Source: Fuscovulum blasticum DSM 2131 (GTDB lineage: Bacteria; Pseudomonadota; Alphaproteobacteria; Rhodobacterales; Rhodobacteraceae). From it: a DNA stretch of 64,000 bases. The position numbers and the translations under genes are program-made. This document shows positions 1 through 64,000 of this stretch, piece after piece. The DNA lies in contig NZ_PZKE01000001.1 in NCBI RefSeq assembly GCF_003034965.1, forward strand, positions 248,001-312,000. Direction: 5' to 3'. The first letter of the stretch is position 1. Each line of letters starts with the position of its first letter. The notes below the pieces were generated by a model. The model saw nothing but the letters and a program-made list of their open reading frames with translations, made no database searches and was not told where the DNA came from.

Positions 1-66
1 ATTGGGTTTCGGCCCGGCAAACAAGACCAGTTGGCCCCGCCGACGGGGCGCTGTAGGGTCGCCCGC

Positions 67-1314
67 ATGACCGATTTTCCCAGCCTTGCCCGCGCCGCCA
101 CCGAAGCCATCCGCGACCTGTTCCCGGAAACCCCTTTGCAGCGCAACGAACACCTGTCCGCGCGTTATCAGGCCGACATCTGGCTGAAGCGCGAGGATCT
201 GACGCCGGTGCGCAGCTACAAACTGCGGGGCGCCTTCAACGCCATGCGCAAGGTGCGGGCGAAAAACCCCGGGCAGGGGCAGTTCGTCTGCGCCAGTGCG
301 GGCAACCATGCGCAGGGCGTGGCCTTTGCCTGCCGGCATTTCGGCGTGCAGGGCACCATCTTCATGCCGGTGACAACCCCGCAGCAGAAAATCGACAAGA
401 CCCGCATCTTCGGCGGGCCGAATGTCACGGTGGAACTGACCGGCGACTATTTCGACCAGACGCTGGCCGCCGCCCAAAGCTGGTGCCATGAGCGGGGCGC
501 GCATTTCCTGGCCCCGTTCGACGACCCCGATGTGATCGAAGGGCAGGCCAGTGTGGCGGTGGAAATGCTGGAACAGCTTGGCCGCGCCCCCGATGTGGTG
601 GTGCTGCCGGTGGGCGGTGGCGGTCTGGCCTCGGGCGTCACGGGATACTTGCGCGATGTGGCACCCGACACGCGGTTCCAGTTCGTCGAACCGCTGGGCG
701 GGGCCAGCCTGATGGCGGCGCTGGAACATGGCGGCCCGGTCAAGCTGCCGCGTGTGAACAGCTTTGTCGATGGCGCGGCCGTGGCGCGGCTGGGCGATCT
801 GACCTGGCGCCGGCTGGATTGGGTGCGCCCCGAACAGGTGCATCTGGCGCCGGAAGACCGGGTCTGCGTGACCATGCTTGAAATGCTGAACGTTGAAGGC
901 ATCGTGCTGGAACCGGCGGGTGCGCTGTCGGTGAACATCCTGCCCGAGATTGCGGCGCAGATCCGGGGCAAGACGGTGGTCTGCGTCACCTCGGGCGGCA
1001 ACTTCGATTTTGAGCGGCTGCCGGAAGTGAAGGAACGTGCACAGCGCTACGCCGGGCTGAAGAAATACTTCATCCTGCGAATGCCGCAGCGGCCGGGCGC
1101 ATTGCGCGAATTCCTGTCGATGCTGGGCCCGGAAGACGACATCGCCCGCTTTGAATACCTGAAGAAATCGGCGCGGAACTTCGGCTCGGTCCTGATTGGC
1201 ATCGAAACCAAGAGGGCCGAGAACTTTGCCCATTTCACCGGCCGGATGGACGCCGCCGATTTCAGCTATCGCGACATCACCAATGACGAAGCGCTGGCCG
1301 AATTTCTGATCTAG
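67..1314 (+). CDS. ilvA: Threonine ammonia-lyase (threonine dehydratase)
   Basis: PLP enzyme deaminating threonine to 2-oxobutyrate, the first step of isoleucine synthesis, in the cytoplasm. The protein is 415 aa. The PLP lysine lies in SYKLRG (K52), and the glycine loop that holds the cofactor phosphate is GGGGLASG at residues 183-190. After the catalytic domain, about 80 residues from near residue 335 (KKYFILRMPQRPGALREF) look like one ACT-type regulatory domain. That matches the short, roughly 410-aa form of the enzyme rather than the 500-aa two-ACT E. coli form. The ATG at 67 begins at the conserved N-terminus; an in-frame start at 31 would add a poorly conserved leader. The stop codon overlaps the stop of the convergent HPt gene by two bases. 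Threonine versus serine dehydratase cannot be fully separated by eye, but the ACT domain favours biosynthetic IlvA. Confidence 0.93.
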   Translation: MTDFPSLARAATEAIRDLFPETPLQRNEHLSARYQADIWLKREDLTPVRSYKLRGAFNAMRKVRAKNPGQGQFVCASAGNHAQGVAFACRHFGVQGTIFMPVTTPQQKIDKTRIFGGPNVTVELTGDYFDQTLAAAQSWCHERGAHFLAPFDDPDVIEGQASVAVEMLEQLGRAPDVVVLPVGGGGLASGVTGYLRDVAPDTRFQFVEPLGGASLMAALEHGGPVKLPRVNSFVDGAAVARLGDLTWRRLDWVRPEQVHLAPEDRVCVTMLEMLNVEGIVLEPAGALSVNILPEIAAQIRGKTVVCVTSGGNFDFERLPEVKERAQRYAGLKKYFILRMPQRPGALREFLSMLGPEDDIARFEYLKKSARNFGSVLIGIETKRAENFAHFTGRMDAADFSYRDITNDEALAEFLI

Positions 1315-1640
1315 GCGGCGCTGCCCTGGGCCAGCGCGCCCAGAAAGCGGCGTTTCGAGGCCTCATACAGGCTGGCGACGCGGGGCAGGTTGACCTGATT
1401 TCCCCGGCCCGCGGCGGCCAGCTTTTCGCCCGACTGGCACAGCATGGCCAGATCGGAAAGGCCAAGGTTCAGTGCGCTGCCCTTCAGGAAATGTAGATCA
1501 GCCTCAAGCCCGGCGGATTGGCCGGCGGCAATGCGGCGGACAACATCATCCGCCTCTTCCAGAAACACGGTGACAACCTCGGCCAGATCGTCATCGCCGA
1601 TCTCGCCGCGCAATTCGTTCAGTCTGTCCCAGTCGATCAT
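1311..1640 (-). CDS. HPt (histidine phosphotransfer) domain protein
   Basis: Small protein of 109 aa consisting of a single HPt four-helix domain. The phospho-accepting histidine is H50, in the context DLHFLKGSALNLG, the classical HxxKG motif. It would shuttle phosphate between a hybrid kinase and response regulators. I chose the ATG at 1640 (MIDWDRL) because the 33 codons upstream are arginine/tryptophan-rich and not HPt-like. It is divergent from the response-regulator/phosphatase gene starting at 1794, so the two probably act in one phosphorelay. The partner kinase is not in the window. Confidence 0.85.
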   Translation of the reverse strand: MIDWDRLNELRGEIGDDDLAEVVTVFLEEADDVVRRIAAGQSAGLEADLHFLKGSALNLGLSDLAMLCQSGEKLAAAGRGNQVNLPRVASLYEASKRRFLGALAQGSAA

Positions 1641-1793
1641 GGCATCCCCTGGCCCGCACACCCGGCGCCAAGGCTTCCATCTGTCGATTAACAAGCGGTA
1701 AGCCCGCGCAGGCCGGACGCGGGCAATTTTACGCTTCACCGCCGCTTAACCTGCCGCCGCCACTGTCGGCCGTGAAACAGCAGCGGATAGCGG

Positions 1794-3125
1794 ATGGCGC
1801 AGGATCAGAACCCAAGGCGGCAGGGCCACCTGGCCAGCGAAACCCCCGGTCTGCCGGCGCGGGTGCTGGTGGTGGATGACAGCCGTGCCCAGCGGCAGCT
1901 TCTGGCCATGTACCTGCGCCGCTGGGGGTATGAGGTGATGCAATCCGCCTCGGCCGAAGAGGCGCTGGCGCTGTGTTCGGCGGTTGCCGTTGATGTGGTG
2001 ATCAGCGACTGGATGATGCCCGGAATGACCGGCGTGGAATTCTGCAAGCGATTCCGGGCGCTTCCGCGCGACGGATACGGGTATTTCATCCTGCTCACCT
2101 CAAAATCCGAAACATCGGAAATCGCCGATGGGCTGGAAGCCGGGGCCGATGATTTCGTTCCCAAGCCCGTGAGCAGCGAGGAATTGCGTGCCCGGTTGCG
2201 GGCCGGGATGCGGATCATCTCGATGCAGGCCGAGCTGGTGGAAAAGAACCGGGTGGTCGCCCAGACCCTGGAAGAATTGCAGCGCCTGTATGATTCGCTT
2301 GACCGCGATCTGATCGAGGCGCGGAAGCTGCAACAGACGCTGGTGCGCGACAGGTTCCGCGATTTCGGTCGCGCCACGGTCAGCCTGATGATCCGGTCCG
2401 CGGGTCGGGTGGGGGGCGATCTGGTCGGCTGCTTCGCGCTGGATGACCGGCGGATCGCCGTCTATTCGGTTGATGTCTCGGGGCATGGCGTCGCCTCGGC
2501 CATGATGACGGCGCGGCTGGCGGGCTATCTGTCCGGCGCGTCGCCCGACCAGAACCTTGCCTTTCAGGCGTTGCCAGATGGCGGGCGGGCGGTGCGGTCG
2601 CCGGCGCGGCTGATGGCCGAATTCAACCGCCTGATGCTGGAAGAGCTGCAGGTCGAACAGTACTTCACCATGGCCTATGCCGAGCTGGATCTGGAAACCG
2701 GCGTGGCGCGGCTGGCGCAGGCGGGGCATCCGCATCCGGTGCTGTTGCGCGCCGATGGCGGGGTTGAGCGTGTCGGTGCCGGTGGCCTGCCGGTGGGGCT
2801 GATTTCCGGCGCAGGGTATGAGGATACCCAAGTGACCCTGCGGCCGGGCGACCGGCTATTCCTGATGTCGGACGGCATCACCGAATGTCCCGGCAAGGGC
2901 GGTGCCGAACTGGGGGAAGACGGGCTTGCGCAGATGCTGGCGCGTCTGGCCGATCTGGATGGTCCTGCGCTGCTGGAATCGCTGGTCTGGGATCTGGCCC
3001 GCCACGCCGGCACCGACCGGCTGCCGGATGATGTGTCAGGCCTGATCCTGCTGTTTCGCGATCAGCCCAGCAGCCCCGCCAGCATGGCCCGGTCGCCGGG
3101 GGTGGACAGAACGCCCACCGCCTGA
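1794..3125 (+). CDS. Response regulator with PP2C (RsbU/SpoIIE-type) phosphatase output
   Basis: 443-aa two-domain regulator. An N-terminal receiver domain (about residues 23-140) has the acidic pair VVDDS, the phospho-acceptor D72 (VISDWMMPG) and the conserved lysine K124 (FVPKPVS). A short coiled linker (about 140-185) joins it to a SpoIIE/PP2C serine phosphatase domain (about 195-430) with the metal-binding motifs VDVSGHG and MSDGITE. Such proteins dephosphorylate an anti-sigma-factor antagonist in partner-switching systems. In Rhodobacter capsulatus a protein of this architecture, RbaY, acts with RbaV/RbaW and affects gene transfer agent production; orthology here is inference. The last 64 bases overlap the convergent Nudix gene. 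The sigma/anti-sigma partners are not in this window. Confidence 0.88.
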   Translation: MAQDQNPRRQGHLASETPGLPARVLVVDDSRAQRQLLAMYLRRWGYEVMQSASAEEALALCSAVAVDVVISDWMMPGMTGVEFCKRFRALPRDGYGYFILLTSKSETSEIADGLEAGADDFVPKPVSSEELRARLRAGMRIISMQAELVEKNRVVAQTLEELQRLYDSLDRDLIEARKLQQTLVRDRFRDFGRATVSLMIRSAGRVGGDLVGCFALDDRRIAVYSVDVSGHGVASAMMTARLAGYLSGASPDQNLAFQALPDGGRAVRSPARLMAEFNRLMLEELQVEQYFTMAYAELDLETGVARLAQAGHPHPVLLRADGGVERVGAGGLPVGLISGAGYEDTQVTLRPGDRLFLMSDGITECPGKGGAELGEDGLAQMLARLADLDGPALLESLVWDLARHAGTDRLPDDVSGLILLFRDQPSSPASMARSPGVDRTPTA

Positions 3126-3499
3126 TGCGCCGGCAGCCAGACGGCGGTATGCCCGGCCTCTGTCGGCGGGCCGCGGCGCAGCACGGGATGCGCCAGATAG
3201 ATGGTGCATACCTTTTCAGCCCACAGGTCATACTCGGGCATGTATGTAAAGCGTCGGTAGGCGCCCAGGCGGCGATCAATGCGGATCGACCAGCCGGTTT
3301 CCTCAAACACCTCGCGGTGCAGGGCGGCGATGGGGTGTTCGCCCTTGTCGATGCCGCCGCCAGGAAGCTGGTATTCTGGAATCGGCTCTGCCTGATGGGT
3401 GGCCAGCAACTGATCGCCGTCCAGCAGGATGGCATAGACACCGGGGCGGCGGCGGTATCTTTGCCCCGGACGAACCGGCTCACCATAACGACGGATCAT
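3062..3499 (-). CDS. Nudix hydrolase
   Basis: 145-aa Nudix protein. The Nudix box is complete: it runs from GGGIDKGE to REVFEETGW and keeps the REx2EE core. Substrate cannot be told from sequence. The ATG at 3499 (MIRRYGEPV) is preferred because the N-terminal arginine-rich stretch preceding the Nudix fold is typical, whereas the longer frame runs into the hslO promoter. Its 3' end overlaps the end of the phosphatase gene on the other strand by 64 bases. It is divergent from hslO with 80 bases between the starts. Confidence 0.85.
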   Translation of the reverse strand: MIRRYGEPVRPGQRYRRRPGVYAILLDGDQLLATHQAEPIPEYQLPGGGIDKGEHPIAALHREVFEETGWSIRIDRRLGAYRRFTYMPEYDLWAEKVCTIYLAHPVLRRGPPTEAGHTAVWLPAHQAVGVLSTPGDRAMLAGLLG

Positions 3500-3509
3500 A
3501 GGGGGCCTC

Positions 3510-3538
3510 TTGGTGCGGAAGGTCGGTGCCTCTATATA
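3510..3538 (+). promoter_or_regulatory. Probable sigma-70 promoter of hslO
   Basis: TTGGTG (3510-3515), 17 bases, then TATATA (3533-3538). Transcription would begin near 3545, which lies downstream of the in-frame ATG at 3526 and so argues that hslO begins at 3580 instead. Confidence 0.55.
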
Positions 3539-3579
3539 GCCACGGATTGCCAGACATGGCCGTGCAAGGAAACCCCCCG

Positions 3580-4563
3580 ATGACGCTTGGCGCACAACTC
3601 GCCTGGGATGATACCGTCCTGCCGTTCCAGCTTGACCAGTCCGGTATTCGCGGACGGGTGGCCCGCCTTGACGGGGTGCTGGAGCAGGTTCTGAAACAGC
3701 ATGACTACCCGCCGCTGATCGAGGCGCTGGTGGCCGAGGCGGCGTTGCTGACGGCGCTGATCGGCCAGGCGATCAAGCTGCGCTGGAAACTGAGCCTGCA
3801 GATTCGCGGTAACGGCCCGGCCCGGCTTATTGCGACCGATTACTATGGCCCGCAGGCCGATGGTGAACCGGCCCGCATCCGCGCCTATGCCAGCTATGAC
3901 GCCGAGGCGCTGGATCTGACCGCCCAGCCGTTCAGCCAGATCGGGGCCGGCTATCTGGCGGTGATGCTGGATCAGGGCGAAGGCATGGTGCCCTATCAGG
4001 GCTTTACCCCCATTGCCGGGGGCAGCCTTTCTGCCTGTGCAGAGACGTATTTCGCCCAGTCCGAGCAGATTCCGACCCGGTTTTCGCTGAGCTTCGGCCA
4101 AAGCACCGAACCCGGCCGCGTGTCGCACTGGCGGGGCGGTGGGGTGATGCTGCAGCACATGCCGCAGACGGGGGGCGTGGCGGCGGAAGGCGGTTCGGGC
4201 GAGGGCGGGCTGCTGACACATGCCGACATCCTGTCGGGTGAGGCGTCGGAAGACTGGAACCGCGCCAACCTGCTGCTGGATACGGTTGAAGAGATGGAGC
4301 TGATCGGCCCGACGGTGGCGCCGACCGAACTGCTGGTGCGGCTGTTCCATGAAGAAGGGCCGCGCGTGTTCGATGCGCAGCCGGTCCGGTTTGGCTGTTC
4401 CTGTTCGGAAGACAAGGTGCGCAACACCATGTCGATCTACAGCCAGAAGGACATTGCCAAGATGACGGCGGCGCATGGCATGGTGACGGCCGATTGCCAG
4501 TTCTGCGGCGCGCATTACGAGCTGGACCCCAAGACGCTGGGCTTTGAGGGCAAGAATGGATGA
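3580..4563 (+). CDS. hslO: Hsp33 redox-regulated chaperone
   Basis: Holdase chaperone activated by oxidative unfolding. The protein is 327 aa from the chosen start. The C-terminal zinc/redox switch is intact: C273 and C275 (GCSCSED), then 30 residues, then C306 and C309 (CQFC), i.e. CxC-X30-CxxC as in the family. The ATG at 3580 has AAGGA nine bases upstream and begins at the conserved MTLGAQLAWDD region; upstream in-frame ATGs at 3526 and 3556 lack support, and 3526 precedes the predicted transcription start. The gene overlaps the following Nudix gene by eight bases, so hslO, the CoA Nudix hydrolase and cca form one coupled operon. Confidence 0.95.
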   Translation: MTLGAQLAWDDTVLPFQLDQSGIRGRVARLDGVLEQVLKQHDYPPLIEALVAEAALLTALIGQAIKLRWKLSLQIRGNGPARLIATDYYGPQADGEPARIRAYASYDAEALDLTAQPFSQIGAGYLAVMLDQGEGMVPYQGFTPIAGGSLSACAETYFAQSEQIPTRFSLSFGQSTEPGRVSHWRGGGVMLQHMPQTGGVAAEGGSGEGGLLTHADILSGEASEDWNRANLLLDTVEEMELIGPTVAPTELLVRLFHEEGPRVFDAQPVRFGCSCSEDKVRNTMSIYSQKDIAKMTAAHGMVTADCQFCGAHYELDPKTLGFEGKNG

Positions 4564-5149
4564 CGAGGCCCGCCTGCGCCGTGCCCTGGCACGCCCCGCG
4601 GGCGAATCGTCCGACTTTGACCTGAACCCCGCCATCCGCCTGCCTGAAGGCCGCAAGTTGCGGTCCGCGGCGGTGCTGGTGGCGGTGCAGCCCGTTCCGC
4701 AGGGCGCGCGGCTGATCCTGACCAAGCGCGCGTCGCATCTGAAACACCACCCGGGGCAGATTTCCCTGCCCGGCGGCAAGCAGGACCAGACCGACGCCAG
4801 CCTTCAAGCCACCGCCCTGCGGGAAGCCCGGGAAGAGGTGGCGCTGCCCCCCGACGCGGTTGAAATCCTTGGCGCCCTGCCGGCGCATGAAACGGTGACC
4901 GGCTTCAGGGTAACGCCGATCCTTGCGCTGGTGCGGCAGCCCTTCATTCCGGTGCCGGAGCCGGGCGAGGTTGAGGAAGTGTTCTCGGTTCCGCTGGCGC
5001 ATGTGCTGGACCGCAGCCGCTATGCCATCGAAGGGCGGCGTTGGCAGGGGCAGGTGCGGCGCTACTATGCGGTGCCCTGGGGGCCGTATTACATCTGGGG
5101 CGCCACGGCGCGCATCCTGCGCGGGCTGGCAGAGCGGGCGGCGGAATGA
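4556..5149 (+). CDS. CoA-type Nudix hydrolase (NudL-like)
   Basis: 197-aa Nudix protein. The stretch LTKRASHLKHHPGQISLPGG followed by a Nudix box ending in REAREEVAL is the signature of the CoA pyrophosphatase (UPF0035/NudL) group, which splits CoA or acyl-CoA into 3',5'-ADP and phosphopantetheine. Activity on CoA is inferred from the family. The start overlaps the hslO stop by eight bases and the stop overlaps the cca start by four (ATGA), pointing to translational coupling. Confidence 0.87.
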   Translation: MDDEARLRRALARPAGESSDFDLNPAIRLPEGRKLRSAAVLVAVQPVPQGARLILTKRASHLKHHPGQISLPGGKQDQTDASLQATALREAREEVALPPDAVEILGALPAHETVTGFRVTPILALVRQPFIPVPEPGEVEEVFSVPLAHVLDRSRYAIEGRRWQGQVRRYYAVPWGPYYIWGATARILRGLAERAAE

Positions 5150-6285
5150 AGGTAGCGGGCGACTGGCTGGCGCATGAGGGGACGCAGGCGCTGTGCACGG
5201 CGCTGGAAACCGTTGGTCACCGGGCGCTGTTCGTTGGCGGCTGCGTGCGCAATGCGCTGCTGGGCGTGCCGGTGGCCGATGTGGACATTGCCACCGATGC
5301 GCGGCCTGAAACAGTGTCTGTTATTGCGGAAAAGGCCGGATTTCGGGTTGTGCCGACCGGCATTGACCACGGCACGGTGACGGTGATCGCCAAGGGCGTG
5401 CCGCATGAGGTAACGACCTTCCGCCGCGATGTGGAAACCGACGGGCGGCGCGCGGTGGTGGCCTTTTCGACCCGGATCGAGGAAGACGCCGCCCGGCGCG
5501 ACTTCACCATGAACGCGCTTTATGCTGATCGCCGCGGGGCGGTGATTGACCCGCTTGGTGGGTTGCCTGACCTGCGGGCGCGGCGGTTTCGGTTTGTCGG
5601 CGATGCCGAAGAGCGGATCAGGGAAGACTATCTGCGCATCCTGCGGTTCTTCCGGTTTCACGCGCAATATGGCGACCCCGATCAGGGTCTGGATGCCGAG
5701 GGTCTGGCGGCCTGTGCGGCCCTTTCCGCAGGAATAGAGACGCTTTCAAGAGAGCGGATCGGGGCCGAGATGCGCAAGCTGCTGGCTGCACCCGACCCTG
5801 CGCCGGCCGTTGCGGCGATGGCGGCGGCGGGCGTGTTGGCGCAGGTTCTGCCGGGGGCCGACCCGCGGATGCTGGCGCCGCTGGTGCATCTGGAGGGGCA
5901 AGAGCCGATCCGCTGGTTGCGGCGGTTGGCGGTGTTGGGCGGCGAGGGAGCGACGGAGGCGCTACGCCTGTCGCGGGCCGAGGCGCGCGATCTGGCGGCC
6001 CTGCGCACGGCCCTTGGCGGCACGGATGGCCCGGCGGCGCTGGGCTGGCGTCTGGGGGCGGTCGGCGGGGCCGATGCCGTGCTGGCCCGGGCGGCAAGCC
6101 TTGGGGTGCCGCCGCCCGACGGGTGGCAGGCCGAGGTGGCGCGCGGGGCAATCGCGCGGTTTCCGGTCAGCGCCGCCGATCTGGCGCCACTGGCGGGCGC
6201 GGCTTTGGGGCGCCGGCTGAAAGAGCTGGAAAGCCAATGGCTTGCGGGTGGTCTGCGCGCCGGAAAGAGCGATCTGCTGCGCTGA
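5146..6285 (+). CDS. cca: tRNA nucleotidyltransferase / poly(A) polymerase family (CCA-adding)
   Basis: 379-aa class II nucleotidyltransferase. The nucleotidyltransferase head has the GGxVRN motif (GGCVRNALLG, residues 31-40) and the two catalytic aspartates D45 and D47 in VADVDIATD. The RRDFTMNAL motif and the flexible-loop/neck region (GREEDYLRILRFFRF-like, near residue 160) follow, then a helical tail. It completes or repairs tRNA 3' CCA ends. It is the last gene of the hslO operon; the start is fixed by the ATGA overlap. Family members specialised as poly(A) polymerase look similar, but genomic position and length fit the alphaproteobacterial CCA enzyme. Confidence 0.93.
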   Translation: MKVAGDWLAHEGTQALCTALETVGHRALFVGGCVRNALLGVPVADVDIATDARPETVSVIAEKAGFRVVPTGIDHGTVTVIAKGVPHEVTTFRRDVETDGRRAVVAFSTRIEEDAARRDFTMNALYADRRGAVIDPLGGLPDLRARRFRFVGDAEERIREDYLRILRFFRFHAQYGDPDQGLDAEGLAACAALSAGIETLSRERIGAEMRKLLAAPDPAPAVAAMAAAGVLAQVLPGADPRMLAPLVHLEGQEPIRWLRRLAVLGGEGATEALRLSRAEARDLAALRTALGGTDGPAALGWRLGAVGGADAVLARAASLGVPPPDGWQAEVARGAIARFPVSAADLAPLAGAALGRRLKELESQWLAGGLRAGKSDLLR

Positions 6286-6368
6286 CCCTGCCGGTGCGCG
6301 CCGGTTTCGGCGTGACAAGCCGCAAAATCCGCGTTACGACTTCAGCGAGCAAACAGAAGGAAAGCAAC

Positions 6369-6401
6369 ATGGAGAACGGGAATAACCGAAACCTGACCTG
6401 A
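6369..6401 (+). CDS. Possible 10-codon leader ORF upstream of ABC exporter genes
   Basis: ATG preceded by the near-perfect ribosome site AGAAGG eight bases upstream. It encodes MENGNNRNLT, with four asparagines in ten residues, and its stop codon lies in the loop of a short hairpin (AACCTG 6390-6395 / CAGGTT 6402-6407). No homology can be judged at this length. It may be a leader peptide for the downstream exporters or a chance frame. Confidence 0.3.
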   Translation: MENGNNRNLT

Positions 6402-6480
6402 CAGGTTCGAAACCCGTTCGGGCGGCCTGTCTTTCGCCGCCAAGCCATTCCATGTTTGCTGAAGTTCTGGAGCTTCCCCC

Positions 6481-8331
6481 ATGTTTTCCTTCTTTGAAAA
6501 CCTCGTGGACCCTTATGGTCCTTACGAGCAGACCGATACCCCGCCGCGCAAGCTGTGGCCCTTTCTGGCCGAATACATGCGGCCGTTCCGCAAGGTTTTC
6601 GCGGTTACGGCTGTGCTGTCGGTTGTGGCGGCCTTCGCCGATGTGGCACTGCTGTGGTATCTGGGCCGGCTGATCGACCTGATGGCGGCCACCGGGCCGG
6701 CGGCGTTTCTGGCCGACCACGGGGTCGAGGTGGGGCTGGTTGCGCTGGCGGTGCTGGTGCTGCGGCCGATGATCCTGGTTGGCAACGTGGCGCTGCTGCA
6801 CAACACCATTCTGCCGAACTTCGGCACGATGATCCGCTGGCGGTCACACCGCCATGTGATCCGTCAGCCCGTGGGCTGGTTCGAGGGCGATTTCGCCGGG
6901 CGGATCGCCAACCGGATCATGCAGACGCCGCCCGCTGCGGGCGATGCGGTGTTCCAGACCTTTGATGCCATGGCCTTTGCCAGCGTCACGGTGATTGGCG
7001 CGGGCATCATGCTGGCCGATGCCGACCCGCGGCTTCTGCTGCCGCTGGTGATCTGGTTCCTGCTCTATGGCGCATTGGTGCGCTGGACCGTGCGGCGTGC
7101 CGGTCCGGCGTCGAAGGCCAGCTCGGATGCGCGGTCGGCGGTGACGGGGCGGGTGGTGGATGCCTATTCCAACATCCACTCGGTCAAGCTGTTCGCGCAT
7201 CACGATCAGGAGCTTTCCTATGCGAAAGAGGCCATCGAACATGCCCGCAGCACCTTTGCGCAGGAAATGCGGATCGTCACCAAGATGGATCTGGCGCTGA
7301 CGCTGCTGAACGGCTTTCTGATCGTTTCGGTCACCGGCTGGGCGGTGGCGCTTTGGGTGCAGGGATCGGCCACGGCGGGCACGGTGGCGGCGGCGACGGC
7401 GCTGGTGCTGCGGCTTAACAACATGACCTACTGGATCATGTGGGCCTTCACCTCATTGGTGCAGGCGCTGGGCGTTGTGCAGGAGGGGATGGAAACCATC
7501 GCCCAGCCGGTGACGCTGGTCGATGCCCCGCAGGCGAAACGACTGGATTTCCAGAAGGGCAAGGTCGAGATTCAGGGTGTCAGCCACCATTATGGCCGTG
7601 GGTCCGGCGGGTTGCAGGACGTGTCGCTGACCGTGCGGCCGGGCGAGAAGATCGGGCTGATCGGCCGATCGGGGGCGGGCAAGTCCACTTTGGTCAAGCT
7701 GATGCTGCGGTTCTACGACTGCGAAAGCGGCCGCATCCTGATTGACGGGCAGGACATCGCGCAGGTTACGCAGGAAAGCCTGCGCTTGCAGATCGGCATG
7801 GTGCAGCAGGATTCGTCGCTGATGCACCGTTCCGTGCGCGAGAACATCCTGTATGGCCGCCCCGATGCCGGCGAAGAGGCGATGATTGCGGCGGCGAAGC
7901 AGGCCGAGGCGCATGATTTCATTCTGACGCTGGAAGATCCCGAAGGCCGCAAGGGCTATGACGCGCATGTGGGCGAACGCGGGGTCAAGCTGTCTGGCGG
8001 GCAGCGGCAGCGGGTGGCGCTGGCGCGGGTGATCCTGAAGGACGCGCCGATCCTGATTCTGGACGAGGCGACCTCGGCGCTGGACAGCGAAGCCGAGGCG
8101 GCCATTCAGGAGGCGCTTTATGGCGTGATGGAGGGAAAGACGGTGATCGCGATCGCGCACCGGCTTTCAACCATCGCGGCGATGGACAGGATCGTGGTGC
8201 TGGACGGCGGCCATATCGTTGAAGAAGGCAAGCACGCCGAACTTCTGGCGAAGAACGGGCTTTACGCCCGGTTCTGGGCGCGGCAGTCGGGTGGTTTCCT
8301 GGGCGAAGACGCCGAAGAGGCCGCGGAGTGA
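6481..8331 (+). CDS. ABC exporter, fused permease-ATPase half-transporter (first of pair)
   Basis: 616-aa half-transporter of the MsbA/LmrA type in the inner membrane. The N-terminal ABC_membrane domain (about residues 35-330) has hydrophobic segments such as VFAVTAVLSVVAAFADVALL. The ATPase domain (about 360-600) has Walker A GRSGAGKST (G395-T403, K401), signature LSGGQRQR, Walker B ILILDEATSALDSE and the switch histidine in IAIAHRLSTI. Substrate is unknown; multidrug or lipid export is the usual annotation. The next gene begins ten bases after this stop and encodes a close relative, so the two likely form a heterodimer or are recent duplicates. Confidence 0.92.
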   Translation: MFSFFENLVDPYGPYEQTDTPPRKLWPFLAEYMRPFRKVFAVTAVLSVVAAFADVALLWYLGRLIDLMAATGPAAFLADHGVEVGLVALAVLVLRPMILVGNVALLHNTILPNFGTMIRWRSHRHVIRQPVGWFEGDFAGRIANRIMQTPPAAGDAVFQTFDAMAFASVTVIGAGIMLADADPRLLLPLVIWFLLYGALVRWTVRRAGPASKASSDARSAVTGRVVDAYSNIHSVKLFAHHDQELSYAKEAIEHARSTFAQEMRIVTKMDLALTLLNGFLIVSVTGWAVALWVQGSATAGTVAAATALVLRLNNMTYWIMWAFTSLVQALGVVQEGMETIAQPVTLVDAPQAKRLDFQKGKVEIQGVSHHYGRGSGGLQDVSLTVRPGEKIGLIGRSGAGKSTLVKLMLRFYDCESGRILIDGQDIAQVTQESLRLQIGMVQQDSSLMHRSVRENILYGRPDAGEEAMIAAAKQAEAHDFILTLEDPEGRKGYDAHVGERGVKLSGGQRQRVALARVILKDAPILILDEATSALDSEAEAAIQEALYGVMEGKTVIAIAHRLSTIAAMDRIVVLDGGHIVEEGKHAELLAKNGLYARFWARQSGGFLGEDAEEAAE

Positions 8332-8341
8332 GACGGACAGA

Positions 8342-10195
8342 ATGAGACTGGGACCAAGCATCGCCCCCTTTGCCCGGGCCACGGAAAACCCGCCCGGGCA
8401 GATGGGGCCCTTCTTCCGCTGGGCCCTGCGCGGGGCCTGGCCCGGCATCCTGTGGGCGACGTTCTGGTCGGCAATGGCCGGGTCGCTGGAGGCGGTGTCG
8501 GCCACGCTGCTGGGCATGGTGATCGACGCGGCGAATTCCGCTGAACCCGCGCAGGTGTTCGGCCTGCATGGCACGCTGTTCATCGGGTTTGCGCTGTTCT
8601 ACCTGATCGCGCGGCCGCTGGTGTTCGGGCTGAACACCAGCGCCACCTCGATCACCATCGAGCCGAACCTGTTTCCGCTGATCCTGTCGCGGTTGCACCG
8701 CTGGACCATCGGGCAGGCGGTGACGTTCTTCGACAACGATTTTGCCGGCCGCATCGCGCAAAAGCAGATGCAGACGGCGCGGGCGGCGACCGATGTGGTT
8801 TCGGGCTGCGTTGAAACGGTGGCCTTCGGCCTGGCCTCGGTGCTGGGGTCAGTGGCGCTGATGGCGGCGATTTCGGGCTGGGCCACGGCGGGGCTGGTGA
8901 TCTGGGTGATCGCCTATATCGCCTTCATCCGCGGCTTCCTGCGCAAGGTGCGCAAGGCCAGCGGGGCGCGGGCGGCGGCGCGGGCCATGGTGACGGGGCA
9001 GATCGTGGATACCGTCACCAACATGAAGACGGTGAAGCTGTTTGCCTCCTCCGGGCATGAGGACCGGGTGGCGCTGGAGGCGATGGAGGGCTTTCGCGAC
9101 AGCGCGATCAGCTATGGCATCGTGTCTTCATGGTTCCGGTTCTGGCTGATGCTGCTGGCGGGCACGCTGCCGGTGGCGTTGGTGGGCACCACGGTCTGGC
9201 TGTATTCGCAAGGCCAGGCCAGCGCGGGCGGAATTGCCGCTGCGGGGGCAATCTCGTTCCGGCTGGCGCAGATGACCGGCTGGGTGTCGTTCAGCCTGAT
9301 GTCGATCTTCGGCAATCTGGGCGAGGTCGAGGATGGCATCCGCACGCTGACCGCGCCCTATACGCTGGCCGATGCGCCGGATGCGACCGAGCTGCCGCGC
9401 GTGCGGGGCGAGATCCGCATGGAAGGCGTCAGCTTTGCCTATGGCCGCAAGACCGGCGACGGGCATGGCGGCGTGGACGGCCTGACGCTGACCATTCAGC
9501 CGGGCGAAAAGATCGGCATTGTCGGTGCTTCGGGGGCGGGGAAATCGACGCTCGTCTCGCTGCTGCTGCGGCTTTACGATCCTGAAAAGGGCCGGGTGCT
9601 GATTGATGGCATTGATGTGCGCGGTGTCACGCAGGAAAGCCTGCGGCGGCAGATCGGGATGGTCACGCAGGAAACCGCGATGTTCAACCGATCTGCCCGC
9701 GAGAACATTCTTTATGGCCGCCCCGATGCCACCGAGGCCGAACTGTTCGCCGCCGCCGAAGCGGCCGAGGCGCATGAGTTCATCTTGCGTATGCGCGATC
9801 ATCAGGGGCGCAGCGGATATGAAGCGCATCTGGGCGAGCGCGGGGTGAAACTGTCAGGCGGGCAACGGCAGCGCATCGCGCTGGCGCGGGCCTTCCTGAA
9901 GGATGCGCCGATTCTGGTGCTGGACGAGGCGACATCGGCCCTGGACAGTGAGGTTGAGGCCAGCATCCAGACCGCCTTGCAGCGGGTGATGCAGGGCAAG
10001 ACGGTGCTGGCGATTGCGCACCGGCTGTCGACCATTGCGGAAATGGACCGGATCGTCGTGCTGGATGCGGGCCGGATCGTGGAACAGGGCAGCCATGCCG
10101 AATTGCTGGCGCCGGGCGGGCTTTATGCGCGTTACTGGCAGCGGCAATCGGGTGGCTTCATCGGCACCGATGACGAAGCGGAGGCGGCTGAGTGA
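8342..10195 (+). CDS. ABC exporter, fused permease-ATPase half-transporter (second of pair)
   Basis: 617-aa partner of the preceding transporter, with the same order: membrane domain (about residues 30-330), then an ATPase domain with Walker A GASGAGKST, signature LSGGQRQRIALARA, Walker B ILVLDEATSALDSE and IAIAHRLSTI. Both ATP sites look canonical, with a glutamate after Walker B, so the pair has no obviously degenerate site. The ATG at 8342 lies 11 bases after the upstream stop; the longer frame back to 8219 would overlap the upstream coding region and is rejected. The stop overlaps the GTG start of the RNA methyltransferase (GTGA). Confidence 0.92.
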   Translation: MRLGPSIAPFARATENPPGQMGPFFRWALRGAWPGILWATFWSAMAGSLEAVSATLLGMVIDAANSAEPAQVFGLHGTLFIGFALFYLIARPLVFGLNTSATSITIEPNLFPLILSRLHRWTIGQAVTFFDNDFAGRIAQKQMQTARAATDVVSGCVETVAFGLASVLGSVALMAAISGWATAGLVIWVIAYIAFIRGFLRKVRKASGARAAARAMVTGQIVDTVTNMKTVKLFASSGHEDRVALEAMEGFRDSAISYGIVSSWFRFWLMLLAGTLPVALVGTTVWLYSQGQASAGGIAAAGAISFRLAQMTGWVSFSLMSIFGNLGEVEDGIRTLTAPYTLADAPDATELPRVRGEIRMEGVSFAYGRKTGDGHGGVDGLTLTIQPGEKIGIVGASGAGKSTLVSLLLRLYDPEKGRVLIDGIDVRGVTQESLRRQIGMVTQETAMFNRSARENILYGRPDATEAELFAAAEAAEAHEFILRMRDHQGRSGYEAHLGERGVKLSGGQRQRIALARAFLKDAPILVLDEATSALDSEVEASIQTALQRVMQGKTVLAIAHRLSTIAEMDRIVVLDAGRIVEQGSHAELLAPGGLYARYWQRQSGGFIGTDDEAEAAE

Positions 10196-11418
10196 GGATT
10201 ACCGTCGAACGGCTGGGCCATCTGGGCGATGGGGTTGCGCCGGGGCCTGATGGCCCGATCTTCGCGGCGGGCCTGTTGCCCGGCGAGGTGGCCGAAGGCG
10301 AATTGCGCGGTGACCGGCTTGAGGAGGTGCGGATCGTCACCCCCAGCCCCGACCGCGTGCGCCCGGCCTGCGCCCATGCCCGCAGTTGCGGTGGCTGCCA
10401 GTTGCAGCATGTCTCCGACAGTTTTCTGGCGGGCTGGAAACAGGGCGTTGTGGCGCAGGCGCTGGCCCAGCAGGGGCTGGAGGCGCCGTTTCGCGGGCCG
10501 GTGCTGACATCGCCCCCGGCATCGCGGCGGCGGGCCACGCTGTCGGGGCGGCGCACCAAGGGCGGCGTGTTGATGGGGTTCCATGCCCGGGGCCGCGATC
10601 TGGTGATTCCGGTGCCGCAGTGCCGGTTGCTGCACCCTGACCTGATGGCCGGTCTTCCCGCGCTTGAGGCGCTGGTGTCCCTTGGCGGATCGCGCAGTGC
10701 CGAGGTGCAACTGACGGTGACGCGCAGCCTTGGCGGGCTGGATGTGGCCGTCAGCGGCGGCAAGCCGGCCGATGCCGCGCTGCGGATGGACCTTGCCCGG
10801 CTGGCCGAACAATTCGCGCTGGCCCGGCTGACCTGGGAGGACGAGACGGTGGCCCTGCGGGCCGAGCCGATGGTGCAGGTGGGGGCCGCGCGGGTTGCGC
10901 TGCCGCCGGGCGCGTTCCTGCAGGCGACTGAGGCCGGGGAATCGGCGCTGGTCGCTGCGGTGCAAGAGGCGGTGGGTCCGGCCCGGCGGGTGGCCGATCT
11001 GTTCTGCGGCCTGGGCACCTTTTCCCTGCCGCTGGCCGCCCGGGCCGAGGTTCACGCGGTGGAAGGCGACTCGGGCCTGACGGCTGCGCTGGACCGCGCC
11101 GCCCGCCTGACGCCGGGGCTGAAACGGATCACCGTCGAAACGCGCGACCTGTTCCGCCGCCCGCTGGAAGCGGATGAGATGAAGGGGCTGGACGCGGTGG
11201 TGATCGACCCGCCGCGGGCCGGGGCCGAGGCGCAGGCGGCGCGGCTGGCGGCCAGCACCGTGCCGGTGATTGCCATGGTGTCCTGCAACCCGGCCACCTT
11301 TGCCCGCGATGCGCGAACGCTGACCGAAGCCGGCTACCGTCTGGACTGGGTGCAGGTGGTGGACCAGTTCCGCTGGTCGGTGCATGTCGAGCTGGCCGCC
11401 CGCTTTTCCCGCCAATAA
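10192..11418 (+). CDS. TrmA/RlmC/RlmD-family RNA 5-methyluridine methyltransferase
   Basis: 408-aa SAM-dependent RNA m5U methyltransferase. A TRAM-like N-terminal barrel (about residues 1-50) precedes an iron-sulphur cluster ligand set (C60, C66, C69 and C144). The Rossmann domain has the SAM loop DLFCGLGTFSLPLA, the motif IDPPRAGA, and the catalytic cysteine C365 in MVSCNPATF. The family modifies 23S rRNA U747/U1939 or tRNA U54; which one here cannot be told by eye, so no symbol is given. The GTG start overlaps the ABC gene stop by four bases, an odd but clear coupling of an rRNA/tRNA modification gene to an exporter pair. Confidence 0.9.
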   Translation: MRITVERLGHLGDGVAPGPDGPIFAAGLLPGEVAEGELRGDRLEEVRIVTPSPDRVRPACAHARSCGGCQLQHVSDSFLAGWKQGVVAQALAQQGLEAPFRGPVLTSPPASRRRATLSGRRTKGGVLMGFHARGRDLVIPVPQCRLLHPDLMAGLPALEALVSLGGSRSAEVQLTVTRSLGGLDVAVSGGKPADAALRMDLARLAEQFALARLTWEDETVALRAEPMVQVGAARVALPPGAFLQATEAGESALVAAVQEAVGPARRVADLFCGLGTFSLPLAARAEVHAVEGDSGLTAALDRAARLTPGLKRITVETRDLFRRPLEADEMKGLDAVVIDPPRAGAEAQAARLAASTVPVIAMVSCNPATFARDARTLTEAGYRLDWVQVVDQFRWSVHVELAARFSRQ

Positions 11419-11507
11419 CACATCCGTGAGTCGCCCTTGTTTCTGATCGCTGGATCGGACCCGGGTTTTCGGTTAAGACCGGAAAAAAAGAGCAGGCGGA
11501 AACGAGT

Positions 11508-12002
11508 ATGCGGGCGTTCAAGATCATTGTGGTCCTGCTGGTCCTTGTCGGACTGGCGGGCTGTGGAAGTTCGAAGTTCAAGCGGTACAACGGCCCGGAG
11601 GTGACCTCGGTCCAGGTGCACAAGGGAGAGCGCAAGATGTATCTCCTGCACAATGACAAGGTGCTGAAAAGCTATGACATCGGTCTGGGTTTTGCGCCGG
11701 TCGGGCACAAGCAGTTCGAAGGCGACGGCAAGACGCCGGAAGGCACCTATTACATCAGCCACAAGAACCCGAACTCGGAATACCACCTGTCGCTGCGGGT
11801 GTCATATCCGAACGAGGCCGACCGGGCCTATGCCAAGAGCATGAACAAGTTGCCGGGCGGCGACATCTTCATTCATGGCGGGCCGAAACGGAAAGTTGAC
11901 CGGCGCGACTGGACGGCGGGCTGTGTGGCCGTGACCGACAAGCAGATCGAAGTCATCTATTCGATGATCAAGCCGGGAACGCCGATCCACATCCTGCCCT
12001 GA
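11508..12002 (+). CDS. L,D-transpeptidase (YkuD) lipoprotein
   Basis: 164-aa lipoprotein: signal peptide with lipobox LAGC (lipidated C19), then a YkuD domain over the rest. The active-site motif is present: H123 in IHGG and the nucleophile C139 in DRRDWTAGCVAV. It would act on peptidoglycan tetrapeptides in the periplasm, making 3-3 crosslinks or anchoring proteins. Compact YkuD proteins of this size also include the DpaA/ErfK-like hydrolases, so crosslinking versus cleavage is open. A second YkuD protein lies 1.5 kb downstream. Confidence 0.9.
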   Translation: MRAFKIIVVLLVLVGLAGCGSSKFKRYNGPEVTSVQVHKGERKMYLLHNDKVLKSYDIGLGFAPVGHKQFEGDGKTPEGTYYISHKNPNSEYHLSLRVSYPNEADRAYAKSMNKLPGGDIFIHGGPKRKVDRRDWTAGCVAVTDKQIEVIYSMIKPGTPIHILP

Positions 12003-12081
12003 TCGCGGGCGCAGGCCCTTGACGGCAGCCCCGCCGGCCATACGATCCGGCGGGAAATACGGGTGTCGTGGAGCACGAGTT

Positions 12082-12843
12082 ATGGATGACGAGACCCGGT
12101 TCCCCCGGGTGGACGGCCCCTCTTACCTGGCCTTTCTGGATGCCGTTCACCGGGTCATGGCCTTTGGCTGCTATCTGGAAATCGGATGCCGGACAGGGCG
12201 CACCATCGCGCCCGTCCGGGGCCCGACGATCGCTGTTGATCCGTTCTTCAAGGTTGAGAGCAATGTGATCGGCTCGAAGCCCAGCCTGTTGTTGTTCCAG
12301 CAGAAAAGCGATGATTTCTTCGCCTCGCGCGTGCTTGAGAAGCTGGGAATTCGCGTATCCTTCGCGTTCCTCGACGGGCTGCACCTGTTCGAATACCTGC
12401 TGCGCGATTTCATCAATACCGAGGCGCACAGCCGCCCCGAAGGCGTGATCGCCCTGCATGACTGCGTGCCCTTCGGCGAAGGGATGCTGACCCGCGATCT
12501 GGAAAACCTGCCGCGCGGCGCCTGGACGGGGGATGTCTGGAAGCTGATCCCGATCCTGCAACACTACCGGCCCGATCTGAAGATCACGGTGCTGAACTGC
12601 CAGCCCACCGGGCTTGTGCTGATTTCCGGGCTGGACCCGGTGAACACGGTGCTGCGGCAGGCCTATGACCGGATCATTGCCGACTGGACGGATGTGGATC
12701 TTGTGCCCTACGGGCTTGACCGGTTCTTCGGCAGCTTCGCCCTGACCGACGCGCGATCTTATGCCAAGGCGGGCTTTCCCGATTTCAGGCGCGTTGCACG
12801 GCGACCGGACACGTTGAAAACCCCCGTGCCGGTCAGCCCCTGA
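12082..12843 (+). CDS. Class I SAM-methyltransferase-like protein (Methyltransf_24 type)
   Basis: 253-aa protein with a Rossmann-type start (YLEIGCRTGRTIA, a degenerate SAM loop) and FAFLDGLHLFEYLLRDF followed by ALHDCVPFGEG, a pattern seen in class I methyltransferases of the MT24 group. These are often found near glycan genes, but the substrate is unknown. The ATG at 12082 has GGAG eight bases upstream; the longer frame starting at 12019 lacks a ribosome site. A GC-rich hairpin (CGGCGG 12852-12857 / CCGCCG 12863-12868) sits between this gene and the convergent CAP gene and may end both transcripts. Confidence 0.65.
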   Translation: MDDETRFPRVDGPSYLAFLDAVHRVMAFGCYLEIGCRTGRTIAPVRGPTIAVDPFFKVESNVIGSKPSLLLFQQKSDDFFASRVLEKLGIRVSFAFLDGLHLFEYLLRDFINTEAHSRPEGVIALHDCVPFGEGMLTRDLENLPRGAWTGDVWKLIPILQHYRPDLKITVLNCQPTGLVLISGLDPVNTVLRQAYDRIIADWTDVDLVPYGLDRFFGSFALTDARSYAKAGFPDFRRVARRPDTLKTPVPVSP

Positions 12844-12858
12844 TCTTGCGGCGGCGGA

Positions 12859-13374
12859 TCAGCCGCCGGTGACCATCGTCCACCAGATCTTGCCGTTGCT
12901 TTCCTGGAACCAGGCAAAGCCCAGATCGCGGGCGGCGGGGTCCAGAATCACGGCGCGGGTGTCGGCCTGGGCCATCCAGGCGGACAGGGTTTCCAGTTCG
13001 GTCTGGTAGGTTTCCGAAATCAGCTCGCCCATCAGGCGGCCGGTGTAGCCCACCCGCTGCACCCGCACGAGCGGCGAAGAGCCATCGGAACCGAAATGCC
13101 AGGGCCGGTTCTGCACCGACATGTCGCGCGAATGGGTTTCGGCGGCGGCGTTGAGCTGGGGGTTCAGCGCCATCGCCTGCAGGCCCTTGGCCGACCGCAG
13201 CGCGTTCACGCCATCCAGCAGGCGATAGGGGATTTCGGCCGCGACCGCGGGGGTGATCTGATAGACGCGGGGCAGCGGCTTGCCGTCCGCGCCCAGTTGC
13301 GCGCCGCCTCCGCCCGACACACAGCCGGCAACCAGCAGGGCGGGAGCCATCAGGACAAGGGCGCGTCTGTTCAT
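12859..13374 (-). CDS. CAP/SCP-domain lipoprotein
   Basis: 171-aa exported lipoprotein with lipobox VAGC near residue 18, followed by a glycine-rich linker and a CAP (cysteine-rich secretory protein/PR-1) domain. Recognisable elements are LLDGVNALRSAKGLQAM, AETHSRDM (the CAP histidine region) and the C-terminal DLGFAWFQ..WWTMVTGG. Bacterial members are periplasmic and of unclear function, often linked to the cell wall. It sits between two L,D-transpeptidase genes and is divergent from the second. Confidence 0.85.
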   Translation of the reverse strand: MNRRALVLMAPALLVAGCVSGGGGAQLGADGKPLPRVYQITPAVAAEIPYRLLDGVNALRSAKGLQAMALNPQLNAAAETHSRDMSVQNRPWHFGSDGSSPLVRVQRVGYTGRLMGELISETYQTELETLSAWMAQADTRAVILDPAARDLGFAWFQESNGKIWWTMVTGG

Positions 13375-13552
13375 GTCATTTCACCAGCTATTGGGGGCCC
13401 CGGACGGGCAAATTGCGCCCTCCCTTTAGCGAAAGCCCCGGCAACAGGCAAACCCAAGTCTGCGTGAACTTGCGGGTTGACGGGTCTTTGATTTGCGACT
13501 TTCTGCCGGAAGGAGTAACTTCCCGCCAAATCCGATGTGTCAGGAGTGTATG

Positions 13553-14149
13553 ATGACTGCCGAAAGGCTTCCGCGCAGAGCGTTTCTTGGGGCCGCCGCT
13601 GCCCTTGGGACTGGTCTGCTGACCGTTCCGGCCCGCGCCCAGGACGGCACCACCGAATTCGCGCCGCCCGCGTCCAGCACGATCCGCAACAACATCTCAA
13701 GTTTCCGGATGCTGGACTGGAAGCAGTACTTCGACAACACCAAGAAGGGCGCGATCCTGGTGGATATCACCTCGCGCGCGCTGCATTTCTGGTCGGAAGA
13801 TCAGTCGGTTTACCGGCTGTATCCCACCTCGGTGCCGCTGTCGGAAGACCTGACGCGCCGTGGCCGGACCGAAGTGGTGCAGAAGGTGGTGAACCCGCCG
13901 TGGCGCCCGACGCCTTCGATGAAAGAACGCAATCCCGAATGGCCCGATGTGGTTGAAGGCGGCGCGCCGGATAACCCGCTTGGCACCCGCGCGATGTATC
14001 TGAGCTGGACCTATTACCGAATCCACGGAACGCACGATACCCGCAAGATCGGCCGGAAATCATCGAACGGTTGTATCGGCCTGTACAATGAACACGTCGA
14101 AGAACTCTACGACATGGTGAAGATCGGGACGCAAGTGTTGCTAATTTGA
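13553..14149 (+). CDS. L,D-transpeptidase with Tat-like signal
   Basis: 198-aa YkuD protein. The N-terminus has RRAFLGAAAALGTGLL and an AxA cleavage site (ARAQ), so it is exported, probably by Tat although the second motif residues are not canonical. The catalytic motif is H158 (RIHGTHD) and C174 (SSNGCIGLYNEH). Tandem ATGs occur at 13550 and 13553; the second is six bases after AGGAG and is chosen. This Ldt class of Alphaproteobacteria crosslinks peptidoglycan and in some species attaches outer-membrane proteins to it. It is followed by a long inverted repeat and the 59-residue peptide gene. Confidence 0.88.
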   Translation: MTAERLPRRAFLGAAAALGTGLLTVPARAQDGTTEFAPPASSTIRNNISSFRMLDWKQYFDNTKKGAILVDITSRALHFWSEDQSVYRLYPTSVPLSEDLTRRGRTEVVQKVVNPPWRPTPSMKERNPEWPDVVEGGAPDNPLGTRAMYLSWTYYRIHGTHDTRKIGRKSSNGCIGLYNEHVEELYDMVKIGTQVLLI

Positions 14150-14167
14150 CAATACCTTCGCCGGCGA

Positions 14168-14210
14168 AGCTGCAACGAAACAAGCCGGATTGCAAAATTT
14201 CGTTGCGGCT
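14168..14210. repeat. 13-bp inverted repeat between ldt and the small peptide gene
   Basis: AGCTGCAACGAAA (14168-14180) and TTTCGTTGCGGCT (14198-14210) pair along all 13 positions with one G-U wobble, leaving a 17-base loop. There is no T-run after it, so it is not a classical intrinsic terminator. It could be an mRNA-stabilising hairpin or an operator for the peptide gene at 14294. Confidence 0.6.
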
Positions 14211-14293
14211 GCTTAGAGGGCGTTACGAGGAAAAAATTGGGTGCATGCCGTCGCCTCTGCAATCTCGATGGTGTGCCGTAACTGGAGGCTAAC

Positions 14294-14473
14294 ATGAAGA
14301 AACTCGCGCTCGCCGCTGTGCTCTCGGCCGCTGCTACGTCGTCGTTCGCTGGCGGCATGGTTGAGCCGGTGATGGAACCGGAAGTCGTCAAGGCTCAGAC
14401 CTCGTCGTCGGCCGGCGGCATCATCATCCCGCTGCTGCTGCTCGTTCTGGTGGCTGCTGCTGCTTCGAACTGA
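14294..14473 (+). CDS. 59-residue exported hydrophobic peptide (YjbE-like)
   Basis: Short gene with GGAGG seven bases before the ATG. The product has a signal peptide ending ATSSFA, an acidic/valine part with PEVVKAQTSSSAGG, and a C-terminal hydrophobic segment (PLLLLVLVAAAA). The layout and the pieces FAGG, PEVV, Q-x-SSS-x-G match the three tandem small proteins at 25.3-26.2 kb, so I take it as a remote paralogue. Nine of its thirteen alanine codons are GCT, as in the porin gene and unlike most genes here, which suggests strong expression. It ends at a strong intrinsic terminator. Function unknown; it sits convergent with hemH. Confidence 0.8.
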   Translation: MKKLALAAVLSAAATSSFAGGMVEPVMEPEVVKAQTSSSAGGIIIPLLLLVLVAAAASN

Positions 14474-14491
14474 TTTCGGTCTGACCGAAGA

Positions 14492-14518
14492 AAAGGCGGC
14501 AGCCTAGCTGCCGCCTTT
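14492..14518 (+). terminator. Intrinsic terminator of the small peptide gene
   Basis: Perfect stem GGCGGCAGC (14495-14503) / GCTGCCGCC (14507-14515) with a 3-base loop, extended by an A-run and TTT. The symmetrical A/T flanks could also stop convergent hemH transcripts. Confidence 0.85.
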
Positions 14519-14572
14519 GTCATTTCTGCAGGGCCGATTCAGCGTTGGTTCTGCCTGGCAGCGGCGCCAGTT

Positions 14573-15688
14573 TCAGCGGCGCAGCCAGCCCGACAGGTTG
14601 TCCTCGATCACGGCGACAAGGGCCGAGATATGGGCGGCATCGTCGTTCAGGCAGGGAATGTAGGTGAATTCCTTGCCGCCCGCGTGTTCAAAACTTTCGC
14701 GGATCTCGCCGTTGATCTCTTCCAGCGTTTCGATGCAGTCGGCCGAGAAGGCCGGTGCGATCACGGCAATGTGCTGTTTGCCCTGACGGGCCAGCTCGGC
14801 CACATGATCCACCGTATAGGGTTTCAGCCATTCTTCCGGCCCGAACACCGACTGGAAGGTGGTGTTGATCATCTCGGGCGCCCAGCCCAGCCGTTCGCGC
14901 AGCAGCCGCGTGGTCTTGGCGCATTGGCAATGGTAGGGGTCACCCTCCATCAGATAGCGCTTCGGCATCCCGTGATAGCTGGCCACCAGAACATCGGGCT
15001 TGCGTTCAAGGCTGTTCCAGGCGCGTTCAACCGACTGGGCCAGCGCGTCGATGTAAAGCGGATGGTCGAAGTATTCCGGCACGGTCCGCACCGCCGGCTG
15101 CCGTTTTTCCTGCATCAGCGCACGGAAGAACTGGTCATTCGCGGTGGCCGAGGTCGCGCCGGCGTAATGCGGATACAGCGGGAAGAACACGATCTTCTCG
15201 CAGCCCGCATCAACCATCGCGCGCACCTTTGATTCGGTGGACGGGTTGCCGTAGCGCATACAGAAATCGACCATCACATCGGCCCCGTGCCGCGCGGACA
15301 TCGCTTCGGCAATCCGGGCGGTCTGCGCCTTGGTGATGGTCATCAACGGGCTTTCGTTCAGCTCGTGATTCCAGATTTCCTGGTAGTTGTGTCCCGAGGA
15401 GAACGGCCGCTTGGACAGGATCACCAGTTGCAGCAGCGGCTGCCACTTCCAGCTTGGGTAGTCGATGACCCGCTTGTCCGAGAGAAACTCGTTCAGGTAG
15501 CGCCGCATCGACCAGTAGTCATAGCCATCGGGCGTGCCCAGGTTGGCCAGCAAGACCCCGATCCGTGGTCGCCGCACCGGCGGGTGGTCTGCGGGGGCGT
15601 GGGCCAGCCGCCCCTGACCCGCCGCGAGGAAGCCGTCGCCGTTCCCGTTCGGGGGCAGGGCGTCCTTGGCTTCGCGGGAATCCGGCAT
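14573..15688 (-). CDS. hemH: Ferrochelatase
   Basis: 371-aa enzyme inserting Fe2+ into protoporphyrin IX to give protoheme, at the cytoplasmic face of the membrane. Conserved parts are GVLLANLGTPD (residue 44 on), FCMRYGNPS, FFPLYPHYAGATSAT and the metal-binding histidine H239 in SYHGMPKRY. The closely spaced cysteines C254/C256 (PYHCQCAKTT) follow. A roughly 40-residue N-terminal extension rich in Pro/Gly/Asn precedes the core, so the true start could lie further downstream. It is a single-gene unit. Confidence 0.95.
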   Translation of the reverse strand: MPDSREAKDALPPNGNGDGFLAAGQGRLAHAPADHPPVRRPRIGVLLANLGTPDGYDYWSMRRYLNEFLSDKRVIDYPSWKWQPLLQLVILSKRPFSSGHNYQEIWNHELNESPLMTITKAQTARIAEAMSARHGADVMVDFCMRYGNPSTESKVRAMVDAGCEKIVFFPLYPHYAGATSATANDQFFRALMQEKRQPAVRTVPEYFDHPLYIDALAQSVERAWNSLERKPDVLVASYHGMPKRYLMEGDPYHCQCAKTTRLLRERLGWAPEMINTTFQSVFGPEEWLKPYTVDHVAELARQGKQHIAVIAPAFSADCIETLEEINGEIRESFEHAGGKEFTYIPCLNDDAAHISALVAVIEDNLSGWLRR

Positions 15689-15745
15689 GATGTCGCTTTC
15701 TTAGGGGGCGCAGTCCTAGCGGAGATAAAGGGTTATGCGCCGGGG

Positions 15746-16585
15746 TCAACCGTCCTGAGACGATGTGGGCAACGGACGCTCGGTCACATTCAGGGCATCG
15801 GCCAACCGTTGGGCAGCCGATCCGGGGCGCAAGGGTTGTTGCTGGCTTTCGTGCGGGGCCCACCCGGTAAGGCAGACGATTTCGAAGGTGGCGGTGATCC
15901 GGCCACCTTCGGCCGGGAAGCTGCGCGCCAGGATTTCCGCCGCCCGAAGAAAGACGGCGCGGCGCGTCGGCCGGCGCAGGCGGGCGGCAAGGGCATTGGT
16001 TTCCCCCATGGCGCGCAGGTCTGCGGCCAGATGGAACAGGTCACGATACTGCACGATGCGGGTAAAACTGTCGGCCACCGGCAGGGCCAGACCGGCCCGC
16101 TGCACCAGCGCCCCCAGATCGCGGATGTCGCCCATGGGCACCACGCGCGGCGACAGCCCGCCCGACACCTCGGCCTCGGCCTCGGCCAGCGCGCTGCGCA
16201 GTTCGTGCAAGGTGCGGCCGCCGAACATCAGCCCGATGAACAGGCCATCGGGGCGCAGGGCGCGGCGGCACTGGATGATCTGGCCCAGCGGATCATCCGC
16301 CCAGTGCAGCGCCAGCGCATGAACCACCAGATCTTGCGTCGCGGGGGCCAGGTCCAGCACCTCGGCATCCTCGACCACGCGCGCCTGCGGCAGGGCAGTC
16401 TGCCACAGAGCCGGAAAACCCGTCACCACGCTGGCGGACGTAAAGGCCCTGTTAACCAGTTCCAGCCTTTCCTGAACCTCGGCAACCGCCTCGTCCTGCA
16501 GGAACAGGGCCGGTTCAGGCGACCGCAGCGCACGGGCGCGGGCGCGCAGCAGGGCCGGTCGGTCGGTCAGCGGGGGGTGGGCCAT
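15746..16585 (-). CDS. SAM-dependent methyltransferase, NDUFAF5/BioC-like
   Basis: 279-aa protein with a methyltransferase core: EDAEVLDLAPATQDLVVHALALHWADD and the post-core IIQCRRALRPDGLFIGLMFGG, a layout shared by BioC and NDUFAF5 relatives. The canonical GxGxG SAM loop is not evident: the expected region reads SVVTGFPALWQ. Alphaproteobacterial homologues near comF and grxC are commonly placed with NDUFAF5, the complex I assembly hydroxylase. No symbol is justified. The ATG at 16585 is only 27 bases from the divergent comF start. Confidence 0.75.
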   Translation of the reverse strand: MAHPPLTDRPALLRARARALRSPEPALFLQDEAVAEVQERLELVNRAFTSASVVTGFPALWQTALPQARVVEDAEVLDLAPATQDLVVHALALHWADDPLGQIIQCRRALRPDGLFIGLMFGGRTLHELRSALAEAEAEVSGGLSPRVVPMGDIRDLGALVQRAGLALPVADSFTRIVQYRDLFHLAADLRAMGETNALAARLRRPTRRAVFLRAAEILARSFPAEGGRITATFEIVCLTGWAPHESQQQPLRPGSAAQRLADALNVTERPLPTSSQDG

Positions 16586-16612
16586 GGGTGTGATCTTTGG
16601 GGGCAGACGGGC

Positions 16613-17329
16613 ATGATGCAAGCCTTGATCCATGCGCTTTACCCGCCGCAGTGCATGACCTGCAAGGCGCTGGTGGCCACAGACTTCGGCCTTTGCGGCG
16701 ATTGCTGGCGCGCAACGCCCTTCATCACCGGGCTGGCCTGCCGGAAATGCGGCGCCCCCCTGCCCGGTGACCCGGAGGACACCGCGCTTTGCGACGACTG
16801 TCTGCAGATCGCCCGCCCGTGGGAGGCAGGGCGCGCCGCCATGCTGTATCAGGACAATGCGCGCAAGATCGTGCTGGCCCTGAAGCATGGCGACCAGATG
16901 GAAATGGCGCGCCCCGCCGGCGACTGGCTGGCGCGGGCGGCGCAGCCCTTGCTGCGGCCCGGGATGGTGGTGGTGCCGGTGCCGCTGCACTGGCTGCGGA
17001 TGCTGCGGCGCAAATACAACCAGTCGGCCCTGTTGTCGGCGGCGCTGGCGCGTGCAACCGGGCTGGAGCATTGCCCGGACGCCCTGATCCGGCAGCGCAA
17101 CACCGGCAGTCAGGAAGGACGCAGCCGGGATGCCCGCTTTGCCAGCCTGCAAGGCGCCTTTGCCGTTCACCCGCGCCGGGCAACCCGGATTGCCGGGCAC
17201 CCTGTCCTGCTGGTCGATGATGTGATGACCTCGGGCGCGACTTTCGCCGCTGCGACCGAAGGGTTGATGGCGGGCGGCGCGGCTTCTGTTTCGGTTGTGT
17301 CACTGGCACGCGTTGCGAAGCAGGCCTAA
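16613..17329 (+). CDS. comF: ComF-family phosphoribosyltransferase-like protein
   Basis: 238-aa double zinc-ribbon plus PRTase protein. Cysteine pairs C14/C17 with C28/C31 and C43/C46 with C60/C63 form the metal sites. The C-terminal PRPP-binding motif is VLLVDDVMTSGATF. In competent bacteria ComF supports DNA uptake; in alphaproteobacteria it is conserved without proven competence. In Rhodobacter capsulatus, recipient DNA uptake for gene transfer agent uses Com homologues, so a role there is possible. Two adjacent ATGs at 16613 and 16616 are equivalent starts. Confidence 0.9.
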   Translation: MMQALIHALYPPQCMTCKALVATDFGLCGDCWRATPFITGLACRKCGAPLPGDPEDTALCDDCLQIARPWEAGRAAMLYQDNARKIVLALKHGDQMEMARPAGDWLARAAQPLLRPGMVVVPVPLHWLRMLRRKYNQSALLSAALARATGLEHCPDALIRQRNTGSQEGRSRDARFASLQGAFAVHPRRATRIAGHPVLLVDDVMTSGATFAAATEGLMAGGAASVSVVSLARVAKQA

Positions 17330-17340
17330 ATCCCTATAGT
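17313..17340 (+). promoter_or_regulatory. Probable promoter of grxC operon
   Basis: TTGCGA (17313-17318), 16 bases, TATAGT (17335-17340), overlapping the end of comF. It lies 25 bases before the grxC start. Confidence 0.5.
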
Positions 17341-17364
17341 CCGTGCCGGACAAGGGATTAGGCC

Positions 17365-17619
17365 ATGAAACCCGTCGAGATCTATACAACCCCGACCTGC
17401 CCCTATTGCCTAGCGGCCAAGCGGCTGCTGAACCGCAAGGGCGTGCCCTTTATCGAAACGGATGTCAGCCGCGATCCGGCGCAGCGCCGGGTGATGATGG
17501 ACAGGTCTGGTGGCTATACCGTGCCGCAGATTTTCATTGGCGGACAGCCCGTCGGTGGCAGCGATGACCTGCACGCGCTGGAGCACAGGGGGCAGCTTGA
17601 CGCGCTGCTGGCTGACTGA
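17365..17619 (+). CDS. grxC: Glutaredoxin 3
   Basis: 84-aa dithiol glutaredoxin with active site C12-PY-C15, the cis-proline motif TVPQIFI and the glutathione-binding GGSDDLHAL. It reduces protein disulphides and glutathionylated proteins using glutathione. The stop shares one base with the next start (TGATG), so it is coupled to the amidase gene, a pairing common in Rhodobacteraceae. Confidence 0.95.
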   Translation: MKPVEIYTTPTCPYCLAAKRLLNRKGVPFIETDVSRDPAQRRVMMDRSGGYTVPQIFIGGQPVGGSDDLHALEHRGQLDALLAD

Positions 17620-18449
17620 TGCGCGCCGCCCTGATCCAGTTGAATGTCAGCGATGACCCGCAGGCGAACCTTGTGCAGACGCTGGACTGTTGCCGTCAGG
17701 CGGTGGCCGGCGGGGCAGGCTTTCTGCTGACGCCCGAAATGACGAACGGCCTGTCGTCAAGCCGTGACCATCAGCGCAGCGTCTTCCGGCATGAAGAGGA
17801 CGATGAGACGCTGGCCGCGCTGCGGGCGTTCGCGGCGCAGGCCGGGATCTGGCTGCTGATCGGGTCGCTGGGTCTGCTGACCCATGATGCGGACGGGCGG
17901 TTTGCCAACCGTTCCTTCCTGATCGGGCCAGAGGGCGACATCCGGGCCCGGTATGACAAGATTCACATGTTCGACGTGAACGTGTCGGAAACCGAGGTTT
18001 ACCGCGAAAGCGCCAGTTATCGCCCCGGGGGCCGGGCGGTGGTGGCCGAGGCGCCCTTTGGCCCTGTTGGCATGGCGGTCTGTTACGACCTGCGTTTCCC
18101 GCACCTGTTCCGCCGGCTGGCGCAGGGCGGCGCGCGGGTGCTGACCATTCCGGCGGCCTTCAACCACATCACGGGCGCGGCGCATTGGGAAACGCTGGTC
18201 CGGGCACGGGCTATCGAGACCGGGTGCTTTGTTCTGGCACCGGCGCAAACCGGGTTTCACGCCGAATCGCAGGGCAAGGGCCGCCGCACCCATGGTCATT
18301 CGCTGGCCGTGGCCCCTTGGGGCGAGGTTCTGGCGGATGCCGGAACCGAACCGGGCGTGACTTTTTTCGATCTTGATCTCTCACAGGTCGATCAGGCGCG
18401 GGGTCGCGTGCCCTCGCTGCACCATGACCGCGGGTTCGACGGGCCATGA
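17619..18449 (+). CDS. Carbon-nitrogen hydrolase (nitrilase superfamily, Nit1/Nit2-like)
   Basis: 276-aa amidase with the catalytic triad E40 (LLTPEMTNG), K114 (RYDKIHMFDV) and C155 (GMAVCYDLRFPHLF). The KIHxFDV and CYDxRFPxLF contexts fit the deaminated-glutathione amidase / omega-amidase group. That group repairs or recycles glutathione by-products, which fits its place after grxC. Exact substrate is inference. Its stop overlaps the MarR gene start (ATGA). Confidence 0.88.
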   Translation: MRAALIQLNVSDDPQANLVQTLDCCRQAVAGGAGFLLTPEMTNGLSSSRDHQRSVFRHEEDDETLAALRAFAAQAGIWLLIGSLGLLTHDADGRFANRSFLIGPEGDIRARYDKIHMFDVNVSETEVYRESASYRPGGRAVVAEAPFGPVGMAVCYDLRFPHLFRRLAQGGARVLTIPAAFNHITGAAHWETLVRARAIETGCFVLAPAQTGFHAESQGKGRRTHGHSLAVAPWGEVLADAGTEPGVTFFDLDLSQVDQARGRVPSLHHDRGFDGP

Positions 18450-18892
18450 GCACCGAGCGCAACGACGACATTGCGGTAGCCCTGTTTGGTGAGCTGTTCA
18501 TGGCTGACCAACTAGCGCGCAACCGCGTGTCGAAGGCGCTGCCGCGCGGAATGGAACTGTCGCATTTTTCGGTTCTGAACCATCTGGCGCGGGTGGGCGA
18601 TGAACGCACCCCGGCCCAATTGGCGCGGGCGTTTCATGTGACGCGTGGCGCGATGACCAATACGCTGACCCGGCTGGAATGGGCCGGGCATGTTCACATT
18701 CGCCCCGACTGGGATGATGCCCGGCAGAAGTTTGTGTCGATCAGCCCCTCGGGCCGGGCTGCGCGCGATGCCGCGGTGCAGGCGGTGGCACCGATGATTG
18801 CCGATGTGGTGGCGGCGCTGGGTGCGGACCGGGTGCGCGCCGTCCTGCCCGTGCTGCGCGAGATGCGGGCACGGCTGGAACAGGACAACTGA
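18446..18892 (+). CDS. MarR-family transcriptional regulator
   Basis: 148-aa winged-helix regulator. The recognition helix and wing are in VTRGAMTNTLTRLEWAGHVHIRPDWDDARQKFVSI-like order (quoted in part), with DxR in the wing (DWDDAR) as in MarR proteins. Alpha-helical dimerisation ends flank it. Ligand and targets are unknown; translational coupling to the grxC-amidase pair suggests it responds to a thiol or amide metabolite, but this is only context. Confidence 0.9.
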   Translation: MSTERNDDIAVALFGELFMADQLARNRVSKALPRGMELSHFSVLNHLARVGDERTPAQLARAFHVTRGAMTNTLTRLEWAGHVHIRPDWDDARQKFVSISPSGRAARDAAVQAVAPMIADVVAALGADRVRAVLPVLREMRARLEQDN

Positions 18893-18916
18893 CCCGAAAG
18901 CCGGAAACCGGATCGT

Positions 18917-18951
18917 AACCACTTGACCCAGATAGTTGGGCTGCGTGGTTC
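18917..18951. promoter_or_regulatory. Nested inverted repeat upstream of the polysaccharide locus
   Basis: Outer arms AACCAC (18917-18922) and GTGGTT (18946-18951); inner arms CCCA (18927-18930) and TGGG (18937-18940), almost concentric. It overlaps a TTGACC hexamer (18923-18928). A repressor operator is possible; no regulator is assigned. Confidence 0.35.
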
Positions 18952-18979
18952 CGTGGCCGCGCGGAATCGGGGGTGGTCC

Positions 18980-19819
18980 ATGCCGGCACAGACAGACAGC
19001 CTGACCGTGGTCATCACCGGCGCCAACGGGCGGGTGGCCGGGCTGTTGCGGCGGGTGTGGTCAGATCGCCCGCCGCGCGGCCTGTCGGTTCTGTGGTCGG
19101 CCCGGTGCCCGGGGCATGGCCTTCATTGGGATCTGCTGTCCGCCCCGGCCCCGGGCCTGCCACGGGGTGCGGTGATCCTGCATCTCGCCGGCGTGGTGCG
19201 TGGGTCTGGTATGGCCGCCAATCCCCGTATGATCCCGGCCCTGATGTCCGCCGCCCATGCCAGCGGTGCGGCAGCGGTGGTTCTGGCTTCAACCGTGGCT
19301 GTCTATGCCCCGGGGCCATTGCCTGCGGCAGAAGACCAGACACCCGCCCCGGTTTCCGCCTATGGAGTATCAAAACTTGAGGCCGAGGAAGCGGCCTTTG
19401 CTGCCTCTGGCGGTTTGCCGGTCACGGCGTTGCGAATCGGCAATGTTCTGGGGGCGGATGCGCTGTTCGGGCTGGGTGGAACGGCCCCCCTGCGCCTTGA
19501 CCCGGTGCCGGGGCAGGTCGATGGACCGCTGCGGTCCTGGATCGGGCCGCAGACGCTGGCGCTTTGCCTGCCGGCCTTGCTGCGGTTGGCGGCGGCGGGG
19601 CAGTTGCCGCCCCTGCTGAACCTTGCGCAACACCCGCCCTTGCCGATGGCCGCGCTGCTGCGCGCCTCCGGGCGTGTCTGGGATTGGGGCGCGCCCAACC
19701 CGGCCGTCGTGGCGGCGCATGTGCTGAACACCGAACGGCTGGCGCGATGGGTCAGGTTGCCACCGGCCACGCCCGCAGGGCTGCTGGCCGAACTGTCCGG
19801 GCAGGAGGTTGCCGCATGA
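18980..19819 (+). CDS. NAD-dependent epimerase/dehydratase family protein
   Basis: 279-aa extended-SDR protein. The nucleotide-binding loop is VVITGANGRVAG near the N-terminus; the catalytic YxxxK is YGVSKLEAEEAA, preceded by ASTVAVY (the serine/threonine position). Likely an NDP-sugar epimerase or reductase making a building block for the coupled glycosyltransferase. The ATG at 18980 is chosen over TTG 18923, because the extra 19 residues precede the Rossmann start and the TTG lies in the inverted repeat. The stop overlaps the next gene (ATGA). Confidence 0.82.
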   Translation: MPAQTDSLTVVITGANGRVAGLLRRVWSDRPPRGLSVLWSARCPGHGLHWDLLSAPAPGLPRGAVILHLAGVVRGSGMAANPRMIPALMSAAHASGAAAVVLASTVAVYAPGPLPAAEDQTPAPVSAYGVSKLEAEEAAFAASGGLPVTALRIGNVLGADALFGLGGTAPLRLDPVPGQVDGPLRSWIGPQTLALCLPALLRLAAAGQLPPLLNLAQHPPLPMAALLRASGRVWDWGAPNPAVVAAHVLNTERLARWVRLPPATPAGLLAELSGQEVAA

Positions 19820-22380
19820 CCCCGGCAAAGCGGGCCTTCGACCTGTCGCTTGCCGTGGTGCTGGCGGTGCTGCTGGCCGTGCCCGGCCTGCTGATCGCGG
19901 CCTGGCTGTGGGCGCGCGGGGGCGGGCCGGTGTTCCATGTTGCCGAGCGTATGGCGGCCCCCGACCGCCCCTTCCGGCTGTGGAAGTTCCGCACGATGAT
20001 GCCCGCCGGCGTTGCCGATCAGGGGGTTTCGGGCGATGACAAGGCGGCCCGCATCACGCCGGAAGGGCGGTTCCTGCGCCGCGCCCGGCTGGATGAACTG
20101 CCGCAACTCTGGAACATCCTGCGCGGCGACATGAGCTTTGTGGGGCCGCGCCCGCCCCTGCGCGCCTATGTCGAGCGGTTCCCCGATCTTTACGCGGCAG
20201 TCTTGCGCAGCCGCCCGGGCCTGACCGGGCTGGCAACGCTGGTCTTTCACCGGCACGAAGGGCGGATTCTGGCCCGCTGCCGCACCGCGGCCGAGACCGA
20301 TGCCGTTTATGCCCGTCGCTGCGTTCCCCGAAAGGCGCGGCTGGATCTGCTTTACCAGCGCAGGGCCTCGGTCTGGCTGGATGTCTATATCCTGGTGCAA
20401 ACGGGGCTGCGGGTGATGGGCCTTGCAAGGGGTGGCGTTCGCCGGCAAGGCGCCAGGATCGGGCGGATGCCGCGGCATCTGATGCTTGTCCTGTCGCGCC
20501 GGATGTCACGCCGGGCCAAGCAACTGGTGCTGTGGGGCATCGACATCATTTCGGCACCCGTCGCGCTGTATCTGGCGGGCGCGGTTGTGCACGCGGCGCC
20601 CTGGCCTGACCCGGCCTTGTTGCGCCATGGCGAAATCTTCGGGCTGATCGCGCTGGTTACCGCCGGCATCTCGCTGGCGCTTGGCCTGCCACGGATCAAG
20701 CTGCAAACCTATGAAAGCCTTGGCACCACAGGGCTGCTGCCCATGGCTGCGCTGGTCACATTGGCGCTGGCCATCATGACCCGCGGGCTGGATTTGCAGT
20801 TTCCGCTGGCCGGGCTGGTGGCATTTTCGCTGATCCTGCATCTGGGGGCGCTGGCTGCCCGGTTGTCGCTGCTGCTGCTGCTGCGCTGGGCGCTGCGGTC
20901 GGGGCAGCCGCAGACGCGGGTTCTGATCTATGGCGCAGGGCCAACCGGGCAACAACTGGCCTCGGCCCTGCGATCCCATGCCGGGATTGCCGTCTATGGT
21001 TTCGTCGATGATGATCCTTCGCTGGCGCGGCAGCGGCTGGGCGGGTTGCCGATCCACGCGCCGGACCGGCTTGCCCATGTGGTGCGCAGCTATGACATCG
21101 CGCGGGTGATCCTGGCGATGCCGGATCTTTCGGCACCGAAACGGGCGCAACTGGGCCGCCGCCTGCGGACCCTGGGCCTTGAGGTGCAGGTTCTGCCCTC
21201 ATTCGCGCAACTGGTGGGAACCGAGCGGCTGGTTGACACGCTGACGGCACTGCAGCCGGATCGTTTTCTTGGCCGCGACCCCGTGGTGAAAGGTTTGCCC
21301 GACCCGGGCGAAAGCTATGGCTGGCGCAATGTGCTTGTCACCGGGGCGGGCGGGTCGATCGGGGCGGAACTGTGCCGGCAGGTGCTGGCCTGCCGCCCGC
21401 GGCGGCTGGTGCTGTTCGATCTGTCCGAAGCCGCGCTGTATCAGATCGACCGCGAGCTTTCGGATCTGAACGCCGACGGCTGGACCGAGGTGGTGCCGGT
21501 GCTGGGCTCGGTCACCGATCCGGTCACGGTAGAGCGGATATTGCGCCAGCATGAGGTTGAGATCGTTCTGCACGCGGCGGCCTACAAGCATGTTCCGCTG
21601 GTTGAGGCGAACCCGCTGCCCGGGCTGGTGAACAATGTCACCGGCACCCGCGTTCTGGCCACGGCCTGCCGACAGGCGGGCGTGGGCCGCTTCATCCTGA
21701 TTTCCACCGACAAGGCCGTGCGACCGGCGAATGTCATGGGGGCGTCGAAGCGGCTGGCGGAAATGGTGGTGCAGGATCTGGCCCGCCGCAGCCAGACCAC
21801 CCGCTTTGCCATCGTGCGCTTTGGCAATGTTCTGGGGTCATCCGGGTCGGTCATTCCGCTGTTCAAGGACCAGATCGCCCGGGGCGGCCCTGTTACCCTG
21901 ACAGATGAGGATGTCACCCGCTATTTCATGACGATCGAGGAAGCCTGCCGCCTGGTCCTGCTGGCCGGTGCGCTGGATGCCGCTGCGGAGACGGCGGATG
22001 CCGATGTCTTCGTGCTGGACATGGGGCGCCCTGTCCGCATCCGCGACCTGGCCGAACATCTGATCCAGGCGGCCGGCTATACGCTGCGCGACGACGTGAA
22101 CCCGGCTGGCGATATCGAGATTCGCGTGATCGGTCTGCGTCCGGGCGAAAAGCTGCATGAAGAGTTGCTGATCGGCGACGGGCTGTTGCCCACCCCCCAT
22201 CCGCGCATCCTTCGGGCGCGGGAGGCTGCGCCTGAACCTGTGGCTGTGGCCGCGATGCTGCAGGAAATCGGGCGTTGTGCCGTGACCGGCAGTCCCGAGG
22301 CTGCACGGCGGCTTGCGCTTGGGGTCGTCCATGCCCATGATGCCGGAAAAGGCCGGGTGAACGCGGCCGGCGGCATATGA
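19816..22380 (+). CDS. Fusion: monotopic phosphoglycosyltransferase + NDP-sugar 4,6-dehydratase
   Basis: 854-aa single frame. Residues 1-205 are a PglC/WcaJ-type sugar transferase: reentrant hydrophobic helix (about 9-32), WKFRTM (56-61), catalytic D93-E94 in RLDELPQLWN, and SFVGPRPPL. It would transfer a sugar phosphate to undecaprenyl phosphate. From about residue 218 a PglF/WbpM/CapD-type dehydratase begins: four hydrophobic segments (about 240-360), a Rossmann-like domain (YGAGPTGQQ, 372-380), then the catalytic SDR domain with GAGGSIG (510-516), STDKAVRP (630-637) and MGASK with M641 and K645. Met in place of the usual SDR tyrosine is normal for this dehydratase group. Both halves look intact. 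Normally these are two proteins; the junction near residues 205-218 has no stop codon. An internal start at 20467 could also yield the dehydratase alone. Confidence 0.9.
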   Translation: MTPAKRAFDLSLAVVLAVLLAVPGLLIAAWLWARGGGPVFHVAERMAAPDRPFRLWKFRTMMPAGVADQGVSGDDKAARITPEGRFLRRARLDELPQLWNILRGDMSFVGPRPPLRAYVERFPDLYAAVLRSRPGLTGLATLVFHRHEGRILARCRTAAETDAVYARRCVPRKARLDLLYQRRASVWLDVYILVQTGLRVMGLARGGVRRQGARIGRMPRHLMLVLSRRMSRRAKQLVLWGIDIISAPVALYLAGAVVHAAPWPDPALLRHGEIFGLIALVTAGISLALGLPRIKLQTYESLGTTGLLPMAALVTLALAIMTRGLDLQFPLAGLVAFSLILHLGALAARLSLLLLLRWALRSGQPQTRVLIYGAGPTGQQLASALRSHAGIAVYGFVDDDPSLARQRLGGLPIHAPDRLAHVVRSYDIARVILAMPDLSAPKRAQLGRRLRTLGLEVQVLPSFAQLVGTERLVDTLTALQPDRFLGRDPVVKGLPDPGESYGWRNVLVTGAGGSIGAELCRQVLACRPRRLVLFDLSEAALYQIDRELSDLNADGWTEVVPVLGSVTDPVTVERILRQHEVEIVLHAAAYKHVPLVEANPLPGLVNNVTGTRVLATACRQAGVGRFILISTDKAVRPANVMGASKRLAEMVVQDLARRSQTTRFAIVRFGNVLGSSGSVIPLFKDQIARGGPVTLTDEDVTRYFMTIEEACRLVLLAGALDAAAETADADVFVLDMGRPVRIRDLAEHLIQAAGYTLRDDVNPAGDIEIRVIGLRPGEKLHEELLIGDGLLPTPHPRILRAREAAPEPVAVAAMLQEIGRCAVTGSPEAARRLALGVVHAHDAGKGRVNAAGGI

Positions 22381-22438
22381 ACGCATAACGGGTTTCGGGC
22401 CATGAATTGCCCTGTCCGTTGCATGAGGGGGGTGACGT

Positions 22439-24553
22439 TTGGCGCGACTGACCCAGCGGCAATGGCGGATGGCGGCCTGCCTTTCGGGGCTGGCCTTGGC
22501 AACCGCTTTTCCGGCGCAGGCCGAGATGAAGCCAACGCTCAGTTTCCGCGGCGTTCCCGGTGTTATCGACATGCCGTCCGGCGAAAGCCAGCCCGACGGC
22601 ACCTTTTCGATGAGCGCCTCGCATTTCGGCGGAATTCGCCGGGGCGCCCTCAGCTTTCAGATCTCGTCCCGCGTTGCCGCCACCTATCGGTTCGAAAGGG
22701 TGGGCGACTGGAACGCGCTGTTTCCCGGCGATTCCTCGACCTACGAAGGTAAGAGCTTTGACCTGCGGTTCACCCTGCTTGAGGAAACCGACAGCCTGCC
22801 GTCTGTGACCCTTGGCCTGCAGGACGTGTTCAACACCGGCAAGGACGGTGCGGAATATATCGCGGCAACCAAGACCTTTGGCGACCGGCTGAAGGTCACC
22901 GCCGGCGTGGGCTGGGGGCGGCTGGGGTCATACGGGTCGATGGGGTCACCCTTCGGCGCGCGCCCGGTCAGCGATTTCGGTCTGGGCGGCAAGCCCGAAC
23001 CCGAAAACTGGTTCGCCGGCCCGGCCGCCGCCTTTGCCGGCGTGGAATGGAAGATCAACGACGCCTGGACGGTCAAGGCCGAGTATTCGTCGGATGCCTA
23101 TGCCGAATACGCCGGAACCCGGGATGTGTTCGAACGGGACAGCCCGCTGAACTTTGGGGTCGAATACAGCCGTGGCCGGTTCTTCAAGGCCGGCCTCTAT
23201 TCGCTGTACGGGTCCGAGATCGGGCTTTCCTTCCAGCTTGTGCTGGACCCCAAGACCGCCATCGCCCCCGGCGGCCGGGCCCCGGTGGCGATTGGCAAGC
23301 GCCCGTCGCGCTCCGCTGACCCCGAGGCCTATGACGGTGGCTGGGTTACCCAGCCCGACGCCGGAACCGTGTTGCAGGCCAACCTGGCCAAACGGCTGGC
23401 GGTTGATGGCATCCGGGTCGAGGGGTTGGCCTATAGCCCCGGCAAGGCGCAGTTGCGCATCCGGTCAACCCGGGCCGAACCCGAAGCGCAGGTCATCGGC
23501 CGGGTCGCCCGTGCGATGAGCCATGTGATGCCGGCCTCGGTCGAGGTGTTCGAGATCGTTCCGGTGGCGCAAGGTATTGGTGTGTCAAAGATCACCGTGC
23601 GCCGGTCTGATCTTGAGGCGCTTGAACATATCGCCGGCAACCATGCCGCGATCCGCGACCGCGTGGTGATCAGCGATGCTGGCCCCGTTCCCGAAGGCCT
23701 GGTCTTCCCCGAGGATCGCTATCCCAAGTTCACCTGGAGCCTGAAGCCCGCGTTGCGGCTGAGTTCCTCGCTCAAGGGCGATGCGGGTCTCCGGTTGCGC
23801 GGCACCTATGAGATTCAGCCGGGCCTGATCCTTGGCGGATCGGTTTATCAGACGTTGACTGGCCGGCCTGCGGCTGACCCGGCAACGCCGGGCCCGCTGC
23901 CGCCCGTGCGCAGCCGCAGCGCCGAATACCTGGAGAACGGCGAACCCGCGCTCGAATCGCTGACGCTGGCCTGGTATGCCCGGCCGGCCGAGAATTTCTA
24001 TTCGCGCGTCACCGTTGGCTATCTTGAAACCATGCACGCCGGCATTTCTGCCGAACTGCTGTGGAAGCCGGTCGATAGCCGGCTGGCGCTGGGCGTCGAG
24101 GTGAACCACACCAAGCAGCGGGATACCGATGGCGGGTTCGGCTTTGGTGAGTTCGACTATGAGGTCACCACCGGCCATGTGTCGGCTTATTACGATTTCG
24201 GGCGCGGCTATTCCGGCCAGCTTGACGTCGGCAAGTACCTGGCCGGCGATGTGGGCGCGACCCTGTCGCTGGACCGTGAGTTTGCCAACGGCTGGCGGTT
24301 TGGCGCCTTTGCCACGCTGACCGACGCCTCGGATGAGGAATTCGGTCCGGGCTCGTTTGACAAGGGCATCCGCGTCACCATCCCGCTTGACTGGCTGATG
24401 GGCCGCAAGGCCGGAAACAGCGTCAGCCGCACCTTCCGGCCCTATTCCAGCGATGGTGGCGCGCGGCTGAACGTCTCGGGGCGGCTGTATGAGACGATTC
24501 GCGACTATCAGGGCAATGAGCTGGACGACCAATGGGGAAGCTTCTGGCGATGA
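22439..24553 (+). CDS. yjbH: YjbH-family outer-membrane exopolysaccharide protein
   Basis: 704-aa exported protein of the YjbH family, predicted to be a large beta-barrel-like outer-membrane component for exopolysaccharide secretion. A signal peptide ends PAQA near residue 28; then KPTLSFRGVPGVIDMPSGESQPDG, the family's N-terminal hallmark, and TFGDRLKVTAGVGWGRLG. The C-terminus has many alternating aromatic strands (YSGQLDVGKYLAGDVGATL). The start is a TTG at 22439 six bases after AGGGGGG; no better-placed ATG exists before the signal peptide. Stop overlaps yjbF (ATGA). Confidence 0.88.
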   Translation: MARLTQRQWRMAACLSGLALATAFPAQAEMKPTLSFRGVPGVIDMPSGESQPDGTFSMSASHFGGIRRGALSFQISSRVAATYRFERVGDWNALFPGDSSTYEGKSFDLRFTLLEETDSLPSVTLGLQDVFNTGKDGAEYIAATKTFGDRLKVTAGVGWGRLGSYGSMGSPFGARPVSDFGLGGKPEPENWFAGPAAAFAGVEWKINDAWTVKAEYSSDAYAEYAGTRDVFERDSPLNFGVEYSRGRFFKAGLYSLYGSEIGLSFQLVLDPKTAIAPGGRAPVAIGKRPSRSADPEAYDGGWVTQPDAGTVLQANLAKRLAVDGIRVEGLAYSPGKAQLRIRSTRAEPEAQVIGRVARAMSHVMPASVEVFEIVPVAQGIGVSKITVRRSDLEALEHIAGNHAAIRDRVVISDAGPVPEGLVFPEDRYPKFTWSLKPALRLSSSLKGDAGLRLRGTYEIQPGLILGGSVYQTLTGRPAADPATPGPLPPVRSRSAEYLENGEPALESLTLAWYARPAENFYSRVTVGYLETMHAGISAELLWKPVDSRLALGVEVNHTKQRDTDGGFGFGEFDYEVTTGHVSAYYDFGRGYSGQLDVGKYLAGDVGATLSLDREFANGWRFGAFATLTDASDEEFGPGSFDKGIRVTIPLDWLMGRKAGNSVSRTFRPYSSDGGARLNVSGRLYETIRDYQGNELDDQWGSFWR

Positions 24554-25188
24554 GGCGCGCATTTCCCCTTGCCGTTCTGCTGGCGGCCGGCCTTGTTCTT
24601 GCCGGCTGCGGCGGCAAGTCGCCGCTGACCGCCGTGATGGGCAGCGCGCAGAAGATAATCGGTGGCAAAAAGCAGGCCGCGCCGGGCCGCAGCACGCTGA
24701 CCGCCGCCGAGATTGCCGCCTATGACAAGCCGCTGATGCGGGTGCAGATCGCCGCGCTGGGGCTGGACAGTTATCTGACGCTGCGCGACCGCGATGGCGA
24801 TGTGGCAACCTGGCAGGCACCCACCGGGGCCACCTTCAGCCTCCGCGACGGGGTGCTGATCGAAACGCGCGGTCTCAGCCTTGATCTGATGTCGTCAGCC
24901 GCCCCTTCCCCGGCGCAACTGGCGCGGACGGGGGCGCCCTACAGCCGGACCTTCTTCGTCAGCGGTTTTGAAAACGATGTAGATCAGCGGTCTTACACAT
25001 GCAGCACAGAGGCTGTGCCGGATGAGGCGCCCGCTAGGCGGCACCTTCGCCATCTGCGCGAAACCTGCCAGAGATCCGGTGGAAAGCTGACATCGGATTA
25101 CTGGATTGATGGCCGAACGGTCCGGGCGTCACGGCAATGGGCCGGTCCGGGCGCCGGCTTTGCGGTGTTTGAAACGATCAAGGAGTAG
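24550..25188 (+). CDS. yjbF: YjbF-family lipoprotein
   Basis: 212-aa lipoprotein, lipobox LAGC with C20. The body carries WQAPTGATFSLRDGVLIETRGLSLDLMSS, characteristic of the YjbF (GfcB-like) family, outer-membrane lipoproteins associated with group 4 capsule or exopolysaccharide secretion. It is coupled to yjbH by a 4-base overlap. E. coli yjbEFGH also has a YjbG; no YjbG homologue is seen here. Confidence 0.85.
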   Translation: MRRAFPLAVLLAAGLVLAGCGGKSPLTAVMGSAQKIIGGKKQAAPGRSTLTAAEIAAYDKPLMRVQIAALGLDSYLTLRDRDGDVATWQAPTGATFSLRDGVLIETRGLSLDLMSSAAPSPAQLARTGAPYSRTFFVSGFENDVDQRSYTCSTEAVPDEAPARRHLRHLRETCQRSGGKLTSDYWIDGRTVRASRQWAGPGAGFAVFETIKE

Positions 25189-25333
25189 TATTCCGCAAGT
25201 AGAATATGTTGGGAACTGTGTGGAATTGAGCACAGACCCCCGCATAAAAATGCCCCGGCTTTTTTGACCGTCTACACGATGCTATCAAAAGATATAACTT
25301 TTCTATGAACACATCACTTTTGAGGAGACCAGA

Positions 25334-25558
25334 ATGAACAAGCTTGTCGCGTCCATTGCAGCCCTCTCGCTGAGCGCATCCGTCGCCTTTGCCGGTGGCC
25401 CGGTTGTCGTGGTCGAAGAAGGCCAGCCCGAGGTGGTTCAACAACAGTCCTCGTCCAGCGTCGGCGCCCTGCCGATCCTGATCGGCCTTGTCCTGCTGTG
25501 CGCCGTCGCCTGCGGTGGTGGCAGTGACGACCCGGAGCCGCAGCTCGAGGAACAATAA
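25334..25558 (+). CDS. YjbE-like small exported protein, copy 1
   Basis: 74 aa: signal peptide to about residue 20 (ASVAFA), then GGPVVVVEEGQPEVVQQQ, a serine stretch SSSSVG, a hydrophobic segment (PILIGLVLLCAVA) and a tail CGGGSDDPEPQLEEQ. GAGGAG lies just upstream. The arrangement recalls E. coli YjbE, a small exported product of the yjb exopolysaccharide operon with a Ser-rich middle and GGG tail. This is from memory and by position, so homology is inference. The upstream 145 bases are AT-rich (TATAAC at 25293) and likely carry its own promoter. Confidence 0.85.
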   Translation: MNKLVASIAALSLSASVAFAGGPVVVVEEGQPEVVQQQSSSSVGALPILIGLVLLCAVACGGGSDDPEPQLEEQ

Positions 25559-25566
25559 CATTTCTG

Positions 25567-25610
25567 CAGATTGGCGGATCGGTCGTGAGACAAAATTGAC
25601 CGCCAATCTG
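25567..25610. repeat. 11-bp perfect inverted repeat between YjbE-like copies 1 and 2
   Basis: CAGATTGGCGG (25567-25577) and CCGCCAATCTG (25600-25610) with a 22-base loop and no T-run. Probably an intercistronic hairpin that shields the upstream mRNA or partly ends transcription. Confidence 0.7.
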
Positions 25611-25661
25611 GTTCAGAACGGTTTCGACAAGAGTGCCCTTACTTCCAACCGGAGAAATGCC

Positions 25662-25883
25662 ATGAAGAAGCTTGTTGCTGCCATCACTGCGCTTTCCCTT
25701 GGCGCCTCGGCCGCCTTTGCGGGTGGTCCTGTCGTTGTCGTTGAAGAGCCCCCGCCCGAGGTTGTTCAACAACAGTCCTCATCCAGCGTCGGCTTTCTGC
25801 CGATCCTGATCGGGGTTGTCCTGCTCTGCGCCGTCGCCTGCGGTGGTGGCAGTGACGACCCGGAACCGCAGCCTGCGGGCTAA
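25662..25883 (+). CDS. YjbE-like small exported protein, copy 2
   Basis: 73 aa with a signal peptide (ASAAFA) and the same body as copy 1, differing mainly by PPPEVV for GQPEVV, GFLPILIGVV in the hydrophobic part, and a shorter tail ending PEPQPAG. CGGAG lies about nine bases upstream of the ATG at 25662. The near-identity of the central 40 residues, at DNA level as well, shows a recent tandem duplication. Confidence 0.87.
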   Translation: MKKLVAAITALSLGASAAFAGGPVVVVEEPPPEVVQQQSSSSVGFLPILIGVVLLCAVACGGGSDDPEPQPAG

Positions 25884-25900
25884 GACGATTTTGCGGGGGT

Positions 25901-25924
25901 GGGCGGCAGTTCGGCTTGCCGCCC
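25901..25924. repeat. 8-bp inverted repeat between YjbE-like copies 2 and 3
   Basis: GGGCGGCA (25901-25908) and TGCCGCCC (25917-25924) with an 8-base loop, extended by GGT/AACC through a bulge. No T-run. Same position as the hairpin after copy 1 but unrelated in sequence. Confidence 0.65.
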
Positions 25925-25961
25925 AACCTGACGCGCCCTGAATTCCATGCGGAGAATTGCC

Positions 25962-26192
25962 ATGAAGAAGATTGTCGCCACTCTTGCGGCCTTGTCCCTC
26001 AGCGCTTCGGTTGCCTTTGCCGGCGGCCCTGTTGTGGTGGTTGAGGAAGGCCAGCCCGAGGTCGTTCAACAACAATCCTCGTCCAGCGTTGGCGCCCTAC
26101 CGATTCTGATCGGCCTTGTCCTGCTCTGTGCCGTTGCCTGCGGCGGCGGCAGCGACGATCCGCAGCGGGGGGAAGAACCCGCGCTGGACTGA
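25962..26192 (+). CDS. YjbE-like small exported protein, copy 3
   Basis: 76 aa, signal peptide MKKIVATLAALSLSASVAFA, then the same GGPVVVVEEGQPEVVQQQ, SSSSVGALPILIGLVLL and CGGGSDDP block as copy 1, with a different tail (QRGEEPALD). GGAGA lies six bases before the ATG. Last gene before the strong terminator at 26228. Divergence is confined to the signal peptide and the last ten residues, so the middle is what is conserved. Confidence 0.87.
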   Translation: MKKIVATLAALSLSASVAFAGGPVVVVEEGQPEVVQQQSSSSVGALPILIGLVLLCAVACGGGSDDPQRGEEPALD

Positions 26193-26227
26193 CATCACCT
26201 CCCAGGAGAACACGCTCAGTCGTGATG

Positions 26228-26262
26228 GCCGGGTCCGCGTTGGCGGGCCCGGCATATTTTTT
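26228..26262 (+). terminator. Intrinsic terminator of the yjb locus
   Basis: 11-bp stem GCCGGGTCCGC (26228-26238) / GCGGGCCCGGC (26243-26253) with one G-U pair and a GTTG loop, followed by ATATTTTTT. Confidence 0.88.
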
Positions 26263-26289
26263 GGAACGTCCCGCGCTGATCGACGGCCG

Positions 26290-29200
26290 TCAGTAGTCCT
26301 TCTCGAAATACACCCCGACACCGCTGTCGCCGTCTGAATCGACGCGGCCCTTGATGGTGACACCGGGTTTGACATCAAGGTTCAGGTTGATACGGCTGTT
26401 GCCGTCCTGGCCCAGATCAATTTCCGTGTAGACGTTCTTGGAAATGTACTTGCCGGCCTTGACCGAGACGCTGCCGCTGTCATCGGTGCCGACATCCAGA
26501 TCGTCGAAGCCGAAACTCTTGCGCAGTTTCCCGACCAGCCCTTCGCCGCCCCGCCCGGCCAGAACGGCCACCGCATTGGCAAGCTGTGCCGCCTGGAAGG
26601 CCGACAGCGTATCAAGCCCGCGCCCGAACAACAGCCAGGACAACACCTCTTCCTGTGGCAGTTCGGGGCTTGAGGAGAAGGTGACCACAGGTTCGTTCGC
26701 CGGCCCTTCGATCGAGACGGTGCTGGTGACACCATCGGTTTCGTTCGAGGCGGAAACTTTCAGGAAGGGAATGAAGTCGCCCTCCATCGCAAGCGAGGCT
26801 TCGGTCAGCACCAGACGTTTGCCCAGAATATCAAGCCGGCCACGGATTAGGTCCAGCCCGCCCGAGGGGACGATGGCGCGCAGGCTGCCGCCAAGGCGCA
26901 GGGTGCCACCAAGTTCGGCATCCAGTCCGCGGCCACGCAGGAAGATGCGGCTGGGGGCGGAAATGATCAGGTCCAGCGCCCAGTCGGGCATCCCGCCGCC
27001 CGAGGCGCTGCTTCCGCCACCCGACCCTGCGGCGCCAACACCCGCGCGGCTACGGGTTGCACGCACGGGCGCCGGGTCGTTCACATGGCGCACCGCCTCA
27101 AGCTCGGCCGCGGTGGCAAAGCCGGTCGAGGGCACGCGCAGCTCGGTCTCGCCGACGTTCACTTCGCCGGCAAGCCGGGCTCGGCCCATCAGCGGGCCGT
27201 TCAGCGTCAGCCCGCCGGAAACGATGGTCTCGTAAAGCTCGGGGTCGCGCAGGCGCAGGCCGTCGATCTGCACCGTCAGGTCGCCCGGATAGGGCGAGGT
27301 CAGCCCGACGGGACCATCGACGCGCAGCCGCCCACCGCGCGGGCCTTCGCCGGTGGCGGTCAGCCGCACCCGGCCATTGCCCAGATCGGCGGCCACCGCC
27401 AGACGGTTCAGCGACAGGCCGCGCGCCGGAATGGCAAGTTTGCCGCCCGACAGCGTGGCCCGGCCTGACAGCGCCGACAGGCCCCAGGCCCCGTTCAGCC
27501 GCAGGTCATAGGACAGCGCGCCGTCTACGCTGACCGGGTCGATGAAGCCATTGGCCACGCCGGCCTGCGCCGTGCCCTGAAGTGTCAGGTCTGCCCTTGC
27601 GCCTGCGGTTCCGGCCACACGGGTATTGATGCCGCCGGGGCCGGTGACGCGAAGGTCCACCACCTGATCGGTGCCGCGCGGTTCAAGGCTGCCGGTTACC
27701 GAGACGGGGCCGGGGAACTGCGCCACAAGCAGGGCAAGATCGCGCAGGCGACCATCCACCCGCAGACGCGGACCGTTGCCTTCGGATCTGGCGGTCAGGG
27801 TCAGGCTTTGGCCGGCCAGATCAAGGTTGTCCAGGCGCGGGGCACCATCGACCAGCCGCGCTGCGGCGGTCAGCCGCGTTTCGCCCGCCAGCACCCGGTC
27901 AACCTCGGGCTGGCCGATGCGCAGGCCGCGGGCATCGCCGGTCAGAGTCAGGGCGGCGTTGCTGGCATCTCCGGCAAAGGTTCCTTCGGCCGACAGGCTG
28001 CCCCCCAGACTGGGGCGAATGTCGGCCAGAGAGCCAATATCGACCCGGCCTTTCAGCGTGCTTGTCTGCGACGACAATTCGCCCGAGGCCGAGGCCTTGA
28101 CCGAGGCGGCACCGAAATCCATCGCCCGCAGATGGGTGCCGGTTTCATCGCGCAGGATGGATGCGGTCAGCGTGGCATCGCCCGCCATGAGGCGGTCAGC
28201 CTCGGGTTGGCCAACCTTCAGCCCGCGCGTCGTGGCCGCGATCACCGCATCGAAGGCGCCACTCAGGGCGCTGGCCTGCCCCTCAAGCTGCAGCGTGCCA
28301 GACCCGCCCAACGGCCGCCCGGCCAGGCCCGAGAGCCGTCCGAAATCGGCCAGCGTCGCCTTGACCGTGCCGCTGGTCCGCAGGCCTTCGGATAGGCCTT
28401 CCATCTGCAAGGCGCCGGTCAGGTCATAGCCTTCGCCGGTAACCGAAAGCTGCGGCAGCGACAGGGCATCCGCGCCTTCGACCCAGGAAAACGCCAGCTT
28501 GCCGCCCAGGTTGGCGCCCATGGCCTGCGCCACCGCCGGATCGCGCGGGGCGGCGCCGGTCAGCCGGAAATCCAGCGTGCCGTCAACGCCGCCCTTGCCG
28601 GCGGTCCGCTCGATCCGGCCTTCGCCGGAAAGCGTGGCCTGGGTGGCGGAAAAGTCGGGCTGATCCAGCCCGTCCACGGTGATCTGCGCTGTCCAGAGGT
28701 TGCCGGTGGCGGCATCGAACTTCAGCGAAAGATCCGCCGCAGCCACGCGGGTGACCCCCTCACCCGGCAGCGGCAGGGCAACGGGGCTGCGGTCTGGCAG
28801 GCCCAGTTGGCCGGTCAGATCAAAGGCCTGCGGCAAGCCGTCATCGGCCAGCGCAAGGCTGCCGCGCAGGTCCAGCGCCCGCGCTGTCAGGTGCAACTGG
28901 TCCAGCAGCAGGCGGCCGGTCGGGAAGGTGGTGCCCGAAACGTCCAGCGCCACGCGGTCGCCCAGAAACTCGGCATATTCCGGCACGAACAGCGGCGCGG
29001 GGTTGCCCTGAAGCTGCGCCGCGAAATCGCGCGCCCCATCTTCGGTGGCCTTGATCGTGATCGGCCCCGACAGGCGTGGAGCCCCGTCACTTTCCAGCCG
29101 GAAACTGGCGTTGAAATCGTCCAGCGTGCCGGTGCCATCCAGCGTCAGCCCGACGGCAGGTTCCCCCGGCAACCCCAGCAGTTTCGCGGCGATGCCGCCC

Positions 29201-29814
29201 TTGTCCTCAACCGCGGCCAGCGCCACGTCCAGTTGCCCGGTTGCGTTGGCATAGCCTGCGGTCAGCGTCACCTTGCCATCGGGGCCGTCATCGGTGCGCT
29301 CGATGGTAACCGAGATGTCGCCTTCACCCCCGGCCAGTTCGACCGAGGCGCTGACCACGCCCTCGACCGGCTCGCCCAGAATATCGGGGCCCAGCACCAG
29401 TTCACGCGCCGCGATTTCGCCCACCTTCACCGAAACCGGCAATTCGGGCAGGCTGAACCCCTTGGCTTCGGGTGACGGCAGGCTTTCCTCGTCAGACGCG
29501 GGCCAGCGTTGCAGCACGATCTTCTCGGCGGTCAGCGCGTTCACCTCGACCCGGCCCGCCAGCAGCGAAGACCGGCTCCAGTCCAGCACCACGCCGTCAA
29601 GCGTGATCCAGATGCCCTTGTCATCTGAAATCTCGATCCGCTGCACGGTGGCCTGCGACGACAACGCCCCCGCAAAGCCGGTGATCGTCACCTTGCGGCC
29701 GGCAGAGGACAGGTTGTCCTCAAGAAAGGCGGTCAGATAGCCGCGATCATCCTCTTGCGCGGCGGCGATGCCGGCCGAGGTGATCAGGATGCAGGAAAGG
29801 AATACGCCGCGCAT
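26290..29814 (-). CDS. tamB: Translocation and assembly module TamB (inner-membrane component)
   Basis: 1174-aa AsmA-like protein with an N-terminal signal/anchor (VFLSCILITSAGIAAA), a long repetitive beta-rich body (AsmA-like repeats such as LTLTGDARGLRIGQPEVDRVLAGETRLTA, two near copies of which lie around residues 530-660), and the C-terminal DUF490/TamB domain ending in VGVYFEKDY. It spans the periplasm with TamA and works in outer-membrane protein insertion or lipid transport. The start overlaps the tamA stop (ATGA). Length is typical. Confidence 0.93.
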   Translation of the reverse strand: MRGVFLSCILITSAGIAAAQEDDRGYLTAFLEDNLSSAGRKVTITGFAGALSSQATVQRIEISDDKGIWITLDGVVLDWSRSSLLAGRVEVNALTAEKIVLQRWPASDEESLPSPEAKGFSLPELPVSVKVGEIAARELVLGPDILGEPVEGVVSASVELAGGEGDISVTIERTDDGPDGKVTLTAGYANATGQLDVALAAVEDKGGIAAKLLGLPGEPAVGLTLDGTGTLDDFNASFRLESDGAPRLSGPITIKATEDGARDFAAQLQGNPAPLFVPEYAEFLGDRVALDVSGTTFPTGRLLLDQLHLTARALDLRGSLALADDGLPQAFDLTGQLGLPDRSPVALPLPGEGVTRVAAADLSLKFDAATGNLWTAQITVDGLDQPDFSATQATLSGEGRIERTAGKGGVDGTLDFRLTGAAPRDPAVAQAMGANLGGKLAFSWVEGADALSLPQLSVTGEGYDLTGALQMEGLSEGLRTSGTVKATLADFGRLSGLAGRPLGGSGTLQLEGQASALSGAFDAVIAATTRGLKVGQPEADRLMAGDATLTASILRDETGTHLRAMDFGAASVKASASGELSSQTSTLKGRVDIGSLADIRPSLGGSLSAEGTFAGDASNAALTLTGDARGLRIGQPEVDRVLAGETRLTAAARLVDGAPRLDNLDLAGQSLTLTARSEGNGPRLRVDGRLRDLALLVAQFPGPVSVTGSLEPRGTDQVVDLRVTGPGGINTRVAGTAGARADLTLQGTAQAGVANGFIDPVSVDGALSYDLRLNGAWGLSALSGRATLSGGKLAIPARGLSLNRLAVAADLGNGRVRLTATGEGPRGGRLRVDGPVGLTSPYPGDLTVQIDGLRLRDPELYETIVSGGLTLNGPLMGRARLAGEVNVGETELRVPSTGFATAAELEAVRHVNDPAPVRATRSRAGVGAAGSGGGSSASGGGMPDWALDLIISAPSRIFLRGRGLDAELGGTLRLGGSLRAIVPSGGLDLIRGRLDILGKRLVLTEASLAMEGDFIPFLKVSASNETDGVTSTVSIEGPANEPVVTFSSSPELPQEEVLSWLLFGRGLDTLSAFQAAQLANAVAVLAGRGGEGLVGKLRKSFGFDDLDVGTDDSGSVSVKAGKYISKNVYTEIDLGQDGNSRINLNLDVKPGVTIKGRVDSDGDSGVGVYFEKDY

Positions 29815-31661
29815 CAGAACGATTGCCCCAGACCGATATAGACCTGCACCCCGTCGCCCGTGTCGCCCCCCACCGGGGCGGCCACATCCAGCCGGATCGG
29901 GCCGAAGCCGGTTTCATAGCGCAGGCCCAGGCCCGCGCCGGCGTGCCAGTCGCTGAGCACGCCATCGAACCCGTCCACCCCGATCTGCCCGGCATCGACA
30001 AAGCCGACGATGCCGATCTTTTCGGTGATCCGTGTCCGCACTTCGGCAGAGCCGGCCAGCATGTGCGTGCCGCCAATCATGAAGGCCGGGCCGAAGCCGC
30101 GTGTGACGGATACGCCCAGCGAGCGGTAGGGTTGCCCCCGCACCGTGCCGCCGCCGCCCGAGAAGAACAGATCGTCGCGCGGGGTTTCCAGCAGATCGCT
30201 GCCAAGGATCGCACCGCCCTGGAAGCGCACTGCCAGCGTCACCCCGTCCTTGGCGCCAAAGCTGCGGTAGCCGCGGGCGTCGAAGGTCAGCCGCACGCCA
30301 GAGCCGGTGGTCCCAAGGCCCAGGAACGGTTTGACGGTGGCATCAAGGTAAAACCCCTTGTGCGCGTCGGTCGTGTTGTCGCGCCGGTCCCATGTGGCAC
30401 CAAGTGGCAGCGAAAGGTTGCGGAAGCGGAAATCGCCGCCCGGGTCACTGCCATCAATGTATTCATAGGCGACGCCGGCGCGGATCGTCAGGCTGTCCGA
30501 GAAGTAATGCGTCAGCGACAGCCCGGCCTTGGCGAAATCGGCGGCATAGTCCACCTCGTCCAGATGGCCGATCTTGGCCGACAGGCTGGCGGTCGTATCG
30601 GGTGAAAAGGTGGCGGGCCGGTCCAGCGTGAAGCCCAGGGCGTAATCGACACCGCTGACACTGGACCCGATGTTGGTGATTTCGGCGTCGATCTTCAGCC
30701 GTTCGCCACCGCCCAGAAGGTTGCGGTGCAGCCAATAACCGGTCAGCGACAGCCCGTCGATGGTGGCCGCTTCGGTCCCGATGGAATAACGTCGGGGCTT
30801 CTGTTCGGCCACCGCGACATTGATCGGCAACAGCCCGTCAGCCGTCAGCCTTTCGCCCTCGGTCAGCGTGACCGAGGAGAACACGCCCGACCGCCGCAGC
30901 CGTTGCGCGGCGCGGTCCATCTCGGACTGGCTGAACCTTTCGCCCTGGCGCAGACCGGCGATCTTGATGATCCGCTGCACCTCCATCCGCTTGGCGCCGG
31001 TCACGATGGTGGGACCAAAGCGCAGTTCGGGGCCGGGGTCCAGCGCGATGTCGGCCGAAAGGCGGGCATCGGCGTGATTGGCCAGAATGTCCTGCCGTGT
31101 GGTCTTGGCACGGGCGTGGCCGGCTTCGCGCCAGGCCAGGATTGCAGCCCCCGCCGCATCTTCCACCACGCCGGCACGGGCCGGCTGGCCGGGGGCAAAA
31201 CCTTCGGGCAGCTTGGTTCCGCCGGCCAGCGGGGCAATGCGGGTTGTGCTGAAGGCGAATTGCGGGCCCGGGTCCACCCGCACCGTGATGGTGCCGATCC
31301 GCGACGGGGCGTCCAGCGGGGCGATCCCCGCCGCCTCGCGCCCGTCAATCAGGATGTGGATGACGGCCGAATAATGCCCTTCGGCATAAAGCGCGCCCAG
31401 GATGCGGGCATAATCCGACCGGGCCGCCGCGAACATGTCCTGCGCATCGGTGGCACCGTCGGTCTGTTGTGCCAGCAGAAGCGAAGCGCCGCGCACCGCC
31501 TTTTCAACCGCGTCGCCGCCCGAGGAAACGGTGAAGTCCAGCCGGTCCAGGGCAAAGGAGGGCAGGGCGGATGCCAAGGCAAATGCCATGGCAACACCCG
31601 AGACCCGACAACGAAAAGACCTGGCACGCGACACGACAACCCCCGGTAGCTTGGGCACCAA
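29814..31661 (-). CDS. tamA: Translocation and assembly module TamA (Omp85 barrel)
   Basis: 615-aa outer-membrane protein: a long N-terminus with a signal-like hydrophobic stretch ending PSFA, POTRA domains (about residues 60-265, e.g. FGPTIVTGAKRMEVQRI and RLRRSGVFSSVTLTEGERL), then a 16-strand Omp85 barrel with the conserved VRGQPYRSLG region (about residue 510) and an IGLGQSF terminus ending in Phe. The start is uncertain: ATG 31661 gives a long n-region, and an in-frame GTG nine codons later would give a more usual signal peptide. Confidence 0.92.
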   Translation of the reverse strand: MVPKLPGVVVSRARSFRCRVSGVAMAFALASALPSFALDRLDFTVSSGGDAVEKAVRGASLLLAQQTDGATDAQDMFAAARSDYARILGALYAEGHYSAVIHILIDGREAAGIAPLDAPSRIGTITVRVDPGPQFAFSTTRIAPLAGGTKLPEGFAPGQPARAGVVEDAAGAAILAWREAGHARAKTTRQDILANHADARLSADIALDPGPELRFGPTIVTGAKRMEVQRIIKIAGLRQGERFSQSEMDRAAQRLRRSGVFSSVTLTEGERLTADGLLPINVAVAEQKPRRYSIGTEAATIDGLSLTGYWLHRNLLGGGERLKIDAEITNIGSSVSGVDYALGFTLDRPATFSPDTTASLSAKIGHLDEVDYAADFAKAGLSLTHYFSDSLTIRAGVAYEYIDGSDPGGDFRFRNLSLPLGATWDRRDNTTDAHKGFYLDATVKPFLGLGTTGSGVRLTFDARGYRSFGAKDGVTLAVRFQGGAILGSDLLETPRDDLFFSGGGGTVRGQPYRSLGVSVTRGFGPAFMIGGTHMLAGSAEVRTRITEKIGIVGFVDAGQIGVDGFDGVLSDWHAGAGLGLRYETGFGPIRLDVAAPVGGDTGDGVQVYIGLGQSF

Positions 31662-31792
31662 CTATGGCAATTGGCCGGGAAAGGGCAACAAGTCTTGGTG
31701 CCTCAGGCTGGCGCGGGCGCGATGTGCCACCGTCATGCCGCTGTCACCCCGGTATGGTCTGGTGGTCGCCACACCGAACCACGGGGGAAACC

Positions 31793-32419
31793 ATGTCGCT
31801 GGACGGATACGATCTGGAAGAAGCCTATGAGATTCATGGGCCACAAGAGGCGCGCGAGATGTATGGCGCCTGGGCCGAAACCTATGATGAAAGTTTCGGC
31901 CGCGCCTGGGGCTATATCGCCCCGCGCGAGATTGCGACGATCCTGCGGGCAGAGATCGACCCGCGGGCGGCGATCCTGGACATCGGCGCCGGCACTGGCC
32001 TTGTCGCCGAACACCTGCGCGGCCTGACGGTTGATGCCATCGACATCACGCCCGAAATGCTTGATGTCGCGCGGCCCAAGGGCCTGTATCGCAGCCTGCG
32101 TCTGGGGGATCTGACGCAGCCGCTGGACATTCCCGACAGTTCCTATGACGCCATCGTGTCCTGTGGCACCTTCACCCATGGCCATGTCGGCCCGGAATGT
32201 CTGCCCGAATTGCTGCGCATCACCCGCCCCGGCGCGGTGTTTGCCTGCGGCACCATCGGCCCGGTGCTGGACGGCGCCGGTTTCGGCAGCGCCCTGGCAC
32301 GGCTGGTGGCTGCCGGCCGGATCACCCCCGTCGTCTGGCGCGACATTCCCATCTACGAAGGGGCCGAACACCCGCACAAGGATGACCGCGGGCTGGTGAT
32401 GGTGTTCCGCAAGCTGTGA
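31793..32419 (+). CDS. Class I SAM-dependent methyltransferase
   Basis: 208-aa methyltransferase with a clear SAM loop [16 protein letters not shown], acidic [14 protein letters not shown], and [28 protein letters not shown] as motif IV/V. It resembles WBSCR27/Methyltransf_11-type small-molecule methyltransferases; the substrate is unknown. ATG 31793 has GGGGGAAA eight bases upstream; the earlier frame starting at 31571 overlaps the divergent tamA coding region and is rejected. Confidence 0.85.
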
Positions 32420-32452
32420 CAGTTGCCGGTGCAGGGGCTGCGCACGCAGCCC

Positions 32453-32481
32453 TTGCGCCAAGGGGTCACAAGGCGTATATG
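32453..32481 (+). promoter_or_regulatory. Probable promoter of the rimP-nusA-infB operon
   Basis: TTGCGC (32453-32458), 17 bases, TATATG (32476-32481). Predicted start near 32488 gives a leader of about 85 bases containing the terminator-like hairpin. A separate hairpin just upstream (GGGCTGC 32435-32441 / GCAGCCC 32446-32452) probably closes the methyltransferase transcript. Confidence 0.5.
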
Positions 32482-32532
32482 GCCTTCAACAGCGGTTTCG
32501 GGGTCCAAACTCGAAGCTACCGGCAGACACGG

Positions 32533-32556
32533 GCGGGCCGCTGGGTCCGCTTTTTT
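32533..32556 (+). terminator. Intrinsic terminator (attenuator) in the rimP leader
   Basis: Stem GCGGGCC (32533-32539) / GGTCCGC (32544-32550), one G-U pair, 4-base loop, then TTTTTT. It ends only 17 bases before the rimP start and after the predicted promoter, so it would gate the whole operon. GGGTCC of the 3' arm also occurs at 32501-32506, which could compete for the 5' arm. Confidence 0.7.
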
Positions 32557-32573
32557 GTTTTGACAGGGTTCGG

Positions 32574-33188
32574 ATGAACGATCTTATCGCCAAGACCTCC
32601 ATCGACCGCCGCCTGGCCGACATTGTCGGCCCGGTGATCGAAGGGCTGGGCTTCGAACTGATCCGGCTGCGCCTGATGGGCGGGCTGGGCAAGGTGACGC
32701 GCACGCTGCAGATCATGGCCGACAGGCCCGATGGCGGCATCGGTGTCGAAGACTGCGGCGCGATTTCCACCGCGGTTTCGGCCGTGCTGGACGTGGAAGA
32801 CCCGATCGAAGACCAGTATGTGCTGGAAGTCAGCAGCCCCGGCATCGACCGTCCGCTGACCCGGCTCAAGGACTTTGAGGTCTGGAAGGGCTGGGAAGCC
32901 CGGATCGAGACCACCGAACTGATCGACGGCCGCCGCCGCTTCAAGGGCGGGCTGATGGGCGTCGAGGGCGACGAGGTGCTGATCGAGATCGAGGAAGGTG
33001 GTCAGGATGTGACCATCGGCCTGAAGTTCGAATGGCTGTCCGACGCCAAGCTGATTCTGACCGACGAGCTGATCGCCGAAATGCTGCGCCAGAAGAAGGT
33101 GGCGCTGCCCGAGGATGGCGGCTTTGACGAAATCGAAGAAACCGACGGGGAAGATGATGAAACCATCGCCCCCGAAACGAAACACTGA
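32574..33188 (+). CDS. rimP: Ribosome maturation factor RimP
   Basis: 204-aa 30S assembly factor. Conserved N-domain features are [12 protein letters not shown] and [15 protein letters not shown], with [15 protein letters not shown] at the domain join and an SH3-like C-domain. An acidic tail ([17 protein letters not shown]) is a common extension in Rhodobacteraceae. It is the first gene of the transcription-translation operon. Confidence 0.95.
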
Positions 33189-33202
33189 CGGGGGCACGAC
33201 CC

Positions 33203-34813
33203 ATGGCAATCACTTCGGCCAACCAGCTCGAACTTCTGCAGACCGCCGAGGCGGTTGCGCGGGAAAAGATGATCGACCCGGAACTGGTGATCCAGGCGAT
33301 GGAAGACAGCCTCGCCCGTGCCGCCAAGTCGCGCTACGGCGCCGAGATGGATATCCGCGTCAAGATTGACCGCAAGACCGGCCGCGCGTCCTTCAGCCGT
33401 ATTCGCACCGTGGTCGAGGATGATCTGCTGGAGAATCACCACGCCCAGTTGACCGTCAAGCAGGCCAAGACCTATCTGGCCGACCCGCAGATCGGTGACG
33501 AGATCGTTGATGAGGTGCCGCCGGTTGATCTGGGCCGCATCGCCGCGCAAAGCGCCAAGCAGGTGATCCTGCAAAAGGTGCGCGAGGCCGAGCGGGACCG
33601 CCAGTTCGAGGAATTCCGCGACCGCAAGGGCAGCATCATCAACGGCGTCGTCAAGCGCGAGGAATACGGCAACGTCATCGTGGACATCGGCCGTGGTGAA
33701 GGCATCCTGCGCCGGAACGAGAAGATCGGCCGCGAAGCCTATCGCATCGGCGACCGCATCCGTTGCTATATCAAGGACGTGCGCCGCGAAGTGCGCGGCC
33801 CGCAGGTCTTCCTGTCGCGCACCGATCCGCAGTTCATGGCCGAGCTGTTCAAGATGGAAGTGCCGGAAATCTATGACGGCATCATCGAGATCAAGGCCGT
33901 CGCCCGCGACCCGGGTTCGCGCGCCAAGATCGCCGTCATTTCCTATGACAACGGCATTGACCCGGTCGGCGCCTGCGTCGGTATGCGCGGCAGCCGTGTG
34001 CAGGCCGTGGTGAACGAACTGCAAGGCGAAAAGATCGACATCATTCCGTGGAACCAGGATCAGGCGACGTTCCTGGTGAACGCGCTGCAACCGGCGCAGG
34101 TGTCCAAGGTCGTGGTGGACGAAGACGCCGGCAAGATCGAGGTCGTGGTGCCGGATGAGCAGCTTTCGCTGGCCATCGGCCGCCGGGGCCAGAACGTGCG
34201 CCTTGCCTCGCAACTGACGGGTCTCGACATCGACATCCTGACCGAGGCCGAGGAATCGCAGCGCCGTCAGGCCGAATTCGCCGAACGCACCAAGCTGTTC
34301 ATGGATACGCTGGACGTTGACGAGATGATGGCCCAGCTTCTGGTGGCGGAAGGCTTCACCAACCTGGAAGAAGTGGCCTATGTCGATCAGGACGAACTTC
34401 TGTCGATCGACGGCTTCGACGAAGGCACCGCAGACGAGCTGCAGGCCCGCGCCCGCGACTATCTGGAAGAACAGGCCCGCAAGGCGCTGGAATCTGCCCG
34501 CGCCATGGGTGTGGACGATAGCCTGATCGGCTTTGAAGGGCTGACCCCCCAGATGCTGGAAGCGCTGGGCAAGGACGGCATCAAGACCCTGGAAGACTTT
34601 GCCACCTGCGCCGACTGGGAACTGGCGGGCGGCTGGACCACCGAGAATGGTCAGCGCAAGAAGGACGAAGGCATTCTTGAGAAGTTCGACATGAGCCTGG
34701 AAGAGGCGCAGCATTTGGTGATGACCGCCCGGGTCATGCTGGGCTGGGTCGACCCGACCGAGATGGCGGCGGAAGAAGAGCCGGCCGAAGTTGAAGAGGA
34801 GGCCGGGGCCTGA
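33203..34813 (+). CDS. nusA: Transcription termination/antitermination factor NusA
   Basis: 536-aa factor binding RNA polymerase and nascent RNA. Domain order: NusA N-terminal domain (about 1-130), S1 domain (about 135-200, [18 protein letters not shown]), KH1 and KH2 (about 205-345, with [16 protein letters not shown] and [13 protein letters not shown]), and two C-terminal helix-hairpin repeats (about 370-510). An acidic end ([12 protein letters not shown]) closes it. It may also feed back on the leader terminator ahead of rimP. Confidence 0.97.
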
Positions 34814-34838
34814 TCTCAGGCCCTGGGGAACCCCGCCC

Positions 34839-35483
34839 ATGACACGCGGCGGCCGGGAAAAAGACCAGGACGGACCGGAGCGGAAGTGTATCGTCTCCGG
34901 TGCGGTGGGCCCCAAGCCGGGGCTCATCCGCTTTGTCGTGGGACCAGAAGATATGGTGGTGCCCGATCTGGCGGGCCGCCTGCCGGGGCGGGGCATCTAT
35001 GTTTCCGCCGACCGCGCCATGATCGCCCGGGCGGCGACCAAGGGCCTGTTCAGCCGGGCCGCGAAGATGCCGGTCAAGGCGCCGGCCGATCTGGCCGATC
35101 TGGTTGAAACGCTGATGACGCGGCGGGTGATTGATCTGTTGTCGCTGGCCCGCAAGGCAGGCGATGCGGTGACAGGTTATGAGAAGGTAAAAGACTGGCT
35201 TGTCTCGGGGCGCGCAAGGGTTCTGATTCAGGCCGAAGACGGGTCGGAGCGCGGCAAGACCAAGCTTCGGGCGCCAGATGGTGAAAACAGCCTGATTTCT
35301 TGCCTTTCGGCAGGGGAAATCGGTTTGGCTTTCGGACGCGAACGTGCCATACACGCGGCGCTTGCGGCTGGTGGACTCACAACCCGTGTTGTAGAGGAAG
35401 CGGCAAGGCTTGCCGGGCTTCGGGATGAAGCGGGCAGGCAGGACGGCGGAAAGACCGCCGGGAAGGATACGAAGGACGCATGA
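34839..35483 (+). CDS. YlxR (DUF448) fused to L7Ae-like RNA-binding domain
   Basis: 214-aa protein. Residues about 12-90 are YlxR/DUF448, with [17 protein letters not shown] and [13 protein letters not shown]. Residues about 100-195 form an L7Ae/YlxQ-like domain ([35 protein letters not shown]). In Firmicutes ylxR and ylxQ are separate genes between nusA and infB; here they are joined, as in other alphaproteobacteria. RNA binding is inferred; YlxR has been linked to RNase P and to global transcription control. Start ATG 34839; stop overlaps infB (ATGA). Confidence 0.9.
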
Positions 35484-38095
35484 GCGATACTGACGGCAAG
35501 AAACCCCTGGGCTTGGGTGGCGCCCCCCGTTCCGGTCAGGTGAAGCAAAGCTTCTCCCATGGCCGCACCCATGCGGTGGTCGTCGAGACCAAGCGCAAGC
35601 GCGTGGTTGTGCCCGCGCCGGCGAAGCCCGGCGTTTCGGGCACCGCTGGCGGCGCCGCCGCTTCGGCGCCCGTCGGGGATCCGTCGCGGCGCCCCGCAGG
35701 CATCTCGGAAGCCGAGATGCAGCGGCGTCTGGATGCGCTGCGCAGCGCCAAGGCGCGCGAGCAGGAAGAAGCTGCCAAGCGCGCCGCCGATGAGAAGGCG
35801 CGTGAGGAAGATCGCCAGCGCCGCCGCGAAGAGATTGAAGCCAAGGAGCGCGAAGACCGGCAGCGTGAAGCTGCCCTGCGCGCCAAGGCCGAAGAAGAAG
35901 AACGCGCCCGCCGCGAGGCTGAGGCCGAGGCTGCTGCCAAGGCGGCCGCCCGCAAGGCCGACATCCTCGGTACGCAGCGCCGTCAGCCGGCCAAGCCGGA
36001 AGAGCCTGCCGCCCCGGCAGCGGCCGCGGCAACCCCGACGGACCGTTCGACCGGCCAAAGCCGTCCGAAGCCGGGGGCCACTCCGGCTGCCGGCGACGAC
36101 AGCCATGGCGCCAAGCCCGGCCTTGCCCCGCGCAAGACCGACCGCGAACGCGATGACCGCGCCACCGACCGTGGCGCCAAGCGCGGTGACGAAGGCCGCA
36201 AGTCGGGCAAGCTGACGCTGTCCGACGCGATTTCGGACGAAGGCGGCCGTCAGCGCAGCCTTGCCGCGATCAAGCGCAAACAGGAAAAGGCCCGTGCCAA
36301 GGCGCTTGGCCTGGGCATGAAGGCCGAAAAGCAGGTGCGCGACGTGCAACTGCCGGAAACCATTGTTGTCAGCGAACTTGCCAACCGGATGGCCGAACGG
36401 GCCGCCGATGTTGTGAAATCGCTGATGAAGATGGGCATGATGGTCACCATGAACCAGACCATCGACGCCGACACCGCCGAACTGGTGATCGAGGAATTCG
36501 GTCACAAGGCGGTTCGCGTTTCGGACGCCGACGTGGAACAGGTGATCGACACGGTCGAGGACAAGGCAGAGAACCTGCAGACCCGTCCGCCGATCGTCAC
36601 GATCATGGGCCACGTTGACCACGGCAAGACCAGCCTTCTGGATGCGATCCGCAAGACCAACGTGGTCTCGGGCGAAGCCGGCGGCATTACCCAGCATATC
36701 GGGGCCTATCAGGTGCGGGCCGCCAATGGCGCGCTGATCACCTTCCTCGATACGCCCGGCCACGCGGCCTTTACCAGTATGCGCGCCCGTGGCGCACAGG
36801 TCACCGACATTGTCATTCTCGTGGTGGCGGCGGATGACGCCGTGATGCCGCAGACGATTGAGGCGATCAACCACGCCAAGGCCGCCAAGGTGCCGATGAT
36901 TGTCGCCATCAACAAATGCGACAAGCCTTCCGCGAACCCGCAGAAGGTGCGCACCGATCTGCTTCAGCACGAAGTCGTGGTCGAAGCCATGTCGGGCGAT
37001 GTGCAGGATGTCGAGGTTTCGGCCCTGACCGGCAAGGGCCTTGATGCCCTGCTGGAAGCGGTTGCCTTGCAGGCCGAGATCCTGGAACTCAAGGCGAACC
37101 CGAACCGGGCCGCCTCGGGTGCCGTGATCGAAGCGAAACTTGACGTGGGCCGCGGCCCGGTGGCGACGGTTCTGGTGCAGAACGGCACGCTCAAGAAGGG
37201 TGACATCTTTGTCGTCGGCGAAAAGTGGGGCAAGGTCCGCGCGCTGGTCAATGACAAGGGCGAGACCGTCACCGAAGCCGGCCCCGCCGTTCCGGTGGAA
37301 GTGCTGGGCCTGAACGGCACGCCCGAAGCCGGTGACGTGCTGAACGTGGTGGATACCGAAGCCCAGGCACGCGAGATCGCGGATTACCGCGAGAAGGCCG
37401 CCAAGGACAAACGGGCCGCCGCAGGTGCCGCCACCACGCTGGAACAGCTTATGGCCAAGGCCAAGGCCGACCAGGACGTGTCGGAGCTGCCGGTTCTGGT
37501 CAAGGCCGACGTGCAGGGTTCTGCCGAAGCCATCGTTCAGGCGCTGGAAAAGGTTGGCAACGAAGAGGTTCGCGTTCGCGTGCTGCACTATGGCGTCGGC
37601 GCCATTACCGACAGTGATGTCGGTCTTGCCGAAGCCTCGGGCGCGCCGATCATCGGCTTCAACGTCCGCGCCAATGCCACGGCTCGTGCCTCGGCCCAGC
37701 AGAAGGGTGTCGAGATCCGCTATTACTCGATCATCTACGACCTGATCGACGACATCAAGAAAGCCGCCTCGGGTCTGCTCAAGGCCGAAGTTCGCGAAAA
37801 CTTCATTGGTTATGCGCGGATTCAGGAAGTCTTCCGCATCACCGGCGCTGGCAATGTTGCGGGCTGCCTGATCACCGAAGGCGTGGCACGGCGTTCCGCG
37901 GGCGTGCGGCTTCTGCGCGACAACGTGGTTATCCACGAAGGAACGCTCAAGACGCTCAAGCGCTTCAAGGACGAGGTCAAGGAAGTGCATTCGGGCCAGG
38001 AATGCGGCATGGCCTTCGAACGCTACGAGGACATCCGCGCTGGCGATGTCATCGAAATCTTCGAGCGCGAGGAAGTTCAGCGTTCGCTGAGCTGA
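35480..38095 (+). CDS. infB: Translation initiation factor IF-2
   Basis: 871-aa GTPase delivering fMet-tRNA to the 30S subunit. A low-complexity Lys/Glu/Ala N-terminus (about 80-250) with coiled-coil content precedes the IF2-N domain (about 290-345), the G domain with [21 protein letters not shown] and NKCDKPS, and C-terminal domains ending in [11 protein letters not shown]. Length is typical of alphaproteobacteria. It is the last gene of the operon and is followed by a strong terminator. Confidence 0.97.
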
Positions 38096-38115
38096 CCTCT
38101 TGCACCAGACATGGA

Positions 38116-38143
38116 AAAAGCCGGGCAAACGCCCGGCTTTTTC
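38116..38143. terminator. Bidirectional intrinsic terminator between infB and a small minus-strand gene
   Basis: Stem GCCGGGC (38121-38127) / GCCCGGC (38132-38138) flanked by AAAAA and TTTTT, so it works in both directions: for infB on plus and for the 41-residue gene on minus. Confidence 0.88.
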
Positions 38144-38176
38144 TTTTCAGGATCAGTGCCGGAATGGCGGGCCTGT

Positions 38177-38302
38177 TCAGACCACCGAGGTTCCGACGAA
38201 ATCCTTTTCGTCAACGCGGACAATGGTCTTTCCGTCTGGCGTCTGGCCAACGAAAATCCCCTGCACGAAGATGCTGCTTCCAATCAATATGGTCCGAAGC
38301 AT
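38177..38302 (-). CDS. 41-residue hypothetical protein
   Basis: Short minus-strand gene in the otherwise empty infB-mutT gap. The ATG (complement of 38300-38302) follows a very strong ribosome site, GAGGGGGGA, with five bases between. The product begins MLRTILIGSSIFVQGIFVG and goes on QTPDGKTIVRVDEKDF, a hydrophobic start followed by a beta-hairpin-like, charged half. It is not a recognised family. It ends 34 bases before a bidirectional terminator. Together, ribosome site, codon use and terminator make it a credible gene. Confidence 0.65.
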   Translation of the reverse strand: MLRTILIGSSIFVQGIFVGQTPDGKTIVRVDEKDFVGTSVV

Positions 38303-38403
38303 TCGAGTCCCCCCTCAAGGTCGATGCTGACCGTAAGCGTAATACCTGTTGGGGTAAAATCGCAAAGAAATAATGAAGCACGGCCCAAACAACCGCAGGG
38401 CGT

Positions 38404-38802
38404 CTAGAGCCAGTCGCGCAGGATGGGGATCAGCGGCAGGTCGGCCGGGGGCATCGGGTAATCGCGCAGCCGGGCGGGTGGCACCCAGGCCAGCGTCTGG
38501 CCTTCCTGCGCCAGCGGAATCCCCTCCCAGCGGCGGCAGGCGAACAGCGGCATCAGCAGGTGGAAATCCTCATAGGAATGGCTGGCAAAGGTCAGCGGTG
38601 CCAGACAGGATTTCCAGGTGTCGATGCCCAGTTCTTCCTTCAGCTCGCGGATCAGGCAGGCCTCGGGGGTTTCGCCGGGCTCTACCTTGCCGCCGGGAAA
38701 TTCCCACAGCCCCGCCAAGGATTTGCCCGGCGGGCGCTGTGCCAGAAGAACCCGGCCGTCGGCGTCGATCAACGCCACGGCCGAGACAAGCAGCGTTCTC
38801 AA
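38404..38802 (-). CDS. mutT: 8-oxo-dGTP diphosphatase MutT
   Basis: 132-aa Nudix enzyme cleaning oxidised dGTP from the pool. The Nudix box spans residues 38-60 (GGKVEPGETPEACLIRELKE then ELGI) and the N-terminal LLAQRPPGKSLAGLWEFPGG is the MutT hallmark. The gene overlaps argJ by four bases (ATGA), so it is cotranslated with it. Confidence 0.92.
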   Translation of the reverse strand: MRTLLVSAVALIDADGRVLLAQRPPGKSLAGLWEFPGGKVEPGETPEACLIRELKEELGIDTWKSCLAPLTFASHSYEDFHLLMPLFACRRWEGIPLAQEGQTLAWVPPARLRDYPMPPADLPLIPILRDWL

Positions 38803-40178
38803 GATCTGTAATCCGCGTTGATCTCGACATAACGGTTGGTCAGGTCGCAGGTCCAGACCGTGCCCTTGGCCTTGCCCAGGCCAAGATCGACCGCGATCAG
38901 AAGTTCGGATTGCTTCATGTAATCCGCCCCCGCCTCTTCGGTATAGCTTTCCGCGCGCCAGCCCTTTTCAGCCACCACGATGTCTCCAAAGCGGATGGTC
39001 AGCTTGTCACGCTCGGCGGCGGCACCGGATTTGCCGACCGCCATCACGATCCGGCCCCAGTTCGGGTCTTCGCCGGCGACGGCGGTCTTGACCAGCGGCG
39101 AATTCGCAATGCTGAAGGCCACCTTCGCGGCGTCTTCTTCGCTGGCGGCCCCTGTCACCCGCACTTCGATCAGCTTGGTCGCGCCTTCACCATCGCGCAC
39201 CACCTGAAGCGCCAGATCGTGCATCACGCCGGCAAGGGCGGCCTCGAACGCCTTGGCAACCGTGCCCTTCACCTCGGCCGCGGCCGATTGTCCCGTGGCC
39301 GCAACCAGCAGCGTGTCCGAGGTTGAGGTGTCGCTGTCCACAGTGATCGAGTTGAAGGTCGCGCCGACATTCCGGTCGATCATCTTTTGCAGATTGGCCT
39401 GGCTGATCTTCGCATCGGTGAAGATGTAGACCAGCATCGTTGCCATATCGGGCGCGATCATGCCCGAACCCTTGGCGATGCCGGCAATCTGGATCAGGCC
39501 ACCGTCGCCCTGCACCGTGGCAGCGGCACCCTTGGGGAAGGTGTCGGTCGTCATGATCGCTTCGGCGGCCATGTGGATGCCGGTTTCCGACAGCGCACTT
39601 GCCAGGGCAGGGATCACCGCGGTGATCTTGCCATGCGGCAGCGGTTCCCCGATCACCCCGGTCGAGGATGAGAAGACGCGCCCCGCCGGGATGCCCAGCA
39701 CCTCGGCCACGCCGCCGGTGACGGCAGCCACCGCATCGTCGCCCAGCTTGCCGGTAAAGGCGTTCGAATTGCCCGAGTTCACAAGGATCGCCGCACCCAC
39801 GCCTGCCGGAGCCTTGGCCACCAGCTTGGCCTGCCCGTCACGCACGCAGGCGGAACGGGTGGAAGATCTGGTGAACGCCCCCGCCAGCGTGGTGCCCGGC
39901 GCCAGCCGGACCAGCATCACATCCTTGCGGTCGCGATACTTGATCCCCGCGCCAATGGCGGCGAACTCGGCCCCCGCGATCACCGGCAGTTCGGGAAAAA
40001 CCGCCGGTGCCAGCGGCGAAACCGGCTTCATCGCCTTTTTCGCTGCGGCGACCACATCGCCCACCGCATCCGAAACCGCCTCGGCCATCGGGCCGGCGGC
40101 GGCAGAGAGCGTGGACTTCAGCGCTTTCACCTTCTTCTTCAGCGCCTTCGCTTCGGCCTTCCAATCGGTTTTCGCCAT
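38799..40178 (-). CDS. argJ: Bifunctional ornithine acetyltransferase / N-acetylglutamate synthase
   Basis: 459-aa self-cleaving Ntn-type enzyme of arginine synthesis. The cleavage site is before T247 in APDMATMLVY; NSGNSNAFTG and AGEDPNWGRI are further conserved parts. The first 50 residues are Lys/Ala-rich (KALKKKVKALKSTLSAAAG), a helical extension absent from the standard enzyme, whose core begins at VSPLAPAVFPELPVI. Located between ppiC (16 bases upstream) and mutT (overlapping), so probably one operon. Confidence 0.95.
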   Translation of the reverse strand: MAKTDWKAEAKALKKKVKALKSTLSAAAGPMAEAVSDAVGDVVAAAKKAMKPVSPLAPAVFPELPVIAGAEFAAIGAGIKYRDRKDVMLVRLAPGTTLAGAFTRSSTRSACVRDGQAKLVAKAPAGVGAAILVNSGNSNAFTGKLGDDAVAAVTGGVAEVLGIPAGRVFSSSTGVIGEPLPHGKITAVIPALASALSETGIHMAAEAIMTTDTFPKGAAATVQGDGGLIQIAGIAKGSGMIAPDMATMLVYIFTDAKISQANLQKMIDRNVGATFNSITVDSDTSTSDTLLVAATGQSAAAEVKGTVAKAFEAALAGVMHDLALQVVRDGEGATKLIEVRVTGAASEEDAAKVAFSIANSPLVKTAVAGEDPNWGRIVMAVGKSGAAAERDKLTIRFGDIVVAEKGWRAESYTEEAGADYMKQSELLIAVDLGLGKAKGTVWTCDLTNRYVEINADYRS

Positions 40179-40194
40179 GTCCCCGCCCCCCTGA

Positions 40195-41037
40195 TCAGTC
40201 GATCAACGCGCCATTCTTCAGGATCGCCGGGTCGATCGCCTCACCCGGCTTTTCAACCTTAGCGGCCTCGGTCAGCGCCTTCAGCTTGTCCTCGATCGCC
40301 TTGTTCTCGATCTCGGAGGCCAGCTCATCGCGCATGTCGTCCAGCGACGGCTTTTCGGCGATCCGGGTTTCCTTGACCAGGATCAGATGCCAGCCGAAAT
40401 CGGTCTTGACCGGGTCAGACACCTTGCCCACCTGGGCCGCAACCACAGCATCCTCGAACGGCTTGACCATCATGCCCAGGCCGAACCAGCCCAGATCGCC
40501 ACCGGCAGCGCCCGATCCAGTGTCGATCGAATTGGCCTTGGCCAGTTCGGCGAAATCGGCGCCACCATCCAGTTGCGCCTTCAGGTCCTTGGCCTTTTCC
40601 TCGCTGTCCACAAGGATATGGGCGGCGTTGTATTCGGTCTGCGGCGCGGCATCCTTGAACTTGTCGTCATAGGCCTTTTGCAGGGCCTCGTCGGTGACAG
40701 CGGCCTTGGCGATGCCGTCAATCACCTTGCCGGACAGGTAGCCGCGCTTGGCATTCTCAAGATTTGCCTTGTCGCGCGCCGTCAGCTCGGGTGCCGTTTG
40801 CGTCAGCACTTCCTGTTGCACAAGCTGCTCAAGAATGCCCTTGAACAGAACGTCATCGGGCAGGGCCGCGTATTGTTCGGGCAGGCTTTCGCGCAGCGCA
40901 ATCATCTGCCCCAGCGTGATCTGGGTTCCGTTCACGGTGGCCACCACCGTATCGGCGGTCTCGCCCTCGGCCCAGGTCGGCCCTGCGGCGGCGATCATGG
41001 CCGCGAAAGCCAGTCCAAGGCGCATCTGTTTGGTCAT
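40195..41037 (-). CDS. Periplasmic peptidyl-prolyl isomerase (parvulin/PpiC type)
   Basis: 280-aa exported foldase. A signal peptide ends PTWA near residue 23; a SurA-N-like helical part follows, then a parvulin domain (about 128-230) with YNAAHILVDSEEKA, GGDLGWFGLGMMVKPFEDA and FGWHLILVKE. It assists folding of secreted or outer-membrane proteins. The ATG at 41037 sits eight bases after AGGAG; a GTG three codons earlier falls on the ribosome site itself. First gene of the ppiC-argJ-mutT unit, divergent from secA. Confidence 0.9.
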   Translation of the reverse strand: MTKQMRLGLAFAAMIAAAGPTWAEGETADTVVATVNGTQITLGQMIALRESLPEQYAALPDDVLFKGILEQLVQQEVLTQTAPELTARDKANLENAKRGYLSGKVIDGIAKAAVTDEALQKAYDDKFKDAAPQTEYNAAHILVDSEEKAKDLKAQLDGGADFAELAKANSIDTGSGAAGGDLGWFGLGMMVKPFEDAVVAAQVGKVSDPVKTDFGWHLILVKETRIAEKPSLDDMRDELASEIENKAIEDKLKALTEAAKVEKPGEAIDPAILKNGALID

Positions 41038-41222
41038 ATCACCCACTCCTGATGGGCCGCGCAGCCCGCGCGACGTTGACTAAGCCCGCCCCAACCCTTA
41101 CATCGCGGCAGTCGCGTGAGACGGGGCCGTCCGGGTCCTTCTTGGCCCTTCTATGGAAGGCGGTGAGGGCGGGCAAGGCCACGCCTCACACGATCTCGTA
41201 AATGACGCCTCACGGAGAGATC

Positions 41223-43982
41223 ATGCTGGGTCTGGGTTCACTCGCGCGGAAAGTTTTCGGCACGCCGAACGACCGCAAGATCAAGGCCGCGCGCCCGCTG
41301 GTCGCCAAGGTCAATGCGCTTGAAGCGGAGTTTTCCGCCCTGACAGACGAGGGCATCGTCGCCAAGACGCGCGAGCTGCAGAAGCGCGTTCAGGAAGGCG
41401 GCGAAACGCTGGATGCCATCCTGCCGGAAGCCTTTGCCAACTGCCGCGAAGCCGCGAAACGCGCGCTTGGCCTGCGGGCCTTCGATGTGCAGTTGATGGG
41501 CGGCATCTTCCTGCATCAGGGCAACATCGCCGAAATGCGCACGGGCGAAGGCAAGACACTGGTCGCCACCTTCCCGGCCTATCTGAACGCGCTGACCGGC
41601 AAGGGCGTGCATGTCGTCACGGTGAACGACTATCTCGCCAAGCGTGACTCGGAATGGATGGGCAAGGTCTATGGTCAGCTTGGCCTGACAACCGGCGTCG
41701 TCTATCCCTACCAGCCCGATGCCGAAAAGCGTGCCGCCTACCGCGCCGACATCACCTATGCCACGAACAACGAGCTGGGCTTCGACTATCTGCGCGACAA
41801 CATGAAGTCGACCATCGACGAGATGATGCAGCGCGGCCACCACTTTGCGATCGTCGACGAGGTCGACTCGATCCTGGTGGACGAAGCCCGCACCCCGCTG
41901 ATCATTTCCGGCCCCGCGCAGGACCGCAGCGAACTGTATACCCAGATCGACAAGCTGATCCCGCAGTTGCAGCCCGAGCATTACAAGCTGGACGAAAAGG
42001 CGCGCAACGTCACCTACACCGACGAAGGCAACGATGCCGTCGAGGTGTTGCTGCGTGCCGCCGGCATCCTGCCCGAGGGGCAGCACATGTTCGATCCGGA
42101 AAGCACCACGATCGTTCACCACCTGAACCAGGCGCTGCGGGCCCATACGATGTTCTTCCGCGACCAGCATTACATCGTCCGCGATGGCGAGGTGATCCTG
42201 ATCGACGAATTCACCGGCCGCATGATGAAGGGCCGCCGCCTGTCGGATGGTCTGCATCAGGCCATCGAGGCCAAGGAAGGCGTCAAGATCCAGGCCGAGA
42301 ACGTCACGCTGGCCAGCGTGACCTTCCAGAACTATTTCCGGCTTTACGAAAAGCTGGCCGGCATGACCGGCACCGCGGCCACCGAGGCCGAGGAATTCAT
42401 GCAGATTTACGGTCTTGGCGTGGTCGAGGTTCCGACGAACCGCCCGGTGGCGCGCAAGGACGACCACGATCAGGTCTACCGCACCGCGCGCGAAAAGTTT
42501 GACGGGATCATCGTCTGCATCAAGGAAGCGCACGAGAAGGGCCAGCCGATCCTGGTCGGCACAACCTCGATCGAGAAATCCGAACTTCTGTCCGAGCTGC
42601 TCAAGAAGGAAGGCATTCCGCACAACGTGCTGAATGCCCGCCAGCATGAGCAAGAGGCCCATATCGTTGCCGAAGCCGGCCGGTTCGGCGCCGTGACCAT
42701 CGCCACCAACATGGCGGGCCGCGGCACCGACATCCAGCTTGGCGGCAATGTGGAAATGAAGGTTCTGGCGGCCATCACCGCCGACCCGCACCTGCACCCC
42801 GATGAAGTGCGCGCCCGCATCGAGGCCGAGCACGCCGAAGAAAAGGCCCGCGTGATTGCCGCCGGCGGTCTGTTCGTTCTGGGCACCGAGCGCCACGAAA
42901 GCCGCCGGATCGACAACCAGTTGCGCGGCCGGTCCGGCCGTCAGGGCGACCCGGGCCGTTCGGCCTTCTTCCTGTCGCTGGACGATGATCTGATGCGCAT
43001 CTTCGGAAGCGAGCGGCTGGACAAGATCCTGTCCTCGCTGGGCATGAAGGAAGGCGAAGCCATCGTTCACCCCTGGGTGAACAAGTCGCTGGAAAAGGCG
43101 CAGGCCAAGGTTGAAGGCCGCAACTTCGACATCCGTAAGCAACTGCTCAAGTTCGACGACGTGATGAATGACCAGCGCAAGGCGATCTTTGGCCAGCGTC
43201 TGGAAATCATGCAGGCCGAGGATGTTTCGGAAATTGCCGCCGACATGCGCTGGCAGGTGATCGACGATCTGATTGACCAGTTCCTGCCGCCGAAATCCTA
43301 CCCCGACGCCTGGAATACCGAAGGGCTGCGTGCCGCCCTTGTTGAAAAGCTGAACGTCGACCTGCCGGTTCAGGAATGGGCCGCGGAAGAGGGTGTCGAT
43401 CAGGCCGCGCTGTCGGAGCGCATCATCGAGGCCACCGACAAGTTCATGGCCGACAAGGCCGAGTCTTTCGGCAAGGCCACGATGGAAGGCATCGAGAAGC
43501 AGGTTCTGCTGCAGGCGATTGACGGCAAGTGGCGCGAACACCTGCTGCGGCTGGAACATCTGCGGTCGGTCATCGGCTTCCGGGCCTATGCCCAGCGTGA
43601 CCCGCTGAACGAATACAAGACCGAAGCCTTCCAGCTTTTCGATTCGATGCTGAATTCGCTGCGGGAACAGGTGACCGAACAGCTTGGCCGCATCCGCCCG
43701 CTGACCCGCGAAGAGCAGGATCAGATGATGGCGCAGATGGTTGCCGCCCAGCAGCAGGCTGCTGCCGCCACGGCGCCGATTTCCGCCGAACATGCCCCGG
43801 CAGAACCGGCCATCGACCCGGCACCCGTGCAGGCCCCGGCGTCCCCTGCATTGCAGGCCGACGCGCGGCTTGCGGGCTTTGACGAGACGGACCCCGCCAC
43901 ATGGGGCAACCCGGGCCGCAATGACCCTTGCCCCTGCGGATCGGGCGAGAAGTTCAAGCACTGCCACGGCCGTCTGGCCTGA
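41223..43982 (+). CDS. secA: Preprotein translocase ATPase SecA
   Basis: 919-aa Sec motor. Walker A is RTGEGKT with K111; [11 protein letters not shown] is the DEAD-like Walker B; helicase motif [10 protein letters not shown] and [10 protein letters not shown] follow. The C-terminus has the zinc motif C903-P-C905 and C914 ([14 protein letters not shown]). Full length and typical for the group. The ATG at 41223 has GGAGAGA a few bases upstream. Confidence 0.98.
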
Positions 43983-44131
43983 ACCACGTCGGGATTGCGG
44001 CGGGAAAACGGCACCCGTCGCGATTCCCCTTGGCCTGACTTCATGGCGCCAGGAAACATTCCCCGTTTCAGCCGCGGCATTGCCACCATTGGCGAACATA
44101 GTCCCTTGGTCTGGGATCAGACCGGGGGGCG

Positions 44132-44959
44132 ATGATGACCAACAAGCGCAGTTTGATTCGTGCCGCATCGGTGCTGGCCGTGGCGCTTGCCGCCGGGCAC
44201 CTTGTCCAGACCATGACCGCCGGCAGCCCGTCCAGGGCGGAACCGACGCCGGCGATCGCGGTGCTGCCCACCGCCGTGACGCCCGTTCAGGCCAGCATCG
44301 ACGCCGCCGCCACCCCGATACCGCAGAAGCCCGACCCTTTGCCGCAGGCCGCGCCCGCCTGCGCCGACCGGCTGACCCTTGCCGCCACGCCCGGCGCGAT
44401 GATCACCGTGATGATCCATTCCCCCTGTCGTGGGGGTGAACGGGTGGTGCTTCGCCATGCCGGCCTTGCGGTGGCCGAGGCGCTGGATGCCGATGGCCGT
44501 CTTGCCGTTCCGCTGCCGGCCTTCGATGCGGGGGGCAAGGTGTCCGTGCTTCTGTCCGATGGCACTGTGCTGCGCGATGCCGTGCCGGTGCCCGACCTTG
44601 GCGGACTGCGCCGCTTTGCCGTGCAATGGGTGGCCGAGGATGCCTTTCAACTGCATGTCGGGCCGGGCGTGGTTGGAAACCTGCCCGCTCTGGCCAGCCT
44701 TGGCGACCCCTCGGTTGATCTGCCGATGCAGGCGCAGGTCTATACCTGGCCCGCGTCCCAGCGGATCAGCCCTGTGGTCGAGGCGGCCATCACCCCGGCC
44801 ACCTGCGGCCGCGATCTGCTGGGCGAAACCCTGCTGCTGACCGAAGGCACCACCACCCTGACCGACCTGACCCTGTCGATGCCGCCCTGCGACGCGGTGG
44901 GCGATATTCTGGTCTTGAACAATCTTGTCCCCGACGTGACACTCGCCGCCGTCAACTAG
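44132..44959 (+). CDS. Exported protein of unknown function downstream of secA
   Basis: 275 aa with a membrane/signal segment (about 10-30, AASVLAVALAAGHLVQTM), a Pro/Ala-rich spacer, and a beta-rich body: CADRLTLAATPGAMITVMIHSPCRGGERVVLRHAGLA then QWVAEDAFQLHV and HVGPGVVGNLPALASLGD. Two cysteine pairs (C77/C99 and C226/C253 by rough count) could form disulphides. I do not recognise a family; similar neighbours of secA are sometimes labelled translocase without evidence. The start region holds two adjacent ATGs behind GGGGGG. It probably forms an operon with the next gene (20-base gap). Confidence 0.75.
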   Translation: MMTNKRSLIRAASVLAVALAAGHLVQTMTAGSPSRAEPTPAIAVLPTAVTPVQASIDAAATPIPQKPDPLPQAAPACADRLTLAATPGAMITVMIHSPCRGGERVVLRHAGLAVAEALDADGRLAVPLPAFDAGGKVSVLLSDGTVLRDAVPVPDLGGLRRFAVQWVAEDAFQLHVGPGVVGNLPALASLGDPSVDLPMQAQVYTWPASQRISPVVEAAITPATCGRDLLGETLLLTEGTTTLTDLTLSMPPCDAVGDILVLNNLVPDVTLAAVN

Positions 44960-44979
44960 GGCGCGCAGGCAGGGGCCAG

Positions 44980-46503
44980 ATGCAGTTCATCGCAGGACGC
45001 GCGGCGATTTTCGCCGCGCTTCTCTTTTCCGGCACGGGGGCGGCGCTGGCGCAAGACGTCACGCTGGTCTCACGCGAAGGGAACATCGTCCTGACCGGCA
45101 GCCTGCAGGGCTTTGACGGTGAATTCTACCGGCTTGATACGACCTATGGCCCGCTGACCGTTGATTCGCAGGGCGTCATTTGCGAAGGCCCGGCCTGCCC
45201 CGACCTGACCGCGCCCAAGGCGGTGATCCGGCTGGTCGGGGCGCCGGATGCCGGCGCCCGGCTTCTGCCCGGCCTGTTCCGCGCCTTTGCTGAAGGCCGC
45301 GGTCTGGTCTATGCGCCCACCGAAACCTCGGCCGGCTGGGCCGCCACAATCCTTGATCCGGCAACGGGCAAGATTCTGGCGGAACTGTCCTTTGCCGCGC
45401 TGCCCCCGGATGAAGCGGCGGCAGCCGTCGAATCGGGGGCGGCCGAGCTGAAGGTTTCCGCCCTGTCGGATGATGATTTCGGCGCGCGTCCGCTGGCGCT
45501 GGATGCGCTGGTGCCCATCGCCGCGCCGGGCAACCCGACGCCCGAGATCTCGACCGTCGATCTGGCCCGCGCCCTGACCGGAGAGGCCAGGAACTGGGCC
45601 GATCTGGGCGGCCCCGATATGCCCATCGTGCTGCACGCCCTGGACGCCGGCACCGATTTCCAGCGCGCCCTCGCCAACCGGCTGGGACAGCCGCTGGCCG
45701 AGGCCATCGCACATCCCGACATGGCCAGCCTTGCCGCCGCCGTGGCCCGCGACCCCTGGGCGCTGGCCATCACCGGCCGGTCCGAGGCGGGCGCGGCGCG
45801 GATCATGCCGCTGACCGACAGTTGCGGCTTCCCGCTGCTGCCCACGCCCATCTCGGTCAAGGCCGAGGACTATCCGCTGGCGCTTCCGTTGTTCCTGCTG
45901 ACACCGCCGCGCCGCCTGCCGCTTCTGGCACGCGAGTTTCTGGAGTTTCTGGCAACCCCCGCCGCGGAAACGGCGGTGGCGCAGGCGGGCTATATCGACC
46001 GTTCCGTTGAACGCGCCCCGATGACACAGGACGGTCTGCGCCTGCTGAACGCCATTCAGGGCGCGGGCGAGGATGTGACGCTGGCCGATCTCAAGCGTCT
46101 GGCCGATGTGATGGATGGGGCCGACCGGCTGTCGCTGACCTTCCGGTTCGAAGAGGGCACCTCGATCCTTGATGCCAGTTCGCAGGAAAACCTTGCGCAA
46201 CTGGGCCGCCTGATCGCCGCCGGCCGTTTCCCGGCGCAGGCGCTGATCCTGGCCGGGTTCTCTGATGGCAAGGGGGATGCCAAGGCGAACCGTGCCCTGT
46301 CAGCCGAACGTGCGCAGCGTGTGGCCGCCGACCTTGCCGCCGTGGCCCCTGACCTGCGCCCCGAAGACCTGCCCCGCACCGAAGGGTTTGGCGAGGCGCT
46401 GCCGATGGCCTGCGACGAAACCGCCATCGGCCGCCGCCTGAACCGCCGTGTCGAGCTGTGGGTGGTGCCCGACTTCACGCCACCCCAGCCGGCAACGCCC
46501 TGA
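44980..46503 (+). CDS. Periplasmic-binding-protein-like domain fused to OmpA C-terminal domain
   Basis: 507-aa exported protein, signal peptide ending AALA. Residues about 25-70 resemble the start of phosphate-binding-protein-like domains (VTLVSREGNIVLTGSLQGFDG), with a PBP-like fold through about residue 345. The C-terminal 120 residues are an OmpA/MotB peptidoglycan-binding domain (FRFEEGTSILDASSQENLAQL, LAGFSDGKGDAKANRALSAERAQRV, GRRLNRRVELWV). It would hold a periplasmic solute- or sensor-type domain at the cell wall. Ligand unknown. It shares an operon with the preceding unknown protein. Confidence 0.82.
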   Translation: MQFIAGRAAIFAALLFSGTGAALAQDVTLVSREGNIVLTGSLQGFDGEFYRLDTTYGPLTVDSQGVICEGPACPDLTAPKAVIRLVGAPDAGARLLPGLFRAFAEGRGLVYAPTETSAGWAATILDPATGKILAELSFAALPPDEAAAAVESGAAELKVSALSDDDFGARPLALDALVPIAAPGNPTPEISTVDLARALTGEARNWADLGGPDMPIVLHALDAGTDFQRALANRLGQPLAEAIAHPDMASLAAAVARDPWALAITGRSEAGAARIMPLTDSCGFPLLPTPISVKAEDYPLALPLFLLTPPRRLPLLAREFLEFLATPAAETAVAQAGYIDRSVERAPMTQDGLRLLNAIQGAGEDVTLADLKRLADVMDGADRLSLTFRFEEGTSILDASSQENLAQLGRLIAAGRFPAQALILAGFSDGKGDAKANRALSAERAQRVAADLAAVAPDLRPEDLPRTEGFGEALPMACDETAIGRRLNRRVELWVVPDFTPPQPATP

Positions 46504-46519
46504 CGGGACGGCTGCTCGG

Positions 46520-47158
46520 TCAGCGCACCGCCTCAAGAACCGCATCAGACAGGCGGCAATCGCGAATGGAATCGGCCCCGCAACGGCGCGGCTCAAGATC
46601 GGGGGTCAGGCACAGCCTGACCTCCTGAATCAGCCCGTCCTTGCAGGTGATGGTGATCTGGTCGGCCGTCAGGCCGGGGTTGGCCTCAAGAAAGGCGCCC
46701 TCGATCACCTCTGCCGGCACCTTCAGCGTTTTCGACATGCGGGCAAAGACCGGGGGAATCGTCACGCTGTCAAAGGCGCGGCGGGCCGTGGCGAAATAGT
46801 CGCGCGGCGACAGGCCCGAGCAGCGCCCGTGCTTCTTCCATTGATAGAAGGCAAGGCCGGCGCCACCCATGATGTCGGCCATGGCGGCGGTCTCGTTGCG
46901 GGTCGGATCGCGCTGGCCGGTGCGGCAATAGGACGGCCAGCCGCTTTCGTTCTGTGGCCAAAGGCCGTGCAGCACAAACGTAAGCCCGCGCCCCACGTCG
47001 CATTGCGGATCGCGGCGGGCGTCGCCTTCCAGCGCGCACCAGGCTGACGACCAGGAGAGCGACATCACATAATAGTCGAAATCGCCGGCGCGTTCGCCTT
47101 CGGCGCGGGCGGGAAGGCTGGTCAGCGCCAGCAGCAGGGCCAGCAGCACGGGTTTCAT
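46520..47158 (-). CDS. Ribonuclease T2 family protein, exported
   Basis: 212 aa with a signal peptide (LARA-type cut near residue 19). The two catalytic segments are present: FVLHGLWPQ with H64 and WKKHGRC with H110. This is an extracytoplasmic, non-specific RNase that works by 2',3'-cyclic intermediates, often for nutrient scavenging. The ATG at 47158 is preceded by GGGGAAG; TATAGT on the minus strand (47186-47191) may be its -10 box. Divergent from trcR. Confidence 0.9.
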   Translation of the reverse strand: MKPVLLALLLALTSLPARAEGERAGDFDYYVMSLSWSSAWCALEGDARRDPQCDVGRGLTFVLHGLWPQNESGWPSYCRTGQRDPTRNETAAMADIMGGAGLAFYQWKKHGRCSGLSPRDYFATARRAFDSVTIPPVFARMSKTLKVPAEVIEGAFLEANPGLTADQITITCKDGLIQEVRLCLTPDLEPRRCGADSIRDCRLSDAVLEAVR

Positions 47159-47312
47159 TTCCACTTCCCCTTGGCCTGGAAAGGCACTATACGAACGCCC
47201 AACTCCCCGACATCGAGGAACCGCGGGCCAAGCCCGCAGCCGTTTTCTCGGCACGGGAGAGAATTGTAAAGGGCCGGCCCCTTCGGGCGTGCCCAAGCCA
47301 AGAGGACGTTCG

Positions 47313-48071
47313 ATGACCAAGCCCCTGATGGCGCGCGCCACGGCCGTGTGGCTGGTGGAAAACACCACCCTGACCTTCAAGCAGATCGCCGATTTCTGCG
47401 GTATGCACGAACTTGAGGTGCAAGGCATCGCCGATGGCGACGTGGCCGGCGGCGTCAAGGGATTCGATCCGATCGCGTCGAACCAGTTGGATCAGGGCGA
47501 GATCGACCGTGGTCAGGCCGACCCGCTGTATCGTATGAAGCTGAAGTTCAACGCCGCCGCCGTGGGCGAGGAAAAGCGCCGCGGTCCGCGCTACACGCCC
47601 TTGTCCAAGCGGCAGGACCGGCCGGCGGCGATTCTGTGGCTGGTCAAGTTCCACCCCGAGCTTTCGGATGGCGCCATCGGCAAGCTGGTGGGCACCACCA
47701 AGCCGACGATCCAGTCGATCCGCGAGCGGTCGCACTGGAACATCCAGAACATCACGCCGATCGACCCGGTGGCGCTGGGGCTGTGCCGTCAGTCCGAACT
47801 GGATACCGCCGTGCAGGCGGCCGCGCGCAAGAAAGCGGCCGAAGGCGCGGTCATGACCGATGACGAACGGCGCAAGCTGTTCCCGACCGACCGTTCCCTG
47901 TCGATGGCCCCGGATGAGCCGAAGATCGGCGCCGATCTGACCGGGCTTGAAGTCTTCGGCGACGAGGACAAGGACGAAACGCCGAAGGGCGACTATTCTG
48001 ATGCCGACAGCTTCTTCAACCTGCCCGATTCTACGGACGATGATGAGGAAGAGGACGACCGTCGCCGCTAA
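47313..48071 (+). CDS. trcR: Cell-cycle transcriptional regulator TrcR (DUF1013)
   Basis: 252-aa alphaproteobacterial regulator. The conserved core begins KPLMARATAVWLVENTTLTF and includes FCGMHELEVQGIADGDVA; a second helix-turn-helix-like segment is GAIGKLVGTTKPTIQSIRER. The C-terminus is acidic (DDDEEEDDRRR). The family is widespread in alphaproteobacteria and named TrcR for its tie to cell-cycle transcription; details are from family knowledge. ATG 47313 has GAGGA upstream; the longer frame from 47289 lacks a ribosome site. Confidence 0.85.
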   Translation: MTKPLMARATAVWLVENTTLTFKQIADFCGMHELEVQGIADGDVAGGVKGFDPIASNQLDQGEIDRGQADPLYRMKLKFNAAAVGEEKRRGPRYTPLSKRQDRPAAILWLVKFHPELSDGAIGKLVGTTKPTIQSIRERSHWNIQNITPIDPVALGLCRQSELDTAVQAAARKKAAEGAVMTDDERRKLFPTDRSLSMAPDEPKIGADLTGLEVFGDEDKDETPKGDYSDADSFFNLPDSTDDDEEEDDRRR

Positions 48072-48095
48072 GGCCGCAGGTCTGACGACACGAAC

Positions 48096-48122
48096 AAACC
48101 CCGGGCCGCGTGTCCGGGGTTT
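48096..48122 (+). terminator. Intrinsic terminator of trcR
   Basis: Stem AAACCCCGG (48096-48104) / CCGGGGTTT (48114-48122), 9-base loop, then TGCTTT. Its A/T symmetry means it may also serve the convergent holA transcript. Confidence 0.8.
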
Positions 48123-48135
48123 TGCTTTGCGCAGA

Positions 48136-49149
48136 TCAGCGCCGCATCATCGCGATGCGGATCAGCGCGCGCTCCATCAGCGCCATGCCGGGCGCCCGGC
48201 TGGCTGACCGCAGGGTCAGGTCGGTGTCCAGCAGCAGGGCGACGGCGCCTTCCAGCGCGCGCGTGCCCAGCGTCTGCGCCTGCCGCTGCATCCTGTCGCG
48301 GCGCGGACCGAACACGCGCGCCCGCGCCAGCCCCGAAGCAACGCCGCCGGGGTCTGACGCCGCCATGTGCAGCGCCCGGAAATGCCGCAGCGCCTGGATG
48401 CACAGTGTCACGGGCAGAACGCCCTGCCCCTCAAGCCGGCGCATCAGCAGGCCAACGGCACGGCTTTCCCCTTCGGCCACCGCATGAAGAAGATCATCCA
48501 CCTCGGCCTCAAGGGTGGCGGGGGCCAGCGCGGCCACTTCGGCCGGGGTCAGGGGCGTGGTGTCGCCCCATTTGTAAAGGCCGATCTTTTCCAGCGTCTG
48601 GCGGAAATCGCCCGGGTCCAGCGCCCGCGCCAGAACGCCCAAGTCCGCCATGGCGGCAGGGTCGATCTGCGCCAGACCTGCACGCGACAATTCGGCCTCG
48701 ATTTCCTCGCGCGTGGGCGGGTCGTCATAAAACCCGATGGACACCGCATTGGGCGCCTTCTCGAACAGGGTCTTCAGAGTGGATTTCCCGGTCAACCCGC
48801 CTGCCGTGACCACAATTACCGCATCGCCGGGGCGCCAGTCCTTCAGCGCGGCGCCAACGGTTTCGGTCAGCCCGTCGGTGGCGTCTTCCAGAAAAACCAC
48901 GCGCGGCCCCGGAAAGAAGCCGGTCTCGCGTATGGCATCGCCCAGACGCGCGCCGTCCTTGCGCAACTCGCCGGCCGGAATCCGGGTCAGGCGCATTTCC
49001 GCCTCGCCCTGCGGGCCAACCAGCGCGGCAATCGCCTCTTGCCGCTTCATCGCCACGCGCATCGCATCGGCGCCAAAGAGCAGCAGGCCGGCACGGCCCG
49101 GGTCGGGCCTGGCGCAATAGCGCGCGGCCTCGGCCCCCTTGAGAATCAT
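48136..49149 (-). CDS. holA: DNA polymerase III delta subunit
   Basis: 337-aa clamp-loader subunit that opens the beta ring. Recognisable parts are GLLLFGADAMRVAMKRQEA at the start and FFPGPRVVFLEDATDG, with VIVVTAGGLTGKSTLKTLFEKA of the ATPase-like fold and a C-terminal collar of helices (ALRHFRALHM). The Walker-like GLTGKST is present but delta does not hydrolyse ATP in the known complex. The start overlaps the lptE stop (ATGA). Confidence 0.9.
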   Translation of the reverse strand: MILKGAEAARYCARPDPGRAGLLLFGADAMRVAMKRQEAIAALVGPQGEAEMRLTRIPAGELRKDGARLGDAIRETGFFPGPRVVFLEDATDGLTETVGAALKDWRPGDAVIVVTAGGLTGKSTLKTLFEKAPNAVSIGFYDDPPTREEIEAELSRAGLAQIDPAAMADLGVLARALDPGDFRQTLEKIGLYKWGDTTPLTPAEVAALAPATLEAEVDDLLHAVAEGESRAVGLLMRRLEGQGVLPVTLCIQALRHFRALHMAASDPGGVASGLARARVFGPRRDRMQRQAQTLGTRALEGAVALLLDTDLTLRSASRAPGMALMERALIRIAMMRR

Positions 49150-49628
49150 CGCGCGTCCAGCTCGGCGATCAGGCGAGTCACGATCTGATCGGCCAGAATC
49201 CGCATCAGCCGCAGCGCCGCGTCTTCCTCGGCCGCAAGGCCGGCCACGGTTGACCCCGTGGCGGCAAAGGCGGTGAAACTTTGCACCCGGCCGCCGGTGA
49301 CCCGCTGGCCGCTGGCCGCATCGGTCAACGTATAGCTGATCGCGCCCGTCAGGTTGTAGCGGGTGGTCTGGTTGTCGGTGGTCACGCCAACCCCTGCCAC
49401 CCCGGTCGAGATGGAATAGGCCAGATTGTAACGAACGTCCTGCGGCCGGCCCAGCCGTTCCTCGATCCGTTCGACGAAATCAAAGGTGTTGCGATCATAC
49501 GGGTCGGCGGCGCGGACGGTGCCGAACAGCGCCGTGGCCGCCCCGCCGGGCGCATAGGCCGGGGTAAAGCCGCAGGCGGCCAGCGCCAGCGGCGAAAGCA
49601 GAAGGAAGCGGCGGTTATACGACGACAT
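49146..49628 (-). CDS. lptE: LPS-assembly lipoprotein LptE
   Basis: 160-aa outer-membrane lipoprotein partner of LptD; lipobox LAAC with C19 (PLALAACGF), then YAPGGAA and the alternating beta/helix pattern with [15 protein letters not shown]. Low sequence conservation in this family makes the call depend on context (leuS-lptE-holA is the conserved alphaproteobacterial order) as well as on the lipobox and CGFTPAYA start. The first 14 bases overlap the end of leuS. Confidence 0.85.
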
Positions 49629-52170
49629 TGATGATGCGCCCCGGCACGACGATGAACTTCTTCACCGGCTGGCCGGCAAGGAACTTGATCACATCCTCGT
49701 TCGCCAGCGCGATCTTTTCAATCTCGGCCGCGGCCATATCCTTCGGCACGCTGATTTCCGCCCGCCGCTTGCCGTTGATCTGGATCGGCAGCGTCACCGT
49801 GTCATCGACCAGCAGCGCCGGGTCGGCCTTTGGCCAGGGCGCCAGCGCGCACAGGCCCGTGCCGCCCTGATGCGCCCAGATATCCTCGGCCAGATGCGGG
49901 GTCATGGGTGACATCAGCTTGGCCAGCGTGCGGATTGCCTCTTTCATCACCGGGGTCGAGGCGTTGGCCTTCGACAGGGTGTTGGTAAAGGCATAAAGCG
50001 CGGCAATCGCCTTGTTGAAGGCGAATCCCTCGATGCTGCGCGTCACCTCGTCAATGGCGCGGGCCGTGGCGCGGGCCAGGGCATCGTCCCCCTCGCCCTT
50101 GTGGTCGGCGGGCATCTGGCCGATGCGGTCGCACAGCGACCAGACGCGCGACAGGTGCTTGAACGTCGCCTCCGCGCCGCTGGCCGTCCATTCCACATCG
50201 CGTTCGGGCGGGCTGTCCGACATCACGAACCAGCGCGCTGTATCGGCGCCGAACTGGGCGATGATGTTCATCGGGTCGACGACATTCTTCTTCGACTTCG
50301 ACATCTTGGCCGAGGGGATGACCTCGACCGCCGTCCCGTCCTGCAGCGTGGCCCCGCTTTCGCTGCGGATCACGTCTTCCGGCAGGTGATAGACCGGGCG
50401 GCCCTGCGCGTCGGTGGTCTTGTAGATTTCGTGCGTCACCATGCCTTGCGTGAACAGCGCGCTGAACGGTTCCACCGCGCGGGCCGGCAGGTGGCCGGTC
50501 TTGTGCATGGCGCGGGCAAAGAAGCGCGAATACAGAAGGTGCAGGATCGCGTGTTCGATGCCGCCGATATACTGGTCGACAGTCATCCAGTAATCCACTT
50601 CCGCCGCGTCGGTCGGCGTCTTCGACCGGGGCGCGGTGAAGCGGGCATAGTACCAGGACGAATCGACGAAGGTGTCCATCGTGTCCGTCTCGCGCCGCGC
50701 CTTCGCCCCGCATTTCGGGCAAGCGCAATCGCGCCAGGTGGGGTGGCGGTCCAGCGGGTTGCCCGGCACGTCGAACGACACGTCATAGGGCAGCTCGATC
50801 GGCAGATTTTCCTTGCGCTCGGGCACCACGCCGCAGGTGGCGCAATGCACCACCGGAATCGGGCAGCCCCAGTAGCGTTGCCGCGAAATGCCCCAGTCGC
50901 GCAGGCGGAACTTGGTGACGCCGCGCCCCCAGCCCTGCGATTCGGCGGCGGCAATGGCCGAGGCGATGGCCTCGTCGCCGGTTTGCACGTCGGCCCCCGC
51001 GAAGCCGCGAACGAAGCGCACCTTTTCCGATTTCATCGGCACGAAGGCTTCGGTCAGGGCGGCGTCTTCCGCGCCTTCGGCCACGAACACCGCCTTGATC
51101 GGCAGCCCGTATTTGGTGGCAAAGTCGAAGTCGCGCTGGTCATGCGCCGGGCAGCCGAAGATGGCGCCGGTGCCGTAATCCATCAGGATGAAGTTGGCGA
51201 TCCAGACCGGCAGTTCCCAATCGGGGTTCAGCGGGTGCTTCACCCGGATGCCGGTGTCATAGCCAATCTTTTCGGCCGTCTCGATTTCCTCGGCCGAGGT
51301 GCCGCCCTTGCGACATTCGGCCACGAAAGCCGCCACCTTCGGATCGGCCTCCAGAACCTTCGCCAGCGGATGATCGGGGCTGATCGCGGCGAAGCTGGCG
51401 CCCATCAGCGTATCGGGGCGGGTGGTATAGACCTCCAGCGTTTCAAAGCCGTCCGGGGCGCCTACCGTCTGGAACGCGAATTGCAGCCCGCGCGATTTGC
51501 CGATCCAGTTCGCCTGCATCAGGCGCACCTTTTCGGGCCAGTCCTTCAGACCGTCCAGCGCCGCCAGCAGTTCCTCGGAATAGTCCGAGATCTTGAAGAA
51601 CCACTGCACCAGCTCGCGCCGTTCCACCGCCGCGCCCGACCGCCAGCCCTTGCCGTCGATCACCTGCTCATTGGCCAGCACGGTCATGTCGACCGGGTCC
51701 CAGTTCACCACGGCGGCCTTGCGGTAAACAAGGCCCGCCTCCAGCATGTCCAGGAACATGGCCTGCTGCTGGCCGTAATACTCGGGATCGCAGGTCGCCA
51801 GCTCGCGGCTCCAGTCGATCGACAGGCCCAGCGGCTTCATCTGCGCCTTCATGTCGGCGATATTGCCGTAGGTCCAGTCCTTCGGGTGGCCGCCACGTTC
51901 CATCGCGGCATTTTCGGCCGGCATACCGAAGGCATCCCAGCCCATCGGATGCAGCACCGCATGGCCCTGCGCCAGCTTGGTGCGCGCCACCACGTCGCCC
52001 ATGGTATAGTTGCGCACATGCCCCATGTGGATGCGCCCCGACGGATAGGGGAACATCTCAAGCACATAATACTTGGGCTTGGCCGGATCGTGCCGCGCGG
52101 TAAAGGCCTGGGCCTTTTCCCACTCCTGTTGCCATCTGGGTTCGATCAGCGAAGGATCATAGCGCGACAT
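49615..52170 (-). CDS. leuS: Leucyl-tRNA synthetase
   Basis: 851-aa class I synthetase. The HIGH motif is HMGH at residues 48-51, KMSKS is at 622-626, and the editing domain (about 220-410) carries [12 protein letters not shown] and the [13 protein letters not shown] segment. The zinc-finger-like cysteines CATCG and CACPKCGAK lie between about residues 440 and 500. The ATG at 52170 (MSRYDPS) is preferred; an earlier in-frame ATG would add only four residues. Confidence 0.97.
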
Positions 52171-52190
52171 CACGGCCCTCATGCAGGATA

Positions 52191-52284
52191 CCGGGCGGGA
52201 TTACACCGCCCGGACCGGCAAGGTCCACCCCCTGCTCACCTTGGAGAAATACCCTGCGGGGGTGCGGGGGTGCAAAACCCCCGC
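52191..52284. repeat. Two hairpins in the DUF3576-leuS gap
   Basis: CCGGGCGG (52191-52198) / CCGCCCGG (52206-52213), and GCGGGGGT (52264-52271) / ACCCCCGC (52277-52284). Both stems are perfect but lack a T-run on either strand. They sit after the DUF3576 stop and before leuS on the minus strand, so they may end the former's transcript without a U-tract. Confidence 0.5.
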
Positions 52285-52292
52285 GGCGCGGG

Positions 52293-52796
52293 TCAAAGGT
52301 TGCTGTCGCGAACGCGAAGCTGCCGGGCGCGGGTCAGGATGGCATCTTCCACCGCGCGTTGCGTTTCGGCCGAAACCGCCCCGCCGCCCCGCGATTGCAG
52401 CGCCACCTTCAGGCTGCGCGCATCCAGCGCCGGATCCTGCACATAGACCGTGGCCCGATAGGCACGTCCGCCGCCGGGCGGGGTGCCATACCCGGTGACG
52501 ATCACGCCGGTGAACGGATCGACCGATTCAATCGGCAGGAAGTTCAGCACCTCAAGGCTGGCTTGCCAGAGATACTTGTTCACCTCGACCGTGGTGTTCG
52601 GGTTGGCCTGGTTCGAGAACAGTCCCAGAATCGAACCGCCCGCCTTGGCCTTGCGGTCCTGCGCCGTCATCGGCGCGGCATCAAGGCCGGTCGGGGTGGT
52701 TCTGGCGGCATCCGCGCCGCCGCGCCCGCCACAGGCTGCCAGAAGAACCAAAGCTCCGCCGCACAGCACAGGAACGGCATGCTTCCACAATGTCAT
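52293..52796 (-). CDS. DUF3576 lipoprotein
   Basis: 167-aa lipoprotein, lipobox LLAAC (C near 24), a short glycine/alanine linker, then the DUF3576 body: GGSILGLFSNQANPNTTVEVNKYLWQASLEVLNFLP (quoted in part), VDPFTGVIVTGYGTPP and YRATVYVQDPALDARSLKVAL. It is an alphaproteobacterial outer-membrane or periplasmic protein of unknown role and is often found beside leuS. The ATG at 52796 has GGAGA five bases upstream; 52814 is possible but worse. Confidence 0.82.
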   Translation of the reverse strand: MTLWKHAVPVLCGGALVLLAACGGRGGADAARTTPTGLDAAPMTAQDRKAKAGGSILGLFSNQANPNTTVEVNKYLWQASLEVLNFLPIESVDPFTGVIVTGYGTPPGGGRAYRATVYVQDPALDARSLKVALQSRGGGAVSAETQRAVEDAILTRARQLRVRDSNL

Positions 52797-53192
52797 TCGG
52801 CTCTCCGTGTCCATCACCCGAACATTTAGCCCAGCCCCGGAAACCCGACAAGCGGTTTCCACCCGGGCACCGCCAACACCCGCGCCGGGTGGCCGGGAAG
52901 CGGGGGCCCGTCCGGGGCGCGCGGCATTTCGGCCTGCCGCCCGGTATCTGACGTGATTCCCAACGCCCGCGCGCGATGCCCGCGTAAGGCGGCCTGTTCC
53001 GGCGGGGCGCGGCGCGCGGGCAAGTTCCGGGCGCCGCACGGGGGCACTGTGTCTTTGGTGCACCATCAATTCTGCGAATGCCGGCAGGGGGGCAAGAGAC
53101 GATTGCAATCACCGCCTTGGGAAACGAAATAGGGTGAGTAGCTGATCTGGACTAGGCCAGGTTTGGCTGTCCGTTGAAAAACGAGGGAAAAA
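52797..53192. other. Intergenic region between DUF3576 gene and porin
   Basis: 396 bases without a convincing gene. Its left part is very GC-rich, with perfect inverted repeats GGAAACC (52839-52845) / GGTTTCC (52854-52860) and CCACCCGG (52859-52866) / CCGGGTGG (52885-52892); these lie upstream of the DUF3576 gene. The right part is less GC-rich and holds the porin promoter and leader; TTGCAA (53103-53108) 17 bases before GAAATA is a weak candidate. No small RNA can be asserted by eye. Confidence 0.5.
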
Positions 53193-54122
53193 ATGAAAAA
53201 GCTTCTCCTTGCATCCACGATGCTCGTCGCCGGCGCCGGCATGGCTGCCGCCGAAATCAGCCTGAACGGCTATGGCCGCTTCGGTCTGCAGTATGTCGAA
53301 GACCGCGGCGTCGGCCTGGAAGACACCATCATCTCCAGCCGTCTGCGCATCAACATCGTCGGCACCACCGAAACCGACCAAGGCGTGACCTTCGGCGCCA
53401 AGCTGCGCATGCAGTGGGACGATGGCGATGCGTTTGCCGGTACCGCTGGCAACGCTGCCCAGTTCTGGACCAGCTACAACGGCGTGACCGTTTCGGTTGG
53501 CAACGTCGACACCGCGTTCGACTCGGTCGCTCTGACCTATGACTCGGAAATGGGCTACGAAGCCTCGTCGTTCGGTGATGCGCAGTCGTCGTTCTTCGCT
53601 TACAACTCGAAGTATGACGCTTCGGGTGCTCTGGACAACTACAATGGCATCGCGGTCACCTATTCGATCAGCGGCGTCAACCTGTACCTGTCGTACGTCG
53701 ACCCGGACCAAACCGTTGACTCCAGCCTCGTGACCGAAGAGTTCGGTATCGCTGCTGACTGGTCGAACGACATGATCTCGCTGGCCGCTGCTTACACCAC
53801 CGATGCCGGTGGTATCGTTGACAACGACATCGCTTTCGTCGGCGCTGCCTACAAGTTCAACGATGCTGGCACCGTTGGCCTGAACTGGTACGACAACGGC
53901 CTGTCGACCGCTGGCGACCAAGTCACCCTCTACGGCAACTACGCTTTCGGTGCGACCACCGTCCGTGCTTATGTGTCGGATATCGATCGCGCTGGTGCTG
54001 ACACCGCTTACGGTATCGGCGCTGACTACCAGTTCGCCGAAGGCGTGAAGGTTTCGGGTTCGGTCCAGTCGGGCTTTGCCAACGAAACCGTCGCCGACGT
54101 GGGCGTGCGCTTCGACTTCTGA
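53193..54122 (+). CDS. Rhodobacter-type outer-membrane porin
   Basis: 309-aa porin: signal peptide ending GMAAA, then EISLNGYGRFGLQYVEDRG, the start of the 16-strand trimeric porin family seen in Rhodobacter capsulatus, and a final strand with the C-terminal Phe (VGVRFDF). Strand alternation and few basic residues in the body are typical. Alanine codons are often GCT, unlike most genes in the window, which signals high expression. The ATG follows GAGGGAAAAA. It is monocistronic with its own terminator. Confidence 0.93.
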   Translation: MKKLLLASTMLVAGAGMAAAEISLNGYGRFGLQYVEDRGVGLEDTIISSRLRINIVGTTETDQGVTFGAKLRMQWDDGDAFAGTAGNAAQFWTSYNGVTVSVGNVDTAFDSVALTYDSEMGYEASSFGDAQSSFFAYNSKYDASGALDNYNGIAVTYSISGVNLYLSYVDPDQTVDSSLVTEEFGIAADWSNDMISLAAAYTTDAGGIVDNDIAFVGAAYKFNDAGTVGLNWYDNGLSTAGDQVTLYGNYAFGATTVRAYVSDIDRAGADTAYGIGADYQFAEGVKVSGSVQSGFANETVADVGVRFDF

Positions 54123-54149
54123 TCTTACGATCACAGTCTGAGTTGAGGG

Positions 54150-54180
54150 AGAGCGGGCTTCGGCCCGCTCTTTCCTTTTT
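54150..54180 (+). terminator. Intrinsic terminator of porin gene
   Basis: GAGCGGGC (54151-54158), TTCG tetraloop, GCCCGCTC (54163-54170), then TTTCCTTTTT. An A/T pair extends the stem at the base. Confidence 0.9.
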
Positions 54181-54269
54181 GCGCCGGGCCTTTTCGGCCT
54201 GTATCCCGGCCATGCCGGGTTTTCTTTCGCGCCGCGATGCGCAAACTGCGGCCCGGCGGAACAGACAGA

Positions 54270-54297
54270 CCGGAACGAACAGACCGGAATGAACAGA
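54270..54297. repeat. 14-bp tandem repeat before yggS
   Basis: CCGGAACGAACAGA (54270-54283) and CCGGAATGAACAGA (54284-54297), 13 of 14 identical, with a partial third copy on the left. The in-frame ATG at 54289 lies in the second unit, which argues against it as the yggS start. Confidence 0.7.
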
Positions 54298-54309
54298 CGG
54301 GGGGCCGGC

Positions 54310-54969
54310 ATGGCATTGGCAGAAATCGTGGCGCGCATCCGCAAGGCCGAGGCTGCGGCAGGCCGCGCGCCGGGCAGCGTGACGCTGATCGCGGTGTCCA
54401 AGGTGCAGCCGGCAGACCGGGTTGCCGCGGTGCTGGGCGCCGGGCAGCGGGTGTTCGGGGAAAACTATGTGCAGGAAGCGGCGGGCAAATGGCCGGCATG
54501 GCGCGACCAGTTTCCCGGCGTGAAGCTGCACATGATCGGGCCGCTGCAAACCAACAAGGCCAAGGTCGCGGTCGATCTGTTCGATGCGATTCACACGGTT
54601 GATCGGCCCAGCCTGGCGGAAAAGCTGGCCCGTCTGGCCGAATCGCGCGGCACCAGCCCCGAGCTGTTCGTGCAGGTGAACACCGGGGCCGAACCCCAGA
54701 AGGCCGGTATCCTGCCCGAAGACGCCGACGCCTTCATCGCCACGCTGCGCGGTCTGGGTCTGCCGCTGGCGGGCCTGATGTGTATTCCACCCGAAGATCA
54801 GGACAGCACCCCGCATTTCGCCCTGCTGGCGGCCATGGCCGAACGCAACGGCCTGACCGGCCTGTCGATGGGCATGAGCGCCGATTTCGAAGCCGCCATC
54901 GCGCAGGGCGCCACCCATGTGCGGGTGGGCAGCGCCATCTTTGGCGACCGGGTGCCGCAGCCGCGCTGA
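54310..54969 (+). CDS. YggS-family PLP homeostasis protein
   Basis: 219-aa PLP-binding TIM-barrel protein (YggS/PLPBP) that buffers free pyridoxal phosphate and affects amino-acid pools. The PLP lysine is K31 in IAVSKVQ; FGENYVQEA, HMIGPLQTNKAK and LSMGMSADFEAAI are conserved. ATG 54310 is favoured by the GGGGG stretch six bases before it; ATG 54289 falls in a tandem repeat. Confidence 0.92.
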   Translation: MALAEIVARIRKAEAAAGRAPGSVTLIAVSKVQPADRVAAVLGAGQRVFGENYVQEAAGKWPAWRDQFPGVKLHMIGPLQTNKAKVAVDLFDAIHTVDRPSLAEKLARLAESRGTSPELFVQVNTGAEPQKAGILPEDADAFIATLRGLGLPLAGLMCIPPEDQDSTPHFALLAAMAERNGLTGLSMGMSADFEAAIAQGATHVRVGSAIFGDRVPQPR

Positions 54970-54986
54970 CCGGACGGGACCGATGC

Positions 54987-55015
54987 TTGACAAGGCAGGG
55001 GTGTCTTTCTAAAGA
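54987..55015 (+). promoter_or_regulatory. Strong sigma-70 promoter of exbB-exbD-tonB
   Basis: Perfect TTGACA (54987-54992), 17 bases, TAAAGA (55010-55015). The -10 lies within a perfect 7-bp inverted repeat, TGTCTTT-CT-AAAGACA (55002-55017). Confidence 0.75.
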
Positions 55016-55021
55016 CATTCC

Positions 55022-55036
55022 TGACAGATACAGTCA
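55022..55036. promoter_or_regulatory. IRO-type iron-responsive operator (TGA-N9-TCA)
   Basis: TGACAGATACAGTCA matches the RirA iron-responsive operator consensus TGA-N9-TCA and extends to an imperfect palindrome, ATTCCTGAC / GTCAGAAT. It sits at the predicted transcription start of the TonB operon, the right place for repression under high iron. Rhodobacterales also use a related Rrf2/IscR-type regulator, so the binding protein is not settled. Confidence 0.6.
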
Positions 55037-55116
55037 GAATCCTCTGCCGCCAGCCTCGCGCGCCAACCGGCCCGGCCAGCCCCCTTGCAGACAAGACCCA
55101 AGGGACTGCCCCGCCG

Positions 55117-55989
55117 ATGCGCCGCCAGGCCACCCCCCGCACGACCCTTCGCCTTGCCGTCACTGTGCTTGGCTGCCTGCTGGCCGCGCCTGCCTGGGCG
55201 CAAACCCCCGACACGCCGCCCGTGGTGGGGACCGCGCCGCCCGCGCTGGCGCTGACGCCGGAAACCGCCCTGACCCCGCCGCCCCTTTCGGGCGTGCCGG
55301 TCACGGGTGCCGTTGCGCATGGGTCGAAGGCCGCCGATCTTGCCCCGCTGGTGCTTGAGGCGCATCCGGTGGTGCAGGCGGTGATGGCGCTGCTGGCGGC
55401 TGCCGTTTTCGCGGTGCTGACCGTGTTCCTGTACAAGCTGGTGGAATACCGGATCGCGTTTTCCCGGCTGGCCCGGTCAGCCCGCGCGCTGGGGCAGGAC
55501 AAGGCCGCCTCCGGCCTGCCGTCCTGTCCGCTCATGGCCAGCAATCAGGCGGCGCGGCAGGAAATCGCAGACCTGCCGGCCCGGCTGACCTCCGACCTGC
55601 GCGCCTCGGCGCGTGAGCGGCTGGACCTGTCGCTGGCGCGAATCGAGGCGGCGGCGGTGCAGCGGCTGCGCAGCGGCACCGGGCTTCTGGCCTCGATCGG
55701 GGCGGTGGGGCCGTTCGTGGGGCTGTTCGGCACCGTCTTCGGCATCATGAACAGCTTCATGGCGATTGCCGAAACCAAGACGACCAACCTGTCGGTGGTG
55801 GCCCCCGGCATTGCCGAGGCTCTGCTGGCCACCGGGCTGGGGCTGGTCGCGGCGATTCCGGCGGTGCTGCTGTACAACCATCTGACACGGCGCATCGCGG
55901 CCTATCGCCACCGTCTGGCGGATGGCACGGCCGAGGTGCTGCGCAGTTTCAGCCGCGCGCTGGATGCCCGCATGGCGGCAGGGGGCTGA
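55117..55989 (+). CDS. exbB: ExbB (TonB-system proton channel subunit)
   Basis: 290-aa inner-membrane protein; a signal peptide to about residue 28 and a Pro/Ala-rich periplasmic segment precede the MotA/TolQ/ExbB core. Transmembrane segments lie at about 88-108, 185-208 and 227-250, with GAVGPFVGLFGTVFGIMNSF as the channel hallmark. N-terminally extended ExbB of this kind is common in Proteobacteria with a dedicated iron or haem uptake system. Three bases separate it from exbD. Confidence 0.92.
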   Translation: MRRQATPRTTLRLAVTVLGCLLAAPAWAQTPDTPPVVGTAPPALALTPETALTPPPLSGVPVTGAVAHGSKAADLAPLVLEAHPVVQAVMALLAAAVFAVLTVFLYKLVEYRIAFSRLARSARALGQDKAASGLPSCPLMASNQAARQEIADLPARLTSDLRASARERLDLSLARIEAAAVQRLRSGTGLLASIGAVGPFVGLFGTVFGIMNSFMAIAETKTTNLSVVAPGIAEALLATGLGLVAAIPAVLLYNHLTRRIAAYRHRLADGTAEVLRSFSRALDARMAAGG

Positions 55990-55992
55990 CAC

Positions 55993-56403
55993 ATGGCGCT
56001 GCGGCTGGACGAAGGCGACACCGAACTGAGCGAGATCAACGTCACGCCTTTCATCGACGTGATTCTGGTGCTGCTGATCGTGTTCATGGTGGCGGCGCCG
56101 CTGTCCACCGTGGATGTGCAGGTGAACCTGCCCGCATCGTCCGCCCCGCCCGCCGACCGGCCGGCAGACCCGCTTTGGCTGACCTTCACCGAAAGCCGCG
56201 CCCTGTTGCTGGACGAAACCGAAATCGACCGCAACGCCCTGGCGGCCGTGCTGGACGCGCGCACCGGCGGCCAGCGGGACACGCCGGTCTTCCTGCGGGC
56301 CGACCGCAGCATCGACTATGGCGCGCTGATGGGCGTCCTCGATTCGCTGCGCCGGGCCGGCTATCTGAAAGTGGCCCTCGTCGGGCTTGAGGGGGCGCCA
56401 TGA
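55993..56403 (+). CDS. exbD: ExbD (TonB-system)
   Basis: 136-aa protein with one transmembrane helix (about 20-38). The pore aspartate is in NVTPFIDVILVLLIVFM (D25); a periplasmic domain with FLRADRSIDYGALMGVLDSLRRAGYLKVALV follows. The stop overlaps tonB (ATGA). It forms the proton-driven motor with ExbB. Confidence 0.93.
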   Translation: MALRLDEGDTELSEINVTPFIDVILVLLIVFMVAAPLSTVDVQVNLPASSAPPADRPADPLWLTFTESRALLLDETEIDRNALAAVLDARTGGQRDTPVFLRADRSIDYGALMGVLDSLRRAGYLKVALVGLEGAP

Positions 56404-57185
56404 TGCTGCCGCAGACCCGAACCGCCCCCGGCTGGATCGCCGCCGCCACTGTTGCCGCCGCCTTGCTGTCCGGCGCCGCCGTCGCGCTGACCTTGCAGGA
56501 CCGGGCCGCCCCGGTGGCGCTGATGATCGACCTGGCGCCGGTGCCCGCCGTGGCGCCGGCGATGTCGGCCGTGGCCGACCCCGCGCCGCAGGTCATGGAT
56601 GAGATGCCGGATCTGGCCGATCCGATGGACGTGGCCGAAGCGAAACCGCCGGTCCCCAAGGCCGAAACCGCCCCGGACCTGCCGCACCCCCGGCCCGCGA
56701 TGGCAATGCCAGAGCCTGACGTGCCGGCGCAGGCCGATATGGCCCTGCTGCCGCCGCAAAAGGAACCCCCGGCAAAGAAAGTGGCCAAGGCCGACCCGAA
56801 GCCCGAGGCACCGAAGGCCAAGAAGAAAAAGAACAAACCCGCGAAAGAGGCCAAGGTTTCCAAGGCCACATCCGCCGGTGCCACCGCGCCCACGGCGGGC
56901 GCCAAGGCCAAAAGCGGCGGCTCCGTCTCTCCGGCGGCCTATGCCAAGGCGGTGATGAAGAAGGTTCGCGCCACCCGCAAACAGGCCGGCGCGGGCCGGG
57001 GAACGGTGCAGGTCGGCTTCAGCATCGCGGCGGACGGCAGCCTTGCCGGGGTGCGGGTGCTGCAAAGTTCGGGCAATGCCGCGCTGGACGAAGTGGCGGT
57101 CAGCCACATCCGCCGGTCTGCCCCGTTCCCGGCCCCGCCCGAAGGCGCAGGCCGCAGCTATTCGTTCGAATTCGTCGGCAAATAG
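56400..57185 (+). CDS. tonB: TonB energy transducer
   Basis: 261-aa protein: N-terminal anchor (about 12-32), a long Pro/Lys/Ala spacer (about 60-165, with EAPKAKKKKNKPAKEAK), and a C-terminal TonB domain (about 175-261) with VQVGFSIAADGSLAGVRVLQSS and YSFEFVGK. It spans the periplasm to energise TonB-dependent receptors; no such receptor is in the window. Its 3' end overlaps pxpC on the other strand by 28 bases. Confidence 0.93.
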   Translation: MMLPQTRTAPGWIAAATVAAALLSGAAVALTLQDRAAPVALMIDLAPVPAVAPAMSAVADPAPQVMDEMPDLADPMDVAEAKPPVPKAETAPDLPHPRPAMAMPEPDVPAQADMALLPPQKEPPAKKVAKADPKPEAPKAKKKKNKPAKEAKVSKATSAGATAPTAGAKAKSGGSVSPAAYAKAVMKKVRATRKQAGAGRGTVQVGFSIAADGSLAGVRVLQSSGNAALDEVAVSHIRRSAPFPAPPEGAGRSYSFEFVGK

Positions 57186-58126
57186 GGCCGCGCCAGCGCC
57201 GAAAGATACTGGTCCACCGCCCGCGCCCGCTGCCGGGCGATCTGCACCGCCTCCTCCGGGGTGATCAGCCGGAACCGTAGCGGATCGCCGGGGCGGCATT
57301 GCACCAGACCGTCCACGTCATCGGCCAGAAGCGTGGCGATCTTGGGGTAGCCGCCGGTTGTCTGGTGGTCAGACAGCAGGATCATCGGGCGGCCATCGCC
57401 CGCCACCTGTACCGACCCGCGCAAGATCGGTTCGGACGGAATCCCCAGCGATTCTTCCGGTGGCAGCGACGGGCCGTCCAGGCGCAGACCCATGCGGTCA
57501 ATGGCGCTGCTGACAAGGAAGGTGCCGGTGGCAAGGCGGGTCCGCACCTCGGGCGGGAAAAAGCGTTCCTGCGGGCCCCAGACCGCATGAAGCAGATGGC
57601 GCGGCCGGGTCCAGACCGGGCAGGGGATGCTGCGCTCGGCGGTCTCGCACTGGCTGGGTCCGGTCACCCGCAACACCCGGCCGGCCACCAGCCGCCCGCC
57701 GCCAAGGCCCGAAAGCCCGTGGGTGGCGGTGCTGCCCAGCCAGGTTTCGCTGATCAGGTGGCCTGCCACGGCCAGGCAGGCCCAGCTTCCCCAGGGTCCA
57801 AGCCGCACGGTCAGCCGCTGGCCCGCGCGCAGGGTGAAAACCGACCATGACCCCAGCTTGCGGCCGTCGATATGCAGGATGAAGCCGCCGCCCACCATGG
57901 CCAGCGTCACCGCACCGCTCAGGCAATCCAGCACCAGCCCGCCGGGCGAAACCTCGATCCCGGTGGCGTCGGGCGGGTTGCCAAGGGCGGTGTTGGCGAT
58001 CCGCAGCGCCTTGCGGTCCATTGGACCCGAAGCGGGTACGCCAAAGCGCATCTGGCCGGGGCGGCCACCATCCTGAAGGGTGACATGCGGTCCGGCAAAG
58101 ACCACGCGAAGCAGTGCCTCAGTCAT
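57158..58126 (-). CDS. pxpC: 5-oxoprolinase subunit C (biotin-dependent carboxyltransferase/KipA family)
   Basis: 322-aa subunit of ATP-dependent 5-oxoprolinase, which opens pyroglutamate to glutamate. It begins LLRVVFAGPHVTLQDGGRPG, then MRFGVPASGPMDRKALRIAN and LVSSAIDRMGLRLDG, all diagnostic. The ATG at 58126 overlaps pxpB by eight bases; the longer frame lies inside pxpB. Last gene of pxpA-pxpB-pxpC, and its end overlaps the convergent tonB by 28 bases. Confidence 0.92.
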   Translation of the reverse strand: MTEALLRVVFAGPHVTLQDGGRPGQMRFGVPASGPMDRKALRIANTALGNPPDATGIEVSPGGLVLDCLSGAVTLAMVGGGFILHIDGRKLGSWSVFTLRAGQRLTVRLGPWGSWACLAVAGHLISETWLGSTATHGLSGLGGGRLVAGRVLRVTGPSQCETAERSIPCPVWTRPRHLLHAVWGPQERFFPPEVRTRLATGTFLVSSAIDRMGLRLDGPSLPPEESLGIPSEPILRGSVQVAGDGRPMILLSDHQTTGGYPKIATLLADDVDGLVQCRPGDPLRFRLITPEEAVQIARQRARAVDQYLSALARPYLPTNSNE

Positions 58127-58823
58127 CGGCACCCTCCTTGCGGGCCAGTTCAAAGGCAGCGCGGGTGATGCGGCGGAAGATCACCCTGTCCCCGACATCG
58201 AACAGGAAGGGGCGGGCCGGATCGTCCAGCAGGATGGGCGTGGGAGAGCGGCCGATGATCCACCAGCCGGTCGGCATGGTCAGGGTCGAGACCAGGCATT
58301 GCGGGCCGGCGATCAGCACCGACCCCGCCACCACCCCGCGCACCGGCGCAGGCTTGCGGTTCAGCCGCAAGGCGGGCGGCACCCCGGCCAGATAGGCATA
58401 GCCCGGCGCGAAACCGTACATGTAGACGTGATAGCGCCCCGCCAGATGCGCGGCGATCACCGCCTCACGGTCCAGCCCGGTGCGTTGTGCCACGGCGTCA
58501 AGATCGGGTGCCAGCGGGGCATCATAGCAAACCTCGACCACCCGTTCCGCAGGTTGCCGGTTCACGGTCGCGCCGGCCTGGATCAGCCTGCGCAGAGACG
58601 ATTCCACGGCGCGATGATCGGTTTCCAGCGGGTCGAAATCGACCAGCAGGCTGACATAGGCCGGCACCGCTTCACGCATCCCGCGCGGCGGGTCCGACGC
58701 CAGTGCAAGATCAAGCGCCAGAACGGCGGCATGGGCGTCGTCCGACAGGGTTTCGGCGAATTCGACCTGCACCGCATGGTCGGCCACGGCGCGGAACCGC
58801 GGGCTGGCGGGGGTTGGGGTCAT
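58119..58823 (-). CDS. pxpB: 5-oxoprolinase subunit B (KipI family)
   Basis: 234-aa subunit with VYMYGFAPGYAYLAGVP and RGVVAGSVLIAGPQCLVSTL as family markers and GWWIIGRSP near the end. In Bacillus the relative KipI inhibits kinase A; in enzyme complexes it works with PxpA and PxpC. It is coupled at both ends by overlaps (ATGA with pxpA, eight bases with pxpC). Confidence 0.92.
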   Translation of the reverse strand: MTPTPASPRFRAVADHAVQVEFAETLSDDAHAAVLALDLALASDPPRGMREAVPAYVSLLVDFDPLETDHRAVESSLRRLIQAGATVNRQPAERVVEVCYDAPLAPDLDAVAQRTGLDREAVIAAHLAGRYHVYMYGFAPGYAYLAGVPPALRLNRKPAPVRGVVAGSVLIAGPQCLVSTLTMPTGWWIIGRSPTPILLDDPARPFLFDVGDRVIFRRITRAAFELARKEGADD

Positions 58824-59584
58824 GCGGGCACCAGAAAGGGCGTGACGGTCACGCCTTCGGCCAGAAGGCGTGCGCGCAGGCGTTGCGCCAGTTGCAGCGC
58901 ACCCGGCGAATCGCCATGGACGCAGATCGACTGCGCGTTCAGCGGAATGGACCCGCCGCCCTGCACCGGCATCCGGCCGGATCGCAGCAGGGCAATCAGC
59001 CGGTCCGCCGCCTCATCCGCATCATGGATCAGCGCGCCGGGCTGGCCGCGCGGAACCAGCCGCCCGTTCGGCAGATACCCCCGGTCGGCAAAGATTTCCG
59101 AGATGGCGCTCAGCCCGGCGGCCCGGGCGGCGATTTCCAGCTCCGTGCCCGAAATGGCCAGAACCGCCAGATCGCCCGGCAGGGCCGCGATGGCGGCCAC
59201 GATGGCCGCCGCCACGGCGGCATCATCGGCGGCCAGATTGGCCAGCGCGCCATGCGGCTTCACATAGCGCACCCGCGTTCCGGCAACTGCAGCCACAGCT
59301 TGCAGGCTACCCACCTGCGCGGCCACCATGCGGCCAATCGCGGCCGGGGTCATGGGAATGATGCGCCGCCCGAACCCTTCACGGTCGGCATAGCCGGGGT
59401 GGGCGCCGACGATCACGCCATGATCGGCGGCCAGCCGCAGGGTGGCGAACATCGTTTCCGGGTCACCGGCATGGCCGCCGCAGGCAATGTTGGCGCTGGT
59501 GACCACGGTCAGCAGCGCCGCGTCATCGCCCATGGCCCAGGGGCCATAGCCTTCCCCCAGATCAGAGTTCAGGTCGATCCGCAT
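58820..59584 (-). CDS. pxpA: 5-oxoprolinase subunit A (LamB/YcsF family)
   Basis: 254-aa protein with MRIDLNSDLGEGYGPWAMGDD at the start, SANIACGGHAGDP, VGAHPGYADREGFGRR, YVKPHGALAN and ICVHGDSPGAL, all signatures of LamB/YcsF. Subunit A is the catalytic core of the pxpABC complex. The ATG at 59584 is chosen, since the frame extension to 59746 runs past the terminator hairpin of the upstream operon. Confidence 0.95.
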   Translation of the reverse strand: MRIDLNSDLGEGYGPWAMGDDAALLTVVTSANIACGGHAGDPETMFATLRLAADHGVIVGAHPGYADREGFGRRIIPMTPAAIGRMVAAQVGSLQAVAAVAGTRVRYVKPHGALANLAADDAAVAAAIVAAIAALPGDLAVLAISGTELEIAARAAGLSAISEIFADRGYLPNGRLVPRGQPGALIHDADEAADRLIALLRSGRMPVQGGGSIPLNAQSICVHGDSPGALQLAQRLRARLLAEGVTVTPFLVPA

Positions 59585-59620
59585 TGTCCCCCACCTTATG
59601 GTTCGGGGCCAGTGAAGACC

Positions 59621-59650
59621 GAAGCCGCGCCGGTGGCAAGGCGCGGCTTC
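59621..59650 (-). terminator. Terminator-like hairpin after the ALDH operon
   Basis: Perfect 11-bp stem GAAGCCGCGCC (59621-59631) / GGCGCGGCTTC (59640-59650) with an 8-base loop, eight bases after the ALDH stop. No clear U-tract, so termination may be Rho-assisted. Confidence 0.6.
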
Positions 59651-59658
59651 GTCGCGGG

Positions 59659-61164
59659 TCAGACGTCGAAACGCACACCCTGCGCCAGCGGCAGCTTGGC
59701 GGAATAGTTCACCGTGCTGGTCTGCCGGCGCATATAGCCCTTCCACGCGTCAGAGCCGCTTTCGCGCCCGCCGCCGGTTTCCTTTTCGCCACCGAAGGCG
59801 CCGCCGATTTCGGCACCCGAGGGGCCGATGTTGACGTTGGCGATGCCGCAGTCGGACCCGGCAGCCGAAAGGAAGGTTTCCGCTTCGCGCAGGTTCAGCG
59901 TGAAGATGCAGGACGACAGGCCCTGCGGCACGCCGTTTTGCAGCGCAATCGCCTCGTCCAGGGTTTCATAGCCCAGGACATACAGGATCGGGGCGAAGGT
60001 TTCCTCGCGCACGGTTTCGGTCTGCGCCGGCATTTCCACCAGCGCCGGTTCCACATAGGCGCCGCCCTGGGGCACGCCCTCGGCCACGGCGCGGCCTCCA
60101 TGCACGGTGCCGCCTTCCGACTTGGCCTTCGCCAGTTGCGCCAGCATCCGGTCGCGCGAGGCCTGGTCGATCAGCGGGCCGATCAGCGTGGTGGGTTTGC
60201 GCGGGTCGCCGATGGGCAGGCTGGCATAGGCCTTGGTCAGCCGCGCCACCAGTTCCGCACGGATCGAGTGATGCGCGATCAGCCGGCGGAGCGAGGTGCA
60301 GCGCTGGCCCGCGGTGCCGACAGCGCCGAAGACGATGGCACGCACCGCCATGTCAAGATCGGCCGAAGGCGCCACGATCATCGCGTTGTTGCCGCCCAGT
60401 TCCAGGATCGACCGGCCCCAGCGGGCCGCGACCTTGGGCCCCACGATGGCCCCCATCCGGGTAGAGCCGGTGGCCGACAGGACCGGCACGTCCGGCGACA
60501 CGACCAGCGCCTCGCCGATGGCGGGACCGCCGATCACCAGTTGCGACAGGCCCTCGGGCGCATCATCGCCAAAGCGGACCAGCGCGCGTTCAAGACAGCG
60601 ATGTGCGGCAATGGCGGTCAGCGGGGTTTTCTCGGACGGCTTCCAGATCACCGGGTTGCCGCAGACCAGCGCAAGGGCGGCGTTCCACGACCAGACGGCC
60701 ACCGGGAAGTTGAAGGCGCTGATCACGCCCACTGGCCCGATCGGGTGCCAGGTTTCCGCCATGCGGTGGCCAGGGCGTTCGCTGGCGATGGTCAGGCCGT
60801 AAAGCTGCCGCGACAGGCCAACGGCGAAATCGCAGATGTCGATCATCTCCTGCACTTCGCCCAGGCCTTCGCTGGTGATCTTGCCCACTTCCAGCGTGAC
60901 CAGCGCGCCCAGCTCCGCCTTGGCGCTGCGCAGTTCCTCGCCCAGCAGGCGCACCAGTTCGCCCCGGCGCGGGGCCGGAACGTCACGCCAGGCGCGGAAG
61001 GCGGCCTGCGCGCGGGCGATCACCGCCGGCATCGCCGCCGGATCGGTTTCGTGAACTTTCGCCACCTCGGCGCCGTCGATGGGCGAACGCACGGCCAGCG
61101 TGCCGCCGGTCAGATCGGCGGCGGTCAGGCCGGCTGCGGCAAGAATGGGGGAATGGGTCATCAT
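59659..61164 (-). CDS. Aldehyde dehydrogenase, ALDH7 / aminoadipate-semialdehyde type
   Basis: 501-aa NAD-dependent aldehyde dehydrogenase. The nucleophile is C289 in GTAGQRCTSLRR, with the catalytic glutamate in LELGGNNAMIV. GPVGVISAFNFPVAVWSWNAALALVCGN and the C-terminal GSDAWKGYMRRQTSTVNYS place it with ALDH7 (antiquitin, piperideine-6-carboxylate dehydrogenase, AmaB), which oxidises L-2-aminoadipate semialdehyde in lysine breakdown. Substrate is inferred; no symbol is given. Two ATGs at 61164 and 61161 are possible; GGAG is four or seven bases upstream. Overlaps the preceding gene by four bases. Confidence 0.88.
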   Translation of the reverse strand: MMTHSPILAAAGLTAADLTGGTLAVRSPIDGAEVAKVHETDPAAMPAVIARAQAAFRAWRDVPAPRRGELVRLLGEELRSAKAELGALVTLEVGKITSEGLGEVQEMIDICDFAVGLSRQLYGLTIASERPGHRMAETWHPIGPVGVISAFNFPVAVWSWNAALALVCGNPVIWKPSEKTPLTAIAAHRCLERALVRFGDDAPEGLSQLVIGGPAIGEALVVSPDVPVLSATGSTRMGAIVGPKVAARWGRSILELGGNNAMIVAPSADLDMAVRAIVFGAVGTAGQRCTSLRRLIAHHSIRAELVARLTKAYASLPIGDPRKPTTLIGPLIDQASRDRMLAQLAKAKSEGGTVHGGRAVAEGVPQGGAYVEPALVEMPAQTETVREETFAPILYVLGYETLDEAIALQNGVPQGLSSCIFTLNLREAETFLSAAGSDCGIANVNIGPSGAEIGGAFGGEKETGGGRESGSDAWKGYMRRQTSTVNYSAKLPLAQGVRFDV

Positions 61165-62201
61165 CTGGCTCCGTTGGTGACACGGCCGCGCTGATCCTCA
61201 AGCCCCATGGACACAAGGATCGGGTCGGTCGTCTGTTGTTTCTGGAAATCGGTCTTGCTGCCCATCCCGCGCCAGTTGGCCAGGATCAGCGATTGTGCCA
61301 CCGCGCCGCCAAGGGTGTTCCCCGGCCCGGTGACGATGAACAGGTCCGGCGCGAATTCGCGCGCTGCGCTGCGCAGGGCAGCGGTCAGGTCATAGGTCTC
61401 GGTTACCTGATGGCCCAGGGTATAATCCCGCAGGGCCGCCGTGGTGTTTGCGCCCGGCCACCAGACATGGCCGCGTCCGTCGATCAGCGGCAGCGCCGGC
61501 TGGCGGAACAGCGCCTGCGGAAGCGCGGCCTGACCCTGCGCCGCCACCGGGGCCTGCAGCGCGGTGTGGAAGGCCGCGTGATTGCCCAGCCGCATGGGAA
61601 AGCGGCCCTGAACCGGCGGAACGGCGGCTTCAAACGCCTTGAGGCCCGCCTCGTTCCCGGCCAGCACCAGCAGGCCGCCAAGGTCGATCGACAGCGCCAG
61701 CGCATGGTCGGGCCGGGTGGCAATCTCGGCCATCAGCGCCAGCAGACCGGCCTTGCGTGCCGGATCGGGCACCCAGTCATCGCCCATCCAGGGATAGACA
61801 AGCTGGCCGCCGATCAGCGCATTCTGCATCAGCGTGCCCATGGTGTTGGCGATGCGGAACCCGTCGTCCGGCGTGGTGGCGCCGGCGCAGGCCAGGGCCG
61901 AATACCAGCCCATCGAATTGCCGGTCACGCCCACAACCCGGACAGCTTCCCCGTCCAGCGACAGGAAATCGCCCAGCGTCGCGGCAAAGATCAGCGCGCT
62001 GGCATTGTCCCCCCGGCTGTGCGTGGAAAGCGAGAATTTCGCCGCGCCGTCCAGCGCCGTCAGGGTTTCCTGCCCGGCCTGCGTCCGCAGGGCATCAAAC
62101 CGTGCCAGCAGGCCGGCATCTGGGAAGAAACGGCGCAGATAGCCCAGCTCCGGCGCGTTGTAGGTGCCCCGTCCGGGGCAGATCACGACAGCCGTCTTCA
62201 T
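61161..62201 (-). CDS. ACP S-malonyltransferase-like protein
   Basis: 346-aa protein of the malonyl/acyl transferase fold. It opens AVVICPGRGTYNAPELGYLRRFFP; the nucleophile motif is GNSMGWYSAL (GxSxG; canonical FabD has GHSLG), and a possible second catalytic histidine is in RLGNHAAFHTAL. Its length fits FabD-like proteins but the surroundings (E1 and ALDH) are not fatty acid synthesis, and no acyl carrier protein is next to it. The real acyl donor is unknown. It overlaps both neighbours by ATGA. ATG 62201 is preferred (GGAG eight bases upstream) over GTG 62207. Confidence 0.78.
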   Translation of the reverse strand: MKTAVVICPGRGTYNAPELGYLRRFFPDAGLLARFDALRTQAGQETLTALDGAAKFSLSTHSRGDNASALIFAATLGDFLSLDGEAVRVVGVTGNSMGWYSALACAGATTPDDGFRIANTMGTLMQNALIGGQLVYPWMGDDWVPDPARKAGLLALMAEIATRPDHALALSIDLGGLLVLAGNEAGLKAFEAAVPPVQGRFPMRLGNHAAFHTALQAPVAAQGQAALPQALFRQPALPLIDGRGHVWWPGANTTAALRDYTLGHQVTETYDLTAALRSAAREFAPDLFIVTGPGNTLGGAVAQSLILANWRGMGSKTDFQKQQTTDPILVSMGLEDQRGRVTNGAR

Positions 62202-64000
62202 TTGCACAGCTCCGTTGCGGCCGCGGTGATTCCGTCTTTGGACGGCATGGTTACCGCATAAGCCGGGCCGGTGGCGATGAAACTGTCCTCGGCGGTGATC
62301 CGGGCCAGCCTGGCGCCCGGCGCTGCTTCATGGAAATGCGCCATCAGCGCCTCGGCAACGCCCCCGGAATGGCGTGTCTCATCCACCACCAGAATATGCT
62401 TGCAGCCCGAAACCGCCTGCATCAGAGCCTCTTTCGGCAAGGGCGACAGCCAGCGCGTATCCACGATGCGGGTCTTGATCCCCGCCGCCTCGATCGCGGG
62501 CAGCGCCTGGTTCGACAGATAGACCCCGTTGCCGAAGGTCACGATGGCCAGGTCGGTTCCCGTGCCCTGAACTCCGACGTCGCCGAAGCCGATCACCTCA
62601 TCCGGGGCGGGGTAAAGCCGCATCCAGCCGCCGTCCTTGTCGGTATGCAGGTCGCGCATCGGATACAGCGCAATGGGTTCCAGGAACACCACCACGCGCT
62701 GTTCTTCCCGCGCAAGCCGCACAGATTCGCGCAGCATCCGGGCCGCGTCGGCCCCGTTCGACGGCACCGCCAGGATCACGCCCGGAATGTCGCGCAGCAC
62801 GGCAACCGAGTTGTCGTTGTGGAAATGCCCGCCAAAACCCTTCTGATACCCCAGCCCGGCAATGCGCAGCACCATCGGGTTGGTGAACTGCCCGTTCGAG
62901 AAGAAGGGCAGCGTTGCCGCTTCGCCGCGGATCTGGTCCTCGGCATTGTGCAGATAGGCCAGGAACTGGATTTCCGGCATCGGCACAAAGCCGTTCTGCG
63001 CCATGCCGATGGCCAGGCCCAGGATGGATTGTTCATCCAGCAGCGTGTCGATCATCCGGTCCGGGCCAAAGCGCGCCGTCAGCTTCTGCGTCACACCATA
63101 GACACCGCCCTTGCGGCCGACATCTTCGCCCATCATCACGATTTCGGGGTGCGCCAGCATCAGGTCGGTCAGCGCCCAGTTGATCAGCCGCGACATGATC
63201 TGCGGCTCTTCCATTGCCTTCAGGTCGCCGCCGAAAACCGCCGCCCGCGCTTCGGGCGTGGGGCCGTTGGTGGGCCGGCAGTCGCGTTTCGGCGGGATCA
63301 GGCTGGACATCACGCCGCTGGCCGACTTCAGCCGCGGGCGGGTTACCGCCTCGGCGGCGACGCGGGCCACGCGATCCACGGTTTCCTTGTAGATCGCCAG
63401 CGCCTCGGCGGGCTGCATCACCCCGGCCTGATCCAGCAGCCGCACCGAATGCAGCAGCGGATCTTGCGCCTCTTCGGCCTCCACCTCTTCGCGGCTCAGA
63501 TAGGTGGTGGGCACATCCGCCCCGGCATGGCCATACAGCCGGATGGTGCGCAGGTGCAGGAAGGCCGGCTTCTTGCGGCTGCGCACATAGTCTGCCGCTT
63601 CGGACGCCACGCGGTAGGTGTCATACAGGTCCAGACCATCGGCCTTGAAATATTTCAGCCCCGGGCGGGCGCTGAAACCGGCCTCGATCCAGCCCTTCGG
63701 CGTCTTGGTGGAAATGCCAATGCCGTTGTCCTCGCAGACAAACAGCAGCGGCAGCGGCACCGATTGATAGCTGGTCCAGCCCGCGGTGTTGAACGCGCCT
63801 TGCGCGGTGGAATGGTTGGCGCTGGCATCGCCAAAGCTGCACATTACCACCGCATCTTCGGCCAGAAGCGCGTGTTCCGGGCGGCGGCGGCGCGCGGCGC
63901 CCACCGAATAGGCCGCCCCCACCGCCTTGGGCAGGTGGCTGGCAATGGTCGAGGTTTGTGGCGGGATCATCAGCGCCTTCGATCCCAGAACCTTGTGCCG
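62198..64000 (-). CDS. Thiamine-dependent 2-oxoacid dehydrogenase E1, fused alpha and beta subunits (5' end cut off)
   Basis: Frame open to the window edge; 600 residues visible, the start is missing. The first part is E1-alpha with the ThDP motif SFGDASANHSTAQGAFNTA (GDx...N) and YGHAGADVPTTYLS. The second part is E1-beta from about MSRLINWALTDLMLAHPEIVMMGEDVGRKGGVYG, with TLLDEQSILGLAIGMA and the C-terminal transketolase-like domain (TRIVDTRWLSPLPKEAL, HILVVDETRHSGGVAEAL). The fused alpha/beta E1 is of the branched-chain/acetoin/2-oxoacid type; substrate unknown. No E2 or E3 gene is in the window. Upstream partners beyond the edge may explain it. Confidence 0.85.
   Translation of the reverse strand, partial: RHKVLGSKALMIPPQTSTIASHLPKAVGAAYSVGAARRRRPEHALLAEDAVVMCSFGDASANHSTAQGAFNTAGWTSYQSVPLPLLFVCEDNGIGISTKTPKGWIEAGFSARPGLKYFKADGLDLYDTYRVASEAADYVRSRKKPAFLHLRTIRLYGHAGADVPTTYLSREEVEAEEAQDPLLHSVRLLDQAGVMQPAEALAIYKETVDRVARVAAEAVTRPRLKSASGVMSSLIPPKRDCRPTNGPTPEARAAVFGGDLKAMEEPQIMSRLINWALTDLMLAHPEIVMMGEDVGRKGGVYGVTQKLTARFGPDRMIDTLLDEQSILGLAIGMAQNGFVPMPEIQFLAYLHNAEDQIRGEAATLPFFSNGQFTNPMVLRIAGLGYQKGFGGHFHNDNSVAVLRDIPGVILAVPSNGADAARMLRESVRLAREEQRVVVFLEPIALYPMRDLHTDKDGGWMRLYPAPDEVIGFGDVGVQGTGTDLAIVTFGNGVYLSNQALPAIEAAGIKTRIVDTRWLSPLPKEALMQAVSGCKHILVVDETRHSGGVAEALMAHFHEAAPGARLARITAEDSFIATGPAYAVTMPSKDGITAAATELCK

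Follow-up and report, generated by a model that had tools for sequence, protein, structure and literature searches.

Immediately behind two genes for exopolysaccharide export, the DNA analysed here (the window, 64,000 nucleotides of Fuscovulum blasticum DSM 2131) carries three small genes in a row which encode almost the same protein three times. The question which this locus raises is why such a protein occurs in three copies at this place, and what the three products might do there.

All three genes are located on the forward strand. Copy 1 (25334-25558) encodes 74 amino acids, copy 2 (25662-25883) encodes 73 and copy 3 (25962-26192) encodes 76, or 81 if the alternative start at 25947 is used; the gaps between the copies are 103 and 78 nt. 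This is the tandem of genes for 73-76 residues that the original prediction had described. Compared as units of 230 nt, copies 2 and 3 share 81% and 78% identical nucleotides with copy 1. Each protein consists of a signal-like start, a near-identical middle part, a single hydrophobic helix of short length and a tail rich in acidic residues, and the alignment of the three reads GGPVVVVEE..PEVVQQQSSSSVG.LPILIG.VLLCAVACGGGSDDP, followed by tails which differ. By eye, all three starts show lysine or asparagine near the N-terminus, a hydrophobic run and the transition AFA-GG. From these features we infer that the proteins are exported by the Sec system and that about 54 residues remain after signal cleavage. 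An AlphaFold model, which is weak (mean pLDDT 66, pTM 0.31), contains only two helices, namely residues 3-20 in the signal peptide region and residues 46-60, and a Foldseek search of the PDB with this model yielded no match.

The array lies directly 3' of a yjbH/gfcD-like outer membrane exopolysaccharide export gene (22439-24553, +, 704 amino acids; PF06082, E = 8.3e-175, profile positions 5-657 of 658) and a yjbF/gfcB-like lipoprotein gene (24532-25188, +, 218 amino acids; PF11102, E = 1.2e-15), so that the proposed linkage to yjbH and yjbF is borne out. The two genes are adjacent, as is characteristic of loci of the yjbEFGH/gfcABCD type, and overlap at the end of yjbH; no yjbG/gfcC gene is present between them. 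A small gene beside yjbF for a single-helix protein with predicted export is found here in three copies. Upstream, a single open frame at 19564-22380 (+) combines a bacterial sugar transferase domain (PF02397) with a following Polysacc_synt_2 domain (PF02719); it may join an initiating transferase and a nucleotide-sugar enzyme in one fusion protein, and it probably starts later than at 19564. On the other side, the array faces a convergent TamB gene, behind which an Omp85 gene is located (26290-31661, -).

Small genes at this position are not confined to the window. A definition independent of homology, which asks for a signal-like start, a further hydrophobic stretch and a short tail of hydrophilic character, was applied to 76 yjbHF loci ordered by yjbH score, a few genomes contributing two and loci chosen for a family gene being excluded. 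Beyond yjbF, such an ORF was present within 1 kb in 38 of the 76 loci, with 31 of these ORFs on the same strand; within 1 kb before yjbH, which served as the control side, it was present in three, with one on the same strand. With the chosen loci included, the counts were 45/83 and 3/83. Since the definition was written after inspection of small ORFs beyond yjbF, it leans to that side. Members recognised by the family HMM were present within 1.5 kb in 17 of the 76 score-ordered loci, or 26 of 86 when the chosen loci were added. At three further loci (L107, L122 and L146, with three, two and two ORFs; for L107, two were counted within 1 kb), tandem genes beside yjbF encode a different type of small protein that looks exported and has a threonine-rich tail, and amplification beside yjbF therefore also takes place outside the family of the window.

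The array proteins had been called YjbE-like, and this name does not hold as a statement of homology. The YjbE profile PF11106 matched none of the three proteins at E ≤ 1 and nothing in the own genome at E ≤ 0.1; across 295 genera no match exceeded the cut-off. Profile-profile comparison of the family with YjbE of E. coli gave a probability of 0.9% (reversed 0.15%), and comparison with 12 non-overlapping yjbHF neighbours of other types gave 3.9% (reversed 6.7% and 3.8%). A score of 95% was discarded as circular, because five of the ten sequences involved were already family matches. The yjbHF neighbours themselves reached 26% and 12% with E. coli YjbE (reversed 1-2%), which is weak. The resemblance is one of position and architecture: like YjbE in yjbEFGH, the array proteins are small, are encoded beside yjbF and yjbH, and possess a signal-like start, a short hydrophobic stretch and a GGG/acidic and polar tail. 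In E. coli, however, yjbE is present once and is the first gene in the order E-F-G-H, whereas here three copies come last in the order H-F-E; furthermore, the array proteins have CxxxCG in place of threonine, and their tail is acidic instead of threonine-rich. The positional counterpart in the group 4 capsule operon gfcABCD is GfcA, which according to one description has 101 amino acids with 30% threonine (PMC8592465); by description, it thus differs from the proteins of 73-76 amino acids without a threonine-rich region in the window. A second paper describes both GfcA and GfcD as "entirely uncharacterized" (PMC11494523). Literature searches, which largely covered journals without subscription, yielded no paper on yjbE and Rhodobacter and no mention of Rhodobacteraceae in connection with yjbH or yjbF.

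The three copies are maintained by selection. Over residues 1-67, dS between the copies is 0.61, 0.75 and 1.13 at dN/dS values of 0.13, 0.05 and 0.08; synonymous and nonsynonymous changes are therefore unequal and the selection is purifying, as had been claimed for the mature core. The middle part is indeed almost identical: copies 1 and 3 agree in every amino acid of residues 21-67, although 17 synonymous differences separate their genes there. With dS values of 0.6-1.1 between copies, the array is not a recent amplification. That the ends drift applies only to the tails, which cannot be aligned after SDDP; the signal peptides retain 70-80% amino acid identity at dN/dS of 0.08-0.12. In residues 45-67, copies 1 and 2 differ at only three of about 20 synonymous sites (dS 0.17), and the other two pairs have dS of 0.68 and 0.85, which suggests a local gene conversion tract in copies 1 and 2. 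The same three-copy array follows yjbHF in Rhodobacter sp. Har01, one of eight loci of named relatives that were compared. Within either genome the cores have pN of 0.00-0.08 and pS of 0.32-0.56; between the two genomes pN is 0.14-0.17 and pS 0.43-0.70, the synonymous ranges overlapping. For the signal peptides, pS is 0.56-0.73 within and 0.47-0.73 between genomes. A separate comparison of the signal peptides for positional orthology between window (W) and Har01 (H) gave 0.65 for W1-H1 and 0.65 for W2-H2, but 0.70 for W3-H2. The likeness of the cores within a genome could come from gene conversion, from selection that keeps them matched, or from a combination of the two, between which so few sites do not distinguish.

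Upstream of copy 1, a promoter-like element of the form CTTY-N17-TGSTAW is located at 25259-25285 (+), the sole match in the window. Ten upstream regions were aligned (those of the window, of Har01 and of eight congeners; L010-L012, which are nearly identical to L009, and L015 were left out), and these have ACA, CTT and TG.TA in common. The invariant ACA lies at 25232-25234 (+), starting 27 nt before CTT in the window, and is a possible activator site. The TGNTA part is, as we take it, similar to an extended -10 element; a standard sigma-70 scan of 24500-27500 detected no promoter. In 13 of 14 close genomes the element lies ahead of the first copy, or of the only one, L015 being the exception; it was also found in three of seven more distant yjbHF-linked genomes (L083, L086 and L151), at a shuffle rate of 0 to 0.002 per region. 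No match precedes copies 2 and 3, either in the window or in Har01, and one promoter appears to drive all three copies, as far as can be judged from these patterns.

The element is also almost restricted to the gap behind yjbF. In 100 loci (1.13 Mb, both strands) it occurred ten times, and eight of these matches were on the strand of yjbF within 500 nt after this gene, where 0.19 were expected; two of the eight belong to congeners. In the own genome the form CTTT-N17-TGSTATC occurred once and its reversed control twice, and a longer form including ACA occurred once with no match for the control. A matrix trained on the ten close sequences gave higher scores for 16 loci of other genera with a family gene on the same strand than for 68 loci without one (p = 2.8e-7), a contrast to which AT-richer gaps may contribute in part. 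A wider test of the matrix on 78 held-out regions downstream of yjbF did not reach significance (p = 0.12 and 0.54).

The original prediction further placed a hairpin after each of the first two copies and a strong terminator after the third. The hairpin after copy 1 (25567-25610, +) has a perfect stem of 11 bp and a loop of 22 nt, its stem length being as predicted; the one after copy 2 (25900-25925, +) has nine Watson-Crick pairs and one G-U pair, i.e. a stem of ten pairs rather than the eight given. Neither is followed by a T-run. The terminator after copy 3 (26228-26262, +) was found as described, with an 11-bp stem in the hairpin at 26228-26253 and a T-run behind it. Against 60 dinucleotide shuffles, the p values of the three structures were 0.00, 0.02 and 0.00, and a search of 25100-26400 in Rfam gave no match at E ≤ 1. 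In 18 arrays, a hairpin was located 3' of 24/41 internal copies and 16/18 last copies. Ordinary gene ends, taken from non-overlapping ORFs of at least 200 amino acids, had one in 4 of 37 cases with a same-strand gap of 60-400 nt and in 23 of all 224 tested, so that internal array copies differ from the 37 comparable ends (Fisher 1.3e-5). Single copies of the family carry a hairpin after the stop codon even more often than internal copies, namely in 34 of 39 distinct cases, 17 of them with a T-run. The idea that the hairpins are a device of the arrays was therefore dropped; a hairpin behind the stop codon is characteristic of the gene family as such.

This prevalence among single copies also favours a different explanation, in which the hairpins are merely terminators carried along by each duplicated unit and every copy is transcribed separately, and near-identical hairpins repeated between the copies of two other arrays (L177 and L071) point in the same direction. 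In the window, however, hairpins 1 and 2 lack T-runs, copies 2 and 3 lack the promoter-like element and the gaps are short, and we consider separate units possible but doubtful here. Without a T-run, hairpins 1 and 2 more likely guard the upstream message from 3' decay than terminate transcription. Together with the missing promoters, this favours read-through with protection of the message. Hairpins between genes for small membrane proteins are known from the puf operon of Rhodobacter, to which the array, with hairpins predicted between such genes of one operon, is comparable.

Taken together, we assign a probability of about 0.5 to the reading that the array proteins co-assemble in the cell envelope as accessories of YjbH/YjbF-dependent exopolysaccharide export or anchoring, in the position of YjbE/GfcA. 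One transcript starting at the element before copy 1 would give rise to three Sec-exported proteins, which would take the place that YjbE or GfcA holds in yjbEFGH/gfcABCD. Each mature protein would comprise a short stretch rich in Val/Glu and in Ser, a hydrophobic helix of 15-16 residues ending in CxxxCG, and an acidic tail. Via the shared core, homo- and hetero-oligomers could form in the envelope, and several copies would provide both dosage and different exposed tails on one core. By analogy to the puf operon, hairpins 1 and 2 might shield the upstream messages and lead to graded amounts of copies 1, 2 and 3. The function of the array proteins as a whole is in this respect something we infer. 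Of the prediction that gave rise to the analysis, the linkage to yjbHF, the selection on the core, the wide occurrence of homologues and the repeated amplification persist; YjbE homology, drifting signal peptides and array-specific hairpins do not, and its gene dosage or mixed polymers are still a conjecture. Against the role as an export accessory speaks that in half of the score-ordered yjbHF loci (38/76) the 1 kb beside yjbF is free of such a small ORF, as well as the low share of loci with a member by HMM (17/76), the lack of similarity to E. coli YjbE, the non-significant wider matrix test and the weak structure model.

The distribution of the family raises the alternative that these are general small envelope proteins of Rhodobacteraceae without a specific tie to exopolysaccharides, easily duplicated, the yjbHF-linked copies being one outpost. 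Within the genus, all 13 genomes searched have a match. In all 12 congeners a single copy lies next to yjbF and yjbH; 11 of these 12 have a second, weaker match, nine times at 8-13 kb on the same contig and twice on another contig. The own genome has four members, the fourth, which the original prediction had missed (14294-14473, +, 59 amino acids, without cysteines), being located beside ferrochelatase with a GC-rich hairpin 3' of it (by eye). A fifth profile match (G000:C18:3131-3226) was set aside, as it covers solely the signal peptide end of the model inside a frame of 262 codons. Homologues are by no means limited to near relatives: in a survey of 295 genera with one genome each, a profile of 26 rows matched 254 genera at E ≤ 0.001 and P0001 alone as query 170 at E ≤ 0.01, and the family is thus more widespread than yjbH, which was found in 171. 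The amplification of arrays has also occurred repeatedly, as tandem arrays exist in at least 16 of the 295 genera (counted by hand: 13 read in sequence, that of the window included, and G199, G255 and G292 from listed places). In 11 of the 13 genera read in sequence neither yjbH nor yjbF was present in the stretch examined. Among the named relatives, the loci L176, L177, L178 and L181 have arrays of two to five copies, likewise with no yjbH or yjbF match in the stretch examined. Two genomes, G297 and G203, carry the array on one contig and yjbH on another. Judged by eye from ORF starts, the arrays of L069, L070, L178 and L181 are near a fieF-like or glycerate-dehydrogenase-like gene. With so many members and arrays at other places, the family must have some task besides exopolysaccharide export. 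That it has no specific part in it is nevertheless rather unlikely in view of the enrichment of small ORFs beyond yjbF and of the promoter-like element, which is missing upstream of every copy in 12 other arrays (11 without yjbHF and one on the strand opposite to yjbHF). At L071, L072 and L074, tandem members (two, three and five copies) with terminator-like hairpins were observed beside a ferrochelatase-like gene (by eye).

In a protein tree of 39 rows, which is based on a short alignment and leaves 18 of 36 forks open, the copies of one genome group together for the window (three copies, 98/98), L069 (four, 93/88) and L178 (four, 87/92). The copies of L175, L177, L070 and L176 are not wholly grouped by genome, and the group of L181 is unsupported (44/0).

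Among 96 scorable of 98 distinct family proteins, 37 have the CxxxC pair at the end of the helix, 59 have no cysteine there and none has a single one. Both cysteines are missing within the genus in L013, L015 and L016, and within one array in copy 2 of L070; because the members are related, these cases represent few independent events. Near-identical cores and paired cysteines fit co-assembly but do not prove it. A bolder version, in which the array products can replace one another as subunits of a mixed helical oligomer held together by disulphides, would have matched cores co-assemble, CxxxC on one helix face link neighbours and variable tails display different functions, with the dedicated promoter making the array the missing component of YjbH/YjbF-class exporters; we regard this as a long shot.

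It is likewise improbable that the proteins serve as glycan acceptors, with the Ser-rich stretch glycosylated by the polymer and the protein moved through YjbH as a carrier or anchor. For the Ser/Thr-rich GfcA, modification with O-antigens and direction to GfcD have been speculated in one report (PMC8592465). SSSS precedes the helix in the window copies, and some relatives near yjbHF have threonine-rich tails like YjbE of E. coli, but the serine run is not conserved and is replaced by PRSG or PASS in other arrays. An inverted, lipoprotein-like C-terminal anchor, in which the cysteine before GGGSDD would be lipidated or used by a sorting enzyme, was rejected as very unlikely, because the hydrophobic stretch and the Cys-Gly-rich acidic tail match the NCBIfam model NF058595 ("lipo-invert") only weakly and locally (E 0.0024-0.0079; 16.5-18.2 bits, less than half of the curated cut-off of 37), the same model matches 14/14 control genomes at E ≤ 1 with none over the cut-off, A, L or F precedes the second cysteine across the clade so that the lipobox, the standard motif of lipoproteins, is not kept, and 59/96 proteins have no cysteine there. 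The term "lipo-invert" was not found in the literature searched.

New here are the promoter-like element and the CxxxCG pair, neither of which the original prediction had pointed out, the tandem arrays in at least 16 genera and the hairpin as a habit of the family. The GfcA/YjbE position in group-4-type capsule and YjbEFGH loci is held here by proteins with three experimental handles, namely a nearly unique promoter-like element, an all-or-none cysteine pair and natural variation of copy number among related genomes, which together make the role of this position testable in Rhodobacter-type bacteria.

The tails, finally, are predominantly acidic. Among 93 tails shorter than 40 residues, 72 have a negative net charge, 18 are neutral and three are positive; negative tails fit poorly to a cytoplasmic location and mildly favour full export. 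In arrayed members of two other genera, the C-terminal tail is a Peptidase_S74 domain (chaperone of endosialidase, PF13884), which was detected at L073:3965-4453 (-, E 7.5e-8) and L081:3693-4163 (+, E 6.6e-6) and, by eye only, at L081:4184-4612 (+).
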